Positions 1-64,000 of a DNA stretch of 64,000 bases are shown here, piece after piece; the stretch's first letter is position 1; every line of letters begins with the position of its first letter. Position numbers and translations under genes: made by a program. Source of the stretch: Sediminibacterium sp. (lineage in GTDB: Bacteria; Bacteroidota; Bacteroidia; Chitinophagales; Chitinophagaceae); contig JAFWCB010000001.1 of assembly GCA_017537025.1 (NCBI GenBank), forward strand, positions 62,001 through 126,000, in the 5' to 3' direction. Below the pieces are notes generated by a model. The model searched no databases, had not been told where the DNA came from, and worked only from the letters and a program-made list of their open reading frames with translations.

Positions 1-338
1 ACATCACGGAATTCGTTTAAAGAAACAAGACCATCGCTTTTAAAGCCAATATTTACTACAACATCGGTTTTTGTCATGGCTACTACACCACCGCGAATAA
101 TTTCACCGTCGCTGATTTGAACGAAAGTGTTGTCGTACACTTTATCGTATTTAACGCGTTCGGTTTCTGCATAATGGCTAACATTACGCTTATCGATGCT
201 CCAATCGAAGTCATCATGTGCTGTTTCGATTACAGCGGGTTCAGGTGCTTTTGTTATCGCAGTAGGAACACTAACTTCTTCTGTAGAAGCGGCATTCTCC
301 TGAGCATCTGCGTTTAGTTGTTTATTAATAAATTGCAT
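1..338 (-). CDS. rpsA: 30S ribosomal protein S1 (N-terminal part, runs off the window)
   Basis: The reverse strand from 338 reads a protein starting MQFINKQLNADAQEN, with an acidic low-complexity leader, then DDFDWSIDKRNVSHYAE and the start of the first S1 RNA-binding domain (VQISDGEIIRGGVVAMTKTD, then VVVNIGFKSDGLVSLNEFRD). This is the typical start of Bacteroidota S1, which binds mRNA on the 30S subunit. In this phylum mRNAs usually lack Shine-Dalgarno sites. Only about 112 codons are inside the window; the C-terminal S1 repeats lie before position 1. It follows the phosphorylase gene by 18 bases on the same strand, and a promoter-like motif lies in the 3' end of that gene. The ATG at 338 is the only reasonable start. 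Confidence 0.93.
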   Translation of the reverse strand, partial: MQFINKQLNADAQENAASTEEVSVPTAITKAPEPAVIETAHDDFDWSIDKRNVSHYAETERVKYDKVYDNTFVQISDGEIIRGGVVAMTKTDVVVNIGFKSDGLVSLNEFRD

Positions 339-356
339 ACAATAATCCGGTTCTTT

Positions 357-1190
357 TTAGCCGGGGTGCAAAGGTACAGTAATTAACAGTTTTTCAAGCA
401 ATTTGGCTAAAATTTGATCCGATTTACCTGCTATTGCTATAATTTCCTCAATATCAACGGGTTGTAAGTTATCGGGGTCGCATTCATCGGTTATTATACT
501 AATGGCAGCACAGGGTAAACCAATATGGTTGGCAACAATTACTTCCGGTACCGTACTCATCCCTACCATATCTGCCCCTAAACTTCTTAAATACCGGTAC
601 TCTGCTCGGGTTTCTAAATTAGGCCCCTGAACAGCTACATATACTCCTTCATGTATTGATATCCTTTCTTCTGCCGCTACCGCTAAAATTTTTGCAGATA
701 AATCTTTATTATAAGGGCAACACATATCTACAAACCGATTCCCCATTTCATTGGGCAGACCTCTTAATGGATTATCCGGAAGGGTGTTGATATGATCATT
801 GATTAATACCAGATCCCCTTTTTTGTAAGCAGGATTCATACCCCCGGCAGCATTACTCAACAATAAAAACTCAATACCCAATGCCCGTAAAACGCGGATG
901 GGAAAGGTAACCTGCTGCATGGAGTATCCTTCATAATAATGGAACCTACCTTCCATCACTACTACTTGCACATCCCCTATTTTTCCGAAAAGAAGATTTC
1001 CTTTATGAAAGGAAACAGTAGATACAGGAAAAAAAGGTATTTCAGCATAGGGTAACCGAAGGGATACCGCTATCTTATCAACCAATGCCCCCAAGCCTGT
1101 GCCCAATACAATACATACCGTGGGCTTTGCCGATATTTTTGATTGAATAAATGCAGCGGCAGTATCAATACTTTGTATAATTTGCTCCAT
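357..1190 (-). CDS. Purine nucleoside phosphorylase, trimeric PNP/MTAP family
   Basis: This 277-residue protein has the usual length of trimeric PNP/MTAP enzymes, which split purine nucleosides with phosphate into base and (deoxy)ribose-1-phosphate. Visible motifs are the phosphate loop GTGLG (residues 30-34), GRFHYYEGYS (81-90), NAAGGMNP (113-120) and the purine/ribose region GADMVGMSTVPEV (205-217). Where 6-oxopurine PNPs have Thr-Asn (human Asn243), this protein has Thr234-Asp235, as in methylthioadenosine phosphorylase, which hints at 6-aminopurine substrates. It is divergent from the arsenosugar-type genes that start about 60 bases away, so cleavage of an adenosyl-arsenical is a possible role (inference). 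Ordinary purine salvage is the conservative alternative. Confidence 0.9.
   Translation of the reverse strand: MEQIIQSIDTAAAFIQSKISAKPTVCIVLGTGLGALVDKIAVSLRLPYAEIPFFPVSTVSFHKGNLLFGKIGDVQVVVMEGRFHYYEGYSMQQVTFPIRVLRALGIEFLLLSNAAGGMNPAYKKGDLVLINDHINTLPDNPLRGLPNEMGNRFVDMCCPYNKDLSAKILAVAAEERISIHEGVYVAVQGPNLETRAEYRYLRSLGADMVGMSTVPEVIVANHIGLPCAAISIITDECDPDNLQPVDIEEIIAIAGKSDQILAKLLEKLLITVPLHPG
369..398 (-). promoter_or_regulatory. Putative rpsA promoter (CTTG-N18-TACCTTTG)
   Basis: On the reverse strand TACCTTTG (369-376) matches the Bacteroidota -7 consensus TAnnTTTG. CTTG (395-398) sits 18 bases upstream in the place of the -33 TTTG. It lies inside the last codons of the phosphorylase gene, about 30 bases before the rpsA ATG, so S1 could be transcribed independently of the upstream gene. 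The match is partial and the call is inferred from sequence only. Confidence 0.5.
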
Positions 1191-1253
1191 AGTACTATTT
1201 GAATCTTGTTGTCCGGATTATTCGTACATTATCCATCCATAAGATACGATAAA

Positions 1254-2498
1254 ATGAAGGTAAGGATTTGGTATTTAGTTTTATGCTGTGGTTTACAGTA
1301 TTCTTTTTCAACTGCCCAAGAAGCACCGAGAAAAGGAACCGTAGTACCTCATAATATACTTGCTAATTTTCCTCAACCTAACAATACCCAATTAACGGTA
1401 ATTGATTTTTTTGGTACTTGGTGTGCCCCTTGTATCAAAGCCTTACCCCATCTACAAGAGCTAAAACAAAAATTTAATGACAGTATTACCATAGTGCTTG
1501 TTTCTATTGAAGAAGAAAACGTTATCAATAATTTCAAAAAGAAGAACCCTCAAATTAGTTTACCTATTCTGATTGATAAAGGTGAACAAATTTCGAATTT
1601 CTTTTTACCTCCTTCTTACCCCTACTCTATTGTAGTGGATAAATATGGCAGTATCCTTTCCCTAACAAATGCGGCCGACCTAAAAACTGATAGTATCAGC
1701 CAATGGCTTTACCAACTAAACAAAAAGAGCGAACCGGCGCCTGAAATAAAACAAGTGATAGAACCCCTCACAACAAATACCCAAAAAAAAATAACGGTGC
1801 AAACAAATAACACGCTGGTTGAATTATCACAACAATTTCTGTATGCCGCTAAAACGAATGAAAATACTGATTCCTTCAGTAAGAAAATAGCTGCGATTCC
1901 TTTTGATTCTTTACAGTTGCTTATTAACGATGATCAAAAAAAAGCTTTTTGGATAAATCTGTATAATGGATTTATTCAACTTGAATTAAAAAAAGACGCA
2001 ACGGCTTATGCAAATCGACATCTTTTTTTCACTACGCGTAGACTAAAAATTGCGCATACCGATTTTAGCTATGATGATATTGAACATGGGATACTAAGGA
2101 AATCGAGTATTAAATGGAGCTTGGGATACGCCAAAAAATGGTTCCCATCTTCAAAAGAAAAACTATTACGCGTAAATAAGGTAGACTATCGCATACATTT
2201 TGCCTTGAATTGTGGAGCGAAAAGCTGTCCACCTATAGCTTTCTATGATGATGCCAAACTTGATGCACAATTAGATATCGCCACAAAAGCCTATTTAACA
2301 GGTTCTGTAACCTATGATAGCAACGCCAACAAAGTATATGTACCGGCTTTACTAAGTTGGTTTAGAGGGGATTTTGGGGGGAAGAAAGGAGAACGAACGA
2401 TATTACGTAACCAACAAATTATTCCGCTTGATGCTTCTCCAACCATCAAATACAAAAAATATGATTGGGCACTGGATTTATATAACTTTAATCACTAA
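1254..2498 (+). CDS. Exported thioredoxin-like protein fused to a DUF547 domain
   Basis: I chose the ATG at 1254 because it begins a clean signal peptide (about 22 residues ending in STAQ); an in-frame TTG at 1206 would add an unlikely leader. Residues ~45-160 form a TlpA-like thioredoxin domain with a CAPC redox motif (C57, C60). After a Thr/Gln/Lys-rich linker, residues ~190-400 match DUF547 (AFWINLYNGFIQ, then HFALNCGAKSCPPI and ALLSWFRGDFGG). The protein probably acts in the periplasm as a thiol-disulfide factor. It stands 11 bases before the CMD gene and is probably the first gene of the arsenosugar-type operon. The function of DUF547 is unknown. Confidence 0.85.
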   Translation: MKVRIWYLVLCCGLQYSFSTAQEAPRKGTVVPHNILANFPQPNNTQLTVIDFFGTWCAPCIKALPHLQELKQKFNDSITIVLVSIEEENVINNFKKKNPQISLPILIDKGEQISNFFLPPSYPYSIVVDKYGSILSLTNAADLKTDSISQWLYQLNKKSEPAPEIKQVIEPLTTNTQKKITVQTNNTLVELSQQFLYAAKTNENTDSFSKKIAAIPFDSLQLLINDDQKKAFWINLYNGFIQLELKKDATAYANRHLFFTTRRLKIAHTDFSYDDIEHGILRKSSIKWSLGYAKKWFPSSKEKLLRVNKVDYRIHFALNCGAKSCPPIAFYDDAKLDAQLDIATKAYLTGSVTYDSNANKVYVPALLSWFRGDFGGKKGERTILRNQQIIPLDASPTIKYKKYDWALDLYNFNH

Positions 2499-2509
2499 AC
2501 AATAAATAT

Positions 2510-2845
2510 ATGTCGAACCATTACTACAATGCAGCCGATTTAGCCAAGTTTGGTAATATTGGTGAATTTCAAAAAGAGTTAGCAGATAAATTTTTTGATT
2601 GGTATGGAACAGCTTTTGCCGATAGCGCTTTAACTGCCAAAGAAAAATCATTGATAGCTTTAGCTGTTGCACATGCCGTTCAATGCCCGTATTGCATAGA
2701 TGCTTATAGCAGTGATGCTTATGAAAAAGGATATAGTGAGGCACAAATGATGGAGGCAGTGCATATTGCCGCAGCCATTAAAGGTGGTGCCGCTTTGGTG
2801 CATGGTGTACAAATGATGAATAAAGTGAAAGAAATATCAATGTAA
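2510..2845 (+). CDS. Arsenosugar-biosynthesis-associated peroxidase-like (CMD/AhpD family) protein
   Basis: This 111-residue, all-helical carboxymuconolactone decarboxylase/AhpD-fold protein has the redox motif CPYC (C59-C62) preceded by His55, and a second conserved stretch AAAIKGGAALVHG. Proteins of this subfamily are regularly found next to the radical SAM enzyme ArsS; here ArsS starts 8 bases downstream. AhpD-type proteins use the CxxC pair for disulfide or peroxide chemistry. A role in reducing an arsenical or protecting the radical enzyme is inference. There is no signal peptide, so it should be cytoplasmic. Confidence 0.88.
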   Translation: MSNHYYNAADLAKFGNIGEFQKELADKFFDWYGTAFADSALTAKEKSLIALAVAHAVQCPYCIDAYSSDAYEKGYSEAQMMEAVHIAAAIKGGAALVHGVQMMNKVKEISM

Positions 2846-2853
2846 TAAAGCCT

Positions 2854-3903
2854 ATGAAAAGTTTACAAGCCACGGGTAATAAGTTAGCTGATACTGAAGT
2901 TCAGTTAGCAATCTTGGAAACATCTACGGATGGTAATTATCAACCTATTCCTTTTCAAGAGCAATTGATTAAACATAACCTGTATCCGCTAAAGCCAACT
3001 CATATATCTACCTTACAAATTAATGTGGGGAAAATGTGCAATCAGGTTTGTAAACATTGCCATGTTGATGCAGGCCCTGATAGGAAAGAAATCATGACCG
3101 TTGAAACTATGGAATCATGTTTATCGGTGCTTGATAATAATCCTTCTATTACTACTGTAGATTTAACTGGTGGTGCACCGGAAATGAATCCTAATTTCAG
3201 GTGGTTTGTAGAGGAAATTAAAAAAAGAAATCGTCATATCATTGTACGGTGCAATCTTACTATCATCGTAGCGAATAAAAAATATAACGACCTTCCTCAG
3301 TTCTATAAAGAACATCAGGTAGAAGTTGTTTCTTCACTTCCATTCTATTCAAAAGAAAGAACCAATAAACAAAGAGGTGATGGTGTGTTTGAGGATAGTA
3401 TTACAGCTTTACGCATGCTCAATAAGGTTGGCTATGGAGTTGAAGGAACCGGTCTTACACTGAACTTAGTATATAATCCGGCCGGTGCATTTTTACCACC
3501 CGATCAAAAAGCATTGGAAAATGATTTCAAAAAAGCTTTATTCAATGATTTCGGGATCGTATTCAATCAACTGTTCGCTATTACTAACATGCCTATAAGC
3601 AGATACCTCGATTATTTATTACAAACGGGTAATTATGAAAAATACATGGAGCGATTAACCAATGCATTTAATGCAACAGCCGCTACCAATGTAATGTGCA
3701 GGTCACTTATATCTGTAGGTTGGGATGGGTATTTATTTGATTGTGATTTTAATCAAATGCTAAACCTTAAAGTGACCGGTGCAGGAAAGCATATTCGCGA
3801 TTGGCATTCGAATAATTTATTAAACCGTGATATTGTTGTAAACCAGCATTGCTATGGATGTACCGCAGGTAGTGGCAGTAGTTGTGGAGGTGCGGTAGCA
3901 TAA
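2854..3903 (+). CDS. arsS: Arsenosugar biosynthesis radical SAM protein ArsS
   Basis: This 349-residue protein carries the radical SAM cluster motif CNQVCKHC (C62, C66, C69; CxxxCxxC), the GGAPEMNP motif that follows in this superfamily, and the family-specific C-terminal domain (DUF3641) ending NQHCYGCTAGSGSSCGGAVA. ArsS makes 5'-deoxy-5'-dimethylarsinoyl-adenosine from SAM and dimethylarsinite, the first committed arsenosugar step (established for the family). Some members are selenoproteins; the tail here has only cysteines. No ArsM methyltransferase, which supplies the methylated arsenical, is in the window. The gene sits between the CMD gene (8 bases) and a transferase gene (4 bases), so it is clearly in an operon. 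Confidence 0.9.
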   Translation: MKSLQATGNKLADTEVQLAILETSTDGNYQPIPFQEQLIKHNLYPLKPTHISTLQINVGKMCNQVCKHCHVDAGPDRKEIMTVETMESCLSVLDNNPSITTVDLTGGAPEMNPNFRWFVEEIKKRNRHIIVRCNLTIIVANKKYNDLPQFYKEHQVEVVSSLPFYSKERTNKQRGDGVFEDSITALRMLNKVGYGVEGTGLTLNLVYNPAGAFLPPDQKALENDFKKALFNDFGIVFNQLFAITNMPISRYLDYLLQTGNYEKYMERLTNAFNATAATNVMCRSLISVGWDGYLFDCDFNQMLNLKVTGAGKHIRDWHSNNLLNRDIVVNQHCYGCTAGSGSSCGGAVA

Positions 3904-3907
3904 GCTT

Positions 3908-4489
3908 ATGGGTAATAACACGATTATAGTTTTTGCCAAAACACCTGAACCGGGAAAGGTAAAAACAAGAATTGCAGCTCAACTAGGTGATGAGATAGCT
4001 TTGCAGATATATAACCAATTACTGCAATTTACTTTTTCTTTAATAGGCGATTTAGCATATAGAAAAATAGTTTACTATGCAGGAGAAGGTTCACAAGATT
4101 ACTGGAAAGGATTAGAAACCAGAAAACAGGCAAGTGGTGATCTGGGTAATCGTATGGTCAAAGCATTTGAAGAGGTATTGAATGAAGACATATCAGCTGC
4201 GATAATTATTGGTACCGATTGTGCATCACTTACAAAAGAAATTATCGAATCTGCCTTTACTGAGTTAGCAACTAATGATTTGGTGATCGGCCCGGCAGCT
4301 GATGGTGGATATTATTTACTGGGCATTAAGAAAAATTATCCGCTTTTATTTGAGCATATTGATTGGAGTACCGAAAAAGTTTTTGAACAAACCATACAGC
4401 ATGTCAAAAATCTATCGCTTAGCTACCATATATTACCTGTGCTGACAGATATTGATGAGGCGCATCAGGTTCCTGAAGGGTGGTATTAA
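3908..4489 (+). CDS. TIGR04282-type (DUF2064) arsenosugar-associated glycosyltransferase
   Basis: This 193-residue GT-A-fold protein starts with IIVFAKTPEPGKVKTRIA, typical of the DUF2064 family. It then has IIIGTDCASLT (an Asp-x-x-like nucleotide/metal loop) and GPAADGGYYLLG. The family is known as transferase 1 of the radical-SAM/selenodomain (arsenosugar) neighbourhood and is thought to transfer a sugar or nucleotidyl group; its substrate is not established. It starts 4 bases after arsS. The gene that follows, encoding transferase 2, is on the opposite strand and ends 2 bases away. No membrane segment or signal is visible, so it is probably cytosolic. Confidence 0.85.
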   Translation: MGNNTIIVFAKTPEPGKVKTRIAAQLGDEIALQIYNQLLQFTFSLIGDLAYRKIVYYAGEGSQDYWKGLETRKQASGDLGNRMVKAFEEVLNEDISAAIIIGTDCASLTKEIIESAFTELATNDLVIGPAADGGYYLLGIKKNYPLLFEHIDWSTEKVFEQTIQHVKNLSLSYHILPVLTDIDEAHQVPEGWY

Positions 4490-4491
4490 TA

Positions 4492-5178
4492 TTATTTTAG
4501 TAATTGTTTATAAACTTCGATCATAGCTTGTTGACTTGCCCCTTTCTTATACATGTTAACTATTTTTGTATTGACAATTTGTACAGTTAACCAGCTATTG
4601 TGCGTATATTTTCTAGCAGATACCAATGCACGCTTATCGAAAATGATGTATTTATATTTTTTTCTGGCTCTTTTAACTAATTCGTATTCTTCCATAATCA
4701 ACATATCATCATTGAAACCTCCCAGCTCATCAAAAGCTTCTTTAGTAATAAACAGCGTTTGATCCCCGCCATAACATACTTCCCAATCGAATCGAGTAAA
4801 AAAGGCATTGAGTTTCAGTAATAGAGATGGCTTATCAAATTGTGTTTGATATCTTCCCATGTCGTATCCAGAATTGATTGCTTGTGCAATATCTTTTAGG
4901 AAGCTATCCGGGGGCAAGGTATCTGCATGTACAAAATATAAAACATTGCCTTTAGCTAGTGAGGCTCCTTCGTTCATTTGGGAAGCCCTCCCTCTTTTGG
5001 TGGCTGAATGAACGGTAACTCCTAGGTCTTGAGCAATTCTGGTTGTGGAGTCTGTACTACCCCCATCACTAATAATTATTTCAATATCCCCCTCCTTAGA
5101 AGCCGCAAATAATAGATTGATTAACTTTTTGATATTATCAGCCTCATTATAAGTGGGTATTATAACAGAGATTTCCAT
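4492..5178 (-). CDS. TIGR04283-type family 2 glycosyltransferase of arsenosugar clusters
   Basis: This 228-residue GT2 protein begins MEISVIIPTYNEADNI. It has the nucleotide-binding IIISDGGSTDST, a VHADTLPP motif (the DxD-like part as HAD), and a GGFNDDMLIMEEYELVKRARK acceptor/catalytic region. It matches the partner family (transferase 2) that accompanies DUF2064 transferases and ArsS. Both transferases together would finish a sugar-containing product (inference). It is transcribed towards the operon, with only 2 bases between the stop codons. Its own promoter would lie in 5179-5290. Confidence 0.83.
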   Translation of the reverse strand: MEISVIIPTYNEADNIKKLINLLFAASKEGDIEIIISDGGSTDSTTRIAQDLGVTVHSATKRGRASQMNEGASLAKGNVLYFVHADTLPPDSFLKDIAQAINSGYDMGRYQTQFDKPSLLLKLNAFFTRFDWEVCYGGDQTLFITKEAFDELGGFNDDMLIMEEYELVKRARKKYKYIIFDKRALVSARKYTHNSWLTVQIVNTKIVNMYKKGASQQAMIEVYKQLLK

Positions 5179-5291
5179 ACGGGAATATACGGAATCTATA
5201 GAAGTCGAGTTGCCGAAATTTAAGGTTAAGTTAAGTAGATATCTTTTGGTAAATCAACTATAATTATTAGTTTTCCTGTAAAACGAACTAT

Positions 5292-5603
5292 ATGAAAAAA
5301 ATGATTGCTTTGTTGATTGTTCTTGTAGGATTATCAACTGCTTCTATGGCGCAAACCAAACCGGCTGCCAAAGAAGCAAAACCCGCTAAGGAGGCTAAAG
5401 AGGCTAAACCTGCTAAAGAGGCTGCAAAAGAAGCCGCACCTGCCGGTAAGTTGAAAGCCGATGGTACGCCCGATAAGCGTTATAAGGAAAATAAAGAAGC
5501 AGCCAAGCCAGCTGCTGGTCCACTAAAAAAAGATGGCACGCCTGATATGCGCTATAAAGCAAATAAAGATGCGGCCAAACCCGCACCAAAGAAAAAAGGT
5601 TAG
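5292..5603 (+). CDS. Small exported Lys/Ala-rich protein with two DGTPDxRYK repeats
   Basis: This 103-residue protein has a signal peptide (residues 1-21, ending MAQ), a low-complexity stretch of AKEAKPAKEA units, and two nearly identical segments. The first reads LKADGTPDKRYKENKEAAKPA and the second LKKDGTPDMRYKANKDAAKPA. It is very basic and probably unstructured in the periplasm or at the envelope. I have seen such DGTPD-RYK repeats only in hypothetical proteins and cannot name a function. The gene stands alone, with a clear intrinsic terminator just downstream. Histone-H1-like proteins share the composition, but the signal peptide argues against a DNA-binding role. Confidence 0.75.
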   Translation: MKKMIALLIVLVGLSTASMAQTKPAAKEAKPAKEAKEAKPAKEAAKEAAPAGKLKADGTPDKRYKENKEAAKPAAGPLKKDGTPDMRYKANKDAAKPAPKKKG

Positions 5604-5614
5604 TAGAACGATAA

Positions 5615-5641
5615 GGGGCTGTTTAAAACAGCCCTTTTTTA
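5615..5641 (+). terminator. Intrinsic terminator after the DGTPD-repeat gene
   Basis: GGGCTGTTT (5616-5624) pairs with AAACAGCCC (5626-5634), followed by a run of six T. It sits 12 bases after the stop codon and ends a single-gene transcript. Confidence 0.85.
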
Positions 5642-5689
5642 TTTTGGGGTATTTAAGCTGAAGATAAACGCAACTATACAAAATGTATA

Positions 5690-6316
5690 ATGCTGAAATA
5701 CTTACTTGTATTAGATTGCATTTCTTTTTTAACTTTTCACTCAATGGAACAGGCAAAAAGTTTTTACAGTTTAACTAACGACATTTTACTGCGTATTAAT
5801 ACTTACGAAACTGATAGTTTAACAAAAAGCTTTCTTAAAAACTATGTACCGTTTTTGGCTGAAAAGCCCGATCAAAATAGTGGCTGGACTGCCCATCCAC
5901 CGGTTGAAGATATAATTCCAACTTATACTGTGAGGCATTCGATAGAATTTCTTAAACATCCATTTATCGACTTTGGTACAAGTAAATGCAGGTTAGAATT
6001 TTTGACGAATGAAAGGAATAATCAAATCAGCGGCATTCAGACCTACTTTATCACATTTTTGTTTGATAGTAAGCAGAAGGCAATAAACAGTTTTGATACA
6101 TTTTGCAAGGAGTACGACAAATTAAGTGATTCAAAAAATGTCACAAAAAAAGGAGATAAACAAATCGCAATTTTCAAAAATACAAAAGGAGAAAATTTAT
6201 TTGAAAGAGTTGAATTTATTTTAACGCAAGACGATTTGTATGACACTAAATACAAAATAATTTTTGGACAAATACTGGATACTCAATTTGAAGACTATTA
6301 CAGTAGCCAACAATAG
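5690..6316 (+). CDS. Hypothetical protein
   Basis: This 208-residue protein is of no family I recognise. The first 18 residues are hydrophobic (MLKYLLVLDCISFLTFHS) and may be a signal peptide or anchor; the alternative start is the ATG at 5744. The rest is a mixed alpha/beta sequence rich in Lys, Asn and Phe. It is more AT-rich than the arsenosugar genes and is the first of four + strand genes of unknown or accessory type (5.7-8.4 kb), each separated by 65-240 bases. The 179 bases after it contain no gene that I can see. Confidence 0.6.
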   Translation: MLKYLLVLDCISFLTFHSMEQAKSFYSLTNDILLRINTYETDSLTKSFLKNYVPFLAEKPDQNSGWTAHPPVEDIIPTYTVRHSIEFLKHPFIDFGTSKCRLEFLTNERNNQISGIQTYFITFLFDSKQKAINSFDTFCKEYDKLSDSKNVTKKGDKQIAIFKNTKGENLFERVEFILTQDDLYDTKYKIIFGQILDTQFEDYYSSQQ

Positions 6317-6495
6317 GTTTTGCAAAAGTTGGGCTGACGAATATTGCCCATCGATTTTAGGAATTCTGACCAAGCTTCAGTAATTTGGCTTTAGTCCCGA
6401 TAAATCAGGCTGGCCAAGCAGTGGAACATTGTTCCAAATCATCTCAAAGTCCGAAACCGCTATCATAAAATGACATATCCTAATTATTTAAACAG

Positions 6496-7173
6496 ATGGG
6501 AATAGGAAGACGTAGATTTTTAGAATATATGAGTACTGCACTAGTTGGACTCGCCATAGACCCATTAAAAGCTGTTGCAATTAATAGCGACAACTATGTC
6601 AATAAAAAATTTGGTATCCTTTTGACTAAACCCAAAAATTGGGACTTTGTATCAATTAAAGACTTTGGCAAACTTAAAAAAGACCAACTATTATCTGACG
6701 ATTTTGAGCCTAACAAAGGAGAAGTTTGGGAAGAGTTAGGAGACCCTATACTTGTCATTGCAAAGTATGGACTTGATAAGACAGAGTTTAATGACAAGTT
6801 TTCACCGGCAATAACAGTTTTCATAAACCATAAAAATGACATTATTGAGTTTTACGAGGACGACTATATCAACGGTGACTTTGAAAAAATCGTTGGTATG
6901 ATCGCTTATGGTTCAGGAAAATTATTTAAAGACTATACAACAATTAGAAATATCAGTCCTTATCAACTATCTGAATGTAATGGCTTTGACTCTGAATGGG
7001 CATGGACATTTGAATCAATCGAACACAAAAAAAGTTGGCGCTGCAAGACTTGGAGTATCATCATTGAAAAAGGCAATTACATTTACTCATTCAATATGAT
7101 AGATTCTGAAGAAGCAGGTGAAGTTGAAGAAAAAAACTTCATAGATTTTGTAAAGACAATAAAAATCGCCTAA
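6496..7173 (+). CDS. Hypothetical protein with Tat-like signal
   Basis: This 225-residue protein starts MGIGRRRFLEYMSTALVGLA, a twin-arginine type leader (RRRFLE followed by a hydrophobic stretch), so export by the Tat pathway or a lipid-free periplasmic location is likely. The mature part (IKDFGKLKKDQLL, EVWEELGDPILVIAKYG, EWAWTFESIEHKKSWRCKTWSIIIEKGNYIYSF) resembles the general layout of PsbP/DUF1795-like proteins, but I cannot assign it. The 238 bases after the stop hold no recognisable gene. It is AT-rich like its neighbours. Confidence 0.6.
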   Translation: MGIGRRRFLEYMSTALVGLAIDPLKAVAINSDNYVNKKFGILLTKPKNWDFVSIKDFGKLKKDQLLSDDFEPNKGEVWEELGDPILVIAKYGLDKTEFNDKFSPAITVFINHKNDIIEFYEDDYINGDFEKIVGMIAYGSGKLFKDYTTIRNISPYQLSECNGFDSEWAWTFESIEHKKSWRCKTWSIIIEKGNYIYSFNMIDSEEAGEVEEKNFIDFVKTIKIA

Positions 7174-7411
7174 TAAGAACGCCCGCAGGCAATAAAGCAT
7201 TTACGCAATAAGGGCACCCAACTCTTACAACATAATTTATAATTCTATAATAATCCGTTTGTTTAGCTTCAAAATTCTCCCTAATTTACCCTAGTAACAT
7301 GCGTGTAAACTAAACCAGTAATGCTATTATCTTACTACATAAATGCGTGCTTGCTAAGCGGCATTTTTAATATATAGACAATTAGCTCGAATAAAAAACT
7401 TTAAAAAAGAA

Positions 7412-7834
7412 ATGAAAAACTTGACTATTATACTCACAATTTTTGGGTTTTTAATTTTGACAGTAAGTTGTGAGCAGCCTAAATGCAAAAACACAAACCT
7501 AATTTTTGATAAATATTCTCCCTATACAAAACAATATAAAGATGAATTAGTAAAGCAACTAATCAATATCGATAAGTCTAAGCTTACTTATTGGATGGAC
7601 GAATATCAAGAAATCGATAATTCACAAAATATTTGTGCAAACATTCAAGGTGATGGATTATGTGCCAAGATCGTTCTTGTTGTCAGGGGATCAGATAAAG
7701 GAATTCAAGGAATTCTTAATGCCAAGGGTAAAGGATACCGTGGTGCTGAACTCAAAGACCTGAAGTTCGACATCAAACAGGATAATCTATCAACAGAATT
7801 TGTTTTCAAAGAAATTAGTAGGGTAATTGATTAA
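7412..7834 (+). CDS. Hypothetical lipoprotein
   Basis: This 140-residue protein has a clear lipoprotein signal peptide: a Lys-containing N-terminus, a hydrophobic core and the lipobox LTVSC (Cys20). The mature part contains two further Cys (ICANIQGDGLCAKIVLVV) and a GIQGILNAKGKGYRGAELKDLKF stretch. I do not recognise the family. It is an envelope protein of unknown role in the block of isolated + strand genes. Confidence 0.65.
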   Translation: MKNLTIILTIFGFLILTVSCEQPKCKNTNLIFDKYSPYTKQYKDELVKQLINIDKSKLTYWMDEYQEIDNSQNICANIQGDGLCAKIVLVVRGSDKGIQGILNAKGKGYRGAELKDLKFDIKQDNLSTEFVFKEISRVID

Positions 7835-7900
7835 AACGACTGCATAAAAACCGGCTGCCAAAACGTTGTACCGTAGTGCGAAATCCCTAAATAAACAAAA

Positions 7901-8419
7901 ATGAATATTAAGAATTTCGAGTTCAAAGCAAAAATTGATGAAATAGAAAAATACGAAAGTAAATTACTGACACTTAACCCGAAATTTCAAGGGCTAGACC
8001 ATCAAATAGATACATACTTCAATGTGCAATACGGCAGACTAAAACTAAGAGAAGGAAATATCGAAAACTCATTAATAAACTATGATAGAGAAAATGTTTC
8101 AGGTTCAAAAGAATCTCAAATAATTTTATATCAACACGAGCCAAATATTGCTTTGAAAGAAATATTGACTAAGCAACTTGGTGTAAAAATAGTTGTAGAC
8201 AAAAAACGAAAAATATATTTCATAGACAATGTGAAATTTCACTTTGACATTGTTGAAAATTTAGGTACGTTTTTAGAAGTTGAGGCAATTGATAACAAAG
8301 AAGAGTTTACAATAGAAGAATTGAAAGAACAATGCGACAAATATTTTAACTTTTTTGAATTAACTCAAAACAACCTAATCGACAAGTCCTATAGCGACTT
8401 AATAATGGAACTAACTTAA
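7901..8419 (+). CDS. CYTH domain protein (class IV adenylate cyclase / triphosphatase fold)
   Basis: The 172-residue sequence shows the CYTH layout. There is an N-terminal FEFKAKI strand in place of the ExExK signature, then QIDTYFNV followed by GRLKLREG, and later a KKRKIYFIDNVKFHFDIVENLGTFLEVE segment (charged strands with the acidic ...LGTFLEVEA motif). CYTH enzymes bind triphosphates in a beta-tunnel and act as adenylate cyclases, thiamine triphosphatases or inorganic triphosphatases. The substrate cannot be told here. There is no signal peptide, so it is cytosolic. It is the last gene of the AT-rich + strand block. Confidence 0.78.
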   Translation: MNIKNFEFKAKIDEIEKYESKLLTLNPKFQGLDHQIDTYFNVQYGRLKLREGNIENSLINYDRENVSGSKESQIILYQHEPNIALKEILTKQLGVKIVVDKKRKIYFIDNVKFHFDIVENLGTFLEVEAIDNKEEFTIEELKEQCDKYFNFFELTQNNLIDKSYSDLIMELT

Positions 8420-8545
8420 AAAACTGTAGCTAACATTGCCAAGCCAACAGCGGTGACTTTTTCCAACCAACGCAAAGTACTAATCCGTTAAATATTAAAA
8501 ATATACTTTAAATAACGATCTTGAGTCTATTTTAAAAACTTAGCC

Positions 8546-9940
8546 ATGCAATCTGTTCAAGAAAAGATGCTCCGGGAAATGCACGACAAAAAACTTTTTG
8601 ATCTTGCGCATAACCATACTTATTCCTATTTAAACAATGCATTTGAACGGAATATATTTCCATCAGAAGATGCCTTGCAAGGATTAAAAAGATTTGATGA
8701 AGCATTACCCCATGATACGGTTGATGCTGCTGAAGTTATTGATCAGCTTCATGAAGTTGGCGCTCCCGCAACAGTGGCTAAATTAGGAGGAAGATATTTT
8801 GGCTTTGTTATAGGCAGTGCTTTACCGGTAGGGCTGGCTGCAAAACATATGGCCACCTATTGGGATCAAATAGGTGCCTTACACGTAACCAGCCCTATAA
8901 ATGCTAAACTCGAATCGGTAGTAGAAAGCTGGCTAAAACAACTATTGGGGTTACCTGAAAATGCTGTTGCCGGTTATGTTACAGGCACATCGGCCGCCAC
9001 CTTCTGCGGCTTAGCTGCTGCAAGATTTAAGCTATTGCAAATGGCTGGTTGGGACGTAAATGAAAAGGGCCTGAATAATGCTCCAAAAATTAGAATTGTA
9101 ACGGGTAAACATTCCCACTCTACCGTATTAAAAGCTATTGCCATGCTCGGTTTTGGTAAAAGCAATATTGAATTTGTTGATGTAGATGAGGAAGGAAGGG
9201 TTATTGCCGAGAAAATGCCCCCATTAGATAATCGTACCATCTTAATTCTTCAGGCAGGTAATGTAAACAGTGGTTCTTTTGATCCATTCGAAGAAATCTG
9301 TATAAAAGCAAAAGCAGCCGGCGCATGGGTACATATTGACGGAGCTTTTGGCTTATGGGCAGCAGCGGTTGAAAAATTAAAATATCTTACCAAAGGGATT
9401 GAACATGCCGACTCATGGTCGGTAGATGGACATAAAACACTGAATACCCCTTACGACTGTGGCATTGTTTTATGTGCAGATAAAGAAGCTATTGTATCGG
9501 CGTTACACATGACGGGTAGCTATATTATTCAAAGCAAGGAAAGAGATGGTATGTATTATACTCCCGATATGTCGCAACGAGCAAGAGCCATAGAGCTTTG
9601 GGCTTGTTTGCGTTATTTAGGTAAGAAAGGAGTTGATGATATGATATATACTATGCACCAACGTGCAGTGCAATTTGCAGAAGAATTAAAAAAAATAAAA
9701 GGCTTTCGTATTGTTAATGATGTAGTTTTTAACCAGGTTTTAGTTCAATGTGAAACCAATGAGATCACCGATAAAACATTAGCCAAAGTACAAGAGCTTA
9801 GGGTATGTTGGGCAGGTGGTGCTGAATGGTTTGGCAAAAGAGTAATTAGGGTTAGTATTTGTTCTTGGGCTACTACAGAAACTGATATAACCCAATCGGT
9901 ACATTCATTTGCACAAGCATTAAGTTTAGTAACGAATTAG
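8546..9940 (+). CDS. PLP-dependent group II decarboxylase family protein
   Basis: This 464-residue protein belongs to the pyridoxal-phosphate-dependent decarboxylase family (aromatic-amino-acid/glutamate decarboxylase fold). It has a GYVTGTSAATFCGLAAAR loop, WVHIDGAFG (Asp binding the pyridine nitrogen), and SWSVDGHKTLNTPYDCG with the Schiff-base lysine. Substrate specificity cannot be inferred from these motifs. The start at 8546 gives a normal family N-terminus. It is convergent with the flavoprotein gene and overlaps it by 4 bases. Confidence 0.87.
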   Translation: MQSVQEKMLREMHDKKLFDLAHNHTYSYLNNAFERNIFPSEDALQGLKRFDEALPHDTVDAAEVIDQLHEVGAPATVAKLGGRYFGFVIGSALPVGLAAKHMATYWDQIGALHVTSPINAKLESVVESWLKQLLGLPENAVAGYVTGTSAATFCGLAAARFKLLQMAGWDVNEKGLNNAPKIRIVTGKHSHSTVLKAIAMLGFGKSNIEFVDVDEEGRVIAEKMPPLDNRTILILQAGNVNSGSFDPFEEICIKAKAAGAWVHIDGAFGLWAAAVEKLKYLTKGIEHADSWSVDGHKTLNTPYDCGIVLCADKEAIVSALHMTGSYIIQSKERDGMYYTPDMSQRARAIELWACLRYLGKKGVDDMIYTMHQRAVQFAEELKKIKGFRIVNDVVFNQVLVQCETNEITDKTLAKVQELRVCWAGGAEWFGKRVIRVSICSWATTETDITQSVHSFAQALSLVTN

Positions 9941-11166
9941 TTGATGCCTGCTATTGCTCTCGCAGCAATCCATCCGCTGGTCCATGCATGCTGAAAATTG
10001 AATCCACCCGTAACCCCATCCACATCGGTTACTTCTCCTGCAAAGAAGAGGTTATTCATTTTTTTACTCATCATCGTTTGCGGATCGATCTCTTGTAAGC
10101 TAATGCCACCGCAGGTTACAAACTCTTCTTTAAATGTGGTTTTACCTTTTATATCAAAAGGGTGAGCAACCAGTAATTGTATTAATCGCTGCTGCTGAGC
10201 CGATTTGAGTTCTGCCCATTTTGTGGTTTCATCTATACCGGCCATACCTAAAAAATATTCCCATAACCGATTTGGTAATTCAAATGGGTTTTTACCATGT
10301 ATTTTTTGAGATGCATAACTCATCCTATAATCAGTCCAGTGCTCTCGTAACGCTTGTTCATTGGTATCGCCTAACCAATTGATAATAATAGAAAATTGAT
10401 ATTGCTTATCGGCCAGTTCTCTGGCACCCCAGGCAGAAAGTTTTAATATTGCCGGTCCACTCAATCCCCAATGCGTGATCAAAACCGGTCCCTCCTCTTT
10501 TAGTTTACTTCCTGTAATTTTTATCATCGCATGCGGAACCGATACACCCATCAATTTTGTAATAGCGTGACCAGGTATATTAAACGTAAATAAAGAGGGA
10601 ACCGGTGGAACAATGGTATGACCAATTGCTTTGATCCAATCAAACATATATTCTTTTGGATACCCACCTGTTGCTACACAAATAAAATCAGCAAAATACG
10701 CCTCTCCCTTTGTAGTTGAAATAACAAACTTTTGATCCTTTTTCTCAATGCTTTTAGCTTCCACCTTTGTTCTTATAGCTACGCCATATTTATCAGCTTC
10801 TTTTAATAAACAATTGATAATGGTTTGAGAAGAATTAGTTGTTGGAAACATTCGCCCATCGGCTTCTGTATGCAATGATACACCGCGCTCTTTAAACCAC
10901 TCAACAGTTTGTGTTACTGCAAACTCATAAAATGTTTTCTTTAAAAAATGATTACCGCGGGGATATTTTTTGATAAGCTCCGGTACTTCCATACAATCAT
11001 GTGTCGTATTGCAACGCCCACCCCCACTCACTTTTACCTTAGATAATAGTTTATCTGTTTTTTCTAATATCGTTACTTGCAGCTGTGGATGTATGCGTGC
11101 TGCATTTACTGCGCAAAAAAAACCTGCAGCTCCGCCGCCTATTACAATTAATTGCTTTTGTTTCAT
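9937..11166 (-). CDS. HI0933-family (BaiN/YhiN-like) FAD-dependent oxidoreductase
   Basis: This 409-residue flavoprotein has the dinucleotide-binding GGGAAGFFCAV at residues 9-19, GGGRCNTTHD around residue 50, FICVATGGYPKEYMFDW in the middle, and the C-terminal FFAGEVTDVDGVTGGFNFQHAWTSG signature. These define the HI0933/YhiN group. Family members are soluble FAD enzymes of mostly unknown substrate; some reduce bile-acid enones. It overlaps the end of the M20 peptidase gene by one base and probably belongs to the map-peptidase-flavoprotein unit. Confidence 0.88.
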   Translation of the reverse strand: MKQKQLIVIGGGAAGFFCAVNAARIHPQLQVTILEKTDKLLSKVKVSGGGRCNTTHDCMEVPELIKKYPRGNHFLKKTFYEFAVTQTVEWFKERGVSLHTEADGRMFPTTNSSQTIINCLLKEADKYGVAIRTKVEAKSIEKKDQKFVISTTKGEAYFADFICVATGGYPKEYMFDWIKAIGHTIVPPVPSLFTFNIPGHAITKLMGVSVPHAMIKITGSKLKEEGPVLITHWGLSGPAILKLSAWGARELADKQYQFSIIINWLGDTNEQALREHWTDYRMSYASQKIHGKNPFELPNRLWEYFLGMAGIDETTKWAELKSAQQQRLIQLLVAHPFDIKGKTTFKEEFVTCGGISLQEIDPQTMMSKKMNNLFFAGEVTDVDGVTGGFNFQHAWTSGWIAARAIAGIN

Positions 11167-12683
11167 TACTGCATCGTCATAATACTCATAAACGTTTCAA
11201 TACCATTCCAAAAATTTTTGAGCTTGATATTTTCATTTTCTGCATGCTGGTTATTGTCGTGATTAGCGATAGGCACTGTAACCGGTTTTGTATTCAAGTA
11301 TTTTTCAAAGATGAATAAAGGTAAGCTACCCCCTAATGTAGGAGTTAGTACAATAGGTGTGGAAGAAGTAGTAGCCACTGCTTTCGTAATACGTTTAGCA
11401 AAGGGATGATCCAGACTTGTTTTTTGTGCATTATATCCACTCGATAATTCAACCATTGCAATTTTCGCATATTGCTTACGCTCTTCATCTGTCGGCTCTT
11501 TGTCGGTAACAAAAAAACCTTGTGCCTTAATATGATTAATTACTTTCTGTTGTTGTTTTTGCCAATCGTTACCCGCAACTAAGCGTAAATCGATAGAAGC
11601 GATAGCTTTTGTTGGAATAACATTAGATGAAAGCTTACCTACATTGGCACTTTGTATTCCATTAATATTAAGTGAAGGTAAATTCACTGCATCAGATAAT
11701 GATAAATCGGGATTCTCCGGATACCTGAATCCAAGCTCCGATTTTAATGCCTCATCTACATTCGGAATTTTTTTCAAAGCTTCTTTTTCAGCCGCTGTTA
11801 AGGGAGTAACATCACTATAGAAATCTTTGATCAATACTTTACCCTTATCATCTTTCATGGAGCTCAATAGTTTAGCCAACTGCATCCCGGGGTTAGGTGC
11901 CCAATTACCATAATGACCGCTATGTAAGGGGCGTTTGGAAGCAAAAACGGTTACTTCAATATGGGTATCTCCTCTTACACCAAACACTACTTGTTTGCGC
12001 CCTGATTGATGAAGTGGTCCATCACAGATAACCCACATATTCGATTCTAATTTGTTGGCGTATGATTCTAAGATTTCCTGAAGATGAGGCGAGCCTGCCT
12101 CCTCTTCTCCTTCAAAAAAGAACTTAATATTTACGCTAGGTGCAATACCTGATTCTTTCAAAGCCGTATAGGCATTAAGTATCGACATTACGCCACCTTT
12201 ATCATCCGATGCCCCTCTTGCATAAAGTCTGCTCGTTTCTTGTGCTAGTGCTTCCCGGATATTTAATGGCTTGCCATCTGTTTGATATATACCTGGTACC
12301 AATACGGGTTTAAAGGGATGCAAGCCTAATGCCCACTTGGTGGTATCAACGGGTTGCCCGTCGTAATGTGCATAGAAGATAACCGTTTCTGTTGCTCCGG
12401 GTGTGCGCACTTCGCCGTATACTGCAGGTGGGGCTCCTTTTGTTGTAGGATACATTAACATCACATCTCCAATACCTCTCTTTTTCATAGCAGCCATTAA
12501 CCATTCAGCATTACGTTGAATGTTTATTTTATCGGTTGCAATATTTGGTATCTCTAGAAATTGAATAAACTCTTCCAACATCATTTCCTTATGTTGTTGG
12601 ATATAATTGGATGCTTGTTTATAAGCAGGATTTTGTGCGCTACCCAATAAAGGAAGCAACAATAGCAGGATCGTTTTTTTCAT
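11166..12683 (-). CDS. Exported M20-family metallopeptidase (dipeptidase-like)
   Basis: This 505-residue protein has a short signal peptide (MKKTILLLLLPLLGSAQ). The M20 catalytic signatures follow: FYAHYDGQP (metal His/catalytic Asp), YARGASDDKGG (bridging Asp), FFEGEEEAGSPH (general base Glu-Glu) and a lid domain with FGVRGDTHIEV and SGHYGNWAPNP. It should hydrolyse di- or oligopeptides in the periplasm using two zinc ions. It starts 9 bases after the end of map, where Bacteroidota genomes normally have infA. Confidence 0.9.
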   Translation of the reverse strand: MKKTILLLLLPLLGSAQNPAYKQASNYIQQHKEMMLEEFIQFLEIPNIATDKINIQRNAEWLMAAMKKRGIGDVMLMYPTTKGAPPAVYGEVRTPGATETVIFYAHYDGQPVDTTKWALGLHPFKPVLVPGIYQTDGKPLNIREALAQETSRLYARGASDDKGGVMSILNAYTALKESGIAPSVNIKFFFEGEEEAGSPHLQEILESYANKLESNMWVICDGPLHQSGRKQVVFGVRGDTHIEVTVFASKRPLHSGHYGNWAPNPGMQLAKLLSSMKDDKGKVLIKDFYSDVTPLTAAEKEALKKIPNVDEALKSELGFRYPENPDLSLSDAVNLPSLNINGIQSANVGKLSSNVIPTKAIASIDLRLVAGNDWQKQQQKVINHIKAQGFFVTDKEPTDEERKQYAKIAMVELSSGYNAQKTSLDHPFAKRITKAVATTSSTPIVLTPTLGGSLPLFIFEKYLNTKPVTVPIANHDNNQHAENENIKLKNFWNGIETFMSIMTMQ

Positions 12684-12692
12684 TCCTTAAAG

Positions 12693-13499
12693 TTAGGAAT
12701 AGTAGCTCGTATTCAAATTCGGATTCGCTTTTTCTGCAGCTTCAATAATACTATAATCGGAAAGTATCAATGCTTTATTTCGCTTTACGCAAACATCATG
12801 TTCAAAATGAACCGCCGGTTTACCATCTCGTGTTTTCACCGTCCACCCATCATCTTCTGTATACACTTCTTTACTTCCCATATTAATCATGGGCTCTATA
12901 GCTAATACCAAATTTTCTTTAAGCTTCGGGCCTGTTCCTCTTTTACCGTAATTAGGCATTTGAGGATCTTCATGTAAACTTTTACCAATACCATGACCAA
13001 CCAATTCTCTCACTACACCATAGCCATGCTTCATTTCAGTATGCTCCTGAATAGCATAGGCGATATCTCCGATTCTGTTATTTACGATCGCTTTTTCAAT
13101 ACCCTTATACAACGACTCTTTGGTAACTCTTACCAGATCTAAAACAGCTTGTGGTACTTCCCCAATAATAAAGGTATAGGCATGATCTCCATGCCAGCGA
13201 TTTAATATCAAACCCATATCAATCGAAACTATATCGCCTTCTTTCAAAGGCACTTTATTAGGAAAACCATGTACAACCACATCATTCACAGAAGCGCAAA
13301 TAGTATAGGGATATCCGCGGTAGTTTAAAAAGGAAGGAATAGCGTTATGATCTTTAATAAATGACGCACATAAGGCATCAATATCCAAAGTAGTGATACC
13401 CGGCTTCAGCACTTTAGCCACTTCGGTAAGGGTTTTACTTACCAAAGTTGCTGATTCTTTCATGAATGCTATTTCTGCATCTGTTTTATAAATTATCAT
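12693..13499 (-). CDS. map: Type I methionine aminopeptidase
   Basis: Starting at the ATG at 13499 (MIIYKTDAEIAFMKESA), the product is 268 residues, a normal length for type I MetAP. The longer in-frame start at 13529 would place the N-terminus on top of the secY terminator, so I reject it. The five metal ligands are visible in VSIDMGL, GDHAYTF, GHGIGKSLHEDP, LAIEPMI and HFEHDV. The enzyme removes the initiator Met from nascent proteins. It follows secY as in the classical spc operon but is separated from it by an intrinsic terminator. Confidence 0.95.
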   Translation of the reverse strand: MIIYKTDAEIAFMKESATLVSKTLTEVAKVLKPGITTLDIDALCASFIKDHNAIPSFLNYRGYPYTICASVNDVVVHGFPNKVPLKEGDIVSIDMGLILNRWHGDHAYTFIIGEVPQAVLDLVRVTKESLYKGIEKAIVNNRIGDIAYAIQEHTEMKHGYGVVRELVGHGIGKSLHEDPQMPNYGKRGTGPKLKENLVLAIEPMINMGSKEVYTEDDGWTVKTRDGKPAVHFEHDVCVKRNKALILSDYSIIEAAEKANPNLNTSYYS

Positions 13500-13520
13500 A
13501 TTCCGTGTATAACTCATACT

Positions 13521-13553
13521 AAAAAGCAAACCCGCCCCGAAGAGCAGGTTTGC
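13521..13553 (-). terminator. Intrinsic terminator between secY and map
   Basis: On the reverse strand GCAAACCTGCTC and GGGCGGGTTTGC form a 12-base-pair stem (with G-U pairs) closed by a TTCG tetraloop (13526-13553), followed by TTTTT. It lies 22 bases after the secY stop and before the map ATG. Confidence 0.88.
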
Positions 13554-13574
13554 AAGTTCGTTAATATTTCCCTA

Positions 13575-14921
13575 TTAAATGGTTGAGCTCGAAACCGTTT
13601 GGCGACCCTGCACTCTTCCACTCTTCATCAAACCATCGTACTGACGCATCAATAAATAGGTCTCAATCTGTTGCAAAGTATCTAAGATTACACCCACCAT
13701 AATTAAAAGCGAAGTACCACCAAAGAAAGTACTAAAGCCTTGTGTTACATTTAAGCGTTGGGCGAAACCCGGTAAAATACCTACCAATGCCAAGAAAATA
13801 GCACCCGGTAAAGTAATTCTATCCATGATAGCACCAATATAATCTGCAGTAGGCTGACCCGGTTTTACACCCGGAATAAAACCATTATTCCGTTTTAAAT
13901 CTTCGGCAATTTGCTTCGGATTAAAGATTAAAGCGGTATATAGAAAAGTAAACCCAATCACCATTACAGAATAAATAACCATATACCAGGCATTGCTATG
14001 ATCGTTAAAGATTTTTACAATACCCTGTGCGGAATCTAAATTGGTAAATGAAGCCAATGTAGGTAAGAACATGATAGCCTGAGCAAAGATGATCGGCATT
14101 ACACCGGCACTATTTACTTTCACCGGTAGAAACTGACGTGCACCACCGAATTGGCGATTACCGATAATTTGTTTTGCGTAATTAACAGGTATTTTTCTTA
14201 CACCTTGTACCAACACAATCAATCCCATTATAATGGCCACAAGTATAGCTATCTCTACTAAAAATATCAATAATCCACCGCCACCACTAACACCTTTGGC
14301 TCCAAACTCTTGTATTAATGATTGTGGTAAACGAGCCAGGATACCAACCATGATAATGATGGAAGTACCATTACCCAATCCTTTATCCTGGATACGTTCT
14401 CCTAACCACATTACGAATAAAGTACCTGCAGTAAGGGTTACAACAGTAGAGAACCAAAAGAACGGCTTATAGGCAGGAAGAATAGCTTCAGCATAACCGG
14501 GGCTGTTAAGATATGCCACATAGGCACCTGCTTGGAAAGCAGTTACAATAACAGTAAGGTAACGAGTCCACTGATTAATTTTCTTTCTTCCACTCTCTCC
14601 TTCTTTTTGTACTTTTTGTAATTGAGGAACAAGGATCGTCATCAATTGCATAAAGATAGAGGCAGAGATATAAGGCATGATACCTAAGGCAAGAACGGAT
14701 GCTTGTGAGAAAGCACCGCCTGCAAACATATCAAAGATTCCCAGTAAGCCGTTGCTTTTTGCTGCATGCTGTGCGGCTTCAATTTTATTCGGATCAATAC
14801 CGGGAAGCGTAATTTGGGTACCCAATCTATAAGTAAGCACCAAAGCAAGCGTTACGATAATTTTATTACGTAATTCTTCTATCGCCCAGATATTCTTTAA
14901 AGTTTCAACTAATTTTTTCAC
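13575..14921 (-). CDS. secY: Protein translocase subunit SecY
   Basis: This 448-residue membrane protein with about ten hydrophobic segments is the channel subunit of the SecYEG translocase. Visible family signatures are the N-terminal LTYRLGTQITLPGID, the plug/TM2 region GGAFSQASVLALGIMPYISASIFMQL, and GNGTSIIIMVGI in TM5. It is placed after rplO, as in the spc operon, and exports proteins with Sec signals such as many in this window. Intrinsic terminators lie on both sides (14954-14980 and 13521-13553), which suggests that its expression is set partly apart from the ribosomal genes. Confidence 0.97.
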   Translation of the reverse strand: MKKLVETLKNIWAIEELRNKIIVTLALVLTYRLGTQITLPGIDPNKIEAAQHAAKSNGLLGIFDMFAGGAFSQASVLALGIMPYISASIFMQLMTILVPQLQKVQKEGESGRKKINQWTRYLTVIVTAFQAGAYVAYLNSPGYAEAILPAYKPFFWFSTVVTLTAGTLFVMWLGERIQDKGLGNGTSIIIMVGILARLPQSLIQEFGAKGVSGGGGLLIFLVEIAILVAIIMGLIVLVQGVRKIPVNYAKQIIGNRQFGGARQFLPVKVNSAGVMPIIFAQAIMFLPTLASFTNLDSAQGIVKIFNDHSNAWYMVIYSVMVIGFTFLYTALIFNPKQIAEDLKRNNGFIPGVKPGQPTADYIGAIMDRITLPGAIFLALVGILPGFAQRLNVTQGFSTFFGGTSLLIMVGVILDTLQQIETYLLMRQYDGLMKSGRVQGRQTVSSSTI

Positions 14922-14953
14922 TTCACTAATTTGATGGCATTAAAACTATAAAC

Positions 14954-14980
14954 CAAAAAAGACGCATCATCGATGCGTCT
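14954..14980 (-). terminator. Intrinsic terminator or attenuator between rplO and secY
   Basis: On the reverse strand AGACGCATC and GATGCGTCT form a perfect 9-base-pair stem with a 3-base loop (14960-14980), followed by a run of T. It begins 17 bases after the rplO stop, inside the classical spc operon. Either it reduces read-through into secY, or secY has its own promoter in the 30-base gap. Confidence 0.85.
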
Positions 14981-14997
14981 GGCAAATTACGTTAAAA

Positions 14998-15447
14998 TTA
15001 CTTTAGAATTTCAACTGATCCACCGGCGGCTTCGATCGCTGTTTTAGCTTTCTCGCTGATGGCATTGATTTTGAAATTCAACTTCCTTTTTAATTCTCCG
15101 TTTGCCAATACTTTTACAAGATCGGTACGGTTAATTAATCCGTTAATATATAAGTTCTCTGCGGTAATTTCAGTAAACCCGTATTTTTCTACCAATTGCT
15201 CGAGCTGACCAAGATTGAATACTTTATAGGAAACGCGGTTATTATTCTTAAATCCACGTTTAGGAATACGGCGCTGAATCGGCATCTGACCACCTTCATG
15301 AGCCATTTTGCTCTTATAACCTGCACGGCTTTGTCCACCTTTATTACCTTTTGTAGAAGTACCACCTTTACCGGATGCTTCCCCTCTACCTAATCTTTTC
15401 TCTTTTTTTACAGAACCTGCTGCAGGTTTTAAATTGTGTAGTTTCAT
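14998..15447 (-). CDS. rplO: 50S ribosomal protein L15
   Basis: The start at 15447 gives MKLHNLKPAAGSVKKEKRLGRG, the family N-terminus (149 residues); an upstream in-frame ATG at 15477 adds ten atypical residues. The Gly/Lys-rich loop (GRGEASGKGGTSTKGNKGGQ) and the PIQRRIPKRGF motif are diagnostic. L15 is a late-assembly protein that ties 23S rRNA domains together near the peptidyl transferase side. It is followed by a terminator and preceded by a repeat-rich 110-base gap. Confidence 0.97.
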   Translation of the reverse strand: MKLHNLKPAAGSVKKEKRLGRGEASGKGGTSTKGNKGGQSRAGYKSKMAHEGGQMPIQRRIPKRGFKNNNRVSYKVFNLGQLEQLVEKYGFTEITAENLYINGLINRTDLVKVLANGELKRKLNFKINAISEKAKTAIEAAGGSVEILK

Positions 15448-15490
15448 GTTTTTGATTTTGAACTTACGGGGTATCACCCCTCGCGATTTT

Positions 15491-15554
15491 AATCTTCAAT
15501 CTGTGAATCTTCAATCTGAAAAATATTCAGATTCCTGATTGAAGATTTCAGATT
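15491..15554. repeat. Imperfect direct and inverted AATCTTCAATC repeats between rpmD and rplO
   Basis: AATCTTCAATCTG occurs at 15491-15503 and again at 15506-15518. Its inverse GATTGAAGATT is at 15537-15547, so the second copy and the inverse can form an 11-base-pair stem. CAGATT is present twice as well (15529-15534, 15549-15554). It fills the 110-base gap in an otherwise compact ribosomal protein run. It may be a small palindromic repeat element or an mRNA structure. Confidence 0.6.
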
Positions 15555-15557
15555 TGT

Positions 15558-15740
15558 TTAAGCAACCTCTTCCACCTTTACCAAATGGCTAACTTTATTA
15601 ACCATTCCAAGGATTTGAGGAGTAGCTTCTACTTCTTTAGAAGCATGCAATTTCTTCAAACCTAAAGCAATCAATGTTTGTTTTTGACGCTCAGATCTGT
15701 CGATTCCACTTTTTATTTGAGTGATCTTGATCTTTTTCAT
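15558..15740 (-). CDS. rpmD: 50S ribosomal protein L30
   Basis: This 60-residue protein has the bacterial L30 pattern KITQIKSGIDRSERQKQTLIALGLKKLHAS, then a VNKVSHLVKVEEV end. It is the usual length of the short bacterial form, a small surface protein of the 50S subunit. It lies two bases after rpsE on the - strand, in the standard spc order rpsE-rpmD-rplO. Confidence 0.96.
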   Translation of the reverse strand: MKKIKITQIKSGIDRSERQKQTLIALGLKKLHASKEVEATPQILGMVNKVSHLVKVEEVA

Positions 15741-15742
15741 AA

Positions 15743-16264
15743 TTATCCGTTGAATACCTTAGTTAATTTCAAATTGCGGTTCTTGGCAACCTGTACCGGT
15801 TCTCTTAATAAGCTTAGCGCTTTGATGGTAGCTTTAACCACGTTATGAGGGTTAGCAGAACCAAGGCTTTTGGCAAGTACGTCGGTAATACCTGCGCTCT
15901 CAAGTACAGCACGCATACTACCACCTGCAATTACACCAGCTCCATGAGCTGCCGGCTTAATTAATACTTTGGCAGCACCTTCTTTACACCACTGTTCGTG
16001 TGGAATAGTTCCGTGCATTACAGGTACTTTCACTAAGTTCTTTTTAGCATCTTCGATACCTTTAGAAATAGCTTCCTGTACTTCTTTTGCCTTACCTAAG
16101 CCTTGGCCAACTACACCATTTTCATTACCTACCACAACAAGGGCAGAGAAACTGAATGTACGGCCACCTTTTGTGGTTTTCACCACACGGTTAATGGCAA
16201 CTACTTTATCTTTTAGTTCGATGTCGCCACCGGCTTTTACTTTATTTACGCTTACTTTAGACAT
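15743..16264 (-). CDS. rpsE: 30S ribosomal protein S5
   Basis: 173 residues. The N-terminal double-stranded-RNA-binding-like domain ([30 protein letters not shown]) is followed by the C-terminal domain with [25 protein letters not shown]5 sits near the 30S mRNA entry, contacts S4 and affects decoding fidelity. The standard spc position between rplR and rpmD supports the call. Confidence 0.97.
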
Positions 16265-16293
16265 TTATCTAACGATTAATTGATGTTAGCAAA

Positions 16294-16644
16294 TTAAAAT
16301 TGAAGTCCACCTTCTCTTGCTCCGTCTGCTACAGACTTCACACGACCATGATATAAATTTCCACCTCTATCGAACACACAAAGTTCTATTCCTAATGCTT
16401 TCGCTTTTGAGGCAATAGCATTACCTACCAGTTTGGCTTTCTCTATTTTTGTTCCTTTTTGTGCTGCGATATCTTTATCCAAAGAAGATGCAGATGCCAA
16501 TGTTGCGCCGTTTACATCATCAATCAACTGAACATAAATTTCAGCGTTGCTTCTAAAAACAGCCAAACGTGGCTTTACGGCAGTACCCTGCACCTTCTTA
16601 CGGATGCGGTATCTGATCTTCTGCCTTTGTATTAGTTTGCTCAT
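16294..16644 (-). CDS. rplR: 50S ribosomal protein L18
   Basis: 116 residues with the L18 signatures [20 protein letters not shown] and the C-terminal [27 protein letters not shown]18 binds 5S rRNA together with L5 and places it in the central protuberance. It stands in canonical order between rplF and rpsE, with 29-47-base gaps. Confidence 0.97.
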
Positions 16645-16691
16645 TGTATTGTATTTGAAACCACCGATTCGGCCGGCAGTTGTTAATTTAT

Positions 16692-17246
16692 TTATTTACC
16701 TGCTGCTTTACCTGCTTTTCTTCTTAATACTTCACCTGCGTATTTCACACCTTTTCCTTTGTATGGTTCAGGCTTACGTAAGCTTCTCAATTTAGCAGCT
16801 ACGGCACCTATCAATTGCTTATCAATACCTTCTAGGAAAATTTTAGGATTCTGCCCTTTTTCAGTTGTTGTAGCAACAGTTAATTCCTTCGGAATTTCAA
16901 AAATGATATTGTGAGAATAACCTAAAGACAAATCCAAAGTATTACCTGTATTAGCAGCTTTATAACCTACCCCTACTAATTCCAATTCTTTCTTATACCC
17001 TTCCGTAACACCTTTTACCAAATTAGCCAACAATGCACGATATAAACCATGCATAGCGCGGTGACGAATCTGATCTGTTGGGCGACCTAAAATAATTTCA
17101 GTTTCCGTTACTTCTATTTTGATATCTCTATCAATAGTTTGTTTCAATTCACCTTTAGGCCCTTTAACGGTTACCGTGTTATCTGCAGAAACAGTTACTG
17201 TAACGCCTTTAGGTAATGCTACCGGTTTTTTTCCAATACGAGACAT
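16692..17246 (-). CDS. rplF: 50S ribosomal protein L6
   Basis: 184 residues built of two related domains. The start [15 protein letters not shown], the central [20 protein letters not shown] and the C-terminal [22 protein letters not shown] are family signatures. L6 lies near the factor-binding site of the 50S subunit. The order rpsH-rplF-rplR is classical. Confidence 0.97.
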
Positions 17247-17322
17247 AGTCGGTTTTTTTATTTATTCTAATATGGTTCGTGTTCAGCCACGACTAAGAGG
17301 CTTAATTGTCGAACCCGAATGA

Positions 17323-17721
17323 TTACGAAATATAGCAAAGCACCTCACCACCTACATTCTGTGCCTTTGCTTGTTTATCTGTTAATACTCCTTTTGATGT
17401 ACTCAAAATAGCCACACCTAATCCGTTGATCACACGTTTGATATCAGCAGGTTTTGCATACTGACGTAAACCCGGACGGCTCACTCTTTCTAAAGAACGG
17501 ATAGCAGGTTGTTTGGTAGAAGGATCGTACTTTAAAGCGATCTTGATCAAACCTTGTTTGTTATCGTCTTCGAATTTGTATTTCAAGATATATCCTTGAT
17601 CGTACAAAATCTCAGTCATACGCTTCTTTAGGTTAGAAGCAGGTATTTCCACCAAGCGATGACCCGCTAATTGTGCATTACGGATTCTGGTTAAGAAGTC
17701 TGCTATAGGATCAGTTACCAT
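17323..17721 (-). CDS. rpsH: 30S ribosomal protein S8
   Basis: 132 residues starting MVTDPIADFLTRIRNAQ, with KPADIKRVINGLGVAILSTSKGVLTDKQA at the end, both diagnostic of S8. In many bacteria S8 binds helix 21 of 16S rRNA and can repress the spc mRNA; I see no obvious copy of that site here. It lies between rpsN and rplF. Confidence 0.97.
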   Translation of the reverse strand: MVTDPIADFLTRIRNAQLAGHRLVEIPASNLKKRMTEILYDQGYILKYKFEDDNKQGLIKIALKYDPSTKQPAIRSLERVSRPGLRQYAKPADIKRVINGLGVAILSTSKGVLTDKQAKAQNVGGEVLCYIS

Positions 17722-17766
17722 ATTATTTTTATTAATTCAGTTCTAAATCTTGTTTCAGGGTCGGTA

Positions 17767-18036
17767 TTACCAACTCGCTTTTTTTACTCCGGGTATTTGG
17801 CCATTTAATGCCATATCGCGGAAAATCACTCTCGACAAACCAAAGTAGCGCATATAGCCTTTTGGTCGGCCTGTAAGCTGACAACGGTTTTTCAATCTTA
17901 CAGGAGAAGCGTTTTTAGGCAGTGCATCTAATGCTGCGTAATCACCTGCTGCTTTTAAAGCGGCACGTTTTTCTGCATACTGCGCAACCATTTTCTCACG
18001 CTTTCTTTGTCTGGCTTTTATTGATTCTTTTGCCAT
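17767..18036 (-). CDS. rpsN: 30S ribosomal protein S14 (long, zinc-free form)
   Basis: 89 residues with [25 protein letters not shown] and the [11 protein letters not shown] end. It lacks the four-cysteine zinc motif (only one Cys), so it is the C-minus long form. S14 assembles late in the 30S head. It is placed between rplE and rpsH, as usual. Confidence 0.97.
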
Positions 18037-18057
18037 AGTGTTGTTGATTCGTTTTTA

Positions 18058-18627
18058 TTAATCTTTCTTGGTTCCTTTAAACGGCATACCTAATTCTTTA
18101 AGCAATTCATATGCTTCTTCATTAGTATTTGCAGTTGTTACAAATGTGATATCCAATCCGGTGATCTTATTCACTTTATCGATATCGATTTCAGGGAAGA
18201 TGATTTGTTCGGTAACACCCAATGTGTAATTACCTCTTCCATCGAAAGCTTTGTCGCTGATACCTTTGAAATCACGCACACGTGGTAAGGCAACAGATAC
18301 TAGCCTATCGAGGAACTCATACATTTTCTCGCCACGTAAAGTAACACGAGCACCTATGGGCATTCCTTTACGAAGTTTGAAGTTTGAAATATCTTTTTTA
18401 GACATGGTAGGAACTGCTTTCTGACCGGTGATCATGTTCAGTTCATCCACAGCGATATCTACCAATTTTTTATCGGTAACAGCGCCGTTGACACCACGGT
18501 TAATACAAATTTTTTCGAGCTTAGGAGCTTGCATTACAGTTTTGTAAGCAAACTTCTTCATCAACGCAGGTATAACATCCTTGTTATACTTCGTTGCTAA
18601 TCTTGGTATATATTTTTCAGTACTCAT
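18058..18627 (-). CDS. rplE: 50S ribosomal protein L5
   Basis: 189 residues with the L5 signatures [44 protein letters not shown] and the [22 protein letters not shown] region. It carries 5S rRNA with L18 and touches S13 across the subunit bridge. Its start overlaps the end of rplX by one base, indicating coupled translation. Confidence 0.97.
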
Positions 18628-18965
18628 TATTTGATTACCTCCCCAGATTTTTTAGATACACGAATTAGTTTTCCGTTTTCACGGGTGCGCTTTACTTTGG
18701 TAGGCTCACTTTTTTTAGCATCCCAAAGCATTACATTGCTGATATTGATCGGCGCTTCTACTTTCACAATACCACCTTTGGTATTCTGTGCAGAAGGTTT
18801 TGTATGCTTGGTTACGATGTTTACGCCCTCAACAACTACACGACCTTTATCTATAATTACTTCCAACACTTTGCGGGGCTTTTTCAAATCCTTATCATCA
18901 CCGGCAATTACCACTACGGTATCCCCTTTTTTGATGCTGAATTTGGCTTTAAATCTTGTGCTCAT
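18627..18965 (-). CDS. rplX: 50S ribosomal protein L24
   Basis: 112 residues with an N-terminal KOW motif ([25 protein letters not shown]) and the [19 protein letters not shown] segment. L24 is a primary assembly initiator of the 50S subunit. It sits between rplN and rplE and overlaps rplE by one base. Confidence 0.97.
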
Positions 18966-18988
18966 TTTATATTAGCTTTTAGCTTTTT

Positions 18989-19357
18989 TTATAATACTTC
19001 TGGTGCAAGAGAAATGATCTTCATATATCCTTTATCACGCAACTCTCTTGCTACCGGTCCGAAAATACGTGTACCACGAGGCTCATCGGCATTGTTTAAG
19101 AGTACTACCGCATTATCGTCGAAACGGATATAAGAACCATCTTTTCTACGCAACTTATTGGTGGTTCGTACAATTACCGCTTTAGAAACAGTGCCTTTTT
19201 TAACACCACCCGCAGGGATAGCATCTTTTACTGTTACTACGATTTTATCTCCGATTTTAGCATAGTCCTGTCCACTATTTCCTAGTACTTTGATACAAAG
19301 CACTTCTTTCGCTCCACTATTATCAGCTACATTTAATCTGCTTTCTTGCTGAATCAT
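18989..19357 (-). CDS. rplN: 50S ribosomal protein L14
   Basis: 122 residues starting [19 protein letters not shown] and ending [24 protein letters not shown], nearly invariant signatures. L14 makes part of a subunit bridge with 16S rRNA helix 14. It lies between rpsQ and rplX. Confidence 0.98.
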
Positions 19358-19381
19358 TTTATTTAATTTGAGATGTTAAAT

Positions 19382-19639
19382 TTATTTCGCCTTTTCCACG
19401 ATCTCTACCAGTCTCCAACGCTTCGTTTTACTAAGTGGACGAGTTTCCATGATTTTTACTACATCCCCGATCGTGCACTCTCCTTTCTCATCATGAGCAT
19501 GGAACTTCGTGGTTTTCTTTACGAATTTTCCGTAGATAGGGTGTTTTACTTTTCTTTCTACAGCAACAGTGATGGTTTTATCCATTTTATCGCTGGTAAC
19601 GATCCCTGTTCTGGTTTTACGCAAATTTCTTTCAGCCAT
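19382..19639 (-). CDS. rpsQ: 30S ribosomal protein S17
   Basis: 85 residues with [31 protein letters not shown] and the [23 protein letters not shown] end, an OB-fold protein that binds 16S rRNA early in assembly. It lies between rpmC and rplN. Confidence 0.97.
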
Positions 19640-19656
19640 TGTGTTTAATTTATGGT

Positions 19657-19872
19657 TTAGATACCCATTTCTTTTTTCTTCAACTCGGTTTGAAGGCGGG
19701 CAATATCCCGACGCAAACCACGAATGTTCATTGGATTTTCAAGCGGTGAAATCGCATGGGCAAATTCCAACTTCTTTAATCGAAGTTGATCTTCCTGGAT
19801 CTTCGCCTGCAAATCGCTAACCGTTAGGTCTTTGAGGTTTCTGTTGAATTCGTATGTTTTTTTATTAGCCAT
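19657..19872 (-). CDS. rpmC: 50S ribosomal protein L29
   Basis: 71 residues, mostly helical, with [35 protein letters not shown] and the [15 protein letters not shown] end. L29 lies by the nascent-chain exit next to L23 and helps bind the trigger factor and SRP area. It is in canonical place between rplP and rpsQ. Confidence 0.96.
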
Positions 19873-19890
19873 TATACTATCTTTTAAAGA

Positions 19891-20310
19891 TTATGCTTGC
19901 AAATCCCTTCTAATAATGAATTTAGTAGCGATAGGTAATTTCTGTGCAGCCAATCCCATGGCTTCTTTGGCAACCTCTTCTGTAACACCATCGCATTCAA
20001 AGATGATACGTCCTGGTTCTACCACTGCAGCCCAAAATTCAGGATTACCCTTACCTTTACCCATTCTCACTTCTGCTGGTTTACGAGTGATGATTTTATC
20101 GGGGAATATGCGAATCCACACATTACCTTCTCTTTTCATCGCACGCGTCATAGCCTGACGAGCAGATTCTATCTGACGGTTTGTTAACCAAATCGGCTCA
20201 AGTGCTTTTAAAGCGTATGAACCAAATGATATAGCAGTACCACGCTTAGCCACTTCGCGAATGCGTCCTTTCTGCTGTTTTCTATGTTTACTTCTTTTAG
20301 GCTGTAACAT
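19891..20310 (-). CDS. rplP: 50S ribosomal protein L16
   Basis: 139 residues starting [17 protein letters not shown], with [25 protein letters not shown] and [19 protein letters not shown], the L16 signature that contacts the A-site tRNA region. It lies between rpsC and rpmC. Confidence 0.98.
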
Positions 20311-20332
20311 CTTTTAAATTTTGTTCCGTTTA

Positions 20333-21097
20333 TTAATTTCTACCTCTACCGCCACCTCTTCTATCGTCTCTTCTATCACCACCTCTTCTATCATCACCAC
20401 CTGAACGCTCTCTACGCTCGCTCATATCATTTTTACCACCTACAAAGTTGGGGTTGAGTTCGCGCTTACCAAGTACCTCTCCTTTACAGATCCATACTTT
20501 GATACCGATTTTACCGTATACTGTTTGTGCGAATACATTGGCATAATCAATATCCATACGGAAAGTATGTAATGGCGTGCGGCCTTGTTTGAATTCTTCG
20601 CTACGGGCAATTTCAGCACCACCTAAACGACCGCTTAATTTCACTTTAATACCTTCTGCACCCATACGCAAGGTAGAGGCAATAGCCATTTTAGTAGCAC
20701 GTTTAAAGTTGATGCGGTTTTCGATTTGGCGAGCAATCGTATCTCCTACAATCGTTGCATCCAATTCTGGTCTGCGGATTTCGAGGATATTGATTTGAAC
20801 ATCTTCTTTACCGGTTAATTTTTTCAACTCTTCTTTGATACGATCTACTTCATTACCACCTTTACCGATAATGATACCGGGCTTAGACGTATGAATAGTA
20901 ACGATCAATTTACCAAGTGTGCGCTCGATAACAATTTTAGCGATACCGCCTTTGCTGATACGTGCGCTTAAGTAAGTACGGATCTTATGATCTTCGATCA
21001 ATTTAGATGCGTAGTCTTTTTTGCTGCCGTACCAGTTGCTGTCCCATCCGCGGATGATGCCTAACCTGTTACCAATTGGATTTGCTTTCTGACCCAT
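20333..21097 (-). CDS. rpsC: 30S ribosomal protein S3 with Arg/Gly/Asp-rich tail
   Basis: 254 residues. There is a KH domain with [21 protein letters not shown] and the C-terminal S3 domain with [15 protein letters not shown] and [17 protein letters not shown]. The last ~30 residues are an Arg/Gly/Asp-rich, RGG-like tail ([20 protein letters not shown]), which makes the protein longer than the ~210-230 residues usual outside the phylum. S3 lines the mRNA entry tunnel and has helicase activity there. It lies between rplV and rplP. Confidence 0.97.
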
Positions 21098-21106
21098 ATT
21101 ATGGTT

Positions 21107-21454
21107 TTACGAATTTTTTGAATCTACAATTATAGTTACGTGGTTGCTGCGTTTACGTACACGGTATCCGCGGCCTTGTGGAGCTGGGCGCATACGTTTT
21201 AAAACACGACCTCCATCTACAAAAACGGTTTTCACCACCAGGCTGCTATCAGCAGCGCTTGTACCATTATTTTTTTGCTCCCAATTGCTAATAGCACTCT
21301 TAAGGAGTTTAGCCAATGGCGTGGCATTGTGTTGTGGGTGGTGTTCTAGAATGGCTAGTGCCTTCTCTACTTCCAAACCACGGATCACATCGGCAAGCAA
21401 ACGCATCTTGCGCGGTCCTGTTGGATAATTGTTCAGTTTTGCTACTGCTTCCAT
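21107..21454 (-). CDS. rplV: 50S ribosomal protein L22
   Basis: 115 residues with [27 protein letters not shown] and the long hairpin region [30 protein letters not shown]. The hairpin lines the nascent-peptide tunnel. It lies between rpsS and rpsC. Confidence 0.97.
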
Positions 21455-21524
21455 TTTTTATTTGTTTCTGGCTAGATTATTTTTCATCGCTATTCACAAT
21501 GAACTATAACCTATAGCCTAATTA

Positions 21525-21794
21525 TTATTTCTTAGTTCCTGCGTGTCCTCTAAAGTTTCTGGTTGGAGCAAACTCACCAAGTTTGTGACCCACCATAAAT
21601 TCAGTTACATAAACCGGTATAAATTTGTTACCATTATGAACTGCAAAAGTGTGGCCTACGAAATCAGGCGTAATAGTGCTTCTGCGGCTCCAAGTTTTGA
21701 TAACATTCTTCTTCGTTTTACCATCGTTAATGGCAACCACTTTACCTTCTAGGTTAGCGTCTACGTAAGGACCTTTTTTTATCGAACGACCCAT
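21525..21794 (-). CDS. rpsS: 30S ribosomal protein S19
   Basis: 89 residues starting [15 protein letters not shown], with [30 protein letters not shown] and [21 protein letters not shown], the standard S19 pattern. It lies in the head of the 30S subunit next to S13. It is placed between rplB and rplV; the 70-base gap to rplV holds nothing recognisable. Confidence 0.98.
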
Positions 21795-21838
21795 ATTGTT
21801 TTATTTATTGGTCTGAATTAGTTTATTGTTTGATTAGC

Positions 21839-22678
21839 TTATTTCGCTAATTTTTTTCCATCTCTGCGTTGAATAATTAATTTATCGCTGCCTTTTCCTT
21901 TAGTACGTGTTTTCTCTCCTTTAGCGTACTTACCGGTTCTGCTGCGTGGGTGACCACCGGAAGCTTTACCTTCACCACCACCCATCGGGTGATCTACCGG
22001 GTTCATCGCAACACCACGTACACGCGGACGAATACCTTTCCAACGATTCTTACCTGCTTTACCTGCAGTTTCCAAATTATGGTCACTATTAGAAACTACA
22101 CCCACTGTTGCATAGCAGTTGATCAATACTTTTCTTAATTCGCCTGAAGGCATTTTTAATACTGCGTATTTTTCTTCTTTATTCGCTAATTGAGCAGAAG
22201 ATCCTGCACTACGAACCAATTTACCTCCTTGGCCAGGTTGTAATTCTATATTGTGAATCATCGTACCTAAAGGCATATTCTTCATCAATAAAGCATTTCC
22301 AATCTCAGGAGCTACTTCATCACCGGCAATAACTGTTTGCCCTACCTGAATACCTTGTGGAGCAATGATATAACGCTTCTCTCCATCGGCATACTGTAGT
22401 AAAGCGATAAATGCAGTACGATTCGGATCATACTCTACGGATACTACTGTAGCTGTGATATCACGCTTATTTCTTTTAAAATCAATAATGCGATAATGCT
22501 GTTTGCTACCACCACCCATATAACGCATAGCACGACGACCCTGTGAGTTACGACCGGCTGTTTTCTTCTGTGGCTCTAATAAACTTTTTTCAGGTTTATT
22601 AGTGGTAATTTCAGCATAGGCATTTCCAATTCTCCAGCGCGTGCCGGCAGTCATTGGTTTGTATTTTTTTAGTGCCAT
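21839..22678 (-). CDS. rplB: 50S ribosomal protein L2
   Basis: 279 residues with RMGKxx-type rRNA-binding segments and the signature [20 protein letters not shown], which contains the conserved His near the peptidyl transferase centre. L2 is needed for subunit association and peptidyl transfer. It lies between rplW and rpsS. Confidence 0.98.
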
Positions 22679-22723
22679 GTTGTGTTCTTTTTTTCTACGG
22701 AATTTTCAGCTCCGCTACTATAA

Positions 22724-23023
22724 TTAAATGTTTGCGTATAAATCGATTGTTTCTCCTTCGGCTACGGTTACAAAAGCTTTTTTGTAAGCCGATTTCATAC
22801 CTTGAATAAAACCAGCTTTGGTATAGCGAGCTTTATTTTTACCCGGAGCTACAGCAGTATTTACATCAATAACGTTTACGCCATAAAATGATTCTACCGC
22901 TTTTTTGATCTCTAGTTTATTAGCCTTACGATTTACTTTGAATGCATATCTTCTCAACTTCTCCTGCTGCGCATTTGCTTTCTCGGTTAAGATTGGCTTT
23001 ATTAAAACTTCTGATTGTCTCAT
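22724..23023 (-). CDS. rplW: 50S ribosomal protein L23
   Basis: 99 residues with VLIKPILTEKANAQQEKLRRYAFKVNRKANKLEIKKAVESFYGV, the L23 signature. L23 sits at the exit tunnel and docks trigger factor and SRP. It lies between rplD and rplB. Confidence 0.97.
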   Translation of the reverse strand: MRQSEVLIKPILTEKANAQQEKLRRYAFKVNRKANKLEIKKAVESFYGVNVIDVNTAVAPGKNKARYTKAGFIQGMKSAYKKAFVTVAEGETIDLYANI

Positions 23024-23049
23024 TGCTTGATGATTGAAACGTTATTGAA

Positions 23050-23682
23050 TTAAGCTGCCGCTTCTTCTTCTGTGAAAATTTTTGCTGTATTCTCGGTGAT
23101 CACTAATACGTCTGCATTCATGATCTCGTAAGTATTGATGTCGGCCAACAAAGTGCTAGCTACATTTGGTACATTACGTGTGCTGAGATATACATTGTCA
23201 TTATATTCAGGTAAAACAATAAGCGCTTTTTTATCAGCTACTTTTAATTTACCCATGATATCTACCAATTGCTTGGTTTTAGGCGCTTCCAAGTTAATAT
23301 CTTCTACCACTACGATAGCGCTCTCTTTTGCTTTATAGCTAAGGGCAGATATCTTCGCCAAATCCTTCACTTTACGGTTTAATTTGAAATCGTAAGCATG
23401 CGGCTTTGGTCCGAAAATAGTACCACCACCCTTATATAATGGGTTACGGATATTCCCTTTACGAGAACCACCGGTACCTTTTTGCTTATGAAGCTTACGG
23501 CTGGCACCCTGCACTTCCGCACGGGTTTTAACCTTGTGCGTACCTGAGCGGCGAGCAGCCAAATATTGTTTAACAGCCAAGTATATTACATGGTCGTTTG
23601 GTTCAATACCGAAAACCTCTTGTGGTAATTCTACCGTTCTACCGGTTTTCTCACCTTTTATATTTAAAACATCTACTTGCAT
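23050..23682 (-). CDS. rplD: 50S ribosomal protein L4
   Basis: 210 residues with KTRAEVQGASRKLHKQKGTGGSRKGNIRNPLYKGGG (the tunnel loop) and a globular domain with LVDIMGKLKVADKKALIVLPE. In enterobacteria L4 represses the S10 operon. Here the only long leader in the run is just upstream of rplC, one gene before rplD, and L4 is the natural candidate ligand (inference). Confidence 0.97.
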   Translation of the reverse strand: MQVDVLNIKGEKTGRTVELPQEVFGIEPNDHVIYLAVKQYLAARRSGTHKVKTRAEVQGASRKLHKQKGTGGSRKGNIRNPLYKGGGTIFGPKPHAYDFKLNRKVKDLAKISALSYKAKESAIVVVEDINLEAPKTKQLVDIMGKLKVADKKALIVLPEYNDNVYLSTRNVPNVASTLLADINTYEIMNADVLVITENTAKIFTEEEAAA

Positions 23683-23701
23683 GATTGTAAATTAAATGTG
23701 A

Positions 23702-24319
23702 TTACTTCTGGATTAAAACAATAGAACCGTTATGACCTGGTACAGAACCACTCACAAGGATGTAATTCTTCTCAGCAAATATTTTAACCACTTTCAAACC
23801 TTTCAATTTTACGCGATCGCCACCCATACGACCGGCCATTCTCATTCCTTTAAATACTCTGGAAGGATAAGAAGACCCACCGATAGAACCCGGAGCGCGC
23901 TGACGGTCGTGCTGACCATGAGATGCTTCACCCACACCGGAGAAACCATGACGTTTTACTACACCCTGGAAACCCTTACCCTTGGTGGTACCTACAACTT
24001 CAACACTTTCTCCTTCAGAGAAAATATCTACTGTTACCGTTTCACCTAAATTCTTTTCAATGGAATAATTACGAAACTCCTTTACAAATTTCTTAGGAGC
24101 AGTTTGTGCTTTTGAGAAGTGATTGAGTTCAGCTTTATTAGCATGCTTTTCTTTCTTATCGCCCAAAGCAAGCTGAACAGCAGTGTAACCGTCGGTTTCC
24201 TGCGTTTTGATTTGTGTTACGGTATTCGGACTAGCTTCGATGATTGTACAAGCAGTTTGCTTGCCATCCGCCGAGAAGATGCTAGTCATCCCGATTTTTT
24301 TTCCAATAATACCTTTCAT
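23702..24319 (-). CDS. rplC: 50S ribosomal protein L3
   Basis: 205 residues from the ATG at 24319 ([21 protein letters not shown]), the normal start; an upstream in-frame codon at 24343 adds eight residues that overlap a leader hairpin. [15 protein letters not shown] and [24 protein letters not shown] are L3 signatures. L3 is an early assembly protein. It is preceded by a 250-base non-coding leader that separates it from rpsJ. Confidence 0.97.
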
Positions 24320-24570
24320 CGTTTTGCGGTTTATGCCCCGCAAGGTTATGAGGACATCCCACCGATGAAGCGGGATTCAATCCTTGTTTCTGCCGACCTT
24401 TTCCGTTGTTTTCCCGATGTTTATTTCGAGAAGAGGAAGTACCGGAAGTAAACAAACCTCGAAGGGCCTGTTTATATGTTACCCCACTTTAGGTGGGAAT
24501 ATTTGTTTACTACTCAGAGCTGTTTTTTTCCGAGCATTCGGAATTGACAGATGAAAAATGATAAGAACTA
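24320..24570 (-). promoter_or_regulatory. Structured leader between rpsJ and rplC (candidate r-protein regulatory RNA)
   Basis: The 251 bases hold no gene but several stems on the reverse strand. TCCGA/TCGGA closes a 4-base loop (24529-24542). CCCAC/GTGGG closes a 5-base loop (24483-24497). ATCCCGC/GTGGGAT closes a 7-base loop (24356-24376). TTGCGG/CCGCAA closes an 8-base loop (24324-24343), which ends four bases before the rplC ATG. Such a long, stem-rich gap in an operon with gaps of 10-80 bases suggests an autoregulatory ribosomal leader. The ligand is unknown. Confidence 0.5.
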
Positions 24571-24876
24571 TCAGGCTTTGATCTCTACCTCCACACCTGA
24601 AGGAAGATCTAATTTACTCAACGCATCTACCGTTCTGGAAGAAGAAGTATAAATATCCATTAAACGCTTATGCGTAGCGAGTTGGAACTGTTCACGACTC
24701 TTCTTGTTTACGTGTGGTGAACGTAATACAGTGAAAATTTTCTTATGCGTAGGCAAAGGAATTGGACCTGTAACTACTGCACCTGTACTGCGCACCGTTT
24801 TAACGATCTTCTCCGCTGATTTATCAACCAGGTTATGATCGTAAGATTGTAATTTAATTCTGATTCGTTGAGACAT
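24571..24876 (-). CDS. rpsJ: 30S ribosomal protein S10 (NusE)
   Basis: 101 residues starting [25 protein letters not shown], with [33 protein letters not shown], the S10 signature. Besides its 30S role, S10 is NusE and pairs with NusB/NusG in transcription. It is the first gene of the S10 run and has a promoter-like motif 30 bases upstream. In many Bacteroidota fusA directly precedes it; here fusA is 4.9 kb away. Confidence 0.98.
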
Positions 24877-24906
24877 AGCCTAAACCCAATTTTTACGTTG
24901 GGGTTG

Positions 24907-24938
24907 CAAAGGTAGGTAGCTGTAGTGTAACAGACAAG
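24907..24938 (-). promoter_or_regulatory. Putative promoter of the S10-spc run
   Basis: On the reverse strand TACCTTTG (24907-24914) matches the -7 element of Bacteroidota promoters, with CTTG (24935-24938) 20 bases upstream. The predicted start lies about 25 bases before the rpsJ ATG. The same TACCTTTG occurs before rpsL, rpsA and fusA. Confidence 0.55.
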
Positions 24939-25004
24939 TTTTTTAGGTTCTATTTTAACTAATTGTGGATTTATTTTTGAAAAAAGAGATAAAAAATTAT
25001 ATTT

Positions 25005-25041
25005 AATATCGGTTAATATTTTTAAATTTGTATCCGATATT
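25005..25041. promoter_or_regulatory. Inverted repeat (AATATCGG / CCGATATT) upstream of the Fic gene
   Basis: AATATCGG at 25005-25012 and its perfect inverse CCGATATT at 25034-25041 are 21 bases apart and end six bases before the Fic ATG. The spacing (29 bases between equivalent positions) is about three helical turns. It looks like a split operator, possibly for the Fic protein itself, whose C-terminus resembles a DNA-binding domain. Confidence 0.5.
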
Positions 25042-25047
25042 AATTTT

Positions 25048-26013
25048 ATGTGGCAACTTCCGGCATACGATATGGCAAGGCTTTCTCCTTTTATTCAAAG
25101 AATAGCCGAAAAGAAACAAGCTTTAGATGCGCTAAGGCCACTTCCCGCTAGCGTGCTTTCTCGCATTGAGGAAACGATTGCTGTAGAATGGACTTACAAT
25201 AGCAATGCTATTGAGGGCAATACTATTACCCATAATGAAACCAAATTAGTGGTTGAACTCGGGATCACTGTCGGAGGAAAATCCTTACGGGAACATCTTG
25301 AGATACATAATCATCAAAAAGCTATTCAATATGTATACGGTTTAGTTAGCCAAAAAAACAGTTTACGGGCTATCGACATCCTAAAGCTGCACGAAATTGT
25401 AATGCGCAACATAGATGATGATTTTGCAGGAAGAATAAGAAATGCTGGCGTTCGTATAAGCGGTGCTAATTTTATACCCCCTGCAGCTTATAAAGCCTCT
25501 CTACTACTAGATGAATTAGTGGCTATTTCCCAAACCGAATTTAGCAACAGCCATCCGATTCTATTTGCAGCCTGGTTTCACCATCGTTTTGTATGGATAC
25601 ATCCTTTCTTTGATGGTAATGGCCGAACAGTTAGGCTGCTCATGAATCTATTACTTATGCGAGCAGGCTACCCGCCAGCTATCATTTTGAAAAATGATCG
25701 CAAAAAATATTATGATGCACTCAATGCGGCCAATAATGGTAAGTACAATAAACTATACTTGCTCTTGCTACAAGCAGTAGAAAGAAGTTTGAATATTTAC
25801 TTGCAGGGTGCACCGGGTTATGCTATAGAAGAGGAATACCGGATTATTTCCAACTTAGTAGAGGAAACACAAATGCCTTACAGCGCAGAATATGTAAGCC
25901 TCTTGGCGAGGCAGGGTAAAATAGATGCATACAAAGAGGGCCGAAACTGGCTCACCACCAAATCAGCTGTAGAGCATTATATGGAATTAAGAAGAAGGAA
26001 AAGAAAGGTGTAA
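25048..26013 (+). CDS. Fic family protein (class II, with N-terminal inhibitory motif)
   Basis: 321 residues. The catalytic Fic motif HPFFDGNGRTVR is at residues 185-196. The inhibitory (S/T)xxxE(G/N) motif is SNAIEGN at 52-58, on an N-terminal helix, so this is a self-inhibited class II Fic protein. Fic enzymes transfer AMP (or another NMP/phosphate) to a hydroxyl of a target protein. Residues ~283-315 resemble an excisionase/MerR-like helix-turn-helix, common in this subgroup. The gene is alone on the + strand between rpsJ and the DUF5777 gene. The target is unknown. Confidence 0.88.
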   Translation: MWQLPAYDMARLSPFIQRIAEKKQALDALRPLPASVLSRIEETIAVEWTYNSNAIEGNTITHNETKLVVELGITVGGKSLREHLEIHNHQKAIQYVYGLVSQKNSLRAIDILKLHEIVMRNIDDDFAGRIRNAGVRISGANFIPPAAYKASLLLDELVAISQTEFSNSHPILFAAWFHHRFVWIHPFFDGNGRTVRLLMNLLLMRAGYPPAIILKNDRKKYYDALNAANNGKYNKLYLLLLQAVERSLNIYLQGAPGYAIEEEYRIISNLVEETQMPYSAEYVSLLARQGKIDAYKEGRNWLTTKSAVEHYMELRRRKRKV

Positions 26014-26044
26014 TGGGGAGGTTGAGGGTATATAAGTTATCGGG

Positions 26045-26911
26045 TTATTTTCCTAAATGGAAAATGCGTGAGAGATTAAACCCAAATCTGATATCACCTT
26101 TCAAAAATGAATCAGTGGTTTGTGTGAGATAAGCTCTTTCATTCATACCCACTGCATTTGAAAAATGAAGTTGAAAAACATGCCCTCCGGTTTCAATATC
26201 TAAGCCCACTGAAAGTGGATCTTTGGCATCTGTTGCAATTCCACCTAACGGATGATGATAATCGATTGTGAAAGCACAGCGTTTATTGAACTTGTATCTT
26301 GCTCCCCCTCCTAATGCAAAAATAGTTTGCGACTCTCCCGGGTTCTCAATCATTCCTTTTTGCAATAAAATAGGACTTAGTTGCAAGGAGAAATTCCGAT
26401 TAAATTTTCTGCCGGCAATAACTTGAACATAATAAGCAGATCTTTCAGAAAACCCCGGCTTTACTGTGGCAAAGGATTCTTCAGTCCAAACCGAAGCTCC
26501 TGCCACAAGTAAAACCGTCAGGGGATTATTTATTCCTCCGCTTCTCTGTTGTATTAAACGTGTTTTAATAAATCCGTCGATCTCTTTTCTAAAGGTACTT
26601 CTTCCAATTCCCACCATCAGATTATTGCTAATGCCATAATCGAATCCTAAACGCATGCTGGCAATATCTAATCCGTAGAATTGATTAATCCCAAGATTGA
26701 CCCTGCCAAAACGGTGTAGGATTCTAACATCCAAATTATTTTTACCTAACATCTCTAAGGAGTGTGCATTTATTACTCTTGTTGATTTGAAAGCGCCTGT
26801 AATTTTTTCCGTTCTACCGGAATCTTTTTCAAGGTTGGCCAATAAAGATTCCTGACCTAACAAAGGGAGCGAGAAAAGTATAAGAGTCGATACAGATACT
26901 ATTATTTTCAT
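26045..26911 (-). CDS. DUF5777 family outer-membrane beta-barrel protein
   Basis: Starting at 26911 the protein is 288 residues, with a signal peptide (MKIIVSVSTLILFSLPLLGQ). The family's EKITGAFKSTRVINAHSLE motif is followed by alternating beta strands (RFGRVNLGINQFYGLD, MRLGFDYGISNNLMVGIGR). An upstream ATG at 26938 would overlap the YceI gene and precede the signal peptide. Members are predicted porin-like barrels of unknown cargo. It forms a three-gene unit with a YceI protein and a cytochrome c-like lipoprotein. Confidence 0.82.
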   Translation of the reverse strand: MKIIVSVSTLILFSLPLLGQESLLANLEKDSGRTEKITGAFKSTRVINAHSLEMLGKNNLDVRILHRFGRVNLGINQFYGLDIASMRLGFDYGISNNLMVGIGRSTFRKEIDGFIKTRLIQQRSGGINNPLTVLLVAGASVWTEESFATVKPGFSERSAYYVQVIAGRKFNRNFSLQLSPILLQKGMIENPGESQTIFALGGGARYKFNKRCAFTIDYHHPLGGIATDAKDPLSVGLDIETGGHVFQLHFSNAVGMNERAYLTQTTDSFLKGDIRFGFNLSRIFHLGK

Positions 26912-26915
26912 ATTA

Positions 26916-27467
26916 CTATATTTTCCTGAGTGCCGCAATTTGAATATTTACTTTTATGTCTTTCGCTATTTTATTAGTTAGTATAGAAGGTACTTGAATA
27001 TTATAGTCTGCCGGATTTATCACAAAACTTGTTTGAGCCCCCAATCCACCTGCTTTCACGGTAAATAGAATGTCTACTTGTACTGTTTTAGTTATCCCGT
27101 GTAACGTAATGCTTCCCGTAGCCGATTCTTGTACAGTTCCTTCTTTTACAAAAAGACTGGCATCATGTTTATTTAAACTTCCATTAAAAACAGCACGTGG
27201 AAATTTATCACTCTCCATATAGTTCTCATTAAAATGCTCTTGCATTACAGCATTTTTAAATTTGAAATCTTTAATCAGTAAGGAAAACGCTACTTGTCCA
27301 TTCGTTACATCAACAACAGCAACACCGGTATATAAATGTGCTTCAATATTTTCAAGTGGAGTTTGTGAGTAAAACGAAACACCGGCTTCCCTAGAGAAGA
27401 AACGATTTTGCTGAGCATGCACAAAAACCGAGAGGCATAGCAATAAACCTGCAAGACTTATTTTCAT
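26916..27467 (-). CDS. YceI family protein
   Basis: 183 residues with an N-terminal signal (MKISLAGLLLCLSVFVHAQ) and the YceI pattern: GQVAFSLLIKDFKFKNAVMQEHFNENYMESDKFPRAVFNG, then GSITLHGITKTVQVDI. YceI proteins are lipocalin-like and bind long isoprenoid or amide lipids in the periplasm. It lies 4 bases upstream of the DUF5777 start, so the pair is probably co-translated. Family function in Bacteroidota is not known. Confidence 0.87.
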   Translation of the reverse strand: MKISLAGLLLCLSVFVHAQQNRFFSREAGVSFYSQTPLENIEAHLYTGVAVVDVTNGQVAFSLLIKDFKFKNAVMQEHFNENYMESDKFPRAVFNGSLNKHDASLFVKEGTVQESATGSITLHGITKTVQVDILFTVKAGGLGAQTSFVINPADYNIQVPSILTNKIAKDIKVNIQIAALRKI

Positions 27468-27474
27468 CGTAACC

Positions 27475-27882
27475 TTAATTAGTAATCAATCCCCCGGCAT
27501 TGATCCAATCTGTAATCTTTGCTTTTTCAGCAGCAGTTAGCATCGGGCCTCCTTTTGGCATAGATCCTTCATCAACTGCACGAACCTTAATTCTATTTTG
27601 TAATGCCACAATATTACATGGGTCAGAATAGCTAACTCCTCCATTTGACAAAGTTGTATTGTGACAGCTAATGCATCTTAATTCAATTAAAGCCTTTACT
27701 TCCAAAAATTTAGGCCCAGGTGTTCCGGTACAAGTGGGCGTAGGTGTAGGCGTAGGTGTGGGTGTAGGTGTGGGTGTACCGCCGGTAGCGGTTCCATCAC
27801 CTCCTTTGCTACAAGATTGTAAATAAATGGCTCCTGTTAGGATACATAAGATAAATACAGTTAGTGTTGGCTTCCGTAACAT
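27475..27882 (-). CDS. Cytochrome c-like lipoprotein with Pro-Thr linker
   Basis: 135 residues. The signal peptide ends in LQSC (Cys24), a lipobox. A (PT)n linker at residues ~36-50 is followed by a short monohaem c-type domain with CISCH (C70-H74) and a probable Met ligand in EGSMPKGG. This probably is a membrane-tethered electron carrier or haem sensor outside the cell membrane. It is the first gene of the cytochrome-YceI-DUF5777 unit and is 7 bases from yceI. The linker is coded by a GT-rich DNA repeat. Confidence 0.83.
   Translation of the reverse strand: MLRKPTLTVFILCILTGAIYLQSCSKGGDGTATGGTPTPTPTPTPTPTPTCTGTPGPKFLEVKALIELRCISCHNTTLSNGGVSYSDPCNIVALQNRIKVRAVDEGSMPKGGPMLTAAEKAKITDWINAGGLITN
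27735..27780. repeat. Short tandem repeat coding the Pro-Thr linker
   Basis: About seven copies of the six-base unit GGTGTA / GGCGTA / GGTGTG (reverse strand (ACACCT)n-like) code alternating Pro and Thr in the cytochrome lipoprotein. The copies vary at the third codon position. Confidence 0.75.
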
Positions 27883-27938
27883 ATAATCAGTTTGGTATAG
27901 AATCGTAAATGCCGATGAAAAGGTTGCCTGCTTAAAAA

Positions 27939-29136
27939 TTATTTTCTAAAAATTATACCTGTCCAAATTCCGGAAGAAAACAGATTTACTTTACCCTCAC
28001 CAATACCCTGTAAAGGCATTTGTATATAAGGTTCAGCAAAGAGGAATAGCCGCTTATTCAATTTATGCGCATAGCCTACTGAAAAGCCGGCTATAGAAAA
28101 TGGATGCTGGTTCCCTTGAAATTCTTTTTCGTATGAATAATTTGATCCGTTCCTTAGATAATTGTAGTTATAGTCTTCACGCTTCATGAAATAAGTAGAT
28201 AAACCGGCAGTTGCAAAGAATAACGACTTCGATTTCTCCCTTAGAATAAACCGAAGGGAAACGGGAATTTCATATACCAAGCAATTTGCATTGATTGTAG
28301 TAAGTTGAAGTGTACTTAGATAAGACCCAGGTTTTACATAATATTGATTGGGGTCTGCATCGTATACCTTTCTACTGACATAAAAGCCCGATTGCAAGGA
28401 TAATTTACGATTGACTTGATACCCTAATACCTAACCCATAAGCAGCCTGGGTTTTTCCTTCACCTATAAATGATGCTGACCCCCGCGTTATACCCACTGA
28501 TGCACTGAAATAAAATCTACTAGTATGCTTTTTAGGTATCTCCTTTTTTACGTTAGCAACACTGTCAGACTTTACGGTACTGTCAATAGGTGCTGGCAAA
28601 CTTATTTTTGGAAGATCCGTATTACTGAGGGAAGTGAGGTTTGTATCCGTAACTGCCATTGTTGGCATTACAGCAATACTTTGTTGTGTAGCTACTACTG
28701 TATCCGTTCTATTCGGTACTTTCTCAACAATAGCTATTTGAATGGTTTTGCTATCTTTTTTGAAACTATTCCTTCGTGAATTATGTGAATTAATAGGATT
28801 CACAGATGTAAGAATCGATTGAGTTATGCTTGGCCGAACGGAAGTAGTTGATGAGGAGGAAATTGTTTTTTGTTCCTTAGTGGGTAAGGTTTGGATATTT
28901 GTATGAAGTGATGTCGCCTTCTTCGTATCTGCAGTAAATAAAAAATAATAAAGTGTACTTAAACCCAATAAACCTACAATAGGTAACCACCAAAAAATTA
29001 GCGTCCGCCTTTTTCGTTCATCTTCATCCAGCATTTTTTCCATAGCCTCCCAAGCCTCCGGAGTAAATGCGGGTGCTATATTTTCAGCAGCCTCCTTAAT
29101 TTTATTTTCAATATGTTCAAATGATTCTTTGTTCAT
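27939..29136 (-). pseudogene. Anti-sigma-like/outer-membrane protein gene split by a one-base frameshift
   Basis: Two reading frames form one protein of about 398 residues. The first part (29136-28405) has an N-terminal FTPEAWEAMEKMLDEDERKRR (anti-sigma-like cytoplasmic helix), a TM segment (LIFWWLPIVGLLGLSTLYYFLF), a Ser/Thr-rich periplasmic linker, then FYFSASVGITRGSASFIGEGKTQAAYGLGI. The second (to 27939) continues the barrel: GYQVNRKLSLQSGFYVSRKVYDADPNQYY, then AGFSVGYAHKLNKRLFLFAEPYIQMPL. The frames join exactly at ...YGLGI + GYQVNRK if one base near 28425 is removed. It could be a true inactivating mutation or a sequencing error. The start overlaps the sigma factor gene by 20 bases. Confidence 0.8.
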
Positions 29137-29701
29137 GTTGCATTCGTTCTTCTTGAAATAATTTTTGAATACTGGCTCTTGCTTTGGCCAGATTTGATTT
29201 TGATGTTCCTACAGAAATATTAAGCTTTTTTGCTATTTCCTCATGCTTGAATCCGTCTATAACAAATAGGTTAAATACCGTACGGTAGCCTGGTGAAAGT
29301 TTTTGAATTTTCTCAATGATCTCGTTGTACGACATTCGGTCTATTATATTTTCAGTATGGTTTTCTTGTTGATATATTTCGTTTGTAAACTCAACCTGTA
29401 AATCATATTTCTTATTTCTCCGATGATGATCAATCGCCGTATAAATCATAATTTTTTTTATCCACGCTTTCAAGGAGCCCTCCACATCTGCTGTGCTTGG
29501 CGCAAAGCCAACTATTTCTTTGAACACTTTCAAAAACCCATCATTCACAATTTCGCGGGCATCGGCATCATTATGGGCATATCGCAAACAAACACCCATG
29601 GCAAAGCCATAGAGTAGCTCATAGCATTGCTTCTGGCTCTCTCTCCGATGTTGCGCACATCCCTCAATGATATCCCCCCACTGATCCTGAATAGGTTGAA
29701 T
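29117..29701 (-). CDS. ECF RNA polymerase sigma factor
   Basis: It has sigma-70 regions 2 (GVCLRYAHNDADAREIVNDGFLKVFKEI) and 4 (LSPGYRTVFNLFVIDGFKHEEIAKKLNISVGTSKSNLAKARASIQKL). The first ATG is at 29599, but the same frame stays open to 29701 and encodes DIIEGCAQHRRESQKQCYELLYGFAMGVC, normal for the N-terminus of this sigma group. I therefore extend it to 29701, where only an ATT codon can start (MQPIQDQWGD); a rare start or a further mutation is possible. Its end overlaps the anti-sigma-like gene. It probably drives that gene and possibly the downstream cytochrome-YceI-DUF5777 unit. Confidence 0.82.
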   Translation of the reverse strand: MQPIQDQWGDIIEGCAQHRRESQKQCYELLYGFAMGVCLRYAHNDADAREIVNDGFLKVFKEIVGFAPSTADVEGSLKAWIKKIMIYTAIDHHRRNKKYDLQVEFTNEIYQQENHTENIIDRMSYNEIIEKIQKLSPGYRTVFNLFVIDGFKHEEIAKKLNISVGTSKSNLAKARASIQKLFQEERMQHEQRII

Positions 29702-29762
29702 TTATTAATTATACCCTATGAATATCGTAAAAAAGCTGAAAAAGGTTGCCTCTAGGTCATAA

Positions 29763-29792
29763 TAAAAAAGCCCCGGGATAATACCGAGGCTT
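29763..29792 (-). terminator. Intrinsic terminator after fusA
   Basis: On the reverse strand AAGCCTCGG (29784-29792) pairs with CCGGGGCTT (29768-29776; one G-U) over a 7-base loop, followed by TTTTT. It lies about 20 bases after the fusA stop and separates fusA from the sigma factor gene. Confidence 0.87.
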
Positions 29793-29813
29793 TAGTTTAT
29801 TCAGTTTGATGTA

Positions 29814-31964
29814 CTAATCTTCAACTTTTACTTTACCCTTGCTCTTGGCAATCACCTCTTCGGCAATATTATTCGGAGCCGGAGAATAATGAGAGAACTC
29901 CATGGTAGAGGTAGCCCGACCAGAACTCAAAGAACGAAGTTGGGTTACATAACCAAACATTTCACTCAGTGGTACTTTAGCTTTAATAACCTGCAAATTA
30001 GCGCGGCTATCCATACCTTCCAGCATACCTCTTCTTCTATTCAAGTCACCGGTAACATCACCCATGTATTGATCGGGAGTCAGTACTTCTACTTTCATGA
30101 TAGGTTCGAGCAATGTAGCTTTTGCCTTTCTACCTGCTTCACGGAAGCCGGCTTTAGCACATAATTCAAAGCTCATAGCATCAGAATCCACATCATGATA
30201 GCTACCATCGAATACCCGAACTTTCATGTTATTAACCGGATAACCGGCCAGCACACCTGTAGTCATGGATGTTTCGAAACCTTTCTGAATGGCAGGAACA
30301 AATTCTTTTGGAATTGATCCACCAAACAAATCATTTACGAATTGGAAGCTTTTTCCTTCATTTTCTTTTAACCACTCTTCGTCTGCCGGACCAATAGAAA
30401 ATTGAATATCTGCGAATTTACCTCTACCACCCGATTGCTTTTTCAACACTTCGCGGTGTTCAATAGTAGTTCCAAAAGATTCTTTATAAGCCACCTGAGG
30501 AGCACCTTGGTTTACTTCTACTTTAAACTCTCTACGCATACGATCGATAATGATCTCAAGGTGTAATTCACCCATACCGCGTAGGATTGTTTGTCCGGTA
30601 TCTTCATCTGTATTTACCCGAAGGGTAGGATCTTCCTCCACTAATTTAGCAATGGCCATACCCATCTTGTCTACGTCGGCCTGTGTTTTAGGCTCAACTG
30701 CAATAGCGATTACCGGTTCCGGAATAAACATATTCTCAAGTGTGATCGGATGGTTCTCGTCACAAAGGGTATCACCGGTTTTAATTTCTTTAAAACCTAC
30801 AGCTGCTGCGATATCACCGGCTTCGATAAAATCGATAGGATTTTGTTTGTTCGCAAACATTTTCATAATACGACTGATACGTTCTTTCTTACCACTTCTT
30901 ACATTCAATACATAAGAACCGGCATCTAAGTGACCGGAATAGCAACGGAAGAAAGCCAAACGACCTACAAATGGATCGGTCATAATTTTGAAAGCCAGGG
31001 CTGCAAAAGGTTCTTTAGCGTCTGCTTTACGGGTTATTTGGGCACCGGTATCAGGATCCGTACCAACAGTATCTTCAATATCAACCGGAGATGGTAAATA
31101 TCTACATACCGCATCTAATGCTGTTTGTACTCCTTTGTTTTTGAAAGAAGAACCACACATCATAGGAACGATACTTAAATCGATACAAGCCTTACGGATG
31201 GCTTCATGAACTTCATCTTCAGAAATAGAATCGGGATTATCGAAAAATTTCTCCATGAGGTTGTCATCATATTCGGCAACCGCCTCAATAAGGTTTTGAC
31301 GCCAATGATTTACTTCCTCAATCATATCTTCCGGAACAGGAATTTCATCAAAGGTCATTCCTTCGGTTTCCATATGCCAGATAATACCTTTCATCTTAAT
31401 CAAATCTACTACGCCTTTGAAATTATCTTCAGCTCCGATCGGTAATTGTAAAGGAACAGCTTTGGCTCCTAACATTTCTTTTACTTGGTTAACCACCATT
31501 AAGAAATCGGCACCTGCGCGGTCCATTTTATTTACGAAACCGATACGGGGAACTTTGTAGCGGTTAGCTTGGCGCCATACTGTTTCAGATTGTGGTTCTA
31601 CCCCATCAACGGCAGAAAATAAGGCGATCAAACCATCCAATACGCGCATTGAACGTTCTACCTCTACGGTAAAATCCACGTGTCCCGGAGTATCGATAAT
31701 ATTGAAATAATATTTTTTGGTATCAGGAGTGGCCTTACCTAACACAGTAGGGAAATTCCACTGGCAGCTTACGGCTGCTGAGGTAATGGTAATACCTCTT
31801 TCTTTTTCCTGCTCCATCCAGTCGGTTGTAGCAGCACCGTCGTGCACTTCTCCGATCTTATGAATCATACCGGTATAGCGCAGAATACGCTCGGTGGTTG
31901 TGGTTTTACCGGCATCAATATGTGCGGCAATACCAAAGTTTCTTTGAAATTTCAAATCAGCCAT
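29814..31964 (-). CDS. fusA: Translation elongation factor G
   Basis: 716 residues, normal for EF-G. The G-domain motifs [31 protein letters not shown] and [10 protein letters not shown] are present, followed by domains II-V including [31 protein letters not shown] and the domain IV loop ([17 protein letters not shown]). EF-G drives tRNA-mRNA translocation and ribosome recycling using GTP. A TACCTTTG-like motif (31990-31997) lies before its ATG and a terminator follows, so it is a single-gene unit here, unlike the usual rpsL-rpsG-fusA operon. Confidence 0.97.
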
Positions 31965-32015
31965 AAAAAGTACTTATTTTTTCAGGCGGCAAAGGTAAAG
32001 ATTCTACCGATAACT

Positions 32016-32579
32016 TTACTTACAATTATTGTATTGGTTTACGAGATTTTTTAAAGCTGCCTCATCCACCGTTTTAACTGTAAGGGCTGAACCCAAAGAC
32101 GCACAATCACTAAACAGGGTAGCCGCGTTTTTCTGAAAAGCAGCCCCGGAAACCAGTACAGGATTTGAGCTACCGTTTTTCAATACATAAAAATCGCCGA
32201 TTTTACCATCCAAAGAGGGGGTATTAACCGGAACCGCACCATTATAATAGATTTTGCCACTATTATCTGTAACTCTTTCTAATAAACTTGCTTTTTCTCC
32301 CTTAACAATAATTTTATAAAAATCATTGGTGTACGCACTAAACTGCTCGGCTCCCACCGTAAAAGCGGATATTTCATTGGGCGATAATTGTTTTTTTTGA
32401 GCATTGCTGTTTTGAAAAATTATCACCCCCCGCTGTTTAAAAAGAGGCTTGATAACACCGGTACTTGTTTCATTGCCGTAGCTGGTAACTGTTCCCTGTT
32501 GAAAATCGCTGTTTTGGGCTTGAGCAAAAAAGCCAATTAAAATGGCTACTAAAAGCATCTGTTGTTTTAACTGTTTCAT
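32016..32579 (-). CDS. Exported protein of unknown function in a TetR-controlled unit
   Basis: 187 residues with an N-terminal signal (MKQLKQQMLLVAILIGFFAQAQ). The mature part has GTVTSYGNETSTGVIKPLFKQRGVIIFQNSNAQKKQLSPNEISAFTVG and ends near a Cys-containing helix (LNQYNNCK-like). I do not recognise the family; the layout resembles small secreted Bacteroidota proteins that report a peptide or lipid interaction. A palindrome 14 bases upstream (32593-32610) matches the one before the tetR gene, so the TetR regulator very probably controls it. Confidence 0.7.
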   Translation of the reverse strand: MKQLKQQMLLVAILIGFFAQAQNSDFQQGTVTSYGNETSTGVIKPLFKQRGVIIFQNSNAQKKQLSPNEISAFTVGAEQFSAYTNDFYKIIVKGEKASLLERVTDNSGKIYYNGAVPVNTPSLDGKIGDFYVLKNGSSNPVLVSGAAFQKNAATLFSDCASLGSALTVKTVDEAALKNLVNQYNNCK

Positions 32580-32592
32580 GATGATTGATTTT

Positions 32593-32610
32593 ACTTACTA
32601 ATAAGTAAGT
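32593..32610. promoter_or_regulatory. TetR-type operator ACTTACT-AATA-AGTAAGT (copy 1)
   Basis: An 18-base palindrome with 7-base perfect arms and a 4-base centre, 14 bases upstream of the exported-protein ATG. A 17-of-18 match lies before the tetR gene (33214-33231). Placement is typical of a repressor site next to the start codon. Confidence 0.75.
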
Positions 32611-32627
32611 TTTATGATTAAAAAAAT

Positions 32628-33200
32628 TTATTTTTTGAGTTGTGCTATTAATGCTGTTCTTATACTTTCAAAGTCTTTTTTACCGGTGATCCTGGCCAAC
32701 TGTACGCCCGCTGCCAGATTGGTCATTATCAACAAGGCCTTTGTACGGGCGTCTTCTGCAAAGAAAAGTTCACCATTAGTCCTCCCTTTTTCCAATACAT
32801 TAGCCACCATGCCCAAAACCAGATTAGTAAGAAGTATCACACGATCTTTAACTGCCTCAGGTAACGTATAAAAATCTGAAGCCACAGAACCTATGATACA
32901 AATACTTTGTAGATCAATTAAATGAGCATAGCGATCGGCAAAAACACTTACCTTATCAATTGCAGGCAAAGTGGAATGAGCCAATCCCGATTCTAGCTGT
33001 TTATAATCTTCTATATAGGTGTTCACGATATCTGCCAACAGGTCTTCTTTCGTGGGATAATGATAATGTACGGCCGCATTCTTAATGTTTAGCTGCTTCG
33101 AAATATCGCTATAGCTAAAGGCATTGTACCCAACCTTCTTAAGCAGGTCCCGTGCAATAGAAAGTATTTCTTGTTTCGTATCGGTTGATTTTGCAGGCAT
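32628..33200 (-). CDS. TetR/AcrR family transcriptional regulator
   Basis: 190 residues with an N-terminal helix-turn-helix (ILSIARDLLKKVGYNAFSYSDISKQLNIKNAAVHYHYPTKEDLLADIV), typical of TetR proteins, and a C-terminal helical ligand-binding domain (IMTNLAAGVQLARITGK). It stands upstream of the exported protein on the same strand. Both genes carry the same palindrome in front of them, so negative autoregulation with one target is the simplest model. The ligand is unknown. Confidence 0.88.
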   Translation of the reverse strand: MPAKSTDTKQEILSIARDLLKKVGYNAFSYSDISKQLNIKNAAVHYHYPTKEDLLADIVNTYIEDYKQLESGLAHSTLPAIDKVSVFADRYAHLIDLQSICIIGSVASDFYTLPEAVKDRVILLTNLVLGMVANVLEKGRTNGELFFAEDARTKALLIMTNLAAGVQLARITGKKDFESIRTALIAQLKK

Positions 33201-33213
33201 AAATATAATACTT

Positions 33214-33231
33214 ACTTACTAATAAGTAAAA
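33214..33231. promoter_or_regulatory. TetR-type operator ACTTACT-AATA-AGTAAAA (copy 2)
   Basis: The palindrome (one mismatch to copy 1) lies 14 bases upstream of the tetR ATG, at the same distance as the first copy before the exported-protein gene. An extra CTTA precedes it, extending the pattern of alternating CTTA units. Confidence 0.75.
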
Positions 33232-33275
33232 AATATATTTTCGTTAATTTATCCCAATATAGGGTTTATTTAAAA

Positions 33276-33305
33276 CAAAAAAGCCGCATCGGTAAAGATG
33301 CGGCT
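33276..33305 (-). terminator. Intrinsic terminator after rpsG
   Basis: On the reverse strand AGCCGCATC (33297-33305) pairs perfectly with GATGCGGCT (33282-33290) over a 6-base loop, followed by TTTTTTG. It lies 21 bases after the rpsG stop, so rpsL-rpsG end here and do not run on into fusA. Confidence 0.9.
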
Positions 33306-33325
33306 GTATAATGAGTGTTTTAAGG

Positions 33326-33793
33326 TTATACTTTAAAGTGTGAAAAGGCCTTATTGGCTTCAGCCATACGGTGTGTATCTTCTTTCTTTTTAAAAGCAGC
33401 ACCTTCGCCTTTTGCGGCAGCCATAATTTCATTAGCTAATTTATCGGCCATAGTTCTTCCATTACGCTCACGGCTATAACGGATCAACCATTTCATACTC
33501 AACGAAATCTTACGATCCGGACGTACCTCCGAAGGAATCTGGAAAGTAGCACCACCAATTCTGCGGCTTCTTACCTCTACAGATGGGGTTACATTAGCAA
33601 TTGCTTTCTTCCAAACTTCATATCCATCCTCTCCTGTTGATTTGCTTACTTTATCAACTGCATCATAAAAAATATTGATGGCAGTACTTTTTTTACCATC
33701 CCACATCAGGTTATTGATAAACCGTGTTACTAACTTGTCGTTGAAACGACCATCAGGTGCTAGGGGTAACTTTTTCGCTTGTGCTTTCCGCAT
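33326..33793 (-). CDS. rpsG: 30S ribosomal protein S7
   Basis: 155 residues starting [19 protein letters not shown], with [26 protein letters not shown] and [20 protein letters not shown], the S7 signature. S7 starts assembly of the 30S head and lies at the E site. It follows rpsL in the str order and is closed by a strong terminator. Confidence 0.97.
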
Positions 33794-33858
33794 TACTTAA
33801 TTTTTATAATTGGCTGAACATCTTCAAGTTTTAAAACTTTACTCAGCCGGGTTTTGAA

Positions 33859-34239
33859 TTATTTTTTTGCCTTTTCTTTCTTAGTACCGTATTTAGAACG
33901 ACTTTTCTTACGATCTTTTACGCCGGCAGTATCCAAACTACCACGTACAATATGATAACGTACACCTGGTAAGTCTTTTACACGACCTCCGCGGATCAAT
34001 ACGATTGAGTGTTCTTGTAGGTTATGGCCTTCACCAGGGATGTAAGCAATTACTTCCACTTTATTGGTCAAACGCACTTTTGCTACTTTACGCAAAGCAG
34101 AGTTTGGTTTTTTAGGAGTAGTAGTGTACACACGAGTACATACACCACGACGTTGTGGACATGCATCCAAAGCTCTTGATTTACTTTTCGCTCTGATAAT
34201 TTCGCGACCTTTTCTAACTAATTGCTGTATTGTTGGCAT
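33859..34239 (-). CDS. rpsL: 30S ribosomal protein S12
   Basis: 126 residues, [14 protein letters not shown], with [19 protein letters not shown] and [16 protein letters not shown]. The lysines equivalent to E. coli K42 and K87, whose changes give streptomycin resistance, are the wild-type residues. S12 is part of the decoding centre. It is the first gene of the rpsL-rpsG unit and has a consensus promoter. Confidence 0.98.
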
Positions 34240-34265
34240 TCTAAACCATTTAAAATTTCGGACGG

Positions 34266-34296
34266 CAAAGGTAATAGCTTGGGGGCATAATCCAAA
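34266..34296 (-). promoter_or_regulatory. rpsL: rpsL promoter, exact Bacteroidota consensus (TTTG-N19-TACCTTTG)
   Basis: On the reverse strand TTTG (34293-34296), a 19-base spacer, and TACCTTTG (34266-34273) exactly match the -33/-7 consensus TTTG-N19-21-TAnnTTTG used by the Bacteroidota housekeeping sigma factor. The predicted start is about 20 bases before the rpsL ATG, giving a short leader. Confidence 0.75.
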
Positions 34297-34428
34297 ATGT
34301 TTTGTAAAAAAAAGTATTAATTCCGTTAAATACCCCGTTTAATAACGGTTTTTCAGAGAAAATCCCTTTTCCCCGATTCCTATTTACTTACTTCGTATCC
34401 TGTAACCCCACATAGCCTGTTTTTAGCC

Positions 34429-37400
34429 ATGCGGGTACCCTATTTACTCTTATTTTCCCTTTTGCTGGCAACGGCTGGCACGAATGCTCAATCTGTAACA
34501 GCGTTATCCTACAGCATTATAGACAGTACCTACGCCCAAAATTTTGATGGTCTCCCGGCATCAGGTAGCTTTTCGCTTCTAGGTAAAGGCCCTCATTATT
34601 TATCCCATACCCCAATTAATGCCATCAATACCAATGGCTGGCAGTTTTTGGCTTATGCAGGAAGTACTGGTAATGCTTTTTTTGCACCATCCACGGGGTC
34701 GGCAACGGGTCAGGGTGTTTATAGTTTAGGCACTGCTGGTAGTTCTGATAGAGCTTTAGGTAGTTTGGCATCCGGTAGCGGTGTTTATAGTTTCGGAATC
34801 GTACTCACCAATAATACCGGGAGTAATATCAATCAAATAACCATTGCTTTCAGCGCCGAACAATGGCGCAAAGGGGGATCTACCAATAAAAATTTTTGGA
34901 AATGCTTCTACAAAACCGGAAATATCACAAGTATCGAGCAAACCAATAAAACTGAATCTCCGAGCCTTGGTTTTTCTTCTATTCAAAATACAGCAGGCTC
35001 TGCCACACTGAACGGAAACCTCCCGGAAAATAAACAAGCGATAAGTGGTACTATCAGTGGTATCGATTGGAAACCGGGAGAACAATTTTTAGTGATATGG
35101 GAAGATGCAGATGAAGTAGGCAGTGATGATATTATGGCCATAGATGATTTCAGTTTGAAAGGAAGTTTGGTACAAAATAGCACTAATACAGTGCAACAAA
35201 TTATAAGCATAGCTACCAATCCTACCAACGCCGATACCATTCAATACCATATTAGCTTAAGTGGTAATATTAGCGGGCTCGCGAAAAATAATTTTAGTTT
35301 ACTTACCAATGGTATTACCAATGCCAACATTACAAAAATTGAAGGCTCAGGGAAAAACTACACAGCTTCTTTATACACCGGAAGTGGAACCGGTTTTATC
35401 ATTTTGGGAATATCTAACAATTCGAATCTTATTCCGGGTTTATCTAATATTCCGTTTTATAGTATCGACACCCAATGGATAGATAAGGTGAAGCCCCTTC
35501 AAACTAATTTTACACACGGTATTGATACTTTATTAAAACTCAACGATACCTTACAACTTTTATTAGAATTCAACGAACCGGTATTCCTAGATACAATAAA
35601 TGGATTTTCATACTTACCCGTTACGATCGGGAGCCGAATAAAGAATATTCTTTTTACGAGTGGGAACGGAACAAATACGCTCAAATTCACATACGTCATT
35701 CAGCCTGGAGAAATAGATAAAGACGGCATTAGGATGGCTTCTTCATTCAATGCGAAGAATCTATCTGTAAAAGACGGATCGGGCAACGTAGCCAACCTTA
35801 TTATCAATTCCCTACCTATTCAAAAAATTAAAGTTGATGCCGTTGCGCCTGAATTCACACAGGCAAGCGACACGATTATCCATTTTTGTAATAGCTCTGC
35901 ATTGATAACCCTAGATCAACTTTTAAAAGTTAACAACAAAGAAGCAAATGAACCGCTACGATGGAAACTTGTAAAGTCTCCTTCCAATTATACCATTACA
36001 AAACAAATATTCGATTCTAGTGGAAGCAGTACTACCCTCATACCAAACGGGTTTGTAGTAAATAATCCGACCAACAGTAATCTCACAGATACCTGTATTT
36101 TTAGTATCTCTGATGGCATCAATACCGCATACAAAAAAATTATTTTTAGTGTATCGAATGCTTATAAGTGGACCGGCACTGAGAATGCAGAATGGACTAA
36201 CCCCGCAAACTGGTGTAATCATGCAGTTCCACCCGATGCAGCCAATATTTTAGTACCTGCTTCTGCGGTTCATATGCCGTTGATCAACTCCGTTGTTTCA
36301 GCGCATCAAATTACCATTTCGGAAAAAGCTTCTTTAACTGTAAGCGGCGTATTAAAACTAAGAGGTACCATGCTTGCCGGTGATACTTCAGTTGATTTAC
36401 GTAATGGCAGCTTGGTGATGTTTGGAGAAATTCCACAAACCATTGACGGGAATTATTTGAAAGAATCCATCATTCAGAAATTAATTATTTCAAATAATAC
36501 TAATACAAGTATTAATAACCTTGTTAAACTAACCCATTCTCTCACGCTAGAGAAAGGATCCTTGAATACAAATAACAAATTAGTTTTTACCAAACAAACC
36601 ATACTTTCTCCAATCGCACAAACGGCGAATATGCAAGGCAAAATAATTTTAGAAACGGGTTGGTTAGGAAAAGATACAGGGCGATATCTAATTGGTAATC
36701 CTTTTGAAAATTCATTGAAAAAAACTGATTTCAATCATTCTTTTTTACTGCAAAAAATTAAACTCGAGCTAAATAAAGTTGATACTTCTTTTTTTGAACA
36801 ACTTGAAAAATATAATGCCGGATGGAGCATCATATCCGCATCAAATCAATACCAAAAAGATACCATAAGTGGTTATCCTCATATGGGATTACTACAAATA
36901 CCCGTCAATCAAATGGATAGTAGCGGTTTCTTCGCAGTAAGCAACCCTTATCTCTCTCCTATTAATATTCATTATTTACAACCAAGCAATGGGTTAGCAA
37001 AATATTATTGGATATGGAACCCTAAACAAGGTAAACATGGTGGCTTCACCTGTATCGCATCCGATCAGTCTTATATTATTAACACAGGTGAGGCCATTAT
37101 TGTACATGCCAGTACACCAACGAATAATACACTCTTGGTTACAGAAGAAGCCAAAACAAATACTTGGAACACAAATCCTTATCCTGTTATTGAAAAAAAT
37201 AATACCTATATGGCTAGTATAGACTTGTGGCAAGATGATATTTTTCAGGATCGTGTAACTATTATACATGCAGATAACGGCAGAAGTAATTTTGATTCAT
37301 TAGATGCCCCTAAACTATTTCAATCGGGGTATAATTTATTCAGTAAAAGTGCTGATGGAAAAAGCTTGACAGTTGACACCCGAAAAATGGATAAAAATGC

Positions 37401-37890
37401 AATTATTCCAATCAATATGAGCAATCTTACATCTGGCAACTATCAATTTAGAATTAGTCATGCCATACTCCCTCCCGATAATACATTGGTTCTCCATGAT
37501 AGATATCTGAATAAATTCCTAGTGCTGCGCAAAGACAGTAGCTATTCATTTAGCGTGAGCTCAGATAGCATGAGTAAAAAAGAAACAAGATTTGAAATAG
37601 CTGCTAATATTCCTTTGGCAACACTTGATCAGTTAACACATTCGCTATTGGTAAAATTATACCCGAATCCAGTTCACCAAGAATTAACAATACAAACTTC
37701 AACGAATACAAACAACCCTATAGAATTAAGAATTATCAACGCAAGTGGGGTTATTATAAAAACATTAGCGCCTATCTTGGAAAGAAAAGCGCTAATAAAA
37801 GTAGCCGTAGGCGATTTACCGAATGGATTATATATTTTACAAATTAGTAGTGGTGATACTAGTCAATCACTCCAATTCTTCAAACAATAA
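34429..37890 (+). CDS. T9SS-exported multidomain surface protein
   Basis: 1153 residues. A signal peptide (MRVPYLLLFSLLLATAGTNAQ) is followed by a beta-rich region with FDGLPASGSFSLLGKGP and MAIDDFSLKG (a typical N-terminal domain of such Chitinophagaceae proteins), repeated beta-sandwich-like segments, a GTENAEWTNPANWCN-type motif at ~580-600, and a C-terminal type IX secretion sorting domain (LVKLYPNPVHQELTIQTS to the end). It should be exported to the cell surface or secreted. I see no catalytic motif; adhesion or a structural role is the default guess. Confidence 0.85.
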   Translation: MRVPYLLLFSLLLATAGTNAQSVTALSYSIIDSTYAQNFDGLPASGSFSLLGKGPHYLSHTPINAINTNGWQFLAYAGSTGNAFFAPSTGSATGQGVYSLGTAGSSDRALGSLASGSGVYSFGIVLTNNTGSNINQITIAFSAEQWRKGGSTNKNFWKCFYKTGNITSIEQTNKTESPSLGFSSIQNTAGSATLNGNLPENKQAISGTISGIDWKPGEQFLVIWEDADEVGSDDIMAIDDFSLKGSLVQNSTNTVQQIISIATNPTNADTIQYHISLSGNISGLAKNNFSLLTNGITNANITKIEGSGKNYTASLYTGSGTGFIILGISNNSNLIPGLSNIPFYSIDTQWIDKVKPLQTNFTHGIDTLLKLNDTLQLLLEFNEPVFLDTINGFSYLPVTIGSRIKNILFTSGNGTNTLKFTYVIQPGEIDKDGIRMASSFNAKNLSVKDGSGNVANLIINSLPIQKIKVDAVAPEFTQASDTIIHFCNSSALITLDQLLKVNNKEANEPLRWKLVKSPSNYTITKQIFDSSGSSTTLIPNGFVVNNPTNSNLTDTCIFSISDGINTAYKKIIFSVSNAYKWTGTENAEWTNPANWCNHAVPPDAANILVPASAVHMPLINSVVSAHQITISEKASLTVSGVLKLRGTMLAGDTSVDLRNGSLVMFGEIPQTIDGNYLKESIIQKLIISNNTNTSINNLVKLTHSLTLEKGSLNTNNKLVFTKQTILSPIAQTANMQGKIILETGWLGKDTGRYLIGNPFENSLKKTDFNHSFLLQKIKLELNKVDTSFFEQLEKYNAGWSIISASNQYQKDTISGYPHMGLLQIPVNQMDSSGFFAVSNPYLSPINIHYLQPSNGLAKYYWIWNPKQGKHGGFTCIASDQSYIINTGEAIIVHASTPTNNTLLVTEEAKTNTWNTNPYPVIEKNNTYMASIDLWQDDIFQDRVTIIHADNGRSNFDSLDAPKLFQSGYNLFSKSADGKSLTVDTRKMDKNAIIPINMSNLTSGNYQFRISHAILPPDNTLVLHDRYLNKFLVLRKDSSYSFSVSSDSMSKKETRFEIAANIPLATLDQLTHSLLVKLYPNPVHQELTIQTSTNTNNPIELRIINASGVIIKTLAPILERKALIKVAVGDLPNGLYILQISSGDTSQSLQFFKQ

Positions 37891-37892
37891 CA

Positions 37893-38957
37893 TTAAATTT
37901 TATACATCCAGCCATGTGTATCGGGCACCAAACCATATCTGATATCATTCAATCGCTTTTTGAGTTCGGGCGCGGTAGTCCACTTATCAGTATCGAAATG
38001 TATAATATGGTCTTTGTACTTCAATTCTTTAATTAAAGAAATAGTTGCTGCAGTACCTGTACCGAATACTTCGTGTAGAAGTCCGGCACGCTGTGCATCT
38101 AATAAATCATCAATGCTTATTTTGGTTTCTATAACTTCAAAACCCATTTCCCTTAATACCGTCATGGCACTATCTCTGGTAACTCCTTCTAAAATGGTAC
38201 CTTCTTCCAAAGAAGGGGTAATGGCTTTATTACCAATGATAAAAAATACGTTCATGGTTCCTACTTCCTGCAAATATTTGTGTTCGAAGGCATCAGTCCA
38301 CAATACTTGATCATACCCTTGCTGGCGGGCTAATGCAGTTGCATGCATACTCGCACCATAATTACCTGCATTCTTAGAAAATCCTACACCACCGGGTGCT
38401 GCCCGAGTGTATTTTTCTTCCACATAAATGCGCATGGGAGCGGCATAATATGGCCCGGTTGGACTTAATATGATCATGAACTTGTAGGTTTCAGAAGGCT
38501 TAACACCTATTACGGGATCGGAAGAAAACATAAATGGACGGATATATAAAGAATGATCCTGAATAGAAGGAATCCAGCTCTTATCCATATCTATCAACAA
38601 ACGCATGCCTTCGATAAAAATTTCTTCAGGTACTTCAGGCATTTGCATTCTGGCGGCAGAAATATTAAAACGCCTAAAATTATCTTGTGGTCGGAAAATA
38701 AAAGCATTACCCTGCGGATCTTTATAGGCTTTGATACCTTCAAAAATAGCTTGACCATAATGTAAAGCCGCTAGTGAAGGCTCCATTAATAATGGCTGAT
38801 ATGGTTTTATTTCAACGTTTTTCCACTCACCGTTCTCATAATCAGCCTCCAGCATATGATCAGTAAAATATCGCCCAAAAGGAATATTCTCCAAACTCAT
38901 TTCCTGTAATTTACTACGCTCTACACGGCTAATGTTTATGTCAAGTACTGAGGTCAT
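37893..38957 (-). CDS. ilvE: Branched-chain amino acid aminotransferase
   Basis: 354 residues from the ATG at 38957. IFEGIKAYKD, RPQDNFRRFNISAARMQMPEVP, the PLP lysine in VGFSKNAGNYGASM, and the EVGTMNVFFII and GTGTAATISLI signatures mark fold type IV BCAT. It catalyses the final transamination of Leu, Ile and Val synthesis and the first step of their breakdown. It is convergent with the T9SS gene, with 2 bases between stops. No other ilv/leu gene is in the window. Confidence 0.94.
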   Translation of the reverse strand: MTSVLDINISRVERSKLQEMSLENIPFGRYFTDHMLEADYENGEWKNVEIKPYQPLLMEPSLAALHYGQAIFEGIKAYKDPQGNAFIFRPQDNFRRFNISAARMQMPEVPEEIFIEGMRLLIDMDKSWIPSIQDHSLYIRPFMFSSDPVIGVKPSETYKFMIILSPTGPYYAAPMRIYVEEKYTRAAPGGVGFSKNAGNYGASMHATALARQQGYDQVLWTDAFEHKYLQEVGTMNVFFIIGNKAITPSLEEGTILEGVTRDSAMTVLREMGFEVIETKISIDDLLDAQRAGLLHEVFGTGTAATISLIKELKYKDHIIHFDTDKWTTAPELKKRLNDIRYGLVPDTHGWMYKI

Positions 38958-39017
38958 AATTCTATATTTGTTGCAAATAAACAAAAAAATAAAAACTAAC
39001 GGCTGTTAATATTTTAA

Positions 39018-39563
39018 ATGGTTATGAAAACGGAGCAACTCCCCCCCTTTGTTTTGGCTGAACTATACCCGCATTCCTTGGTATTAGTGGATACCGTCGC
39101 CCCTATTGCCGGGCCTGCGATGAGCACTCCCAAGGAATTACCGGTAATTGAGCAAGAAAAGAAAGGGCTTCATATTTTAGGTAATAATGCCAAAAAAATC
39201 TGTATTGTGGTGGAAGACCATTCGGCAGTTTTTTTATCGGATTCAGATCTTCAATTCCTAACTAATGTTTTAGGTGCTTGTAAATTGAATATGGGAGATG
39301 TGGCTTTAATTAATAGTGTTCATAGCGCCGTTGATATAGCGCTCATAAAAAAAGAATTAAACCCCAGCTATTGTTTATTATTCGGTATGGATACAGATAC
39401 CATCGGCTTACCTTTTAAAATCCCCCTTTATCAACAACAATCCTATGCTAATTGCCAGTTTTTAGTTTTTCCTGATTTCCCTAAATTTTCGGGGAGTACC
39501 GAAGAAGCTAAGCTAGAGAAAACGAGACTATGGGTTAGCTTGAAGAAACTATTAAACATATAG
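39018..39563 (+). CDS. Conserved protein of unknown function upstream of rdgB
   Basis: 181 residues, with PPFVLAELYPHSLVLVDT, KICIVVEDHSAVFLSDSDLQFLTNVLGACKLNMGDVALINS and LFGMDTDTIGLP. It looks like a soluble alpha/beta protein conserved in Bacteroidota next to rdgB; I cannot name a domain with confidence. A second ATG at 39024 is an equally good start. It ends 4 bases before rdgB, so the two are probably translated together. Confidence 0.65.
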   Translation: MVMKTEQLPPFVLAELYPHSLVLVDTVAPIAGPAMSTPKELPVIEQEKKGLHILGNNAKKICIVVEDHSAVFLSDSDLQFLTNVLGACKLNMGDVALINSVHSAVDIALIKKELNPSYCLLFGMDTDTIGLPFKIPLYQQQSYANCQFLVFPDFPKFSGSTEEAKLEKTRLWVSLKKLLNI

Positions 39564-39567
39564 GACC

Positions 39568-40161
39568 ATGAGTAGTATTCAATTAATTTTTGCCACGAAT
39601 AATGCTAATAAGGTGATAGAAATTCAATCTGTTATTCCAGAAGGTATTCAAGTGATTTCTTTAGCCGAAGCAGGGATCAACATTGATATTCCTGAGCCAC
39701 ATAATAGTTTAGAAGCGAATGCAACCGAAAAATCCACTGTGATACATCAACTCACAAATAAAAATTGTTTTAGTGAAGATACCGGATTAGAGGTAACGGC
39801 TCTCCATGGCGAGCCGGGAGTAAAAAGTGCAAGATATGCGGGAGATCATAAAAATTTCAACGCCAATATAGATAAGTTGTTATTAAACTTACAAGGAGAA
39901 AAAAATCGAACGGCTCAATTCCGTACGGTAATCTCTTTGATATGGGATGATAAAGAATATCAGTTCGAAGGTATTTGCAAAGGACAAATAACGCATGAAA
40001 CGAGGGGTACTAATGGCTTTGGGTATGATGCAGTATTTATTCCGGATGGTTCAGATAAAACTTTTGGCGAAATGAGTTTGGATGAGAAGAACGAATATAG
40101 TCACCGAAAAAAAGCTGTGGCTAAATTAATAAGTTGTTTACAAGCGTTAACGGCCAACTAG
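39568..40161 (+). CDS. rdgB: Non-canonical purine NTP pyrophosphatase (RdgB/HAM1)
   Basis: 197 residues with the HAM1 signatures FATNNANKVIEI, SEDTGLEVTALHGEPGVKSARYAGDH and GTNGFGYDAVFIPDG. It hydrolyses ITP, XTP and dITP to monophosphates and so keeps them out of nucleic acids. It lies 4 bases after an unknown gene and overlaps the end of the convergent aroE by 4 bases. Confidence 0.95.
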   Translation: MSSIQLIFATNNANKVIEIQSVIPEGIQVISLAEAGINIDIPEPHNSLEANATEKSTVIHQLTNKNCFSEDTGLEVTALHGEPGVKSARYAGDHKNFNANIDKLLLNLQGEKNRTAQFRTVISLIWDDKEYQFEGICKGQITHETRGTNGFGYDAVFIPDGSDKTFGEMSLDEKNEYSHRKKAVAKLISCLQALTAN

Positions 40162-40889
40162 CTGTTCCAAATACGCCAACTTTCTTCTGCTTGTATTACG
40201 AGCATTTCTTGTCCATTTTGTGTGCTGGCACCTTGTTCTCTTCCAAGTTGTAAAAATTTTGTTTCTACCGGATTATAAATTAAATCGAATAAATGATGAT
40301 TAGCTCCAATATATTGATAAGGTAGATGAGGGGCTTCGTCGATATTAGGATATTGACCTACCGGCGACGTATTGATAATCAGTAAATACTGCTGCATAAT
40401 AGTTTCACTTAATTCCTCATAAGTGATCGTAGTTTCGCTTTTGGCGCGCGATACAAATTGATAAAAGATGCCTGCTTTGCGAAGCACATATTCAACTGCT
40501 GCTGCTGCACCACCTGTACCCAAAATCAAGGCATGTGTATGATGCTTGCGAATAAAGGGTTTAAGGGAATGAGCGAACCCAATGATATCAGTGTTATAGC
40601 CAATTCGTTTGCCATCTTTAATATGTACACAATTACAAGCCCCCATTTCCTTTACTGGTTCGGTTTGCTCGTGCAAAAAAGGGAGTATGGCTTTTTTATA
40701 AGGGATAGTAATATTGAAACCACATAGGTTATTTTTTTGAAATAACTGCGTTTCCAGATCATCTATCGAAGCAAATGAGAAATTTTCATAGCGAGCATCC
40801 TGAACAGACTCTGCTTCAAACTTTTTTGCAAAATAGTTTTGTGAAAAAGAATGAGTAAGCGGATATCCCAGTAATCCGTATAAACGCAT
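40158..40889 (-). CDS. aroE: Shikimate dehydrogenase
   Basis: 243 residues, short for the family but with its pieces: GLLGYPLTHSFSQNYF, the catalytic Lys in FNITIPYKKAI, GYNTDIIGF, and the NADP loop LGTGGAAAAVEYVL. It reduces 3-dehydroshikimate to shikimate. It starts 2 bases after the ComA-like gene in a TPR-comA-aroE run. Confidence 0.93.
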   Translation of the reverse strand: MRLYGLLGYPLTHSFSQNYFAKKFEAESVQDARYENFSFASIDDLETQLFQKNNLCGFNITIPYKKAILPFLHEQTEPVKEMGACNCVHIKDGKRIGYNTDIIGFAHSLKPFIRKHHTHALILGTGGAAAAVEYVLRKAGIFYQFVSRAKSETTITYEELSETIMQQYLLIINTSPVGQYPNIDEAPHLPYQYIGANHHLFDLIYNPVETKFLQLGREQGASTQNGQEMLVIQAEESWRIWNS

Positions 40890-40891
40890 GC

Positions 40892-41656
40892 TTATTGTTT
40901 ATCGAGGTATAAACTAAATGTATCGCCACGCAAACCAACACGCATGGCTTCCAGTGGTATAATTTCATAAGGCGCAATATTCCCCAAATTCACATTACAC
41001 CCGATCAATTCTAAAAAGTAAAGTTGTTGTACTTTTTGGGGAGCTTCCCAAATAATTTTCTCAGCTGGAATTTGTGTAAGGATTTCTTGTACTAAGCCTT
41101 CTCGAACTTCACCACTACCTCTGTAAATACCAACATTTCCTGATTCACGAGCTTCGGCTATTACATAAGAAGCACCGGCTTCTAATTCCGCACGCATCAA
41201 TTCGATCCATTTATATGGAGGGATAATATGCTCCGCATCTTTGCTACCTACTTCACTTAGTACGGTTGCATATTTTGTTAGCTTTTCAATGTACCCGCAT
41301 TTTTCTGCATGGGGAATAGTAATAGAACCGTCGCTTACTTCAATATATTTTATATCATAATCCTTACAAACATGAATATAGTCATCAAACTGATTTCGAA
41401 TCAAAAAGGCTTCAAATAAAGTACCTCCGAAATATACAGGGATATTGTGGGATTGATAGAGTTCTATTTTTTCACGGAGATTTGGTGTTACATAGGAGGT
41501 GCCAAAACCAAGTTTAACAATATCTACATGAGGTTGCGCGATACTGATAAAATCTTTTACCTCATTTATACTCAACCCCTTATCCATAACCATGGTTAAC
41601 CCATGAGTACGAGGCTGTTTTGTTCTTTCAGGAATTTGGGAAAGGTTGAAGTTCAT
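40892..41656 (-). CDS. comA: Phosphosulfolactate synthase (ComA family)
   Basis: Starting at 41656 the protein is 254 residues; an upstream ATG at 41737 adds a tail reading through the spacer. GLTMVMDKGLSINEVKDFI, DIVKLGFGTSYV, YFGGTLFEAFL, YIEVSDGSITI and ASYVIAEARESGNVGIY are ComA signatures. In archaea ComA joins sulfite and phosphoenolpyruvate to make phosphosulfolactate for coenzyme M. Bacteroidota lack coenzyme M, and I see no comB/comC/comDE here, so the fate of the product (perhaps sulfonolipid or sulfolactate metabolism) is inference. Confidence 0.88.
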   Translation of the reverse strand: MNFNLSQIPERTKQPRTHGLTMVMDKGLSINEVKDFISIAQPHVDIVKLGFGTSYVTPNLREKIELYQSHNIPVYFGGTLFEAFLIRNQFDDYIHVCKDYDIKYIEVSDGSITIPHAEKCGYIEKLTKYATVLSEVGSKDAEHIIPPYKWIELMRAELEAGASYVIAEARESGNVGIYRGSGEVREGLVQEILTQIPAEKIIWEAPQKVQQLYFLELIGCNVNLGNIAPYEIIPLEAMRVGLRGDTFSLYLDKQ

Positions 41657-41705
41657 TCCAATTAGTTTGGAGTGCAAAATTACAAAAAGGAATCCGAAGG
41701 TTTTG

Positions 41706-43127
41706 CTAAATCTTCTTCCCTTTTTTATATCTGGCAATAATATCTACGACCTGATTATTTTGCAAAATGGAGGGATTTAATTCAATAAATTTTTTTAGAA
41801 GCTTGGGGGATTTTTCCATACCTGCTTCCAGCTTCAATAACGCCTCTTTCGATTTACCCAAAACAAATAAACTGGTACTGGCATAGAAATAGAATATAGC
41901 CTTCCCTTCTGTTGCGGTGAGTGCGTTTAAACATTGCTCATACGCTTCTTCATAATATGCAGCTTTCAATAAACAACGGATAAGTGCTTCCCACCCCGCA
42001 CCATTTTTAGGCTTGTGTTTTACTACTGTTCCAAAATATTGAATAGCATCTTTAAATTTATTGAGATTCATTTTGCATTCACCCATAGCCAAATTATATT
42101 CCGGAATGGAACGATGAATACGCATGGCATTTTCCAAATGTTTGCAAGCCGTTTGCCACTGCTCTTCGAGCATATAGGTAACAGCAATTTTATAATGTAG
42201 CTTACTATCATCGGGGTTTAAATGAACCGCTTTTTTATAATGAAAGCGTGCGGATGCAAATTTTCCCATTCGATGATAACAATGACCAATGGCTTCATAT
42301 ATCACATCTTCCGGCCGGGTGAGTTCCAACACTTTTTCTAATACTTCAATAGCTTCTTTGTACTTTCTTAATCGGAGATAAGCATCTCCCATATTGCGAT
42401 AAGCATAATCGAATTTTTCATCAATGGCTACCGCATATTGATAAGCATCTATTGATTTCTCATAAAGCTTTAAGCCTTGATAAGCAGCAGCCAGGTTAAA
42501 CCATGCCAATTCATTAAAGGGATAATCATCTATAATTTTCTGGTGGATGCGGATACTTTCTTCATTCCTACCGGTAAAGTCTGTCCAAAAACAAATTTTA
42601 TACAAGGCCTCTTCATTGGTAGGCTCTTCTTCCAAGATCAACTTCAAGCAATCAAATACTTTATCAAACTCTTCATAATCGTCGTACACATCAGCCAGTT
42701 CAAATAGTAAGTCGATTCTTTCTTCCCCTTCAAAAAGCTGTAACGCAGCTTCTAAAAGCTCGACCGCTTTCGCCTGTTGATCCAGTGCCAGATAGGCATC
42801 TGTTTTTAGGATATATAAGTTCAAATCGGAGCTATCGAACAACTCTGCAGTTTCCAGGATATGGAGTGCTTCTTTATATTTTCGGGTTGCCAATAGCAAA
42901 TCGGCTTTTTTAATCATTAGCATGGCCGAATAAGGAAACTGCTCTAATCCTATTTCTGCGGCTTCCAATGCTTCCGGTATATTGTCTTTATCGTCGTAAT
43001 AATCAATAATTCGCTCGAATGCATCTTCTTCTAAAAAACTGTGGTTTCTACCTTGTTTCAGGTTTTGGTATTGTATGATAAGTTCCCGGAGTTCTTCCCG
43101 GTCTTCGCGGTACGGATTTTCTCGCAT
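41706..43127 (-). CDS. Tetratricopeptide repeat protein
   Basis: 473 residues made almost wholly of TPR motifs (about eleven), for example LNLYILKTDAYLALDQQAKAVELL, ELAWFNLAAAYQGLKLYEKSIDAYQYA and IYEAIGHCYHRMGKFASARFHYKKAV. There is no signal peptide, so it is a cytosolic scaffold for protein contacts. It is the first gene of the TPR-comA-aroE run. The AT-rich gap before it (43128-43261) holds no gene. Confidence 0.88.
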   Translation of the reverse strand: MRENPYREDREELRELIIQYQNLKQGRNHSFLEEDAFERIIDYYDDKDNIPEALEAAEIGLEQFPYSAMLMIKKADLLLATRKYKEALHILETAELFDSSDLNLYILKTDAYLALDQQAKAVELLEAALQLFEGEERIDLLFELADVYDDYEEFDKVFDCLKLILEEEPTNEEALYKICFWTDFTGRNEESIRIHQKIIDDYPFNELAWFNLAAAYQGLKLYEKSIDAYQYAVAIDEKFDYAYRNMGDAYLRLRKYKEAIEVLEKVLELTRPEDVIYEAIGHCYHRMGKFASARFHYKKAVHLNPDDSKLHYKIAVTYMLEEQWQTACKHLENAMRIHRSIPEYNLAMGECKMNLNKFKDAIQYFGTVVKHKPKNGAGWEALIRCLLKAAYYEEAYEQCLNALTATEGKAIFYFYASTSLFVLGKSKEALLKLEAGMEKSPKLLKKFIELNPSILQNNQVVDIIARYKKGKKI

Positions 43128-43261
43128 TGGACAGATGGTTTACCTAAACTAAGCCCTTTTTTTTGACTTTTTTTGCATTTTTTGAGTTTATTAACGTTTT
43201 TAAGCGTTTGTTAATAAAAAAAATATGTTAAAATATTTAGGAATAATCCTACCTTTACTAG

Positions 43262-43612
43262 GTGAAAGGTCAAAGAATATATAAAAAATGGGCTATTATA
43301 GGTGCACTTATGCTAAGTGTGCATCTAGCTTATGCAACTTTTTCTTTCACCGGGATTGTGGATGATAAAACTAGAAATACTAAATACACACTTCGCAGCT
43401 TAAGTAATTTTTCTAAAAAAGGGTTATCTATCAGTGCCTTAAAATCTACCCTACAATTCAGAGGTTTGCAGGTAATTCCTACTAAACCATCTACAGCTTC
43501 GGATGTGCAAACGATCTTCCAGTATGATAATGGAAATACAACATATGTATATCCGTATCGATTTAAAGTGAAAGTTCCAAGGTTTAAAACTCCTCAGCCT
43601 ACTAATCGTTAA
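43262..43612 (+). CDS. Small exported protein of unknown function
   Basis: 116 residues. The start at GTG 43262 gives a signal peptide (KKWAIIGALMLSVHLAYA). The mature part (TFSFTGIVDDKTRNTKYTLRSLSNFSKKGLSISALKSTLQFRGL) has no domain I recognise. It stands alone on the + strand and ends one base before the convergent GLPGLI-like gene. Confidence 0.6.
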   Translation: MKGQRIYKKWAIIGALMLSVHLAYATFSFTGIVDDKTRNTKYTLRSLSNFSKKGLSISALKSTLQFRGLQVIPTKPSTASDVQTIFQYDNGNTTYVYPYRFKVKVPRFKTPQPTNR

Positions 43613-43613
43613 T

Positions 43614-44246
43614 TTAATTTAGTAATCGATAACCACTGGTTGGGATATCGAATTTAGAAGCTTGTACCGGATTCAGGTTTATTTGCGTTGCCGTATAAGT
43701 AATTTTCTCTCCTTTACCTTCTTGTGCTTCATACTCTAAAACAAAGCCGGGGATATTCCTGAATTGATATTCAAAGTCTTTCACCGAGGGAACGATTGCA
43801 GTTGCATAGAATACCGAGAAACTGGTTCCGTTTTTTAATGTAAGAATCGCTTTTTTACAATCGTACCCTAATATTTTTTTTGTTTCATTACTAAAGCTCA
43901 ATTCCATATCAACAAATTTAGCATGTTGTGCTTCCCAAGCTTTCGCATCTAATTTTGTCATGAATTTATTTGTTCCTATCTCTCTCAAAATAACAGCAGA
44001 GCCTGAATTTTTATCATAAATCACCGATTGTTGGAAATTAGGGCTGATCAGATCCACCCTACTATCATTGGCTTTTATATATACATTTTTGGTAGTTGCT
44101 TTTAACAGGTTTACGGTTTCTTTATCAGCACTATTGTCGTCTTTCATTTGAATAGCATATTGAATAGTGCATTCGGCTACTACCCGTGCCTGCGCTAATA
44201 ACCAACAAGGTGCCAAAGCAATGATAAAGAGTACTACCCTACGCAT
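43614..44246 (-). CDS. GLPGLI-like exported protein
   Basis: 210 residues with a signal peptide (MRRVVLFIIALAPCWLLAQA). Beta-rich features of the GLPGLI/DUF4412-type family are seen: GYDCKKAILTLKNGTSFSVFYATAIVPSVKDFEYQF and NIPGFVLEYEA in the place of the GLPGLILE motif. The family is common in Bacteroidota, periplasmic and of unknown function. It starts 4 bases after yidC and is probably co-transcribed with it. Confidence 0.75.
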   Translation of the reverse strand: MRRVVLFIIALAPCWLLAQARVVAECTIQYAIQMKDDNSADKETVNLLKATTKNVYIKANDSRVDLISPNFQQSVIYDKNSGSAVILREIGTNKFMTKLDAKAWEAQHAKFVDMELSFSNETKKILGYDCKKAILTLKNGTSFSVFYATAIVPSVKDFEYQFRNIPGFVLEYEAQEGKGEKITYTATQINLNPVQASKFDIPTSGYRLLN

Positions 44247-44250
44247 TGAA

Positions 44251-46089
44251 TTATTTTTTATTTGTTTTGTTTTTCAGGTCTTGTAATTTTTTTTGGCTCT
44301 CCATCATCTGCTCGTAGCGTTCTTGAAATTTACTTTTTGTTTTCGGTGTTTTTCTTTTCACTTCAATTTTTGCCAAAATTTTATCGTGATCGATGATATA
44401 GTTCTGAATTACAAATTGCAATAATAAAGTTACCAAATTTGATACGGTATAATACCAAGTTAGAGCCGATGGCAAGCTGTTAAAAATGAATAAGAGCATA
44501 AAAGGGAATATATATGGCATATACTTCAACGCCGGATTATCCTGTGTGGGCGTCATGCTCATATTATAAATGGAAATAAGAAAACTGGTAATTACCGCGG
44601 TAATAGTAAATAAGCTAATATGGTTCCCAAAAGCAGGGATTGTAAAAGGCAAAGTGGCTATAGAGTCAAAAGAAGATAAATCTTTACTCCAGAGAAATGC
44701 TTGTCCGCGTAAGGCAATTTGCGAATTAAAGAAACTATATAGGGCGAAGAATATCGGGATTTGCAATAAAGCAGGAATACAGCCTCCTAGCGGATTTACT
44801 CCGGCTTCCCGGAAGAGTTTCATTTGCTCCATAGCGAAGCCTTGTTGATCATCACCTAATCTCTTTTTGATAGTATCTAATTCCGGACGAAGCGCTTTCA
44901 TTTTTGCGCCACTCAAATAGCTGCTATAAGTAAGCGGTGCAGTTACTACGCGTATAAAAAGAGTTAGTAACAATACAACCCACCCATAATTTTTGACAAA
45001 ACCGGCAAAGAATTCAAATACATTCATGATAATGTATTTGTTAATGGGTCGCACAAAAGAGTACATATCTCTTCCTAAATTAACAATACGATCCATTTCA
45101 GGCGCTTGCTTTTTTAGGATATTATAATCACTCGGACCAATATAAAATTGAAGAGCAATCGTAGCAGTACTAGCCGGCGCCAGCTTAATTTGTAAATTCG
45201 CATTGCTACTAGCTAAATCATTGGTAGAATCTGTTTTACGCGCCCATTTAATATGACCACTAGTAAAACTATTAGTAGCTATAAGTGTATTATTAAAGAA
45301 TTGTTGAACCACGCTTACCCATTGGGTGGGTTTCTCAAATTGATGTTCGTCTTTGGCCGAGATATAATCAAACTCATTATTTTCTGAGAAACATATATTA
45401 GATACCTGACGTTCGTATTTGTTACTACGTTCTTTCATAGTAGTATGTACTTCCCAATTAATATTTAAGGAATTACCCGTAAGTAATTGATCGGCACCTA
45501 CTAAATAAATATTGAATCCAATTTTATAATCATTTTTACTGATTACATATTCATGTATAATAGCTTTTCCATCGGTTGTTTTAATAGCATATCTTACCGT
45601 AGTATTACCATTGATATTTTTGACTATCGAATCGGCAGTAAAAAATAGGTACCCTGTTTGTGCCGACTGGGAGGAGGCTGTATTGATAGGATAGCTAAGA
45701 AGGTTTTTATCTGCCAATACCACTTGTTTACCATTACCGTCTTTATAGTTTTTGAGTTCTACGCTTTTTATTTGCGCACCTTTATTGGTGAAAGTAACTT
45801 TCATCAAATCGTTTTCAATAACCTGTAAGGTTTCGGTACCTAAAGCAGCTTCTGTAAAATTACCGGCAGCTGCTTTTTTATCGGCGGTATCTCTTTTAAG
45901 GGAATCTAATTTTGCGGCAACTGTATCTTGTAACTTAATACGAGCAGCAGCTACTTTAGCCAATGAGTCTTCTTCTTTCTTTTTAAGTTGAATGATGGCT
46001 TGGTTTTGTTGGCTGGTATACCAGAAATAGAAAAACAATAAAACACCCAATAAAACAAACCCAATGACTGTATTCTTATCCGTCTTCAT
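44251..46089 (-). CDS. yidC: Membrane protein insertase YidC
   Basis: 612 residues. There is an N-terminal TM anchor (VIGFVLLGVLLFFYFWYTS), a large periplasmic beta-supersandwich domain, then the conserved insertase core with YGWVVLLLTLFIRVVTAPLTY, GGCIPALLQIPIFFALYSFF and PYIFPFMLLFIFNSLPSALTWYY. It inserts membrane proteins alone or with SecYEG and ends in a Lys-rich cytoplasmic tail. A TACCTTTG motif (46112-46119) before the ATG may be its -7 element. Confidence 0.96.
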   Translation of the reverse strand: MKTDKNTVIGFVLLGVLLFFYFWYTSQQNQAIIQLKKKEEDSLAKVAAARIKLQDTVAAKLDSLKRDTADKKAAAGNFTEAALGTETLQVIENDLMKVTFTNKGAQIKSVELKNYKDGNGKQVVLADKNLLSYPINTASSQSAQTGYLFFTADSIVKNINGNTTVRYAIKTTDGKAIIHEYVISKNDYKIGFNIYLVGADQLLTGNSLNINWEVHTTMKERSNKYERQVSNICFSENNEFDYISAKDEHQFEKPTQWVSVVQQFFNNTLIATNSFTSGHIKWARKTDSTNDLASSNANLQIKLAPASTATIALQFYIGPSDYNILKKQAPEMDRIVNLGRDMYSFVRPINKYIIMNVFEFFAGFVKNYGWVVLLLTLFIRVVTAPLTYSSYLSGAKMKALRPELDTIKKRLGDDQQGFAMEQMKLFREAGVNPLGGCIPALLQIPIFFALYSFFNSQIALRGQAFLWSKDLSSFDSIATLPFTIPAFGNHISLFTITAVITSFLISIYNMSMTPTQDNPALKYMPYIFPFMLLFIFNSLPSALTWYYTVSNLVTLLLQFVIQNYIIDHDKILAKIEVKRKTPKTKSKFQERYEQMMESQKKLQDLKNKTNKK

Positions 46090-46215
46090 AAAGCACTATA
46101 TAATTAGGCGGCAAAGGTAATGTTTGCTAAGAAGATATGCTCAAATATCAAATTTTGGTTGTTACTTTGTTTCTCCAACCTCTACCGGTATTATTTACCG
46201 ATTTCAATCTTTTTT

Positions 46216-48937
<2,722 letters not shown>

Positions 48938-48965
48938 TTAACTTAACGTGTAAATCTTTCTTAAT

Positions 48966-49841
48966 ATGAAAAAAATACTGAGTCTAACACTTGCAGCCAT
49001 TATTACGGCAGGAATTTTAAGTTATCGTCAAAAAAGTGAGGAACCCGCCATTGCAACTCCGGGTTGTTATGTGTCTTGTTTTACAGATGTTCGGGATCAG
49101 TTTCGCGCAGAGGCTTCCACAGCAGCATTTGCTGCCATGCACGAAAATCCATATGCCTATGTTTTAGAAAACCCAACAGGTAGTAGTATCAGTTTTCCCG
49201 CAGCAGATGGCAAACCTGCCAGTGGCTATTTTATAAAGAGTAAGAAAAAAACTAAAAATTGGATTTTTGTGATCCAGGAATGGTGGGGATTGAATGATCA
49301 TATTAAAAGAGAGGCTGAAACTTTGGCAGCGGAGTTAGGAAATGTAAACGTTTTAGCGCTGGATATGTACGATGGTGGTGTAGCTGCTACGCCAGATAGT
49401 GCTATGAAATTAATGCAGGCAGCTAAAACACCACGATTAGAAGCTATCGTTAACGCGGCGTTGGCATATGCAGGTACTGATGCCAAGATATTTACTATTG
49501 GCTGGTGTTTTGGTGGTATGTGGAGTTTACAAAGCAGTTTATTAGCGGGTAAACAAGCGGCGGGTTGTGTAATGTATTATGGTCGTCCGGAAAATAATCT
49601 AGAAAAATTAAAGGGACTCAATTGTGATGTGATTGGTTTCTTCGGAAATCTGGATAGGAGCCCATCTCCGGAAGTAGTGAATAAGTTTGAAGCAGATATG
49701 GCTGCTGCGGGTAAGAAATTGGAAACACATAAATATGAAGCCGGACATGGTTTTTCAAACCCCAGCAATCCTTCCTTTAATAAAGAAGCAACAGCGGATT
49801 CCCATGCAAAAACGATTGCCTTTTTAAAAGCGAGGTTGTAA
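48966..49841 (+). CDS. Exported dienelactone hydrolase family protein
   Basis: 291 residues, an alpha/beta hydrolase of the DLH family. A signal-like N-terminus (KKILSLTLAAIITAGILSY) precedes a conserved Glu in VIQEWWGLNDH, the Cys nucleophile in IGWCFGGM, Asp near LDMYDGG and FFGNLDRS, and the C-terminal His in EAGHGFSNPS. The Cys-His-Asp triad is complete. Natural substrate unknown. It is followed 11 bases later by an unknown exported protein. Confidence 0.87.
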   Translation: MKKILSLTLAAIITAGILSYRQKSEEPAIATPGCYVSCFTDVRDQFRAEASTAAFAAMHENPYAYVLENPTGSSISFPAADGKPASGYFIKSKKKTKNWIFVIQEWWGLNDHIKREAETLAAELGNVNVLALDMYDGGVAATPDSAMKLMQAAKTPRLEAIVNAALAYAGTDAKIFTIGWCFGGMWSLQSSLLAGKQAAGCVMYYGRPENNLEKLKGLNCDVIGFFGNLDRSPSPEVVNKFEADMAAAGKKLETHKYEAGHGFSNPSNPSFNKEATADSHAKTIAFLKARL

Positions 49842-49852
49842 TAAAGAGTCAA

Positions 49853-51097
49853 ATGAAAAAAATTCTATTTTCATTGATGACTTATTGGTTGATCTTCCCG
49901 GCTGTGGGGAATTGCCAAGTTCTTACCGCAAGGCCATCTAACAACCCTGTATTGAATGGACCATTAATTGATGCGAAGGAGGTAGGTGATGGCCCTATAG
50001 ATTTTAGCAGAAAAGAAAATCGCGGAGAGCTTGGAGGAGGAAATTATGACAATAGCTTTTACAAACCTATTAATGGTAGTGGATTGATCAGTTATAATGG
50101 ATACTTATTATCTATTATTAAACCAACTGTAAAACTCAACAAAACAGCATTCCCAACAATAGGTAAGATTAAAATTATTGACGTAAGAACCGATCCTAAT
50201 AAAGTTGGGTTTAAACCAATTGACTATACCGATAAAAGAAATGGTATTTTTTCTATTGCACTACAAGTAAATGGGGGATTACGTAAATGGCTACAGGATA
50301 GTGTATTAGAACGGTTTATACAAACGGATAGTACCTGTAAGCGGCAATTAGTTTTAATGATTAATAAATGCTGGTTAACTAATGACGCGGAAAGTCGTTA
50401 TACTGGTAGGCATTCTGTACTTACGCAATCATTACAATACGATATAACGTTGTATAGTTCATTGGGATATGGATATTTTCCACTTCAGCAAATAGATGGT
50501 TCGTTTTCCAAACCCTATCAATCCAATGATAAGGAGTTTGCTTTATTTGATTCGCTTGCCCAGTTAATTTGTAAAGAAGTGAAGAAGTTAAATTTTTCTG
50601 AAGTAGAAAAGGAAGAGAAATTAGTTAGCATCCCTGATTTTAATACTTTTTATAATAGTCAGAAAAATTTACTCCGTAATATTTTAGCTCCGGCAAAAGG
50701 AATATACAATACGTATGAAGATTTCTTATTACAAAAAGTATTTAGTGACAGTGTAGAATTAATTAAAAAATATGATAATGTAGGGAGAGCCCCTTTGTAT
50801 GCTTGTGAGCTTATGCAATTTAATAAACAGGATCCTGCATCTACCAGTAAGAGTTGGGGGTATTCTGATGGGAAAAATTTATATGTTAATATTGGGAATG
50901 GTTTTTTTGTGCGGACGGTAAGATCGGATGGTAATTATGTTTTTTATGGATTGAATAATATGCTGGATGAGCGCATCAAATCCTCTATAAGTAGCGGGAT
51001 TGTATTAGGCAACTCGAGTTTTGAAATCATCAAAGGCTATTCCCGGGTTACACCACTTACCTATGAATTAGATGCGTTAACTGGTAAGTTATATTAG
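49853..51097 (+). CDS. Exported protein of unknown function
   Basis: 414 residues with a signal peptide (KKILFSLMTYWLIFPAVGNCQ). The sequence is beta-rich with KENRGELGGGNYDNSFYKPINGSGLISY and LVLMINKCWLTNDAESRYTGR. I find no domain I can name. It follows the dienelactone hydrolase gene by 11 bases and abuts the convergent proC, so the two + strand genes probably share a transcript. Confidence 0.62.
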   Translation: MKKILFSLMTYWLIFPAVGNCQVLTARPSNNPVLNGPLIDAKEVGDGPIDFSRKENRGELGGGNYDNSFYKPINGSGLISYNGYLLSIIKPTVKLNKTAFPTIGKIKIIDVRTDPNKVGFKPIDYTDKRNGIFSIALQVNGGLRKWLQDSVLERFIQTDSTCKRQLVLMINKCWLTNDAESRYTGRHSVLTQSLQYDITLYSSLGYGYFPLQQIDGSFSKPYQSNDKEFALFDSLAQLICKEVKKLNFSEVEKEEKLVSIPDFNTFYNSQKNLLRNILAPAKGIYNTYEDFLLQKVFSDSVELIKKYDNVGRAPLYACELMQFNKQDPASTSKSWGYSDGKNLYVNIGNGFFVRTVRSDGNYVFYGLNNMLDERIKSSISSGIVLGNSSFEIIKGYSRVTPLTYELDALTGKLY

Positions 51098-51895
51098 TTA
51101 TAAGTCGCTTTTTATTTTCTTATAACTCGTTATGACGCCTTTAATAAGAGAGGAGCTAAAACCCTGATGTTCCATTTCGTTTAATCCGGCGATGGTGCAA
51201 CCTTGCGGTGTGGTAACTTTATCTATTTCCTGTTCAGGATGTGTGTTCTTTTGAAGTAATAATTCAGCTGCTCCCTTTACCGTTTGTGCTGCTATCAATG
51301 ATGCGGTGGCGGCACTAAACCCTATTTCGATTCCTCCTTGGATATTGGCACGAATATAACGCATGGCATACGCGGTGCCGCAGGCACCAAGCACTGTTGC
51401 TGCATCCATCAGTTTTTCCTCTATAAAAACAGTTTTACCTAATTGATTGAATAATTGGATTACAAATGCAGTTTGCGTTTCGGATGCGTTACTACTATTG
51501 ATACAGGTCATACTTTGCTGAATAGCAATAGCGGTATTGGGCATAGCGCGGAAAATAGCAAATTGGTCTCCAACAATAGTTATAATATCGTTGATCCATA
51601 CTCCTGTAACCACACTTACTAGGACTTGTTTTTGTGGATTTAGGTAAGGTTTTATTTCGGTCAGGATATCTTTTATTTGAAAGGGTTTTACAGCTAGGAT
51701 AATACAATCTGCATGCTTAACAGCATCGGTATTACTGCTTACTATATTTACTCCTTTGGCTGCGAGCGAAGCGAGCAGCGTTGTATTTCTTCTAGTTACG
51801 GTAAGCTTCGCCGGATCAATAAACCCACTCGTAATAAGCCCTTCAGCCATTGCTGTACCTAAATTTCCTCCTCCAATAATAGTTATTGATTCCAT
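51098..51895 (-). CDS. proC: Pyrroline-5-carboxylate reductase
   Basis: 265 residues with the NAD(P)H loop ITIIGGGNLGTAMAEGLI, VVTGVWINDIITIVG, FRAMPNTAIAIQQSMTCI, and the C-terminal VTTPQGCTIAGLNEMEHQGFSSSLIKGV signature. It reduces P5C to proline. It lies 9 bases after hldD in the purL-hldD-proC run. Confidence 0.94.
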   Translation of the reverse strand: MESITIIGGGNLGTAMAEGLITSGFIDPAKLTVTRRNTTLLASLAAKGVNIVSSNTDAVKHADCIILAVKPFQIKDILTEIKPYLNPQKQVLVSVVTGVWINDIITIVGDQFAIFRAMPNTAIAIQQSMTCINSSNASETQTAFVIQLFNQLGKTVFIEEKLMDAATVLGACGTAYAMRYIRANIQGGIEIGFSAATASLIAAQTVKGAAELLLQKNTHPEQEIDKVTTPQGCTIAGLNEMEHQGFSSSLIKGVITSYKKIKSDL

Positions 51896-51904
51896 GACTT
51901 TTTA

Positions 51905-52906
51905 TTAATAGATCTTTTTATGCTGCGCCAAATAATTTCTCACATAATCTTCAACCCCATCTTCTAAACTATAAAATGGCTTTGTGTATCCGGCATTCCT
52001 TAATTTTTGCATTTTCGCTTCTGTAAAATATTGATATTTATCACGGATATCCAGTGGCATGTCTATGAACTCAATATTTGCTTGCTTATCTAATCCTGCA
52101 AAGCTCGCTTTCACTAGGTCAATAAATGATCTCGCTTTACCGGTACCGATATTGTACAATCCATTCTGATTTTCATTCCAGTTATTTTTTAACATCTCAT
52201 CTAACATCCAAGCAATGATCTGAATGAGGTCTTTTACATACACAAAATCACGAAGCTGCTCCCCATCTTTAAATCCATCTTTATGGCTACGGAATAGTTT
52301 TACAACACCTGTTGTATTAATTTGATTAAAGGAATGCCAAATTACGCTGGCCATTCTTCCTTTGTGATATTCATTTGGACCATAAACATTAAAGAATTTA
52401 AGGCCCGTCCATAATGGAGGGTGATTGACTTGCGCAACGGCCCATTTATCAAATTCGTTTTTGCTGATCCCATAAGCATTCAAAGGTTCTAACTCAAAAA
52501 TTACTTCATGATTATCATCGTACCCTTTTGAGCCATCACCATAAGTAGCAGCGCTTGATGCATAGATAAATGGTATTTCATGTATCGTACAATAATTCCA
52601 TAAATCTTGCGAATATTGAACATTCAATTCATCGTGAACAGCATAATCAAATTCTGTAGTATCGGTTCTAGCTCCCAAATGAATCATAGCGCTAATGACC
52701 AGCTTTTTTTCATCTAGCCACTCTATCAGTGATTGTCGCTCTACAGCAGCAGTAAATTTTTTAGATTCCCAATTAACCCTTTTTTCTTCCACACCAAAGT
52801 CATCTACAATAATAATATTTTCGAAGCCATGCTCGTTCAACAATTGTACCATACAGCTACCAATAAAACCGGCTGCACCTGTAACAATAATTTGCTGCTC
52901 TTTCAT
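51905..52906 (-). CDS. hldD: ADP-L-glycero-D-manno-heptose 6-epimerase
   Basis: 333 residues of an extended SDR protein. VTGAAGFIGSCMVQLL (NADP loop), IYASSAATYGDG and NAYGISKNEFDKWA (Tyr-x3-Lys) are visible, along with KFFNVYGPNEYHKGRMASV, which is typical of HldD. It converts ADP-D-glycero- to ADP-L-glycero-manno-heptose for lipopolysaccharide core. It overlaps the end of purL by one base. Confidence 0.9.
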   Translation of the reverse strand: MKEQQIIVTGAAGFIGSCMVQLLNEHGFENIIIVDDFGVEEKRVNWESKKFTAAVERQSLIEWLDEKKLVISAMIHLGARTDTTEFDYAVHDELNVQYSQDLWNYCTIHEIPFIYASSAATYGDGSKGYDDNHEVIFELEPLNAYGISKNEFDKWAVAQVNHPPLWTGLKFFNVYGPNEYHKGRMASVIWHSFNQINTTGVVKLFRSHKDGFKDGEQLRDFVYVKDLIQIIAWMLDEMLKNNWNENQNGLYNIGTGKARSFIDLVKASFAGLDKQANIEFIDMPLDIRDKYQYFTEAKMQKLRNAGYTKPFYSLEDGVEDYVRNYLAQHKKIY

Positions 52907-55119
52907 TATCCAATTATTTTTTCTATCGCTGTGTCATATAGATTCTTCCAGTCAGCTATATCTCCCCATTCTTCTCCTTGTATTGTTAATTTTGAATCGG
53001 TAACAATACCAAGATGTAAATACGGAATATCCATGGTTTCGCAAGCGTTAACGAATAGGTCCTGCTTTCCTTCAGCTACTGATACTACAACCCTTCCTTG
53101 GGCTTCACCAAACCAAAAAGCGTCGTTACGAATCGAATACGCAGCGTTTACTAAAAATCCTTTATTACCTGCAAACGCACTCTCTAATAATGTAATAACC
53201 AATCCACCTTCACTAATATCATGAGCACTTTGTAATAACCCTTGTTGTATAAAACTACTTACCGCCTGTTGTAAAGCGAACTCTTCGTCCAAATTAAAAT
53301 AAGGTACCGGAGAATAGGTAACTTGCTTTAATTTATGAAGGTACTCGCTGGCATGAATATCATTATGAATGCTACCCAACACAAAAATCACATCTCCTTT
53401 TTCTTTAAAATGTAAAGTCATTGCTTTTGTAGGATCATCTAATATACCAACCATACCTATAGTAGGTGTTGGATAAACCGGCCCATCAGGGTTTTGGTTA
53501 TAGAAACTAACATTACCTCCGGTAACAGGTGTATTAAATTTTTTACAAGCATCGCCCATACCGGTAACGGCATGTACAAATTGATAATACACTTCCGGAT
53601 CGTAGGGATTACCAAAATTCAGACAGTTGGTAACGCCTATAGGTTCCCCGCCACTACAAACAATATTCCGTGATGCCTCTGCAACTGCTATCATACCGCC
53701 AATATAAGGATTGGCATATACATATCTGCTATTACAATCTACGGTTACTGCCAATGCTTTACCTGTTCCTTTTGCTAAAATTATAGCAGCGTCACTTGGA
53801 TTATTAGTACTGGTATTAGCTGCACCTACCATGCTATCATACTGTGTGTAAACCCATCTTTTACTAGCGATATTTGGCAGTTGAATAAGTTGTTCGGCAA
53901 CATCTCTTATTTGCGAAACATCTTCAATATCTGTAATACTATCTTGTACAAATGCATTGATTTTTTCGAAGTAAGCAGGCTCTTTGTATTCACGTGTATA
54001 CTGAGGAGCACCTCCACCCAGTACTAATTCGTAAGCTGGTATAGAAGCTTCTAGAACGCCATGCATGTAAAAATTAAGAATACCATCATCGGTTACATAT
54101 CCTATAGTGCTAGCACTTAAATCCCATTTTTCGAATACGGCCGCAACTTCTGCTTCTCTTCCTTTCTCAACAACCATTAACATGCGTTCCTGACTTTCAC
54201 TGAGCAGTAGCTCCCAGGCTTTCATATTTTGCTGACGTGTAGGCACTTTTTCTAAGTCAATATGCATACCCACTTCTCCTTTGGCACTCATTTCAGCGGT
54301 ACTGCAAATAATACCTGCCGCACCCATATCTTGCATACCTACCACAGCTCCTGTTGATAATACTTCCAAACAGGCTTCTAATAATTTTTTTTCTTGAAAA
54401 GGATCTCCTACTTGTACAGCAGGTAGTTCTTGCACACTATCGTGAGTAATATCGGCGCTCGCAAAGCTCGCGCCGCCAATACCATCTTTACCGGTAGCAC
54501 TCCCAACATAAATTACCGGATTGCCTTTCCCTTTGGCGGTAGCGCTTACCATTTTACTCGCCTCCATGATACCTACACTCATCGCGTTTACCAAAGGATT
54601 GGTATGATAACACTCTTCAAAATATACTTCACCGCCAACAGTAGGTACCCCAAAACAATTTCCGTAATGACCAATACCTTTTACTACACCCGATAATAAA
54701 TGTTGCGTTTTTTTATCTTCCAGTTTACCAAATCGTAAACTGTTCAGTGAAGCAATGGGCCTTGCCCCCATGGTAAAAATATCTCGTTGAATTCCCCCCA
54801 CGCCTGTAGCAGCTCCTTGAAATGGCTCAATAGCGCTGGGATGGTTATGGCTTTCTATCTTAAAAACAACACCAAAGCCATTTCCCATATCCATTAACCC
54901 CGCATTCTCCTCGCCAGCTGCTACCAACATTCTGCCCCCACTTCTTGGTAATGTTTTAAGCCATTTAATGGAGTTTTTATAGCTACAGTGCTCACTCCAC
55001 ATACCGCTAAAAGCACAGAGCTCTGTGAAGTTAGGGGTACGATTGAGTTTGGCACAAATAAGATCGAATTCTTCGGTAGTTAGGCGAAGTTGCTGGGCTG
55101 TTTTTGCGGTGATTTCCAT
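52906..55119 (-). CDS. purL: Phosphoribosylformylglycinamidine synthase, small-type PurL
   Basis: 737 residues, the length of small PurL, which works with separate PurQ and PurS. FSGMWSEHCSYKNSIKWLK, GFGVVFKIESHNHPSAIEPFQGAATGVGG, GDPFQEKKLLEACLEVLS and the second half with MQDMGAAGIICSTAEM are signatures. It catalyses FGAR + Gln + ATP to FGAM in purine synthesis. It is the first gene of the purL-hldD-proC unit. Confidence 0.96.
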   Translation of the reverse strand: MEITAKTAQQLRLTTEEFDLICAKLNRTPNFTELCAFSGMWSEHCSYKNSIKWLKTLPRSGGRMLVAAGEENAGLMDMGNGFGVVFKIESHNHPSAIEPFQGAATGVGGIQRDIFTMGARPIASLNSLRFGKLEDKKTQHLLSGVVKGIGHYGNCFGVPTVGGEVYFEECYHTNPLVNAMSVGIMEASKMVSATAKGKGNPVIYVGSATGKDGIGGASFASADITHDSVQELPAVQVGDPFQEKKLLEACLEVLSTGAVVGMQDMGAAGIICSTAEMSAKGEVGMHIDLEKVPTRQQNMKAWELLLSESQERMLMVVEKGREAEVAAVFEKWDLSASTIGYVTDDGILNFYMHGVLEASIPAYELVLGGGAPQYTREYKEPAYFEKINAFVQDSITDIEDVSQIRDVAEQLIQLPNIASKRWVYTQYDSMVGAANTSTNNPSDAAIILAKGTGKALAVTVDCNSRYVYANPYIGGMIAVAEASRNIVCSGGEPIGVTNCLNFGNPYDPEVYYQFVHAVTGMGDACKKFNTPVTGGNVSFYNQNPDGPVYPTPTIGMVGILDDPTKAMTLHFKEKGDVIFVLGSIHNDIHASEYLHKLKQVTYSPVPYFNLDEEFALQQAVSSFIQQGLLQSAHDISEGGLVITLLESAFAGNKGFLVNAAYSIRNDAFWFGEAQGRVVVSVAEGKQDLFVNACETMDIPYLHLGIVTDSKLTIQGEEWGDIADWKNLYDTAIEKIIG

Positions 55120-55149
55120 ATCGCCGCGAAGGTATGAAACTACTGTTAA

Positions 55150-55872
55150 TTAAATCTTAGTTACTGTTCCACTACCGCCAATATGTTTTACCACATCTGT
55201 AGCATTCCCTTTATATTGTACATCACCACTCCCACTTATCTTAACATCCAATGATTTATCACTATGTACCCTGCTGTTTCCACTACCACTGATAGATACT
55301 TTCACATCATTGGCAACCAAATTTTCGCAACGCGCATTTCCACTACCGCTAATATGAACATCAACCTCATCTCCCTTGCCTTGTAAAATAATCTTTCCAC
55401 TACCGGAAATAGATACTTCAGAAGACCTGATTCTGTCGAATGCAACGTCTATATCTCCACTTCCGGAAACCCTAAATTCAGTTTTACCATCATTGCCAAA
55501 ATCACCAGATCCGGATATATTGCCACTACCTGATAAGGAAAGTCTCGACAACTTCGTTAACGGTACATATACCGTTATTTTCTTTCTGTGACTAACATTT
55601 ATATTCTTTCTAAATTTTATCACAAGTACATCGTTTTCAACCTTTGTTTCTATATATTCCAATAAATTCTCCTCCCCTTCAATTTTTATAGCACCCGGCT
55701 TGCCAAATTTCAGGGCTACATCGAACGACCCTGAACTGCTCACACCCGAATAAGTTCCAACAGATCTTTCCTCTGTTTTAATATTACCATTACCATTTAC
55801 GCGCTCGCCCCACCATTGTGCACAAGCTGAAATAGCTACAATTGAAAAGAAAAAAACAAATAACTTTTTCAT
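55150..55872 (-). CDS. Exported head-GIN (DUF2807) domain protein
   Basis: 240 residues from ATG 55872 with a signal peptide and a Cys near its end (AISACA, lipobox-like). The mature part is the head GIN domain, RSVGTYSGVSSSGSFDVAL, followed by a beta-helix ladder with many SGSG units (LSGSGNISGSGDF, RVSGSGDIDV, SISGSGKIIL, HISGSGNARC). Such proteins probably act in the envelope. The SGSG turns repeat every ~20 residues, and the DNA shows weak repeats. Confidence 0.87.
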   Translation of the reverse strand: MKKLFVFFFSIVAISACAQWWGERVNGNGNIKTEERSVGTYSGVSSSGSFDVALKFGKPGAIKIEGEENLLEYIETKVENDVLVIKFRKNINVSHRKKITVYVPLTKLSRLSLSGSGNISGSGDFGNDGKTEFRVSGSGDIDVAFDRIRSSEVSISGSGKIILQGKGDEVDVHISGSGNARCENLVANDVKVSISGSGNSRVHSDKSLDVKISGSGDVQYKGNATDVVKHIGGSGTVTKI

Positions 55873-56163
55873 GCGATTAATTTTAGTAATCATGTAACGT
55901 GCATTTTACGCAAAAGTTACATTCTTTTTTTTATACCAACCCGCTTGTATTTTGATTCCTCGGTTAATTTCCGGCTGTTGAATTAAATGCCTGTAAATGA
56001 ATCAGTTAAGTTTAGAAACAATACTTATCGGCAGATACCAAAAACCTACCCGATTTCGTTATGTATAAGGCTGTAAGGAACTTTAGGAGTAAATATTCAA
56101 AGGCAAGCTATTTAGTCCTGACCCTTCAGTGAACAATTATTCATGTTTACTTAATAGGAATCT

Positions 56164-58647
56164 ATGCTAAATAAATATACACGCAATCTGAGTCTCTTCG
56201 TATTACTCTTTACTGCCATCTGCACAGATGCTCAATACCAGTACTTAGGGGGATTCAATAATCAGGGCTACCCTTCTTATTTGGTTACACCCCGCGACAC
56301 AGTTAGTGTATCATTTCGAAATAAAATTGCGGCCACCCTACCGGAATCGAGATCTGTTCCGGTATATAATCCTTTGTTAGTAGCGGATGCCAGAACAGAA
56401 ACCATACAGGTAAATTGCAATTCTGATGTATGGATTTCTTTTGTAGATGAAGGGGCTTCTTTTTTAAATGCGCTCGGTTACTATACTTTTAGTTTAGACA
56501 CACCATTAACCGCTGCGCCTAATCCGAACAAAATAAAAATCATTTTCCCGAACGCATCAAAATCCGGTTCTGGTGGTGCTTTTGAACCGGGAGATAAAGT
56601 ATACCTAGGGAATTTTCCTGCAAGAACTGGAATTGGATTTGTACTAATGGCCGATGGATGGAATGGAACCGTTGTTACACCTGGCAGATGGACGCTTTAT
56701 TCAAATGCTGCATTCAATCCAGAATCGGATTCTACTTTGAAAAAACATACTGTAATTCTCAAAGACACAGTTAATAATCGGCTTGTGATAGGTTTTGAGG
56801 ATATTCGAAGAGACAATCCGGCATGTGATAATGATTTTAATGATGTACTATTTTTTGCTACTGTTTCTCCCGTTAATTGTGTAAATAAATTAGATAGTAT
56901 CCCCATTCTTACAGATGATGGCCATATTGCCTTTTCAGGAAATACGGGCGGCTTGGAGAGTAAAGGATTAGGTGATAAAATAGCAAAGCGTGTTTTTAAT
57001 AAAGCAAAAGCAGGCCTAAATGGAGATATTGATTATAAAAATTTCAAATTAGTATCTGCAGAAAATGGGAACATCCGATCCAACAGTGTTTCAGGTGGAT
57101 TACAACTTTCTGCAATTATGCCAACTCAGATTTTAGATCAAGGTTATACAGCTTATATAACTACGCCAACAGATATACCAAGTATTACTAACGCGAAAGA
57201 GGTAAGGTCTATCGACTTTGTTCAATCTGGTATTTGTAAAGCTGTGGCTTTTGCAACAAAAACATTGGGCGTAATGTATGATCATACCAAGCCCATTTGT
57301 GATAGATTAAAAGGCGCCTCCTTATTGGCTATGGATAATTTCAACCTGAAAGGGTTGAATTTTGTTCGATATACCTTGCAACAAGAAGCCGGTAATATTG
57401 AATATGCCATGAGTTTTACCATCGGTAAGAAGGCAGGGCGGAACAGTTTCTCCTTCCAATCAAACTGGCTAAATAAAGATTATGTTACAGAAGATACCCT
57501 CATTAATTATCAGGTTTGGGGAATCGCTCCCTATTTGTGTGTAGACATGACATTGGATATTCTGGATAAATTGAATGTTATGATGCCGGTTACTCAAAAT
57601 ACACCCAGCGCTGTTTTACCAAAAACATATATTATAAACGGAAACAGAAATGGATCTGTACTCAGTATGACGATTGCCAATGAAACGAATGCCACTAGCG
57701 GGTATTTTGAAGTAGAAGAAAGAGCCACTGAAATCGCCTCTTCAAAAACAGTAAGAATTGTACCATTTAGCATGAAGAGTTCAGCTAAAACAGCGGTTTC
57801 CTTTCCAATGTCAGACGCTTTTGAAAGTAATATCGCAATGTATGTTGGAGGTAAATTACAAGATGTAGTGTATATGAGTGACGGAACATGGGCTTTAGAC
57901 TTTGATAGTACTAAAACCATCATTAAAAATTATAGTGTAACAAATGACTCGGCAAGGCTTCCGGCAGATGAATACCCCGTTTTCAGAAATATCCAGGTAA
58001 CTGCTAATACGAATGATTATGTAACAGCATACAAAGTATTGAGAGGTGCAGGGGCCCTTCAAAACCTTAGTGATTATAAAACAATTAGTTTCAAAGCAAA
58101 AGCTAACGGCAATCTGCGTATTACATTAGTAAAAAATAGTATCACGGATTTTGCTAAACAATACAAAATATTGGTTCCTATTAGTACAGAATTAAAATCC
58201 TATGCGATAAGTTTAAGTGATTTTATATCGGCTGGAAATAACCAACCAATTAATGCGAACGATATTACAACTATTGTTTTCTCCTTTGAAGCTACAGGTG
58301 GTGTGCAAACCACTATCGATGCAACTATTTCTTCCGTTGCTTTCTCAAAAAAGAGCAAGGAGTTTCTTTCGAATCTCCTAGAGCAACAATTACATGTATA
58401 TCCGAATCCGGTAAGGAGCGGAGGAACTGCCTATGCTGCTTTTAAGAGTACAGAAAATACTAATGTAACCGTGAAATTAATTGAAACAGCAACCGGTAAA
58501 ATTGTACAAACGCAACAAGCCAATGCGATTAAAGGAGACAACATGATCCCTATTAAACTTGGCAAGTTGGCTACTCCTACGTTGATCTCCGTAGTAGTGG
58601 AAGGTTCGGGAATTAAGCTAAAGCCGGCTAAAATAATTACAAATTAA
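56164..58647 (+). CDS. DUF4114 domain protein with T9SS sorting domain
   Basis: 827 residues with a signal peptide, an N-terminal domain (YLGGFNNQGYPSYLVTPRDTV) and a DUF4114 region (GFEDIRRDNPACDNDFNDVLFFATV, with acidic, probably calcium-binding residues). A middle beta-rich region follows, and a C-terminal type IX sorting domain (LHVYPNPVRSGGTAYAAF, then KIVQTQQ). It should be delivered to the cell surface. The stop overlaps the response regulator gene by 11 bases on the opposite strand. Exact role unknown. The 290 bases before it are AT-rich with nothing recognisable. Confidence 0.85.
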   Translation: MLNKYTRNLSLFVLLFTAICTDAQYQYLGGFNNQGYPSYLVTPRDTVSVSFRNKIAATLPESRSVPVYNPLLVADARTETIQVNCNSDVWISFVDEGASFLNALGYYTFSLDTPLTAAPNPNKIKIIFPNASKSGSGGAFEPGDKVYLGNFPARTGIGFVLMADGWNGTVVTPGRWTLYSNAAFNPESDSTLKKHTVILKDTVNNRLVIGFEDIRRDNPACDNDFNDVLFFATVSPVNCVNKLDSIPILTDDGHIAFSGNTGGLESKGLGDKIAKRVFNKAKAGLNGDIDYKNFKLVSAENGNIRSNSVSGGLQLSAIMPTQILDQGYTAYITTPTDIPSITNAKEVRSIDFVQSGICKAVAFATKTLGVMYDHTKPICDRLKGASLLAMDNFNLKGLNFVRYTLQQEAGNIEYAMSFTIGKKAGRNSFSFQSNWLNKDYVTEDTLINYQVWGIAPYLCVDMTLDILDKLNVMMPVTQNTPSAVLPKTYIINGNRNGSVLSMTIANETNATSGYFEVEERATEIASSKTVRIVPFSMKSSAKTAVSFPMSDAFESNIAMYVGGKLQDVVYMSDGTWALDFDSTKTIIKNYSVTNDSARLPADEYPVFRNIQVTANTNDYVTAYKVLRGAGALQNLSDYKTISFKAKANGNLRITLVKNSITDFAKQYKILVPISTELKSYAISLSDFISAGNNQPINANDITTIVFSFEATGGVQTTIDATISSVAFSKKSKEFLSNLLEQQLHVYPNPVRSGGTAYAAFKSTENTNVTVKLIETATGKIVQTQQANAIKGDNMIPIKLGKLATPTLISVVVEGSGIKLKPAKIITN

Positions 58648-59275
58648 ACTCGATCATAAACTTAACCAAAGCAGCAGGTGAATTGAGTTTAAGTTTTTGC
58701 ATGATATTCTTACGATGCGTTTCTACTGTGTAAATACTCAAATGTAGTTTTTCGGCTATTTGCTGATTTGTATAGGTTTGTTTCAGGTACAAAAGAATTT
58801 CTTTTTCTCTTTTTGTGAGATCATATTTTCGCAGGAAAGCATCTAATTTTTTAAATGCATCATCATAATTTATTTCCTTTTGTACACTAAAATAAGATTT
58901 CCCGGAATATACCTCCATAATGGCATGATGGAGTTCTGCTTTACTGCTACTTTTTAAAATATATCCATCGGCTCCTGCTGATTTGGCTTCTTGTACAACC
59001 TTCTCATCACTATAGGCCGAAAGCATCAATACTTTCACAGCACCAAAAGATTGCTTGATATATTTGATTGTTTCCAGCCCATTCAAATTGGGCATATTTA
59101 CGTCTAATAAAATCAAATCGGTAGGCACATGTTGTGTTAGCAAATACAAAAGCTGCTTACCATCGTTTGCAATACCACTAATATTAAATTTCTCTTCTCC
59201 CCCGAGAATCATTTTCATCCCCTCCACAAATAGCGGATGATCGTCGGCAATCATTAAATTAATTTTTACATCCAT
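58637..59275 (-). CDS. NarL/FixJ family response regulator, apparently orphan
   Basis: From the ATG at 59275 (MDVKINLMIADDHPLFVEGM) the product is 212 residues, a normal length. The receiver domain has the acidic DD pocket, phospho-Asp in LILLDVNMPNLNG, and Lys in ILKSSSK. The C-terminal LuxR-type helix-turn-helix is LTKREKEILLYLKQTYTNQQIAEKLHLSIYTVETHRKNI. No histidine kinase is next to it. It starts 22 bases after the copper-amine-oxidase-like gene and probably is the last gene of that operon. Confidence 0.92.
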   Translation of the reverse strand: MDVKINLMIADDHPLFVEGMKMILGGEEKFNISGIANDGKQLLYLLTQHVPTDLILLDVNMPNLNGLETIKYIKQSFGAVKVLMLSAYSDEKVVQEAKSAGADGYILKSSSKAELHHAIMEVYSGKSYFSVQKEINYDDAFKKLDAFLRKYDLTKREKEILLYLKQTYTNQQIAEKLHLSIYTVETHRKNIMQKLKLNSPAALVKFMIEFNL

Positions 59276-59297
59276 AGTCTTGTCGCCTAAATATACA

Positions 59298-61061
59298 TTA
59301 TTTATGAAAAGGAACAAATAATGGCCCGGCAAAGCAGGGGTATGTTTTTACCTTATATTGCCCGTTTTCGTAATAGGTCTCAGCCCAACAGTATTTAGAC
59401 GAGGGGGTATCATCATTTTTTAACTGAGGAACATACCATAAAATTAAGTCAGTATTTCGAATATTTTCCTTTATGGGTATCATGAATTTTTCAGGCCCTT
59501 GTTGATAATCAGTATTACAACACGGACCAATGGTTACCAAATCGTTTTGTCCTTCGTTTTTGTCCAAATGATTCTTTGTTACGTATACATATGCATTATC
59601 GCCTCTACCGCCGTCACCAAATTGCCCTCTACCCGGTTCGATAAAATAACCACCATTAGGGCTGGTATTGAGTTTATATTGATACCCTTCTTTCGTATAC
59701 ACAGTTGTAGCGTCTTGTAGTTTCCATCCCTCTTTATCCCAAACTTTCCATTCATCTTTATTCCATTCGGCAAAAAGTTGATTATTACCTGAAAAACCAA
59801 TGCGAAAAACCGGCCTATAAGTACCGTTATTCCCACAGCCTCTCCCAATAGAAGCGCAGCTCATTCGAAATCGACCATCGGTATAAAAAAAATAACGCTG
59901 AGAATAACTGTAATTACAAGGTCCCGGCCATAGTTCACTGAAAAATTTTTGCTCTAACATAAAGCCTGCAACCGTATCCGCTTCAATAATGTCGGCCACC
60001 TGTGGTGGCTCAGTTGCTACCACTGCGGCTTCACTAAAAATCGGACAGCCTACGGCGTCGCTGTATCCAAAACCATCTGTTCCGGAATAACTTACATGCC
60101 AATCTACCAATTTTGCACTGTTGATAACCTGTTGATTCTTATACTTTACATTACTGATCATTAACCCATCAGAAGAAGTGAGTAAGTAATCCATCTCCCA
60201 GCCTTTTTGTGAAAGGGTATTTACTTTATTACAGTAACAATCAGCAATATTTTCATTTTGAATTTTCCGCTCCGTTACAACTGGTTGTTCCAGCTCTTTA
60301 CTGGTGTTAGTCCAACGTAAGCCAACTACCCTAAAATCGGTTAGATCAACGATAGCCCACAATGCTCGATTGCCTTGCACGAAGGTGGGTGCTACACACA
60401 AATGTTGTGAGCGTTCGCAGCGGGTTCGATTCAAGGCGGTTTTAGTAGAAGCCATTACAGGTAAAGATGCTGAGGGTTTAAATCCTAATGCTTTTGTTAC
60501 TTCAGGTGCATCAACTGCAATTTGCACGGCTAGTTTTATTAGCGAGGGAGGCAAATCGGGTTGTGTTTGAGGAAAATGATCAACCGATAATATTTTTTGC
60601 GAGAAAATGTCTACTACAGCCACTGTTGTGAGGTTGTAGGCGTAGTTATACATTTCTACTCGCATGGCCATACCGGGTAGTACCGTCATTCCTTTTCGAA
60701 TATCACCGGGCCGGGCAGGATATACACCAAAGATCTCATTCCAAAGAGGCTTCCCGGTTGCTTTATCAAAAATATATCGGGTAAAAAAAGTATCAGCAAT
60801 AGCTACTTGTTGCGCCACTGCAATCTTTTCATCAAGCCTATCAATAAAAAATTTGATAGGCATCGAAAGGTTAAGCACAGAGTCTTTTTCTAATTTTCTT
60901 TTAATAATATACTTCGCGGTATCAACAGTAGTTTCTTTAAGCAGGTTTTTACGATATTCATTTACATACACCGCATCCTGAGAAGTTTTATGCTGTGAAA
61001 AAACCTGCACGCCTATTAAAAAGCAATAGCTCAACAATACTATTTTATGAAACATCTTCAT
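59298..61061 (-). CDS. Copper amine oxidase-like protein lacking the copper ligands
   Basis: 587 residues with a signal peptide (to ~22). It follows the fold pattern of copper amine oxidases: a small domain with VAVVDIFSQKILSVDHFP (147-164), ALWAIVDLTDFRVVGLRW (233-250), then YLLTSSDGLMISNVKYKNQQVI, CNYSYSQRYFFYTDGRFRM (382-400), where the cofactor Asn-Tyr would be N383-Y384 in the motif, and DLILWYVPQLKND (538-550). The two-His copper motif and the third His expected in the barrel are replaced (GTYRPVFRI; LILWYVPQ). It has about 12 Cys in the mature part. It is probably not a normal amine oxidase and may be a target of the MauG-type enzyme encoded just upstream, to which it overlaps by 4 bases. 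Confidence 0.7.
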   Translation of the reverse strand: MKMFHKIVLLSYCFLIGVQVFSQHKTSQDAVYVNEYRKNLLKETTVDTAKYIIKRKLEKDSVLNLSMPIKFFIDRLDEKIAVAQQVAIADTFFTRYIFDKATGKPLWNEIFGVYPARPGDIRKGMTVLPGMAMRVEMYNYAYNLTTVAVVDIFSQKILSVDHFPQTQPDLPPSLIKLAVQIAVDAPEVTKALGFKPSASLPVMASTKTALNRTRCERSQHLCVAPTFVQGNRALWAIVDLTDFRVVGLRWTNTSKELEQPVVTERKIQNENIADCYCNKVNTLSQKGWEMDYLLTSSDGLMISNVKYKNQQVINSAKLVDWHVSYSGTDGFGYSDAVGCPIFSEAAVVATEPPQVADIIEADTVAGFMLEQKFFSELWPGPCNYSYSQRYFFYTDGRFRMSCASIGRGCGNNGTYRPVFRIGFSGNNQLFAEWNKDEWKVWDKEGWKLQDATTVYTKEGYQYKLNTSPNGGYFIEPGRGQFGDGGRGDNAYVYVTKNHLDKNEGQNDLVTIGPCCNTDYQQGPEKFMIPIKENIRNTDLILWYVPQLKNDDTPSSKYCWAETYYENGQYKVKTYPCFAGPLFVPFHK

Positions 61062-62155
61062 TTGTTTAAAGCTACAAAAAGTAGTTTTTTATTTTTTAAA
61101 TACCCGGTGTCCGTTAAACAATTTAAAAAAGATATTAGATTTTCTTTTTCTTCTTTACTTATACTGAACCCCTTGATTAATTTACTTTTATAAGGGTTTT
61201 GGGAACCGTCGCCAATATGCTCTCCAACTTCAATCTTGCGTCCACCCCTTGCGTAAATATCAATCATTTCGGTTACAGTAGATACACTTCCATCATGTGT
61301 ATAAGGTGCAGTTAATAGTACATTTCGTAAAGATGGGACACGAAACTTACCTTTATCAAAATCATTCTTAGTGATTTCATAAAGCCCCTGATCTGAACGA
61401 GGATAATCCCCAGTCATATCAAGATTATACAACCCTGTATTCTCAAATCGGGATGGTATCAACTTATTTTTAGGGTCCCATACATGACAGGTTCCGCAAT
61501 TTAATTTCCTAGAGAAAAATAATCTCATACCGGCTTTTTCATCAGCCGTTAATATAGATTCATTACCCTCCAAATAGGCATCATACCTTGATGCATGAGA
61601 TACAATAGTTTTCTCAAATGCAGTTATTGCATAAAAAATATTTTTAATTGAAATAGGCGTTTTATGTTTCGGAAAAACAGTATTAAACAAAGCCACATAG
61701 CCGGGTATATTTTTTATCCTTGCACCAACGGCTTGTTCATTTTCCCAACCTAATTCTTTTGGATGTTGATTGAAGAAAGGGAAAAATAACTGCCTATCAA
61801 AACGATGAATACCGCTATCACCCCATGTAAAACTGCCCCTGTACCGTACATTTAGAAGGGAGGGTGTATTTCTTCTTACCGCATAGCCATCTGCTCCAAC
61901 AGCCGTTCTGTATCCGTCTGAAAAAGCCAATGAAGGATCATGACAAGAAGCGCAGGATTTGGTTTGATTATAAGATAAACGAGTGTCGTAAAATAAATAT
62001 CTACCTAACAATGACAATTCCTCACTTGGTTTAGTAAGTTTTTTTTCTGTAGAGGGATAGATATACGATATGAAAAAAAAACTAAGAAAAAGTATGGCAG
62101 TAAGTAAATATTTTTTTTTCACAAACAGCTTTATTGCAGATCTATTAATTGCCAT
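61058..62155 (-). CDS. MauG/dihaem cytochrome c peroxidase-type protein
   Basis: 365 residues from the ATG at 62155 (MAINRSAIKLFVKKKYLL), with a signal or anchor segment LLTAILFLSFFFISYIYP. Two haem-binding motifs, CASCH (68-72) and CGTCH (220-224), and RNTPSLLNVRYRGSFTWGDSG and KFRVPSLRNVLLTAPYTHDGS belong to the MauG/CcpA superfamily. Members reduce peroxide or oxidise protein side chains to build cofactors. A longer start at 62176 overlaps the propeller gene by 46 bases. The gene overlaps both neighbours (25 and 4 bases), so it is in an operon with them. Confidence 0.85.
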   Translation of the reverse strand: MAINRSAIKLFVKKKYLLTAILFLSFFFISYIYPSTEKKLTKPSEELSLLGRYLFYDTRLSYNQTKSCASCHDPSLAFSDGYRTAVGADGYAVRRNTPSLLNVRYRGSFTWGDSGIHRFDRQLFFPFFNQHPKELGWENEQAVGARIKNIPGYVALFNTVFPKHKTPISIKNIFYAITAFEKTIVSHASRYDAYLEGNESILTADEKAGMRLFFSRKLNCGTCHVWDPKNKLIPSRFENTGLYNLDMTGDYPRSDQGLYEITKNDFDKGKFRVPSLRNVLLTAPYTHDGSVSTVTEMIDIYARGGRKIEVGEHIGDGSQNPYKSKLIKGFSISKEEKENLISFLNCLTDTGYLKNKKLLFVALNK

Positions 62156-63135
62156 TTCTTGCTGGCGTAATTCCATTGGAACTTATATTGTGTTTCGGGT
62201 TTTTCGCTGGATGCTTGTAAGTTAAAATTAAATGCGATCCCGTTTACAATCATGGTATTATTTTGAAATCGAATTTTTCTGGCCTTATCATCTCCCCTGG
62301 GACCAATCCCTACTAAGCTGAGCTCTTTTCGAAGGGATGACTTTACAAATTTATTTTTTGAATTAACCGCAACAGAATAAATATCTCCGGTTCTCGCTTT
62401 TCCAAAATATACTCTTTTATTACCTAACTCATCAAGTGCCAATGTTAGTCCGATGGCATCAATACCTACCAAGGAATCTGATTTTCTTTTCGTATCTGCA
62501 TGAATGATATAAATAATGCCGGCTTCTTTTTGTCTATTTGATGCAGCAACGGTGGCACAGTATAGGTAATGAGCTATACAATCATAGGCAATCCCTAATA
62601 AACCATAGGGGTTCTCTAGACTTGTTTTTTTGTTCGGTAGGATGGCTAACCAAGGCTGCATGTCACCTGTAAGATTTTTTATTCGGTATACTGTGTTGAG
62701 CTTTTCGATTGGGTTATTAAGCATAGAAATAAAAGGAGAAGGAATCACATATGCATTTCCAAATTTGTCGAAACATATAGCCGATAAATATCCGGCGCTT
62801 CTCCAACTGGGATGTTGATATACTGTTTCTCTGGGTCCGTTAGGTAAAGGAGAACTAATACCATCAACTTTCTTATAAGCGATTAATACCGCACCCATTT
62901 TTTGTTTTTCAGAAGTACTGAGGGCTGTCCATAAGGGATCAAAACCCAGGGTTTGGATAAATGCCGGAGGTTGATTACAGGGTTTTATCTCTTGTTGTGC
63001 TATCGAAGACATTCCCAAAAAGAGAAAAAAACCGATAATTGGGATACCCAGAAGTTGGGTTTTTCCAAAAAAAAGACAGAATGTGGGTATTTTTTTTAAA
63101 AAAAATAATTTCAAACTTATTATATTGATTTTCAA
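62131..63135 (-). CDS. Exported beta-propeller-like protein of the MauG unit
   Basis: 334 residues. An unusual N-terminus (MKINIISLKLFFLKKIPTF) precedes a probable signal (LLGIPIIGFFLFLGMSSIAQQ). The mature part has repeated beta blades: SAICFDKFGNAYVIPSPFI, PYGLLGIAYDCIAHYLYCATVAA, GIDAIGLTLALDELGNKRVYFGKARTGDIYSVAV. It resembles NHL/SMP-30-like propellers but I cannot name a family. It is the first gene of the four-gene unit and overlaps the MauG gene by 25 bases. Confidence 0.68.
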   Translation of the reverse strand: MKINIISLKLFFLKKIPTFCLFFGKTQLLGIPIIGFFLFLGMSSIAQQEIKPCNQPPAFIQTLGFDPLWTALSTSEKQKMGAVLIAYKKVDGISSPLPNGPRETVYQHPSWRSAGYLSAICFDKFGNAYVIPSPFISMLNNPIEKLNTVYRIKNLTGDMQPWLAILPNKKTSLENPYGLLGIAYDCIAHYLYCATVAASNRQKEAGIIYIIHADTKRKSDSLVGIDAIGLTLALDELGNKRVYFGKARTGDIYSVAVNSKNKFVKSSLRKELSLVGIGPRGDDKARKIRFQNNTMIVNGIAFNFNLQASSEKPETQYKFQWNYASKKWQLIDLQ

Positions 63136-63436
63136 TTTAATAAAAAAATTAAAATATTTATATATTATATTTTGCCTATTTAATACCTCTAAAATGTCAC
63201 TTTATACCCCCAAAAACCTACCAACTACTTTGTATAGGATTGATTCGCAATGAATTGTAAATAAAAATTAATGCGATAATTACCCGTTTTTTCCTACTTT
63301 TATAATGTCCATAGTTGTTCAATATCCATTGTGGAATTGTTTTTGTAAAACAAATCTAGTTCTGAAACCAATAAATTCCGAATCCCGTATAATAGATCAC
63401 TAGAAAAATAATTAAAAATATTCAAATAGGTACTGT
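63136..63436. other. Divergent intergenic region, AT-rich, no gene seen
   Basis: The 301 bases between the propeller gene (- strand) and the SdrD_B-like gene (+ strand) are very AT-rich near the - strand gene (runs of AAAAAATT / TATATATTATATTTTG). They must hold the promoters of both units. An open frame at 63300-63533 on the - strand overlaps the start of the + strand gene and has no recognisable sequence, so I do not annotate it. No repeats, RNA or terminators were recognised. Confidence 0.6.
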
Positions 63437-64000
63437 ATGGATAATTTCTACTCTTTTCAAACCTACCAAAAAAAGAATAAAGGAAGATTCTCTCTTTATT
63501 TTCTTTTTGCTCTTGGTTTCCTTGCCTTTTCACAAATGCTAACTGCCCAAACTTCGGTTACAGGTACCGTGTACCGTGATTTTAATGGAAGTGGAGCAAA
63601 AGAAAACACTAGTGCTTATAATGAACCGGGTGTATCAGGGGTAACTGTGAAAGCTTATAGCGCAGCGGGAGTTTTGCTTGCCACTGCAACTACTAACGCG
63701 AATGGCGTCTATACTTTTAGTGCGCCTGCCGTAGCTAACAATACAAAAGTTCGTCTGGAATTTACAGGTTGGCAGAGTAGTGATTATCCCGCCCCTACCG
63801 GGTTGAATAGCAAATCAAGTGTGCAGTTTGCTACAGCTAATACAACAACTCCTGCAGTTGCTGATTTTGGTATTAATTACCCAGGGCACTATGTAGATAA
63901 TTTAAACGCAAGAATTGTAGTCCCAACTTATGTGAATGGCGATAATCAAACCATTACCGGTAATTGGTACGATGCCTCAGAAGGAGATGGTGCTTATGCA
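63437..64000 (+). CDS. SdrD B-like domain surface protein, N-terminal part
   Basis: The reading frame opens at ATG 63437 and runs off the window (188 codons inside it). A signal peptide of ~38 residues ends MLTAQ. The mature protein starts SVTGTVYRDFNGSGAKENT with the SdrD_B/carboxypeptidase-like fold pattern (GVSGVTVKAYSAAGVLLATATTNANGVYTFSAP), then DFGINYPGHYVDN. It is probably the start of a large, T9SS-exported adhesin-like protein. It is transcribed away from the MauG unit. The rest lies beyond 64000. Confidence 0.82.
   Translation, partial: MDNFYSFQTYQKKNKGRFSLYFLFALGFLAFSQMLTAQTSVTGTVYRDFNGSGAKENTSAYNEPGVSGVTVKAYSAAGVLLATATTNANGVYTFSAPAVANNTKVRLEFTGWQSSDYPAPTGLNSKSSVQFATANTTTPAVADFGINYPGHYVDNLNARIVVPTYVNGDNQTITGNWYDASEGDGAYA

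Follow-up and report, generated by a model that had tools for sequence, protein, structure and literature searches.

A protein with a predicted copper amine oxidase (CAO) fold but no copper ligands (C) and a β-propeller protein (P) form a conserved gene core, which in Bacteroidota is joined by a conserved di-heme enzyme (M); the set may be a new protein-modification system. All three are encoded in the window, by which we mean the whole 64,000-nucleotide stretch of DNA analysed (C29:62001-126000), which belongs to a genome of 3.19 Mb in 29 contigs (Table 1). The initial annotation had described four overlapping or nearly abutting open reading frames on the minus strand, and this arrangement is confirmed: P and M overlap by 46 bases if M starts at its first ATG, or by 25, the figure given earlier, from its second Met; M and C overlap by 4 bases and a gap of 22 separates C from the response-regulator gene. 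It had also correctly recognized two CxxCH motifs in M, and its count of about 12 cysteines in C compares with 13, 12 of them outside the signal region.

Table 1. Positions in the window of the C, P and M genes, the sites discussed and the adjacent response-regulator gene.
Feature	Position	Strand	Remarks
P, probably exported β-propeller protein	62131..63135	-	334 aa from TTG; start putative
M, di-heme enzyme, MbnH-family sub-clade	61058..62176	-	372 aa; CCP_MauG, TIGR04039 and 6e1c matches
M first CxxCH, C75-H79	61940..61954	-	His79 in 38/38 M proteins
M second CxxCH, C227-H231	61484..61498	-	His231 in 38/38 M proteins
C, predicted copper-amine-oxidase fold without copper ligands	59298..61061	-	587 aa, signal peptide
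C382-N383-Y384, Asn-Tyr of cofactor site and adjacent Cys	59910..59918	-	aligned to TynA N495-Y496
Y415 of C, place of second copper-ligand His	59817..59819	-	offset from anchor Arg561/Arg420
N549 of C, place of third copper-ligand His	59415..59417	-	offset from anchor Trp712/Trp542
Response regulator, NarL/LuxR type	58637..59275	-	from ATG; open frame starts upstream at TTG

One scan of genome contigs returned 128 relatives of C, of which 80 were kept, mostly from Bacteroidota and next from Chloroflexota, with single metagenome-assembled genomes (MAGs) labelled Acidobacteria and Burkholderiales. The window's genome yielded one copy of C, and plasmid records searched with C gave no match. Distribution within the window's bacterial family is patchy: C occurs in 14 of 294 genomes and 7 of 101 genera, and three of the other four genomes of the same genus in that draw lack it. 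Of the 80 C loci, 70 contain P and 53 contain M by six-frame profile searches; among the 57 whose flanks reach 2.5 kb or more on each side of C, the counts are 53 and 38. Three of the four that lack P belong to genomes carrying it elsewhere (L067, L075, L093) and the fourth (L062, 2.8 Mb) does not carry it; the genome of a short-flank locus, L105, also has P elsewhere. Across the family, C and P are both present in 13 genomes, C alone in one and P alone in one, the gene found in each of these two odd genomes sitting at a contig end; because at most seven first-look candidates per genome were scored for P and six for M, either may have been missed. The gene orders are PMC, MCP and CPM, and Fisher's p for the association is about 1e-20, a value that ignores relatedness and so is not a true probability. 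The co-occurrence of propeller, di-heme and CAO-like genes, which a neighbourhood search had been proposed to check, is a real link, seen both in the loci and in the genomes of relatives.

The fourth gene fared differently. Its product has receiver (94.3 bits) and GerE (62.6 bits) domains, and it adjoins C in only 16 of 79 loci, with every response-regulator locus on the C tree in a single 15-row clade. We therefore reject it as a part of the system, and the suggestion that it reads the system out is not upheld. What survives of the proposed four-gene unit is the C and P core, accompanied in Bacteroidota by M; the response regulator is a lineage-specific neighbour.

Residue counts for the three families come from alignments of the window's protein with 64 of 77 C open frames (A4, 65 rows), 48 of 67 P frames (A5, 49 rows) and 37 of 53 M frames (A6, 38 rows), which were picked by eye and omit short or broken frames, near-copies (such as L034, 94 percent) and some full-length rows. 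By a crude count, 63 of 65 C, 45 of 49 P and 37 of 38 M proteins carry a hydrophobic stretch at the N terminus, and a lipobox occurs in 39, 25 and 12, which suggests that all three are exported. The P profile found no relevant match among PDB sequences.

The claim that C has the CAO layout is supported by two approaches that agree. Structure prediction, the check that had been proposed, gives a CAO-like fold, and in profile-profile comparison an 11-row CAO profile matched the C profile with a probability of 95.9, whereas one CAO sequence by itself reached only 2.3 with that profile. Foldseek TM-scores of the C model are only 0.44-0.51 by query length, and PDB sequences searched with one C protein and with a 13-row C profile returned no CAO match. 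PF01179 scores 26.0 bits on C against a gathering threshold of 27, over residues 281-329 only (another search put it at the cut-off), and matches all 13 members of a C set (A1) at E ≤ 0.1. Among 247 Bacteroidia genomes it matched one, the window's own, in a search of unproven sensitivity that missed E. coli among its 14 controls. The gene tynA is present in E. coli K-12 MG1655, yet the E. coli control gave no PF01179 match. The libraries searched have no model specific to the family of C; a copper-free family with this predicted fold is real.

CAOs and C are alike in their full predicted fold, in the Asn-Tyr of the topaquinone (TPQ) site and in an active-site tyrosine (Tyr399 of TynA, Y325 of C). 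They differ, as the initial annotation had it, in the copper-ligand histidines: N383-Y384 aligns with the TPQ-site Asn-Tyr, and no His stands at the three aligned ligand positions. The first of these, position 413, is Gly in 62 and Ala in 3 of the 65 proteins, and the second and third are Y415 and N549 in all 65. C382 and Y384 are likewise invariant, N383 is kept in 62, and the sole invariant histidines are H220 and H322. Compared with the CAO cofactor-site consensus given in the available part of PMC3382800, the motif in the window's C, P-C-N-Y-S, retains the Asn-Tyr and is missing the Thr and the Asp/Glu; the catalytic Asp of CAOs falls within a deletion of C in both alignments. Judged by alignment, the former copper site now holds other residues (Y384, Y415, N549 and Y325), strictly conserved and grouped around the former cofactor tyrosine, so C has probably been repurposed and has not decayed.

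This constraint bears on a different view of the locus, in which C and P are a surface binding or structural complex tied to adjacent giant proteins, and M modifies the giant or acts alone. F3 is a loose family, joined by BLAST, of SdrD-B giants and DUF4114 proteins, three of whose members were compared with Pfam. One of its open frames directly adjoins the unit in 31 of 79 loci and occurs somewhere in the fetched stretch in 43 of 80, including near C and P in Herpetosiphon; C, moreover, has no known activity, and the catalytic Asp falls in a deletion in the alignments. Yet F3 was not seen in the other 37 stretches, many of them short, and C has 74 invariant columns across 65 proteins of several phyla compared with 11 in 49 P proteins, unlike a passive scaffold. 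We consider such a complex rather unlikely.

MauG oxidizes residues of methylamine dehydrogenase and MbnH makes kynurenine by oxidizing a Trp of MbnP. Kynurenine-dependent copper binding in the MbnH/MbnP system is the subject, by its title, of Manesis 2021, a reference of PMC9426467. M scores 145.2 bits against Pfam CCP_MauG and 354.2 bits against NCBIfam TIGR04039 (MbnH family), just below the cut-off of 362.85; three members of its clade that lie away from C score 378.6, 319.7 and 316.5. Its top hit in the PDB is 6e1c ('Di-heme enzyme', E 2.6e-74), which we take to be Methylosinus MbnH. The label 'MauG-type' in the initial annotation thus stands in so far as M is a di-heme protein from a family thought to modify partner proteins, but not in the strict sense: with 157.5 bits on TIGR03791 against a cut-off of 443.85, M as a true MauG is rejected. 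Both heme histidines are present in all 38 M proteins. The presumed counterparts of the MauG inter-heme Trp93 and of the axial Tyr (Tyr308 of M, a candidate ligand), which we placed by spacing, vary, the Trp being missing in 12 of 38 and the Tyr replaced by Phe or Ser in 8, so the chemistry of M may differ by lineage. The inter-heme role of Trp93 in MauG is described in the available part of PMC6405878.

On a midpoint-rooted tree, the 38 linked M proteins (A6) and ten more rows (eight different sequences) form one clade (SH-aLRT 99), and the ten extra rows all come from C-carrying genomes, where they lie away from C or are second copies; a length filter left out the 302-310-aa M proteins of L039-L045 and L047. 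M-profile matches at 1e-40 occur in 255 of the 294 genomes of the window's family, and among the matches listed the scores fall into two sets, 16 of at least 409 bits, all in C genomes, and the rest of at most 265. A 265-bit partial match (genome G122) belongs to the M clade, and 16 lower-scoring family genes placed in the tree are all outside it. The row nearest the clade is an MbnH (506 bits) that, in the L085 genome, adjoins an MbnP (292 bits). Two MbnP queries and their profile picked up no MbnP-like frame in the 80 C loci; elsewhere in the window's own genome, on contig C23, a second MbnH-like gene (189.6 bits) lies beside a weak MbnP match (28.2 bits). An accident of neighbourhood, with M, C and P independent, would fit the absence of M from Chloroflexota and the separation of clade M from C in four Bacteroidota genomes, but clade M is seen only in C genomes even when unlinked, P co-occurs with C even when unlinked and the genes stay together in three orders; such an accident is very improbable.

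No linked M was seen at 27 loci. For 16 of them the whole genome was searched for M; for the remainder (L046, L061, L083, L086, L088, L090, L094, L097, L099, L100 and L105) the verdict of absence covers the locus alone, and several of these end at contig edges. Clade M lies away from C in the Bacteroidota genomes of L057, L067, L093 and L075, and L087, a Cytophagaceae MAG, is the only one of five Bacteroidota genomes searched without it. Two cultured Bacteroidota, Dyadobacter soli and Sediminibacterium salmoneum, carry C, P and M. The best M match in the genome of L085 is the MbnP-linked MbnH. None of ten Chloroflexota genomes searched whole has a clade M: in three Herpetosiphon genomes and in that of L113, C and P are present but M gave no match at E ≤ 0.001, four others have a MauG-type domain within open frames of 763-790 aa outside the M clade, and those of L078 and L106 give only partial, weaker matches. 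The genome of Herpetosiphon aurantiacus is one without an M match. Fifteen M-less rows of the C tree (13 Chloroflexota, L085 and L097) lie on one side of a branch with support 92, five of them (L083, L088, L097, L100 and L105) with absence judged at the locus only; L087 falls separately. The aligned Chloroflexota C proteins retain Y384, Y415 and N549. A strict requirement of C for M is therefore rejected, as Chloroflexota have C, P and Tyr384 without M, and because M-less lineages keep C and P, M is an extra that belongs to the Bacteroidota lineage and cannot be a general need for the role of Y384.

An optional M is also what might be expected of a redox partner, the redox centre of C passing electrons to the M hemes, or M clearing H2O2 near C; copper loss would then have ended the reaction with O2 and turned an oxidase fold into a dehydrogenase. 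This has a modest chance of being right. Membership of M in the CCP_MauG peroxidase superfamily is in keeping with it, and an electron acceptor could be optional across phyla; against it, the row nearest the M clade adjoins MbnP, a modification target, C has no known cofactor and we know of no copper-free route to TPQ. Loss of the copper ligands also fits the redox view, copper being what drives self-made TPQ in CAOs according to the available part of PMC3382800. A further reading, which we think improbable, would make C a quinoprotein whose CAO fold has given up its self-made TPQ. Its Tyr384 (or a nearby Cys, Tyr or Trp) would be converted to a cofactor in trans by M in Bacteroidota and by another route in Chloroflexota, with the propeller as partner subunit.

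We tentatively prefer, as plausible but far from secure, a reading in which M modifies its neighbours. C, a repurposed CAO fold whose copper site would have been swapped for a new residue set by the former cofactor tyrosine, and P would be two exported proteins that act together, probably in contact. In Bacteroidota, an MbnH-type di-heme peroxidase, M, would have become tied to them in place of its usual partner MbnP and, with H2O2, would oxidize aromatic residues of C or P, much as MbnH acts on MbnP and MauG on methylamine dehydrogenase. This oxidation would mature or tune the C/P complex, with M as an added component that Chloroflexota manage without.

A comparison of C with and without M found no aromatic residue that tracks M. 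C275 is Cys in 41 of 44 M-plus C proteins and in 0 of 14 M-minus (seven unclear rows set aside), and follows phylogeny, since it is missing in M-plus L054, L082 and L098 and present in M-less L087, of Bacteroidota. Tyr317 of P, kept in 33 of 33 M-plus and 2 of 11 M-minus rows (five set aside), and in L087 and L085 as well, shows a pattern that, on the alignment, likewise follows phylogeny. The invariant tryptophans of C (W250, W288, W542 and W559) and P (W111) occur whether or not M is there. Such M-plus and M-minus comparisons have little power, since the C tree shows only about two changes in the absence of M.

A literature search by titles and abstract openings, covering few subscription papers, found no such gene set described among the matches listed. 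In the methylamine dehydrogenase (mau) system a MauG-type di-heme enzyme goes together with a propeller and a redox-type protein, and C-P-M is alike in all three respects; it differs in that M lies far below the MauG cut-off and C has a predicted CAO fold. The mau system is described in the available parts of PMC7876137 and PMC5739008. The latter, as far as available, also describes mtoX-SCO1/senC-mauG, in which, as with C and M, a MauG-type gene lies beside that of its presumed target; that target, a methanethiol oxidase thought to carry a protein-derived cofactor, is copper-dependent and accompanied by an SCO1 chaperone gene, whereas C has no CAO copper ligands and no SCO1 gene was noted in the unit. 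A further close system is MbnP and MbnH, a widely conserved pair according to the available part of PMC3621798: M is an MbnH-family di-heme enzyme whose nearest outside relative is MbnP-linked, but the genes that regularly accompany it encode a CAO-fold protein and a propeller. Should M modify C or P, the few proteins rewritten by MauG/MbnH di-heme enzymes would gain a further member of unrelated structure, and C would exemplify a CAO fold under strong constraint after loss of its copper site. As C and P persist in some lineages that have no M, the contribution of the di-heme enzyme is open to comparison of natural systems. By analogy with these systems, C-P-M would be a variation on the theme of a di-heme enzyme plus partner.

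A search for the Pfam copper amine oxidase family (PF01179) matched only one of 247 Bacteroidia genomes, namely that of the window itself, and the E. coli control gave no match; because this control went unmatched, the search may be insensitive.

MbnH-type di-heme enzymes (M) also occur apart from the copper-amine-oxidase-fold protein (C). Three genomes of a single genus (loci L168, L169 and L170) each carry a second member of the tree clade of C-linked Ms at a distance from C, adjoined in every case by a divergent 182-aa ORF; that of L169, the only one of the three compared with NCBIfam, matched no family there. A weak MbnP-like gene adjoins the second MbnH-like gene of the window's own genome, and the ORFs with a MauG-type domain in two Anaerolineae genomes lie on contigs different from those of C (see table).

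Features near or related to the unit of propeller (P), M and C genes
Feature	Location	Remark
MauG-type domain within ORF of ~760 aa	L181:4091-6364; L182:4007-6307	Anaerolineae genomes carrying C/P
Second MbnH-like gene	contig C23:532788-534562 (= L180:5789-7563)	own genome (G000); separate from unit
DUF4114 protein, 827 aa	window 56164-58647	converges on response regulator
SdrD-B-domain protein, 1394 aa	window 63437-64000; also L016:6437-10621	divergent

At the position of the DUF4114 protein, several Sediminibacterium-like loci encode ORFs of like size from F3, a loose cluster joining SdrD-B giants and DUF4114 proteins. The match of the SdrD-B protein to a T9SS sorting tail is weak, at 23.9 bits and below the cut-off. 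In 31 of 79 loci, a member of the loose cluster to which this protein belongs lies immediately next to the unit.
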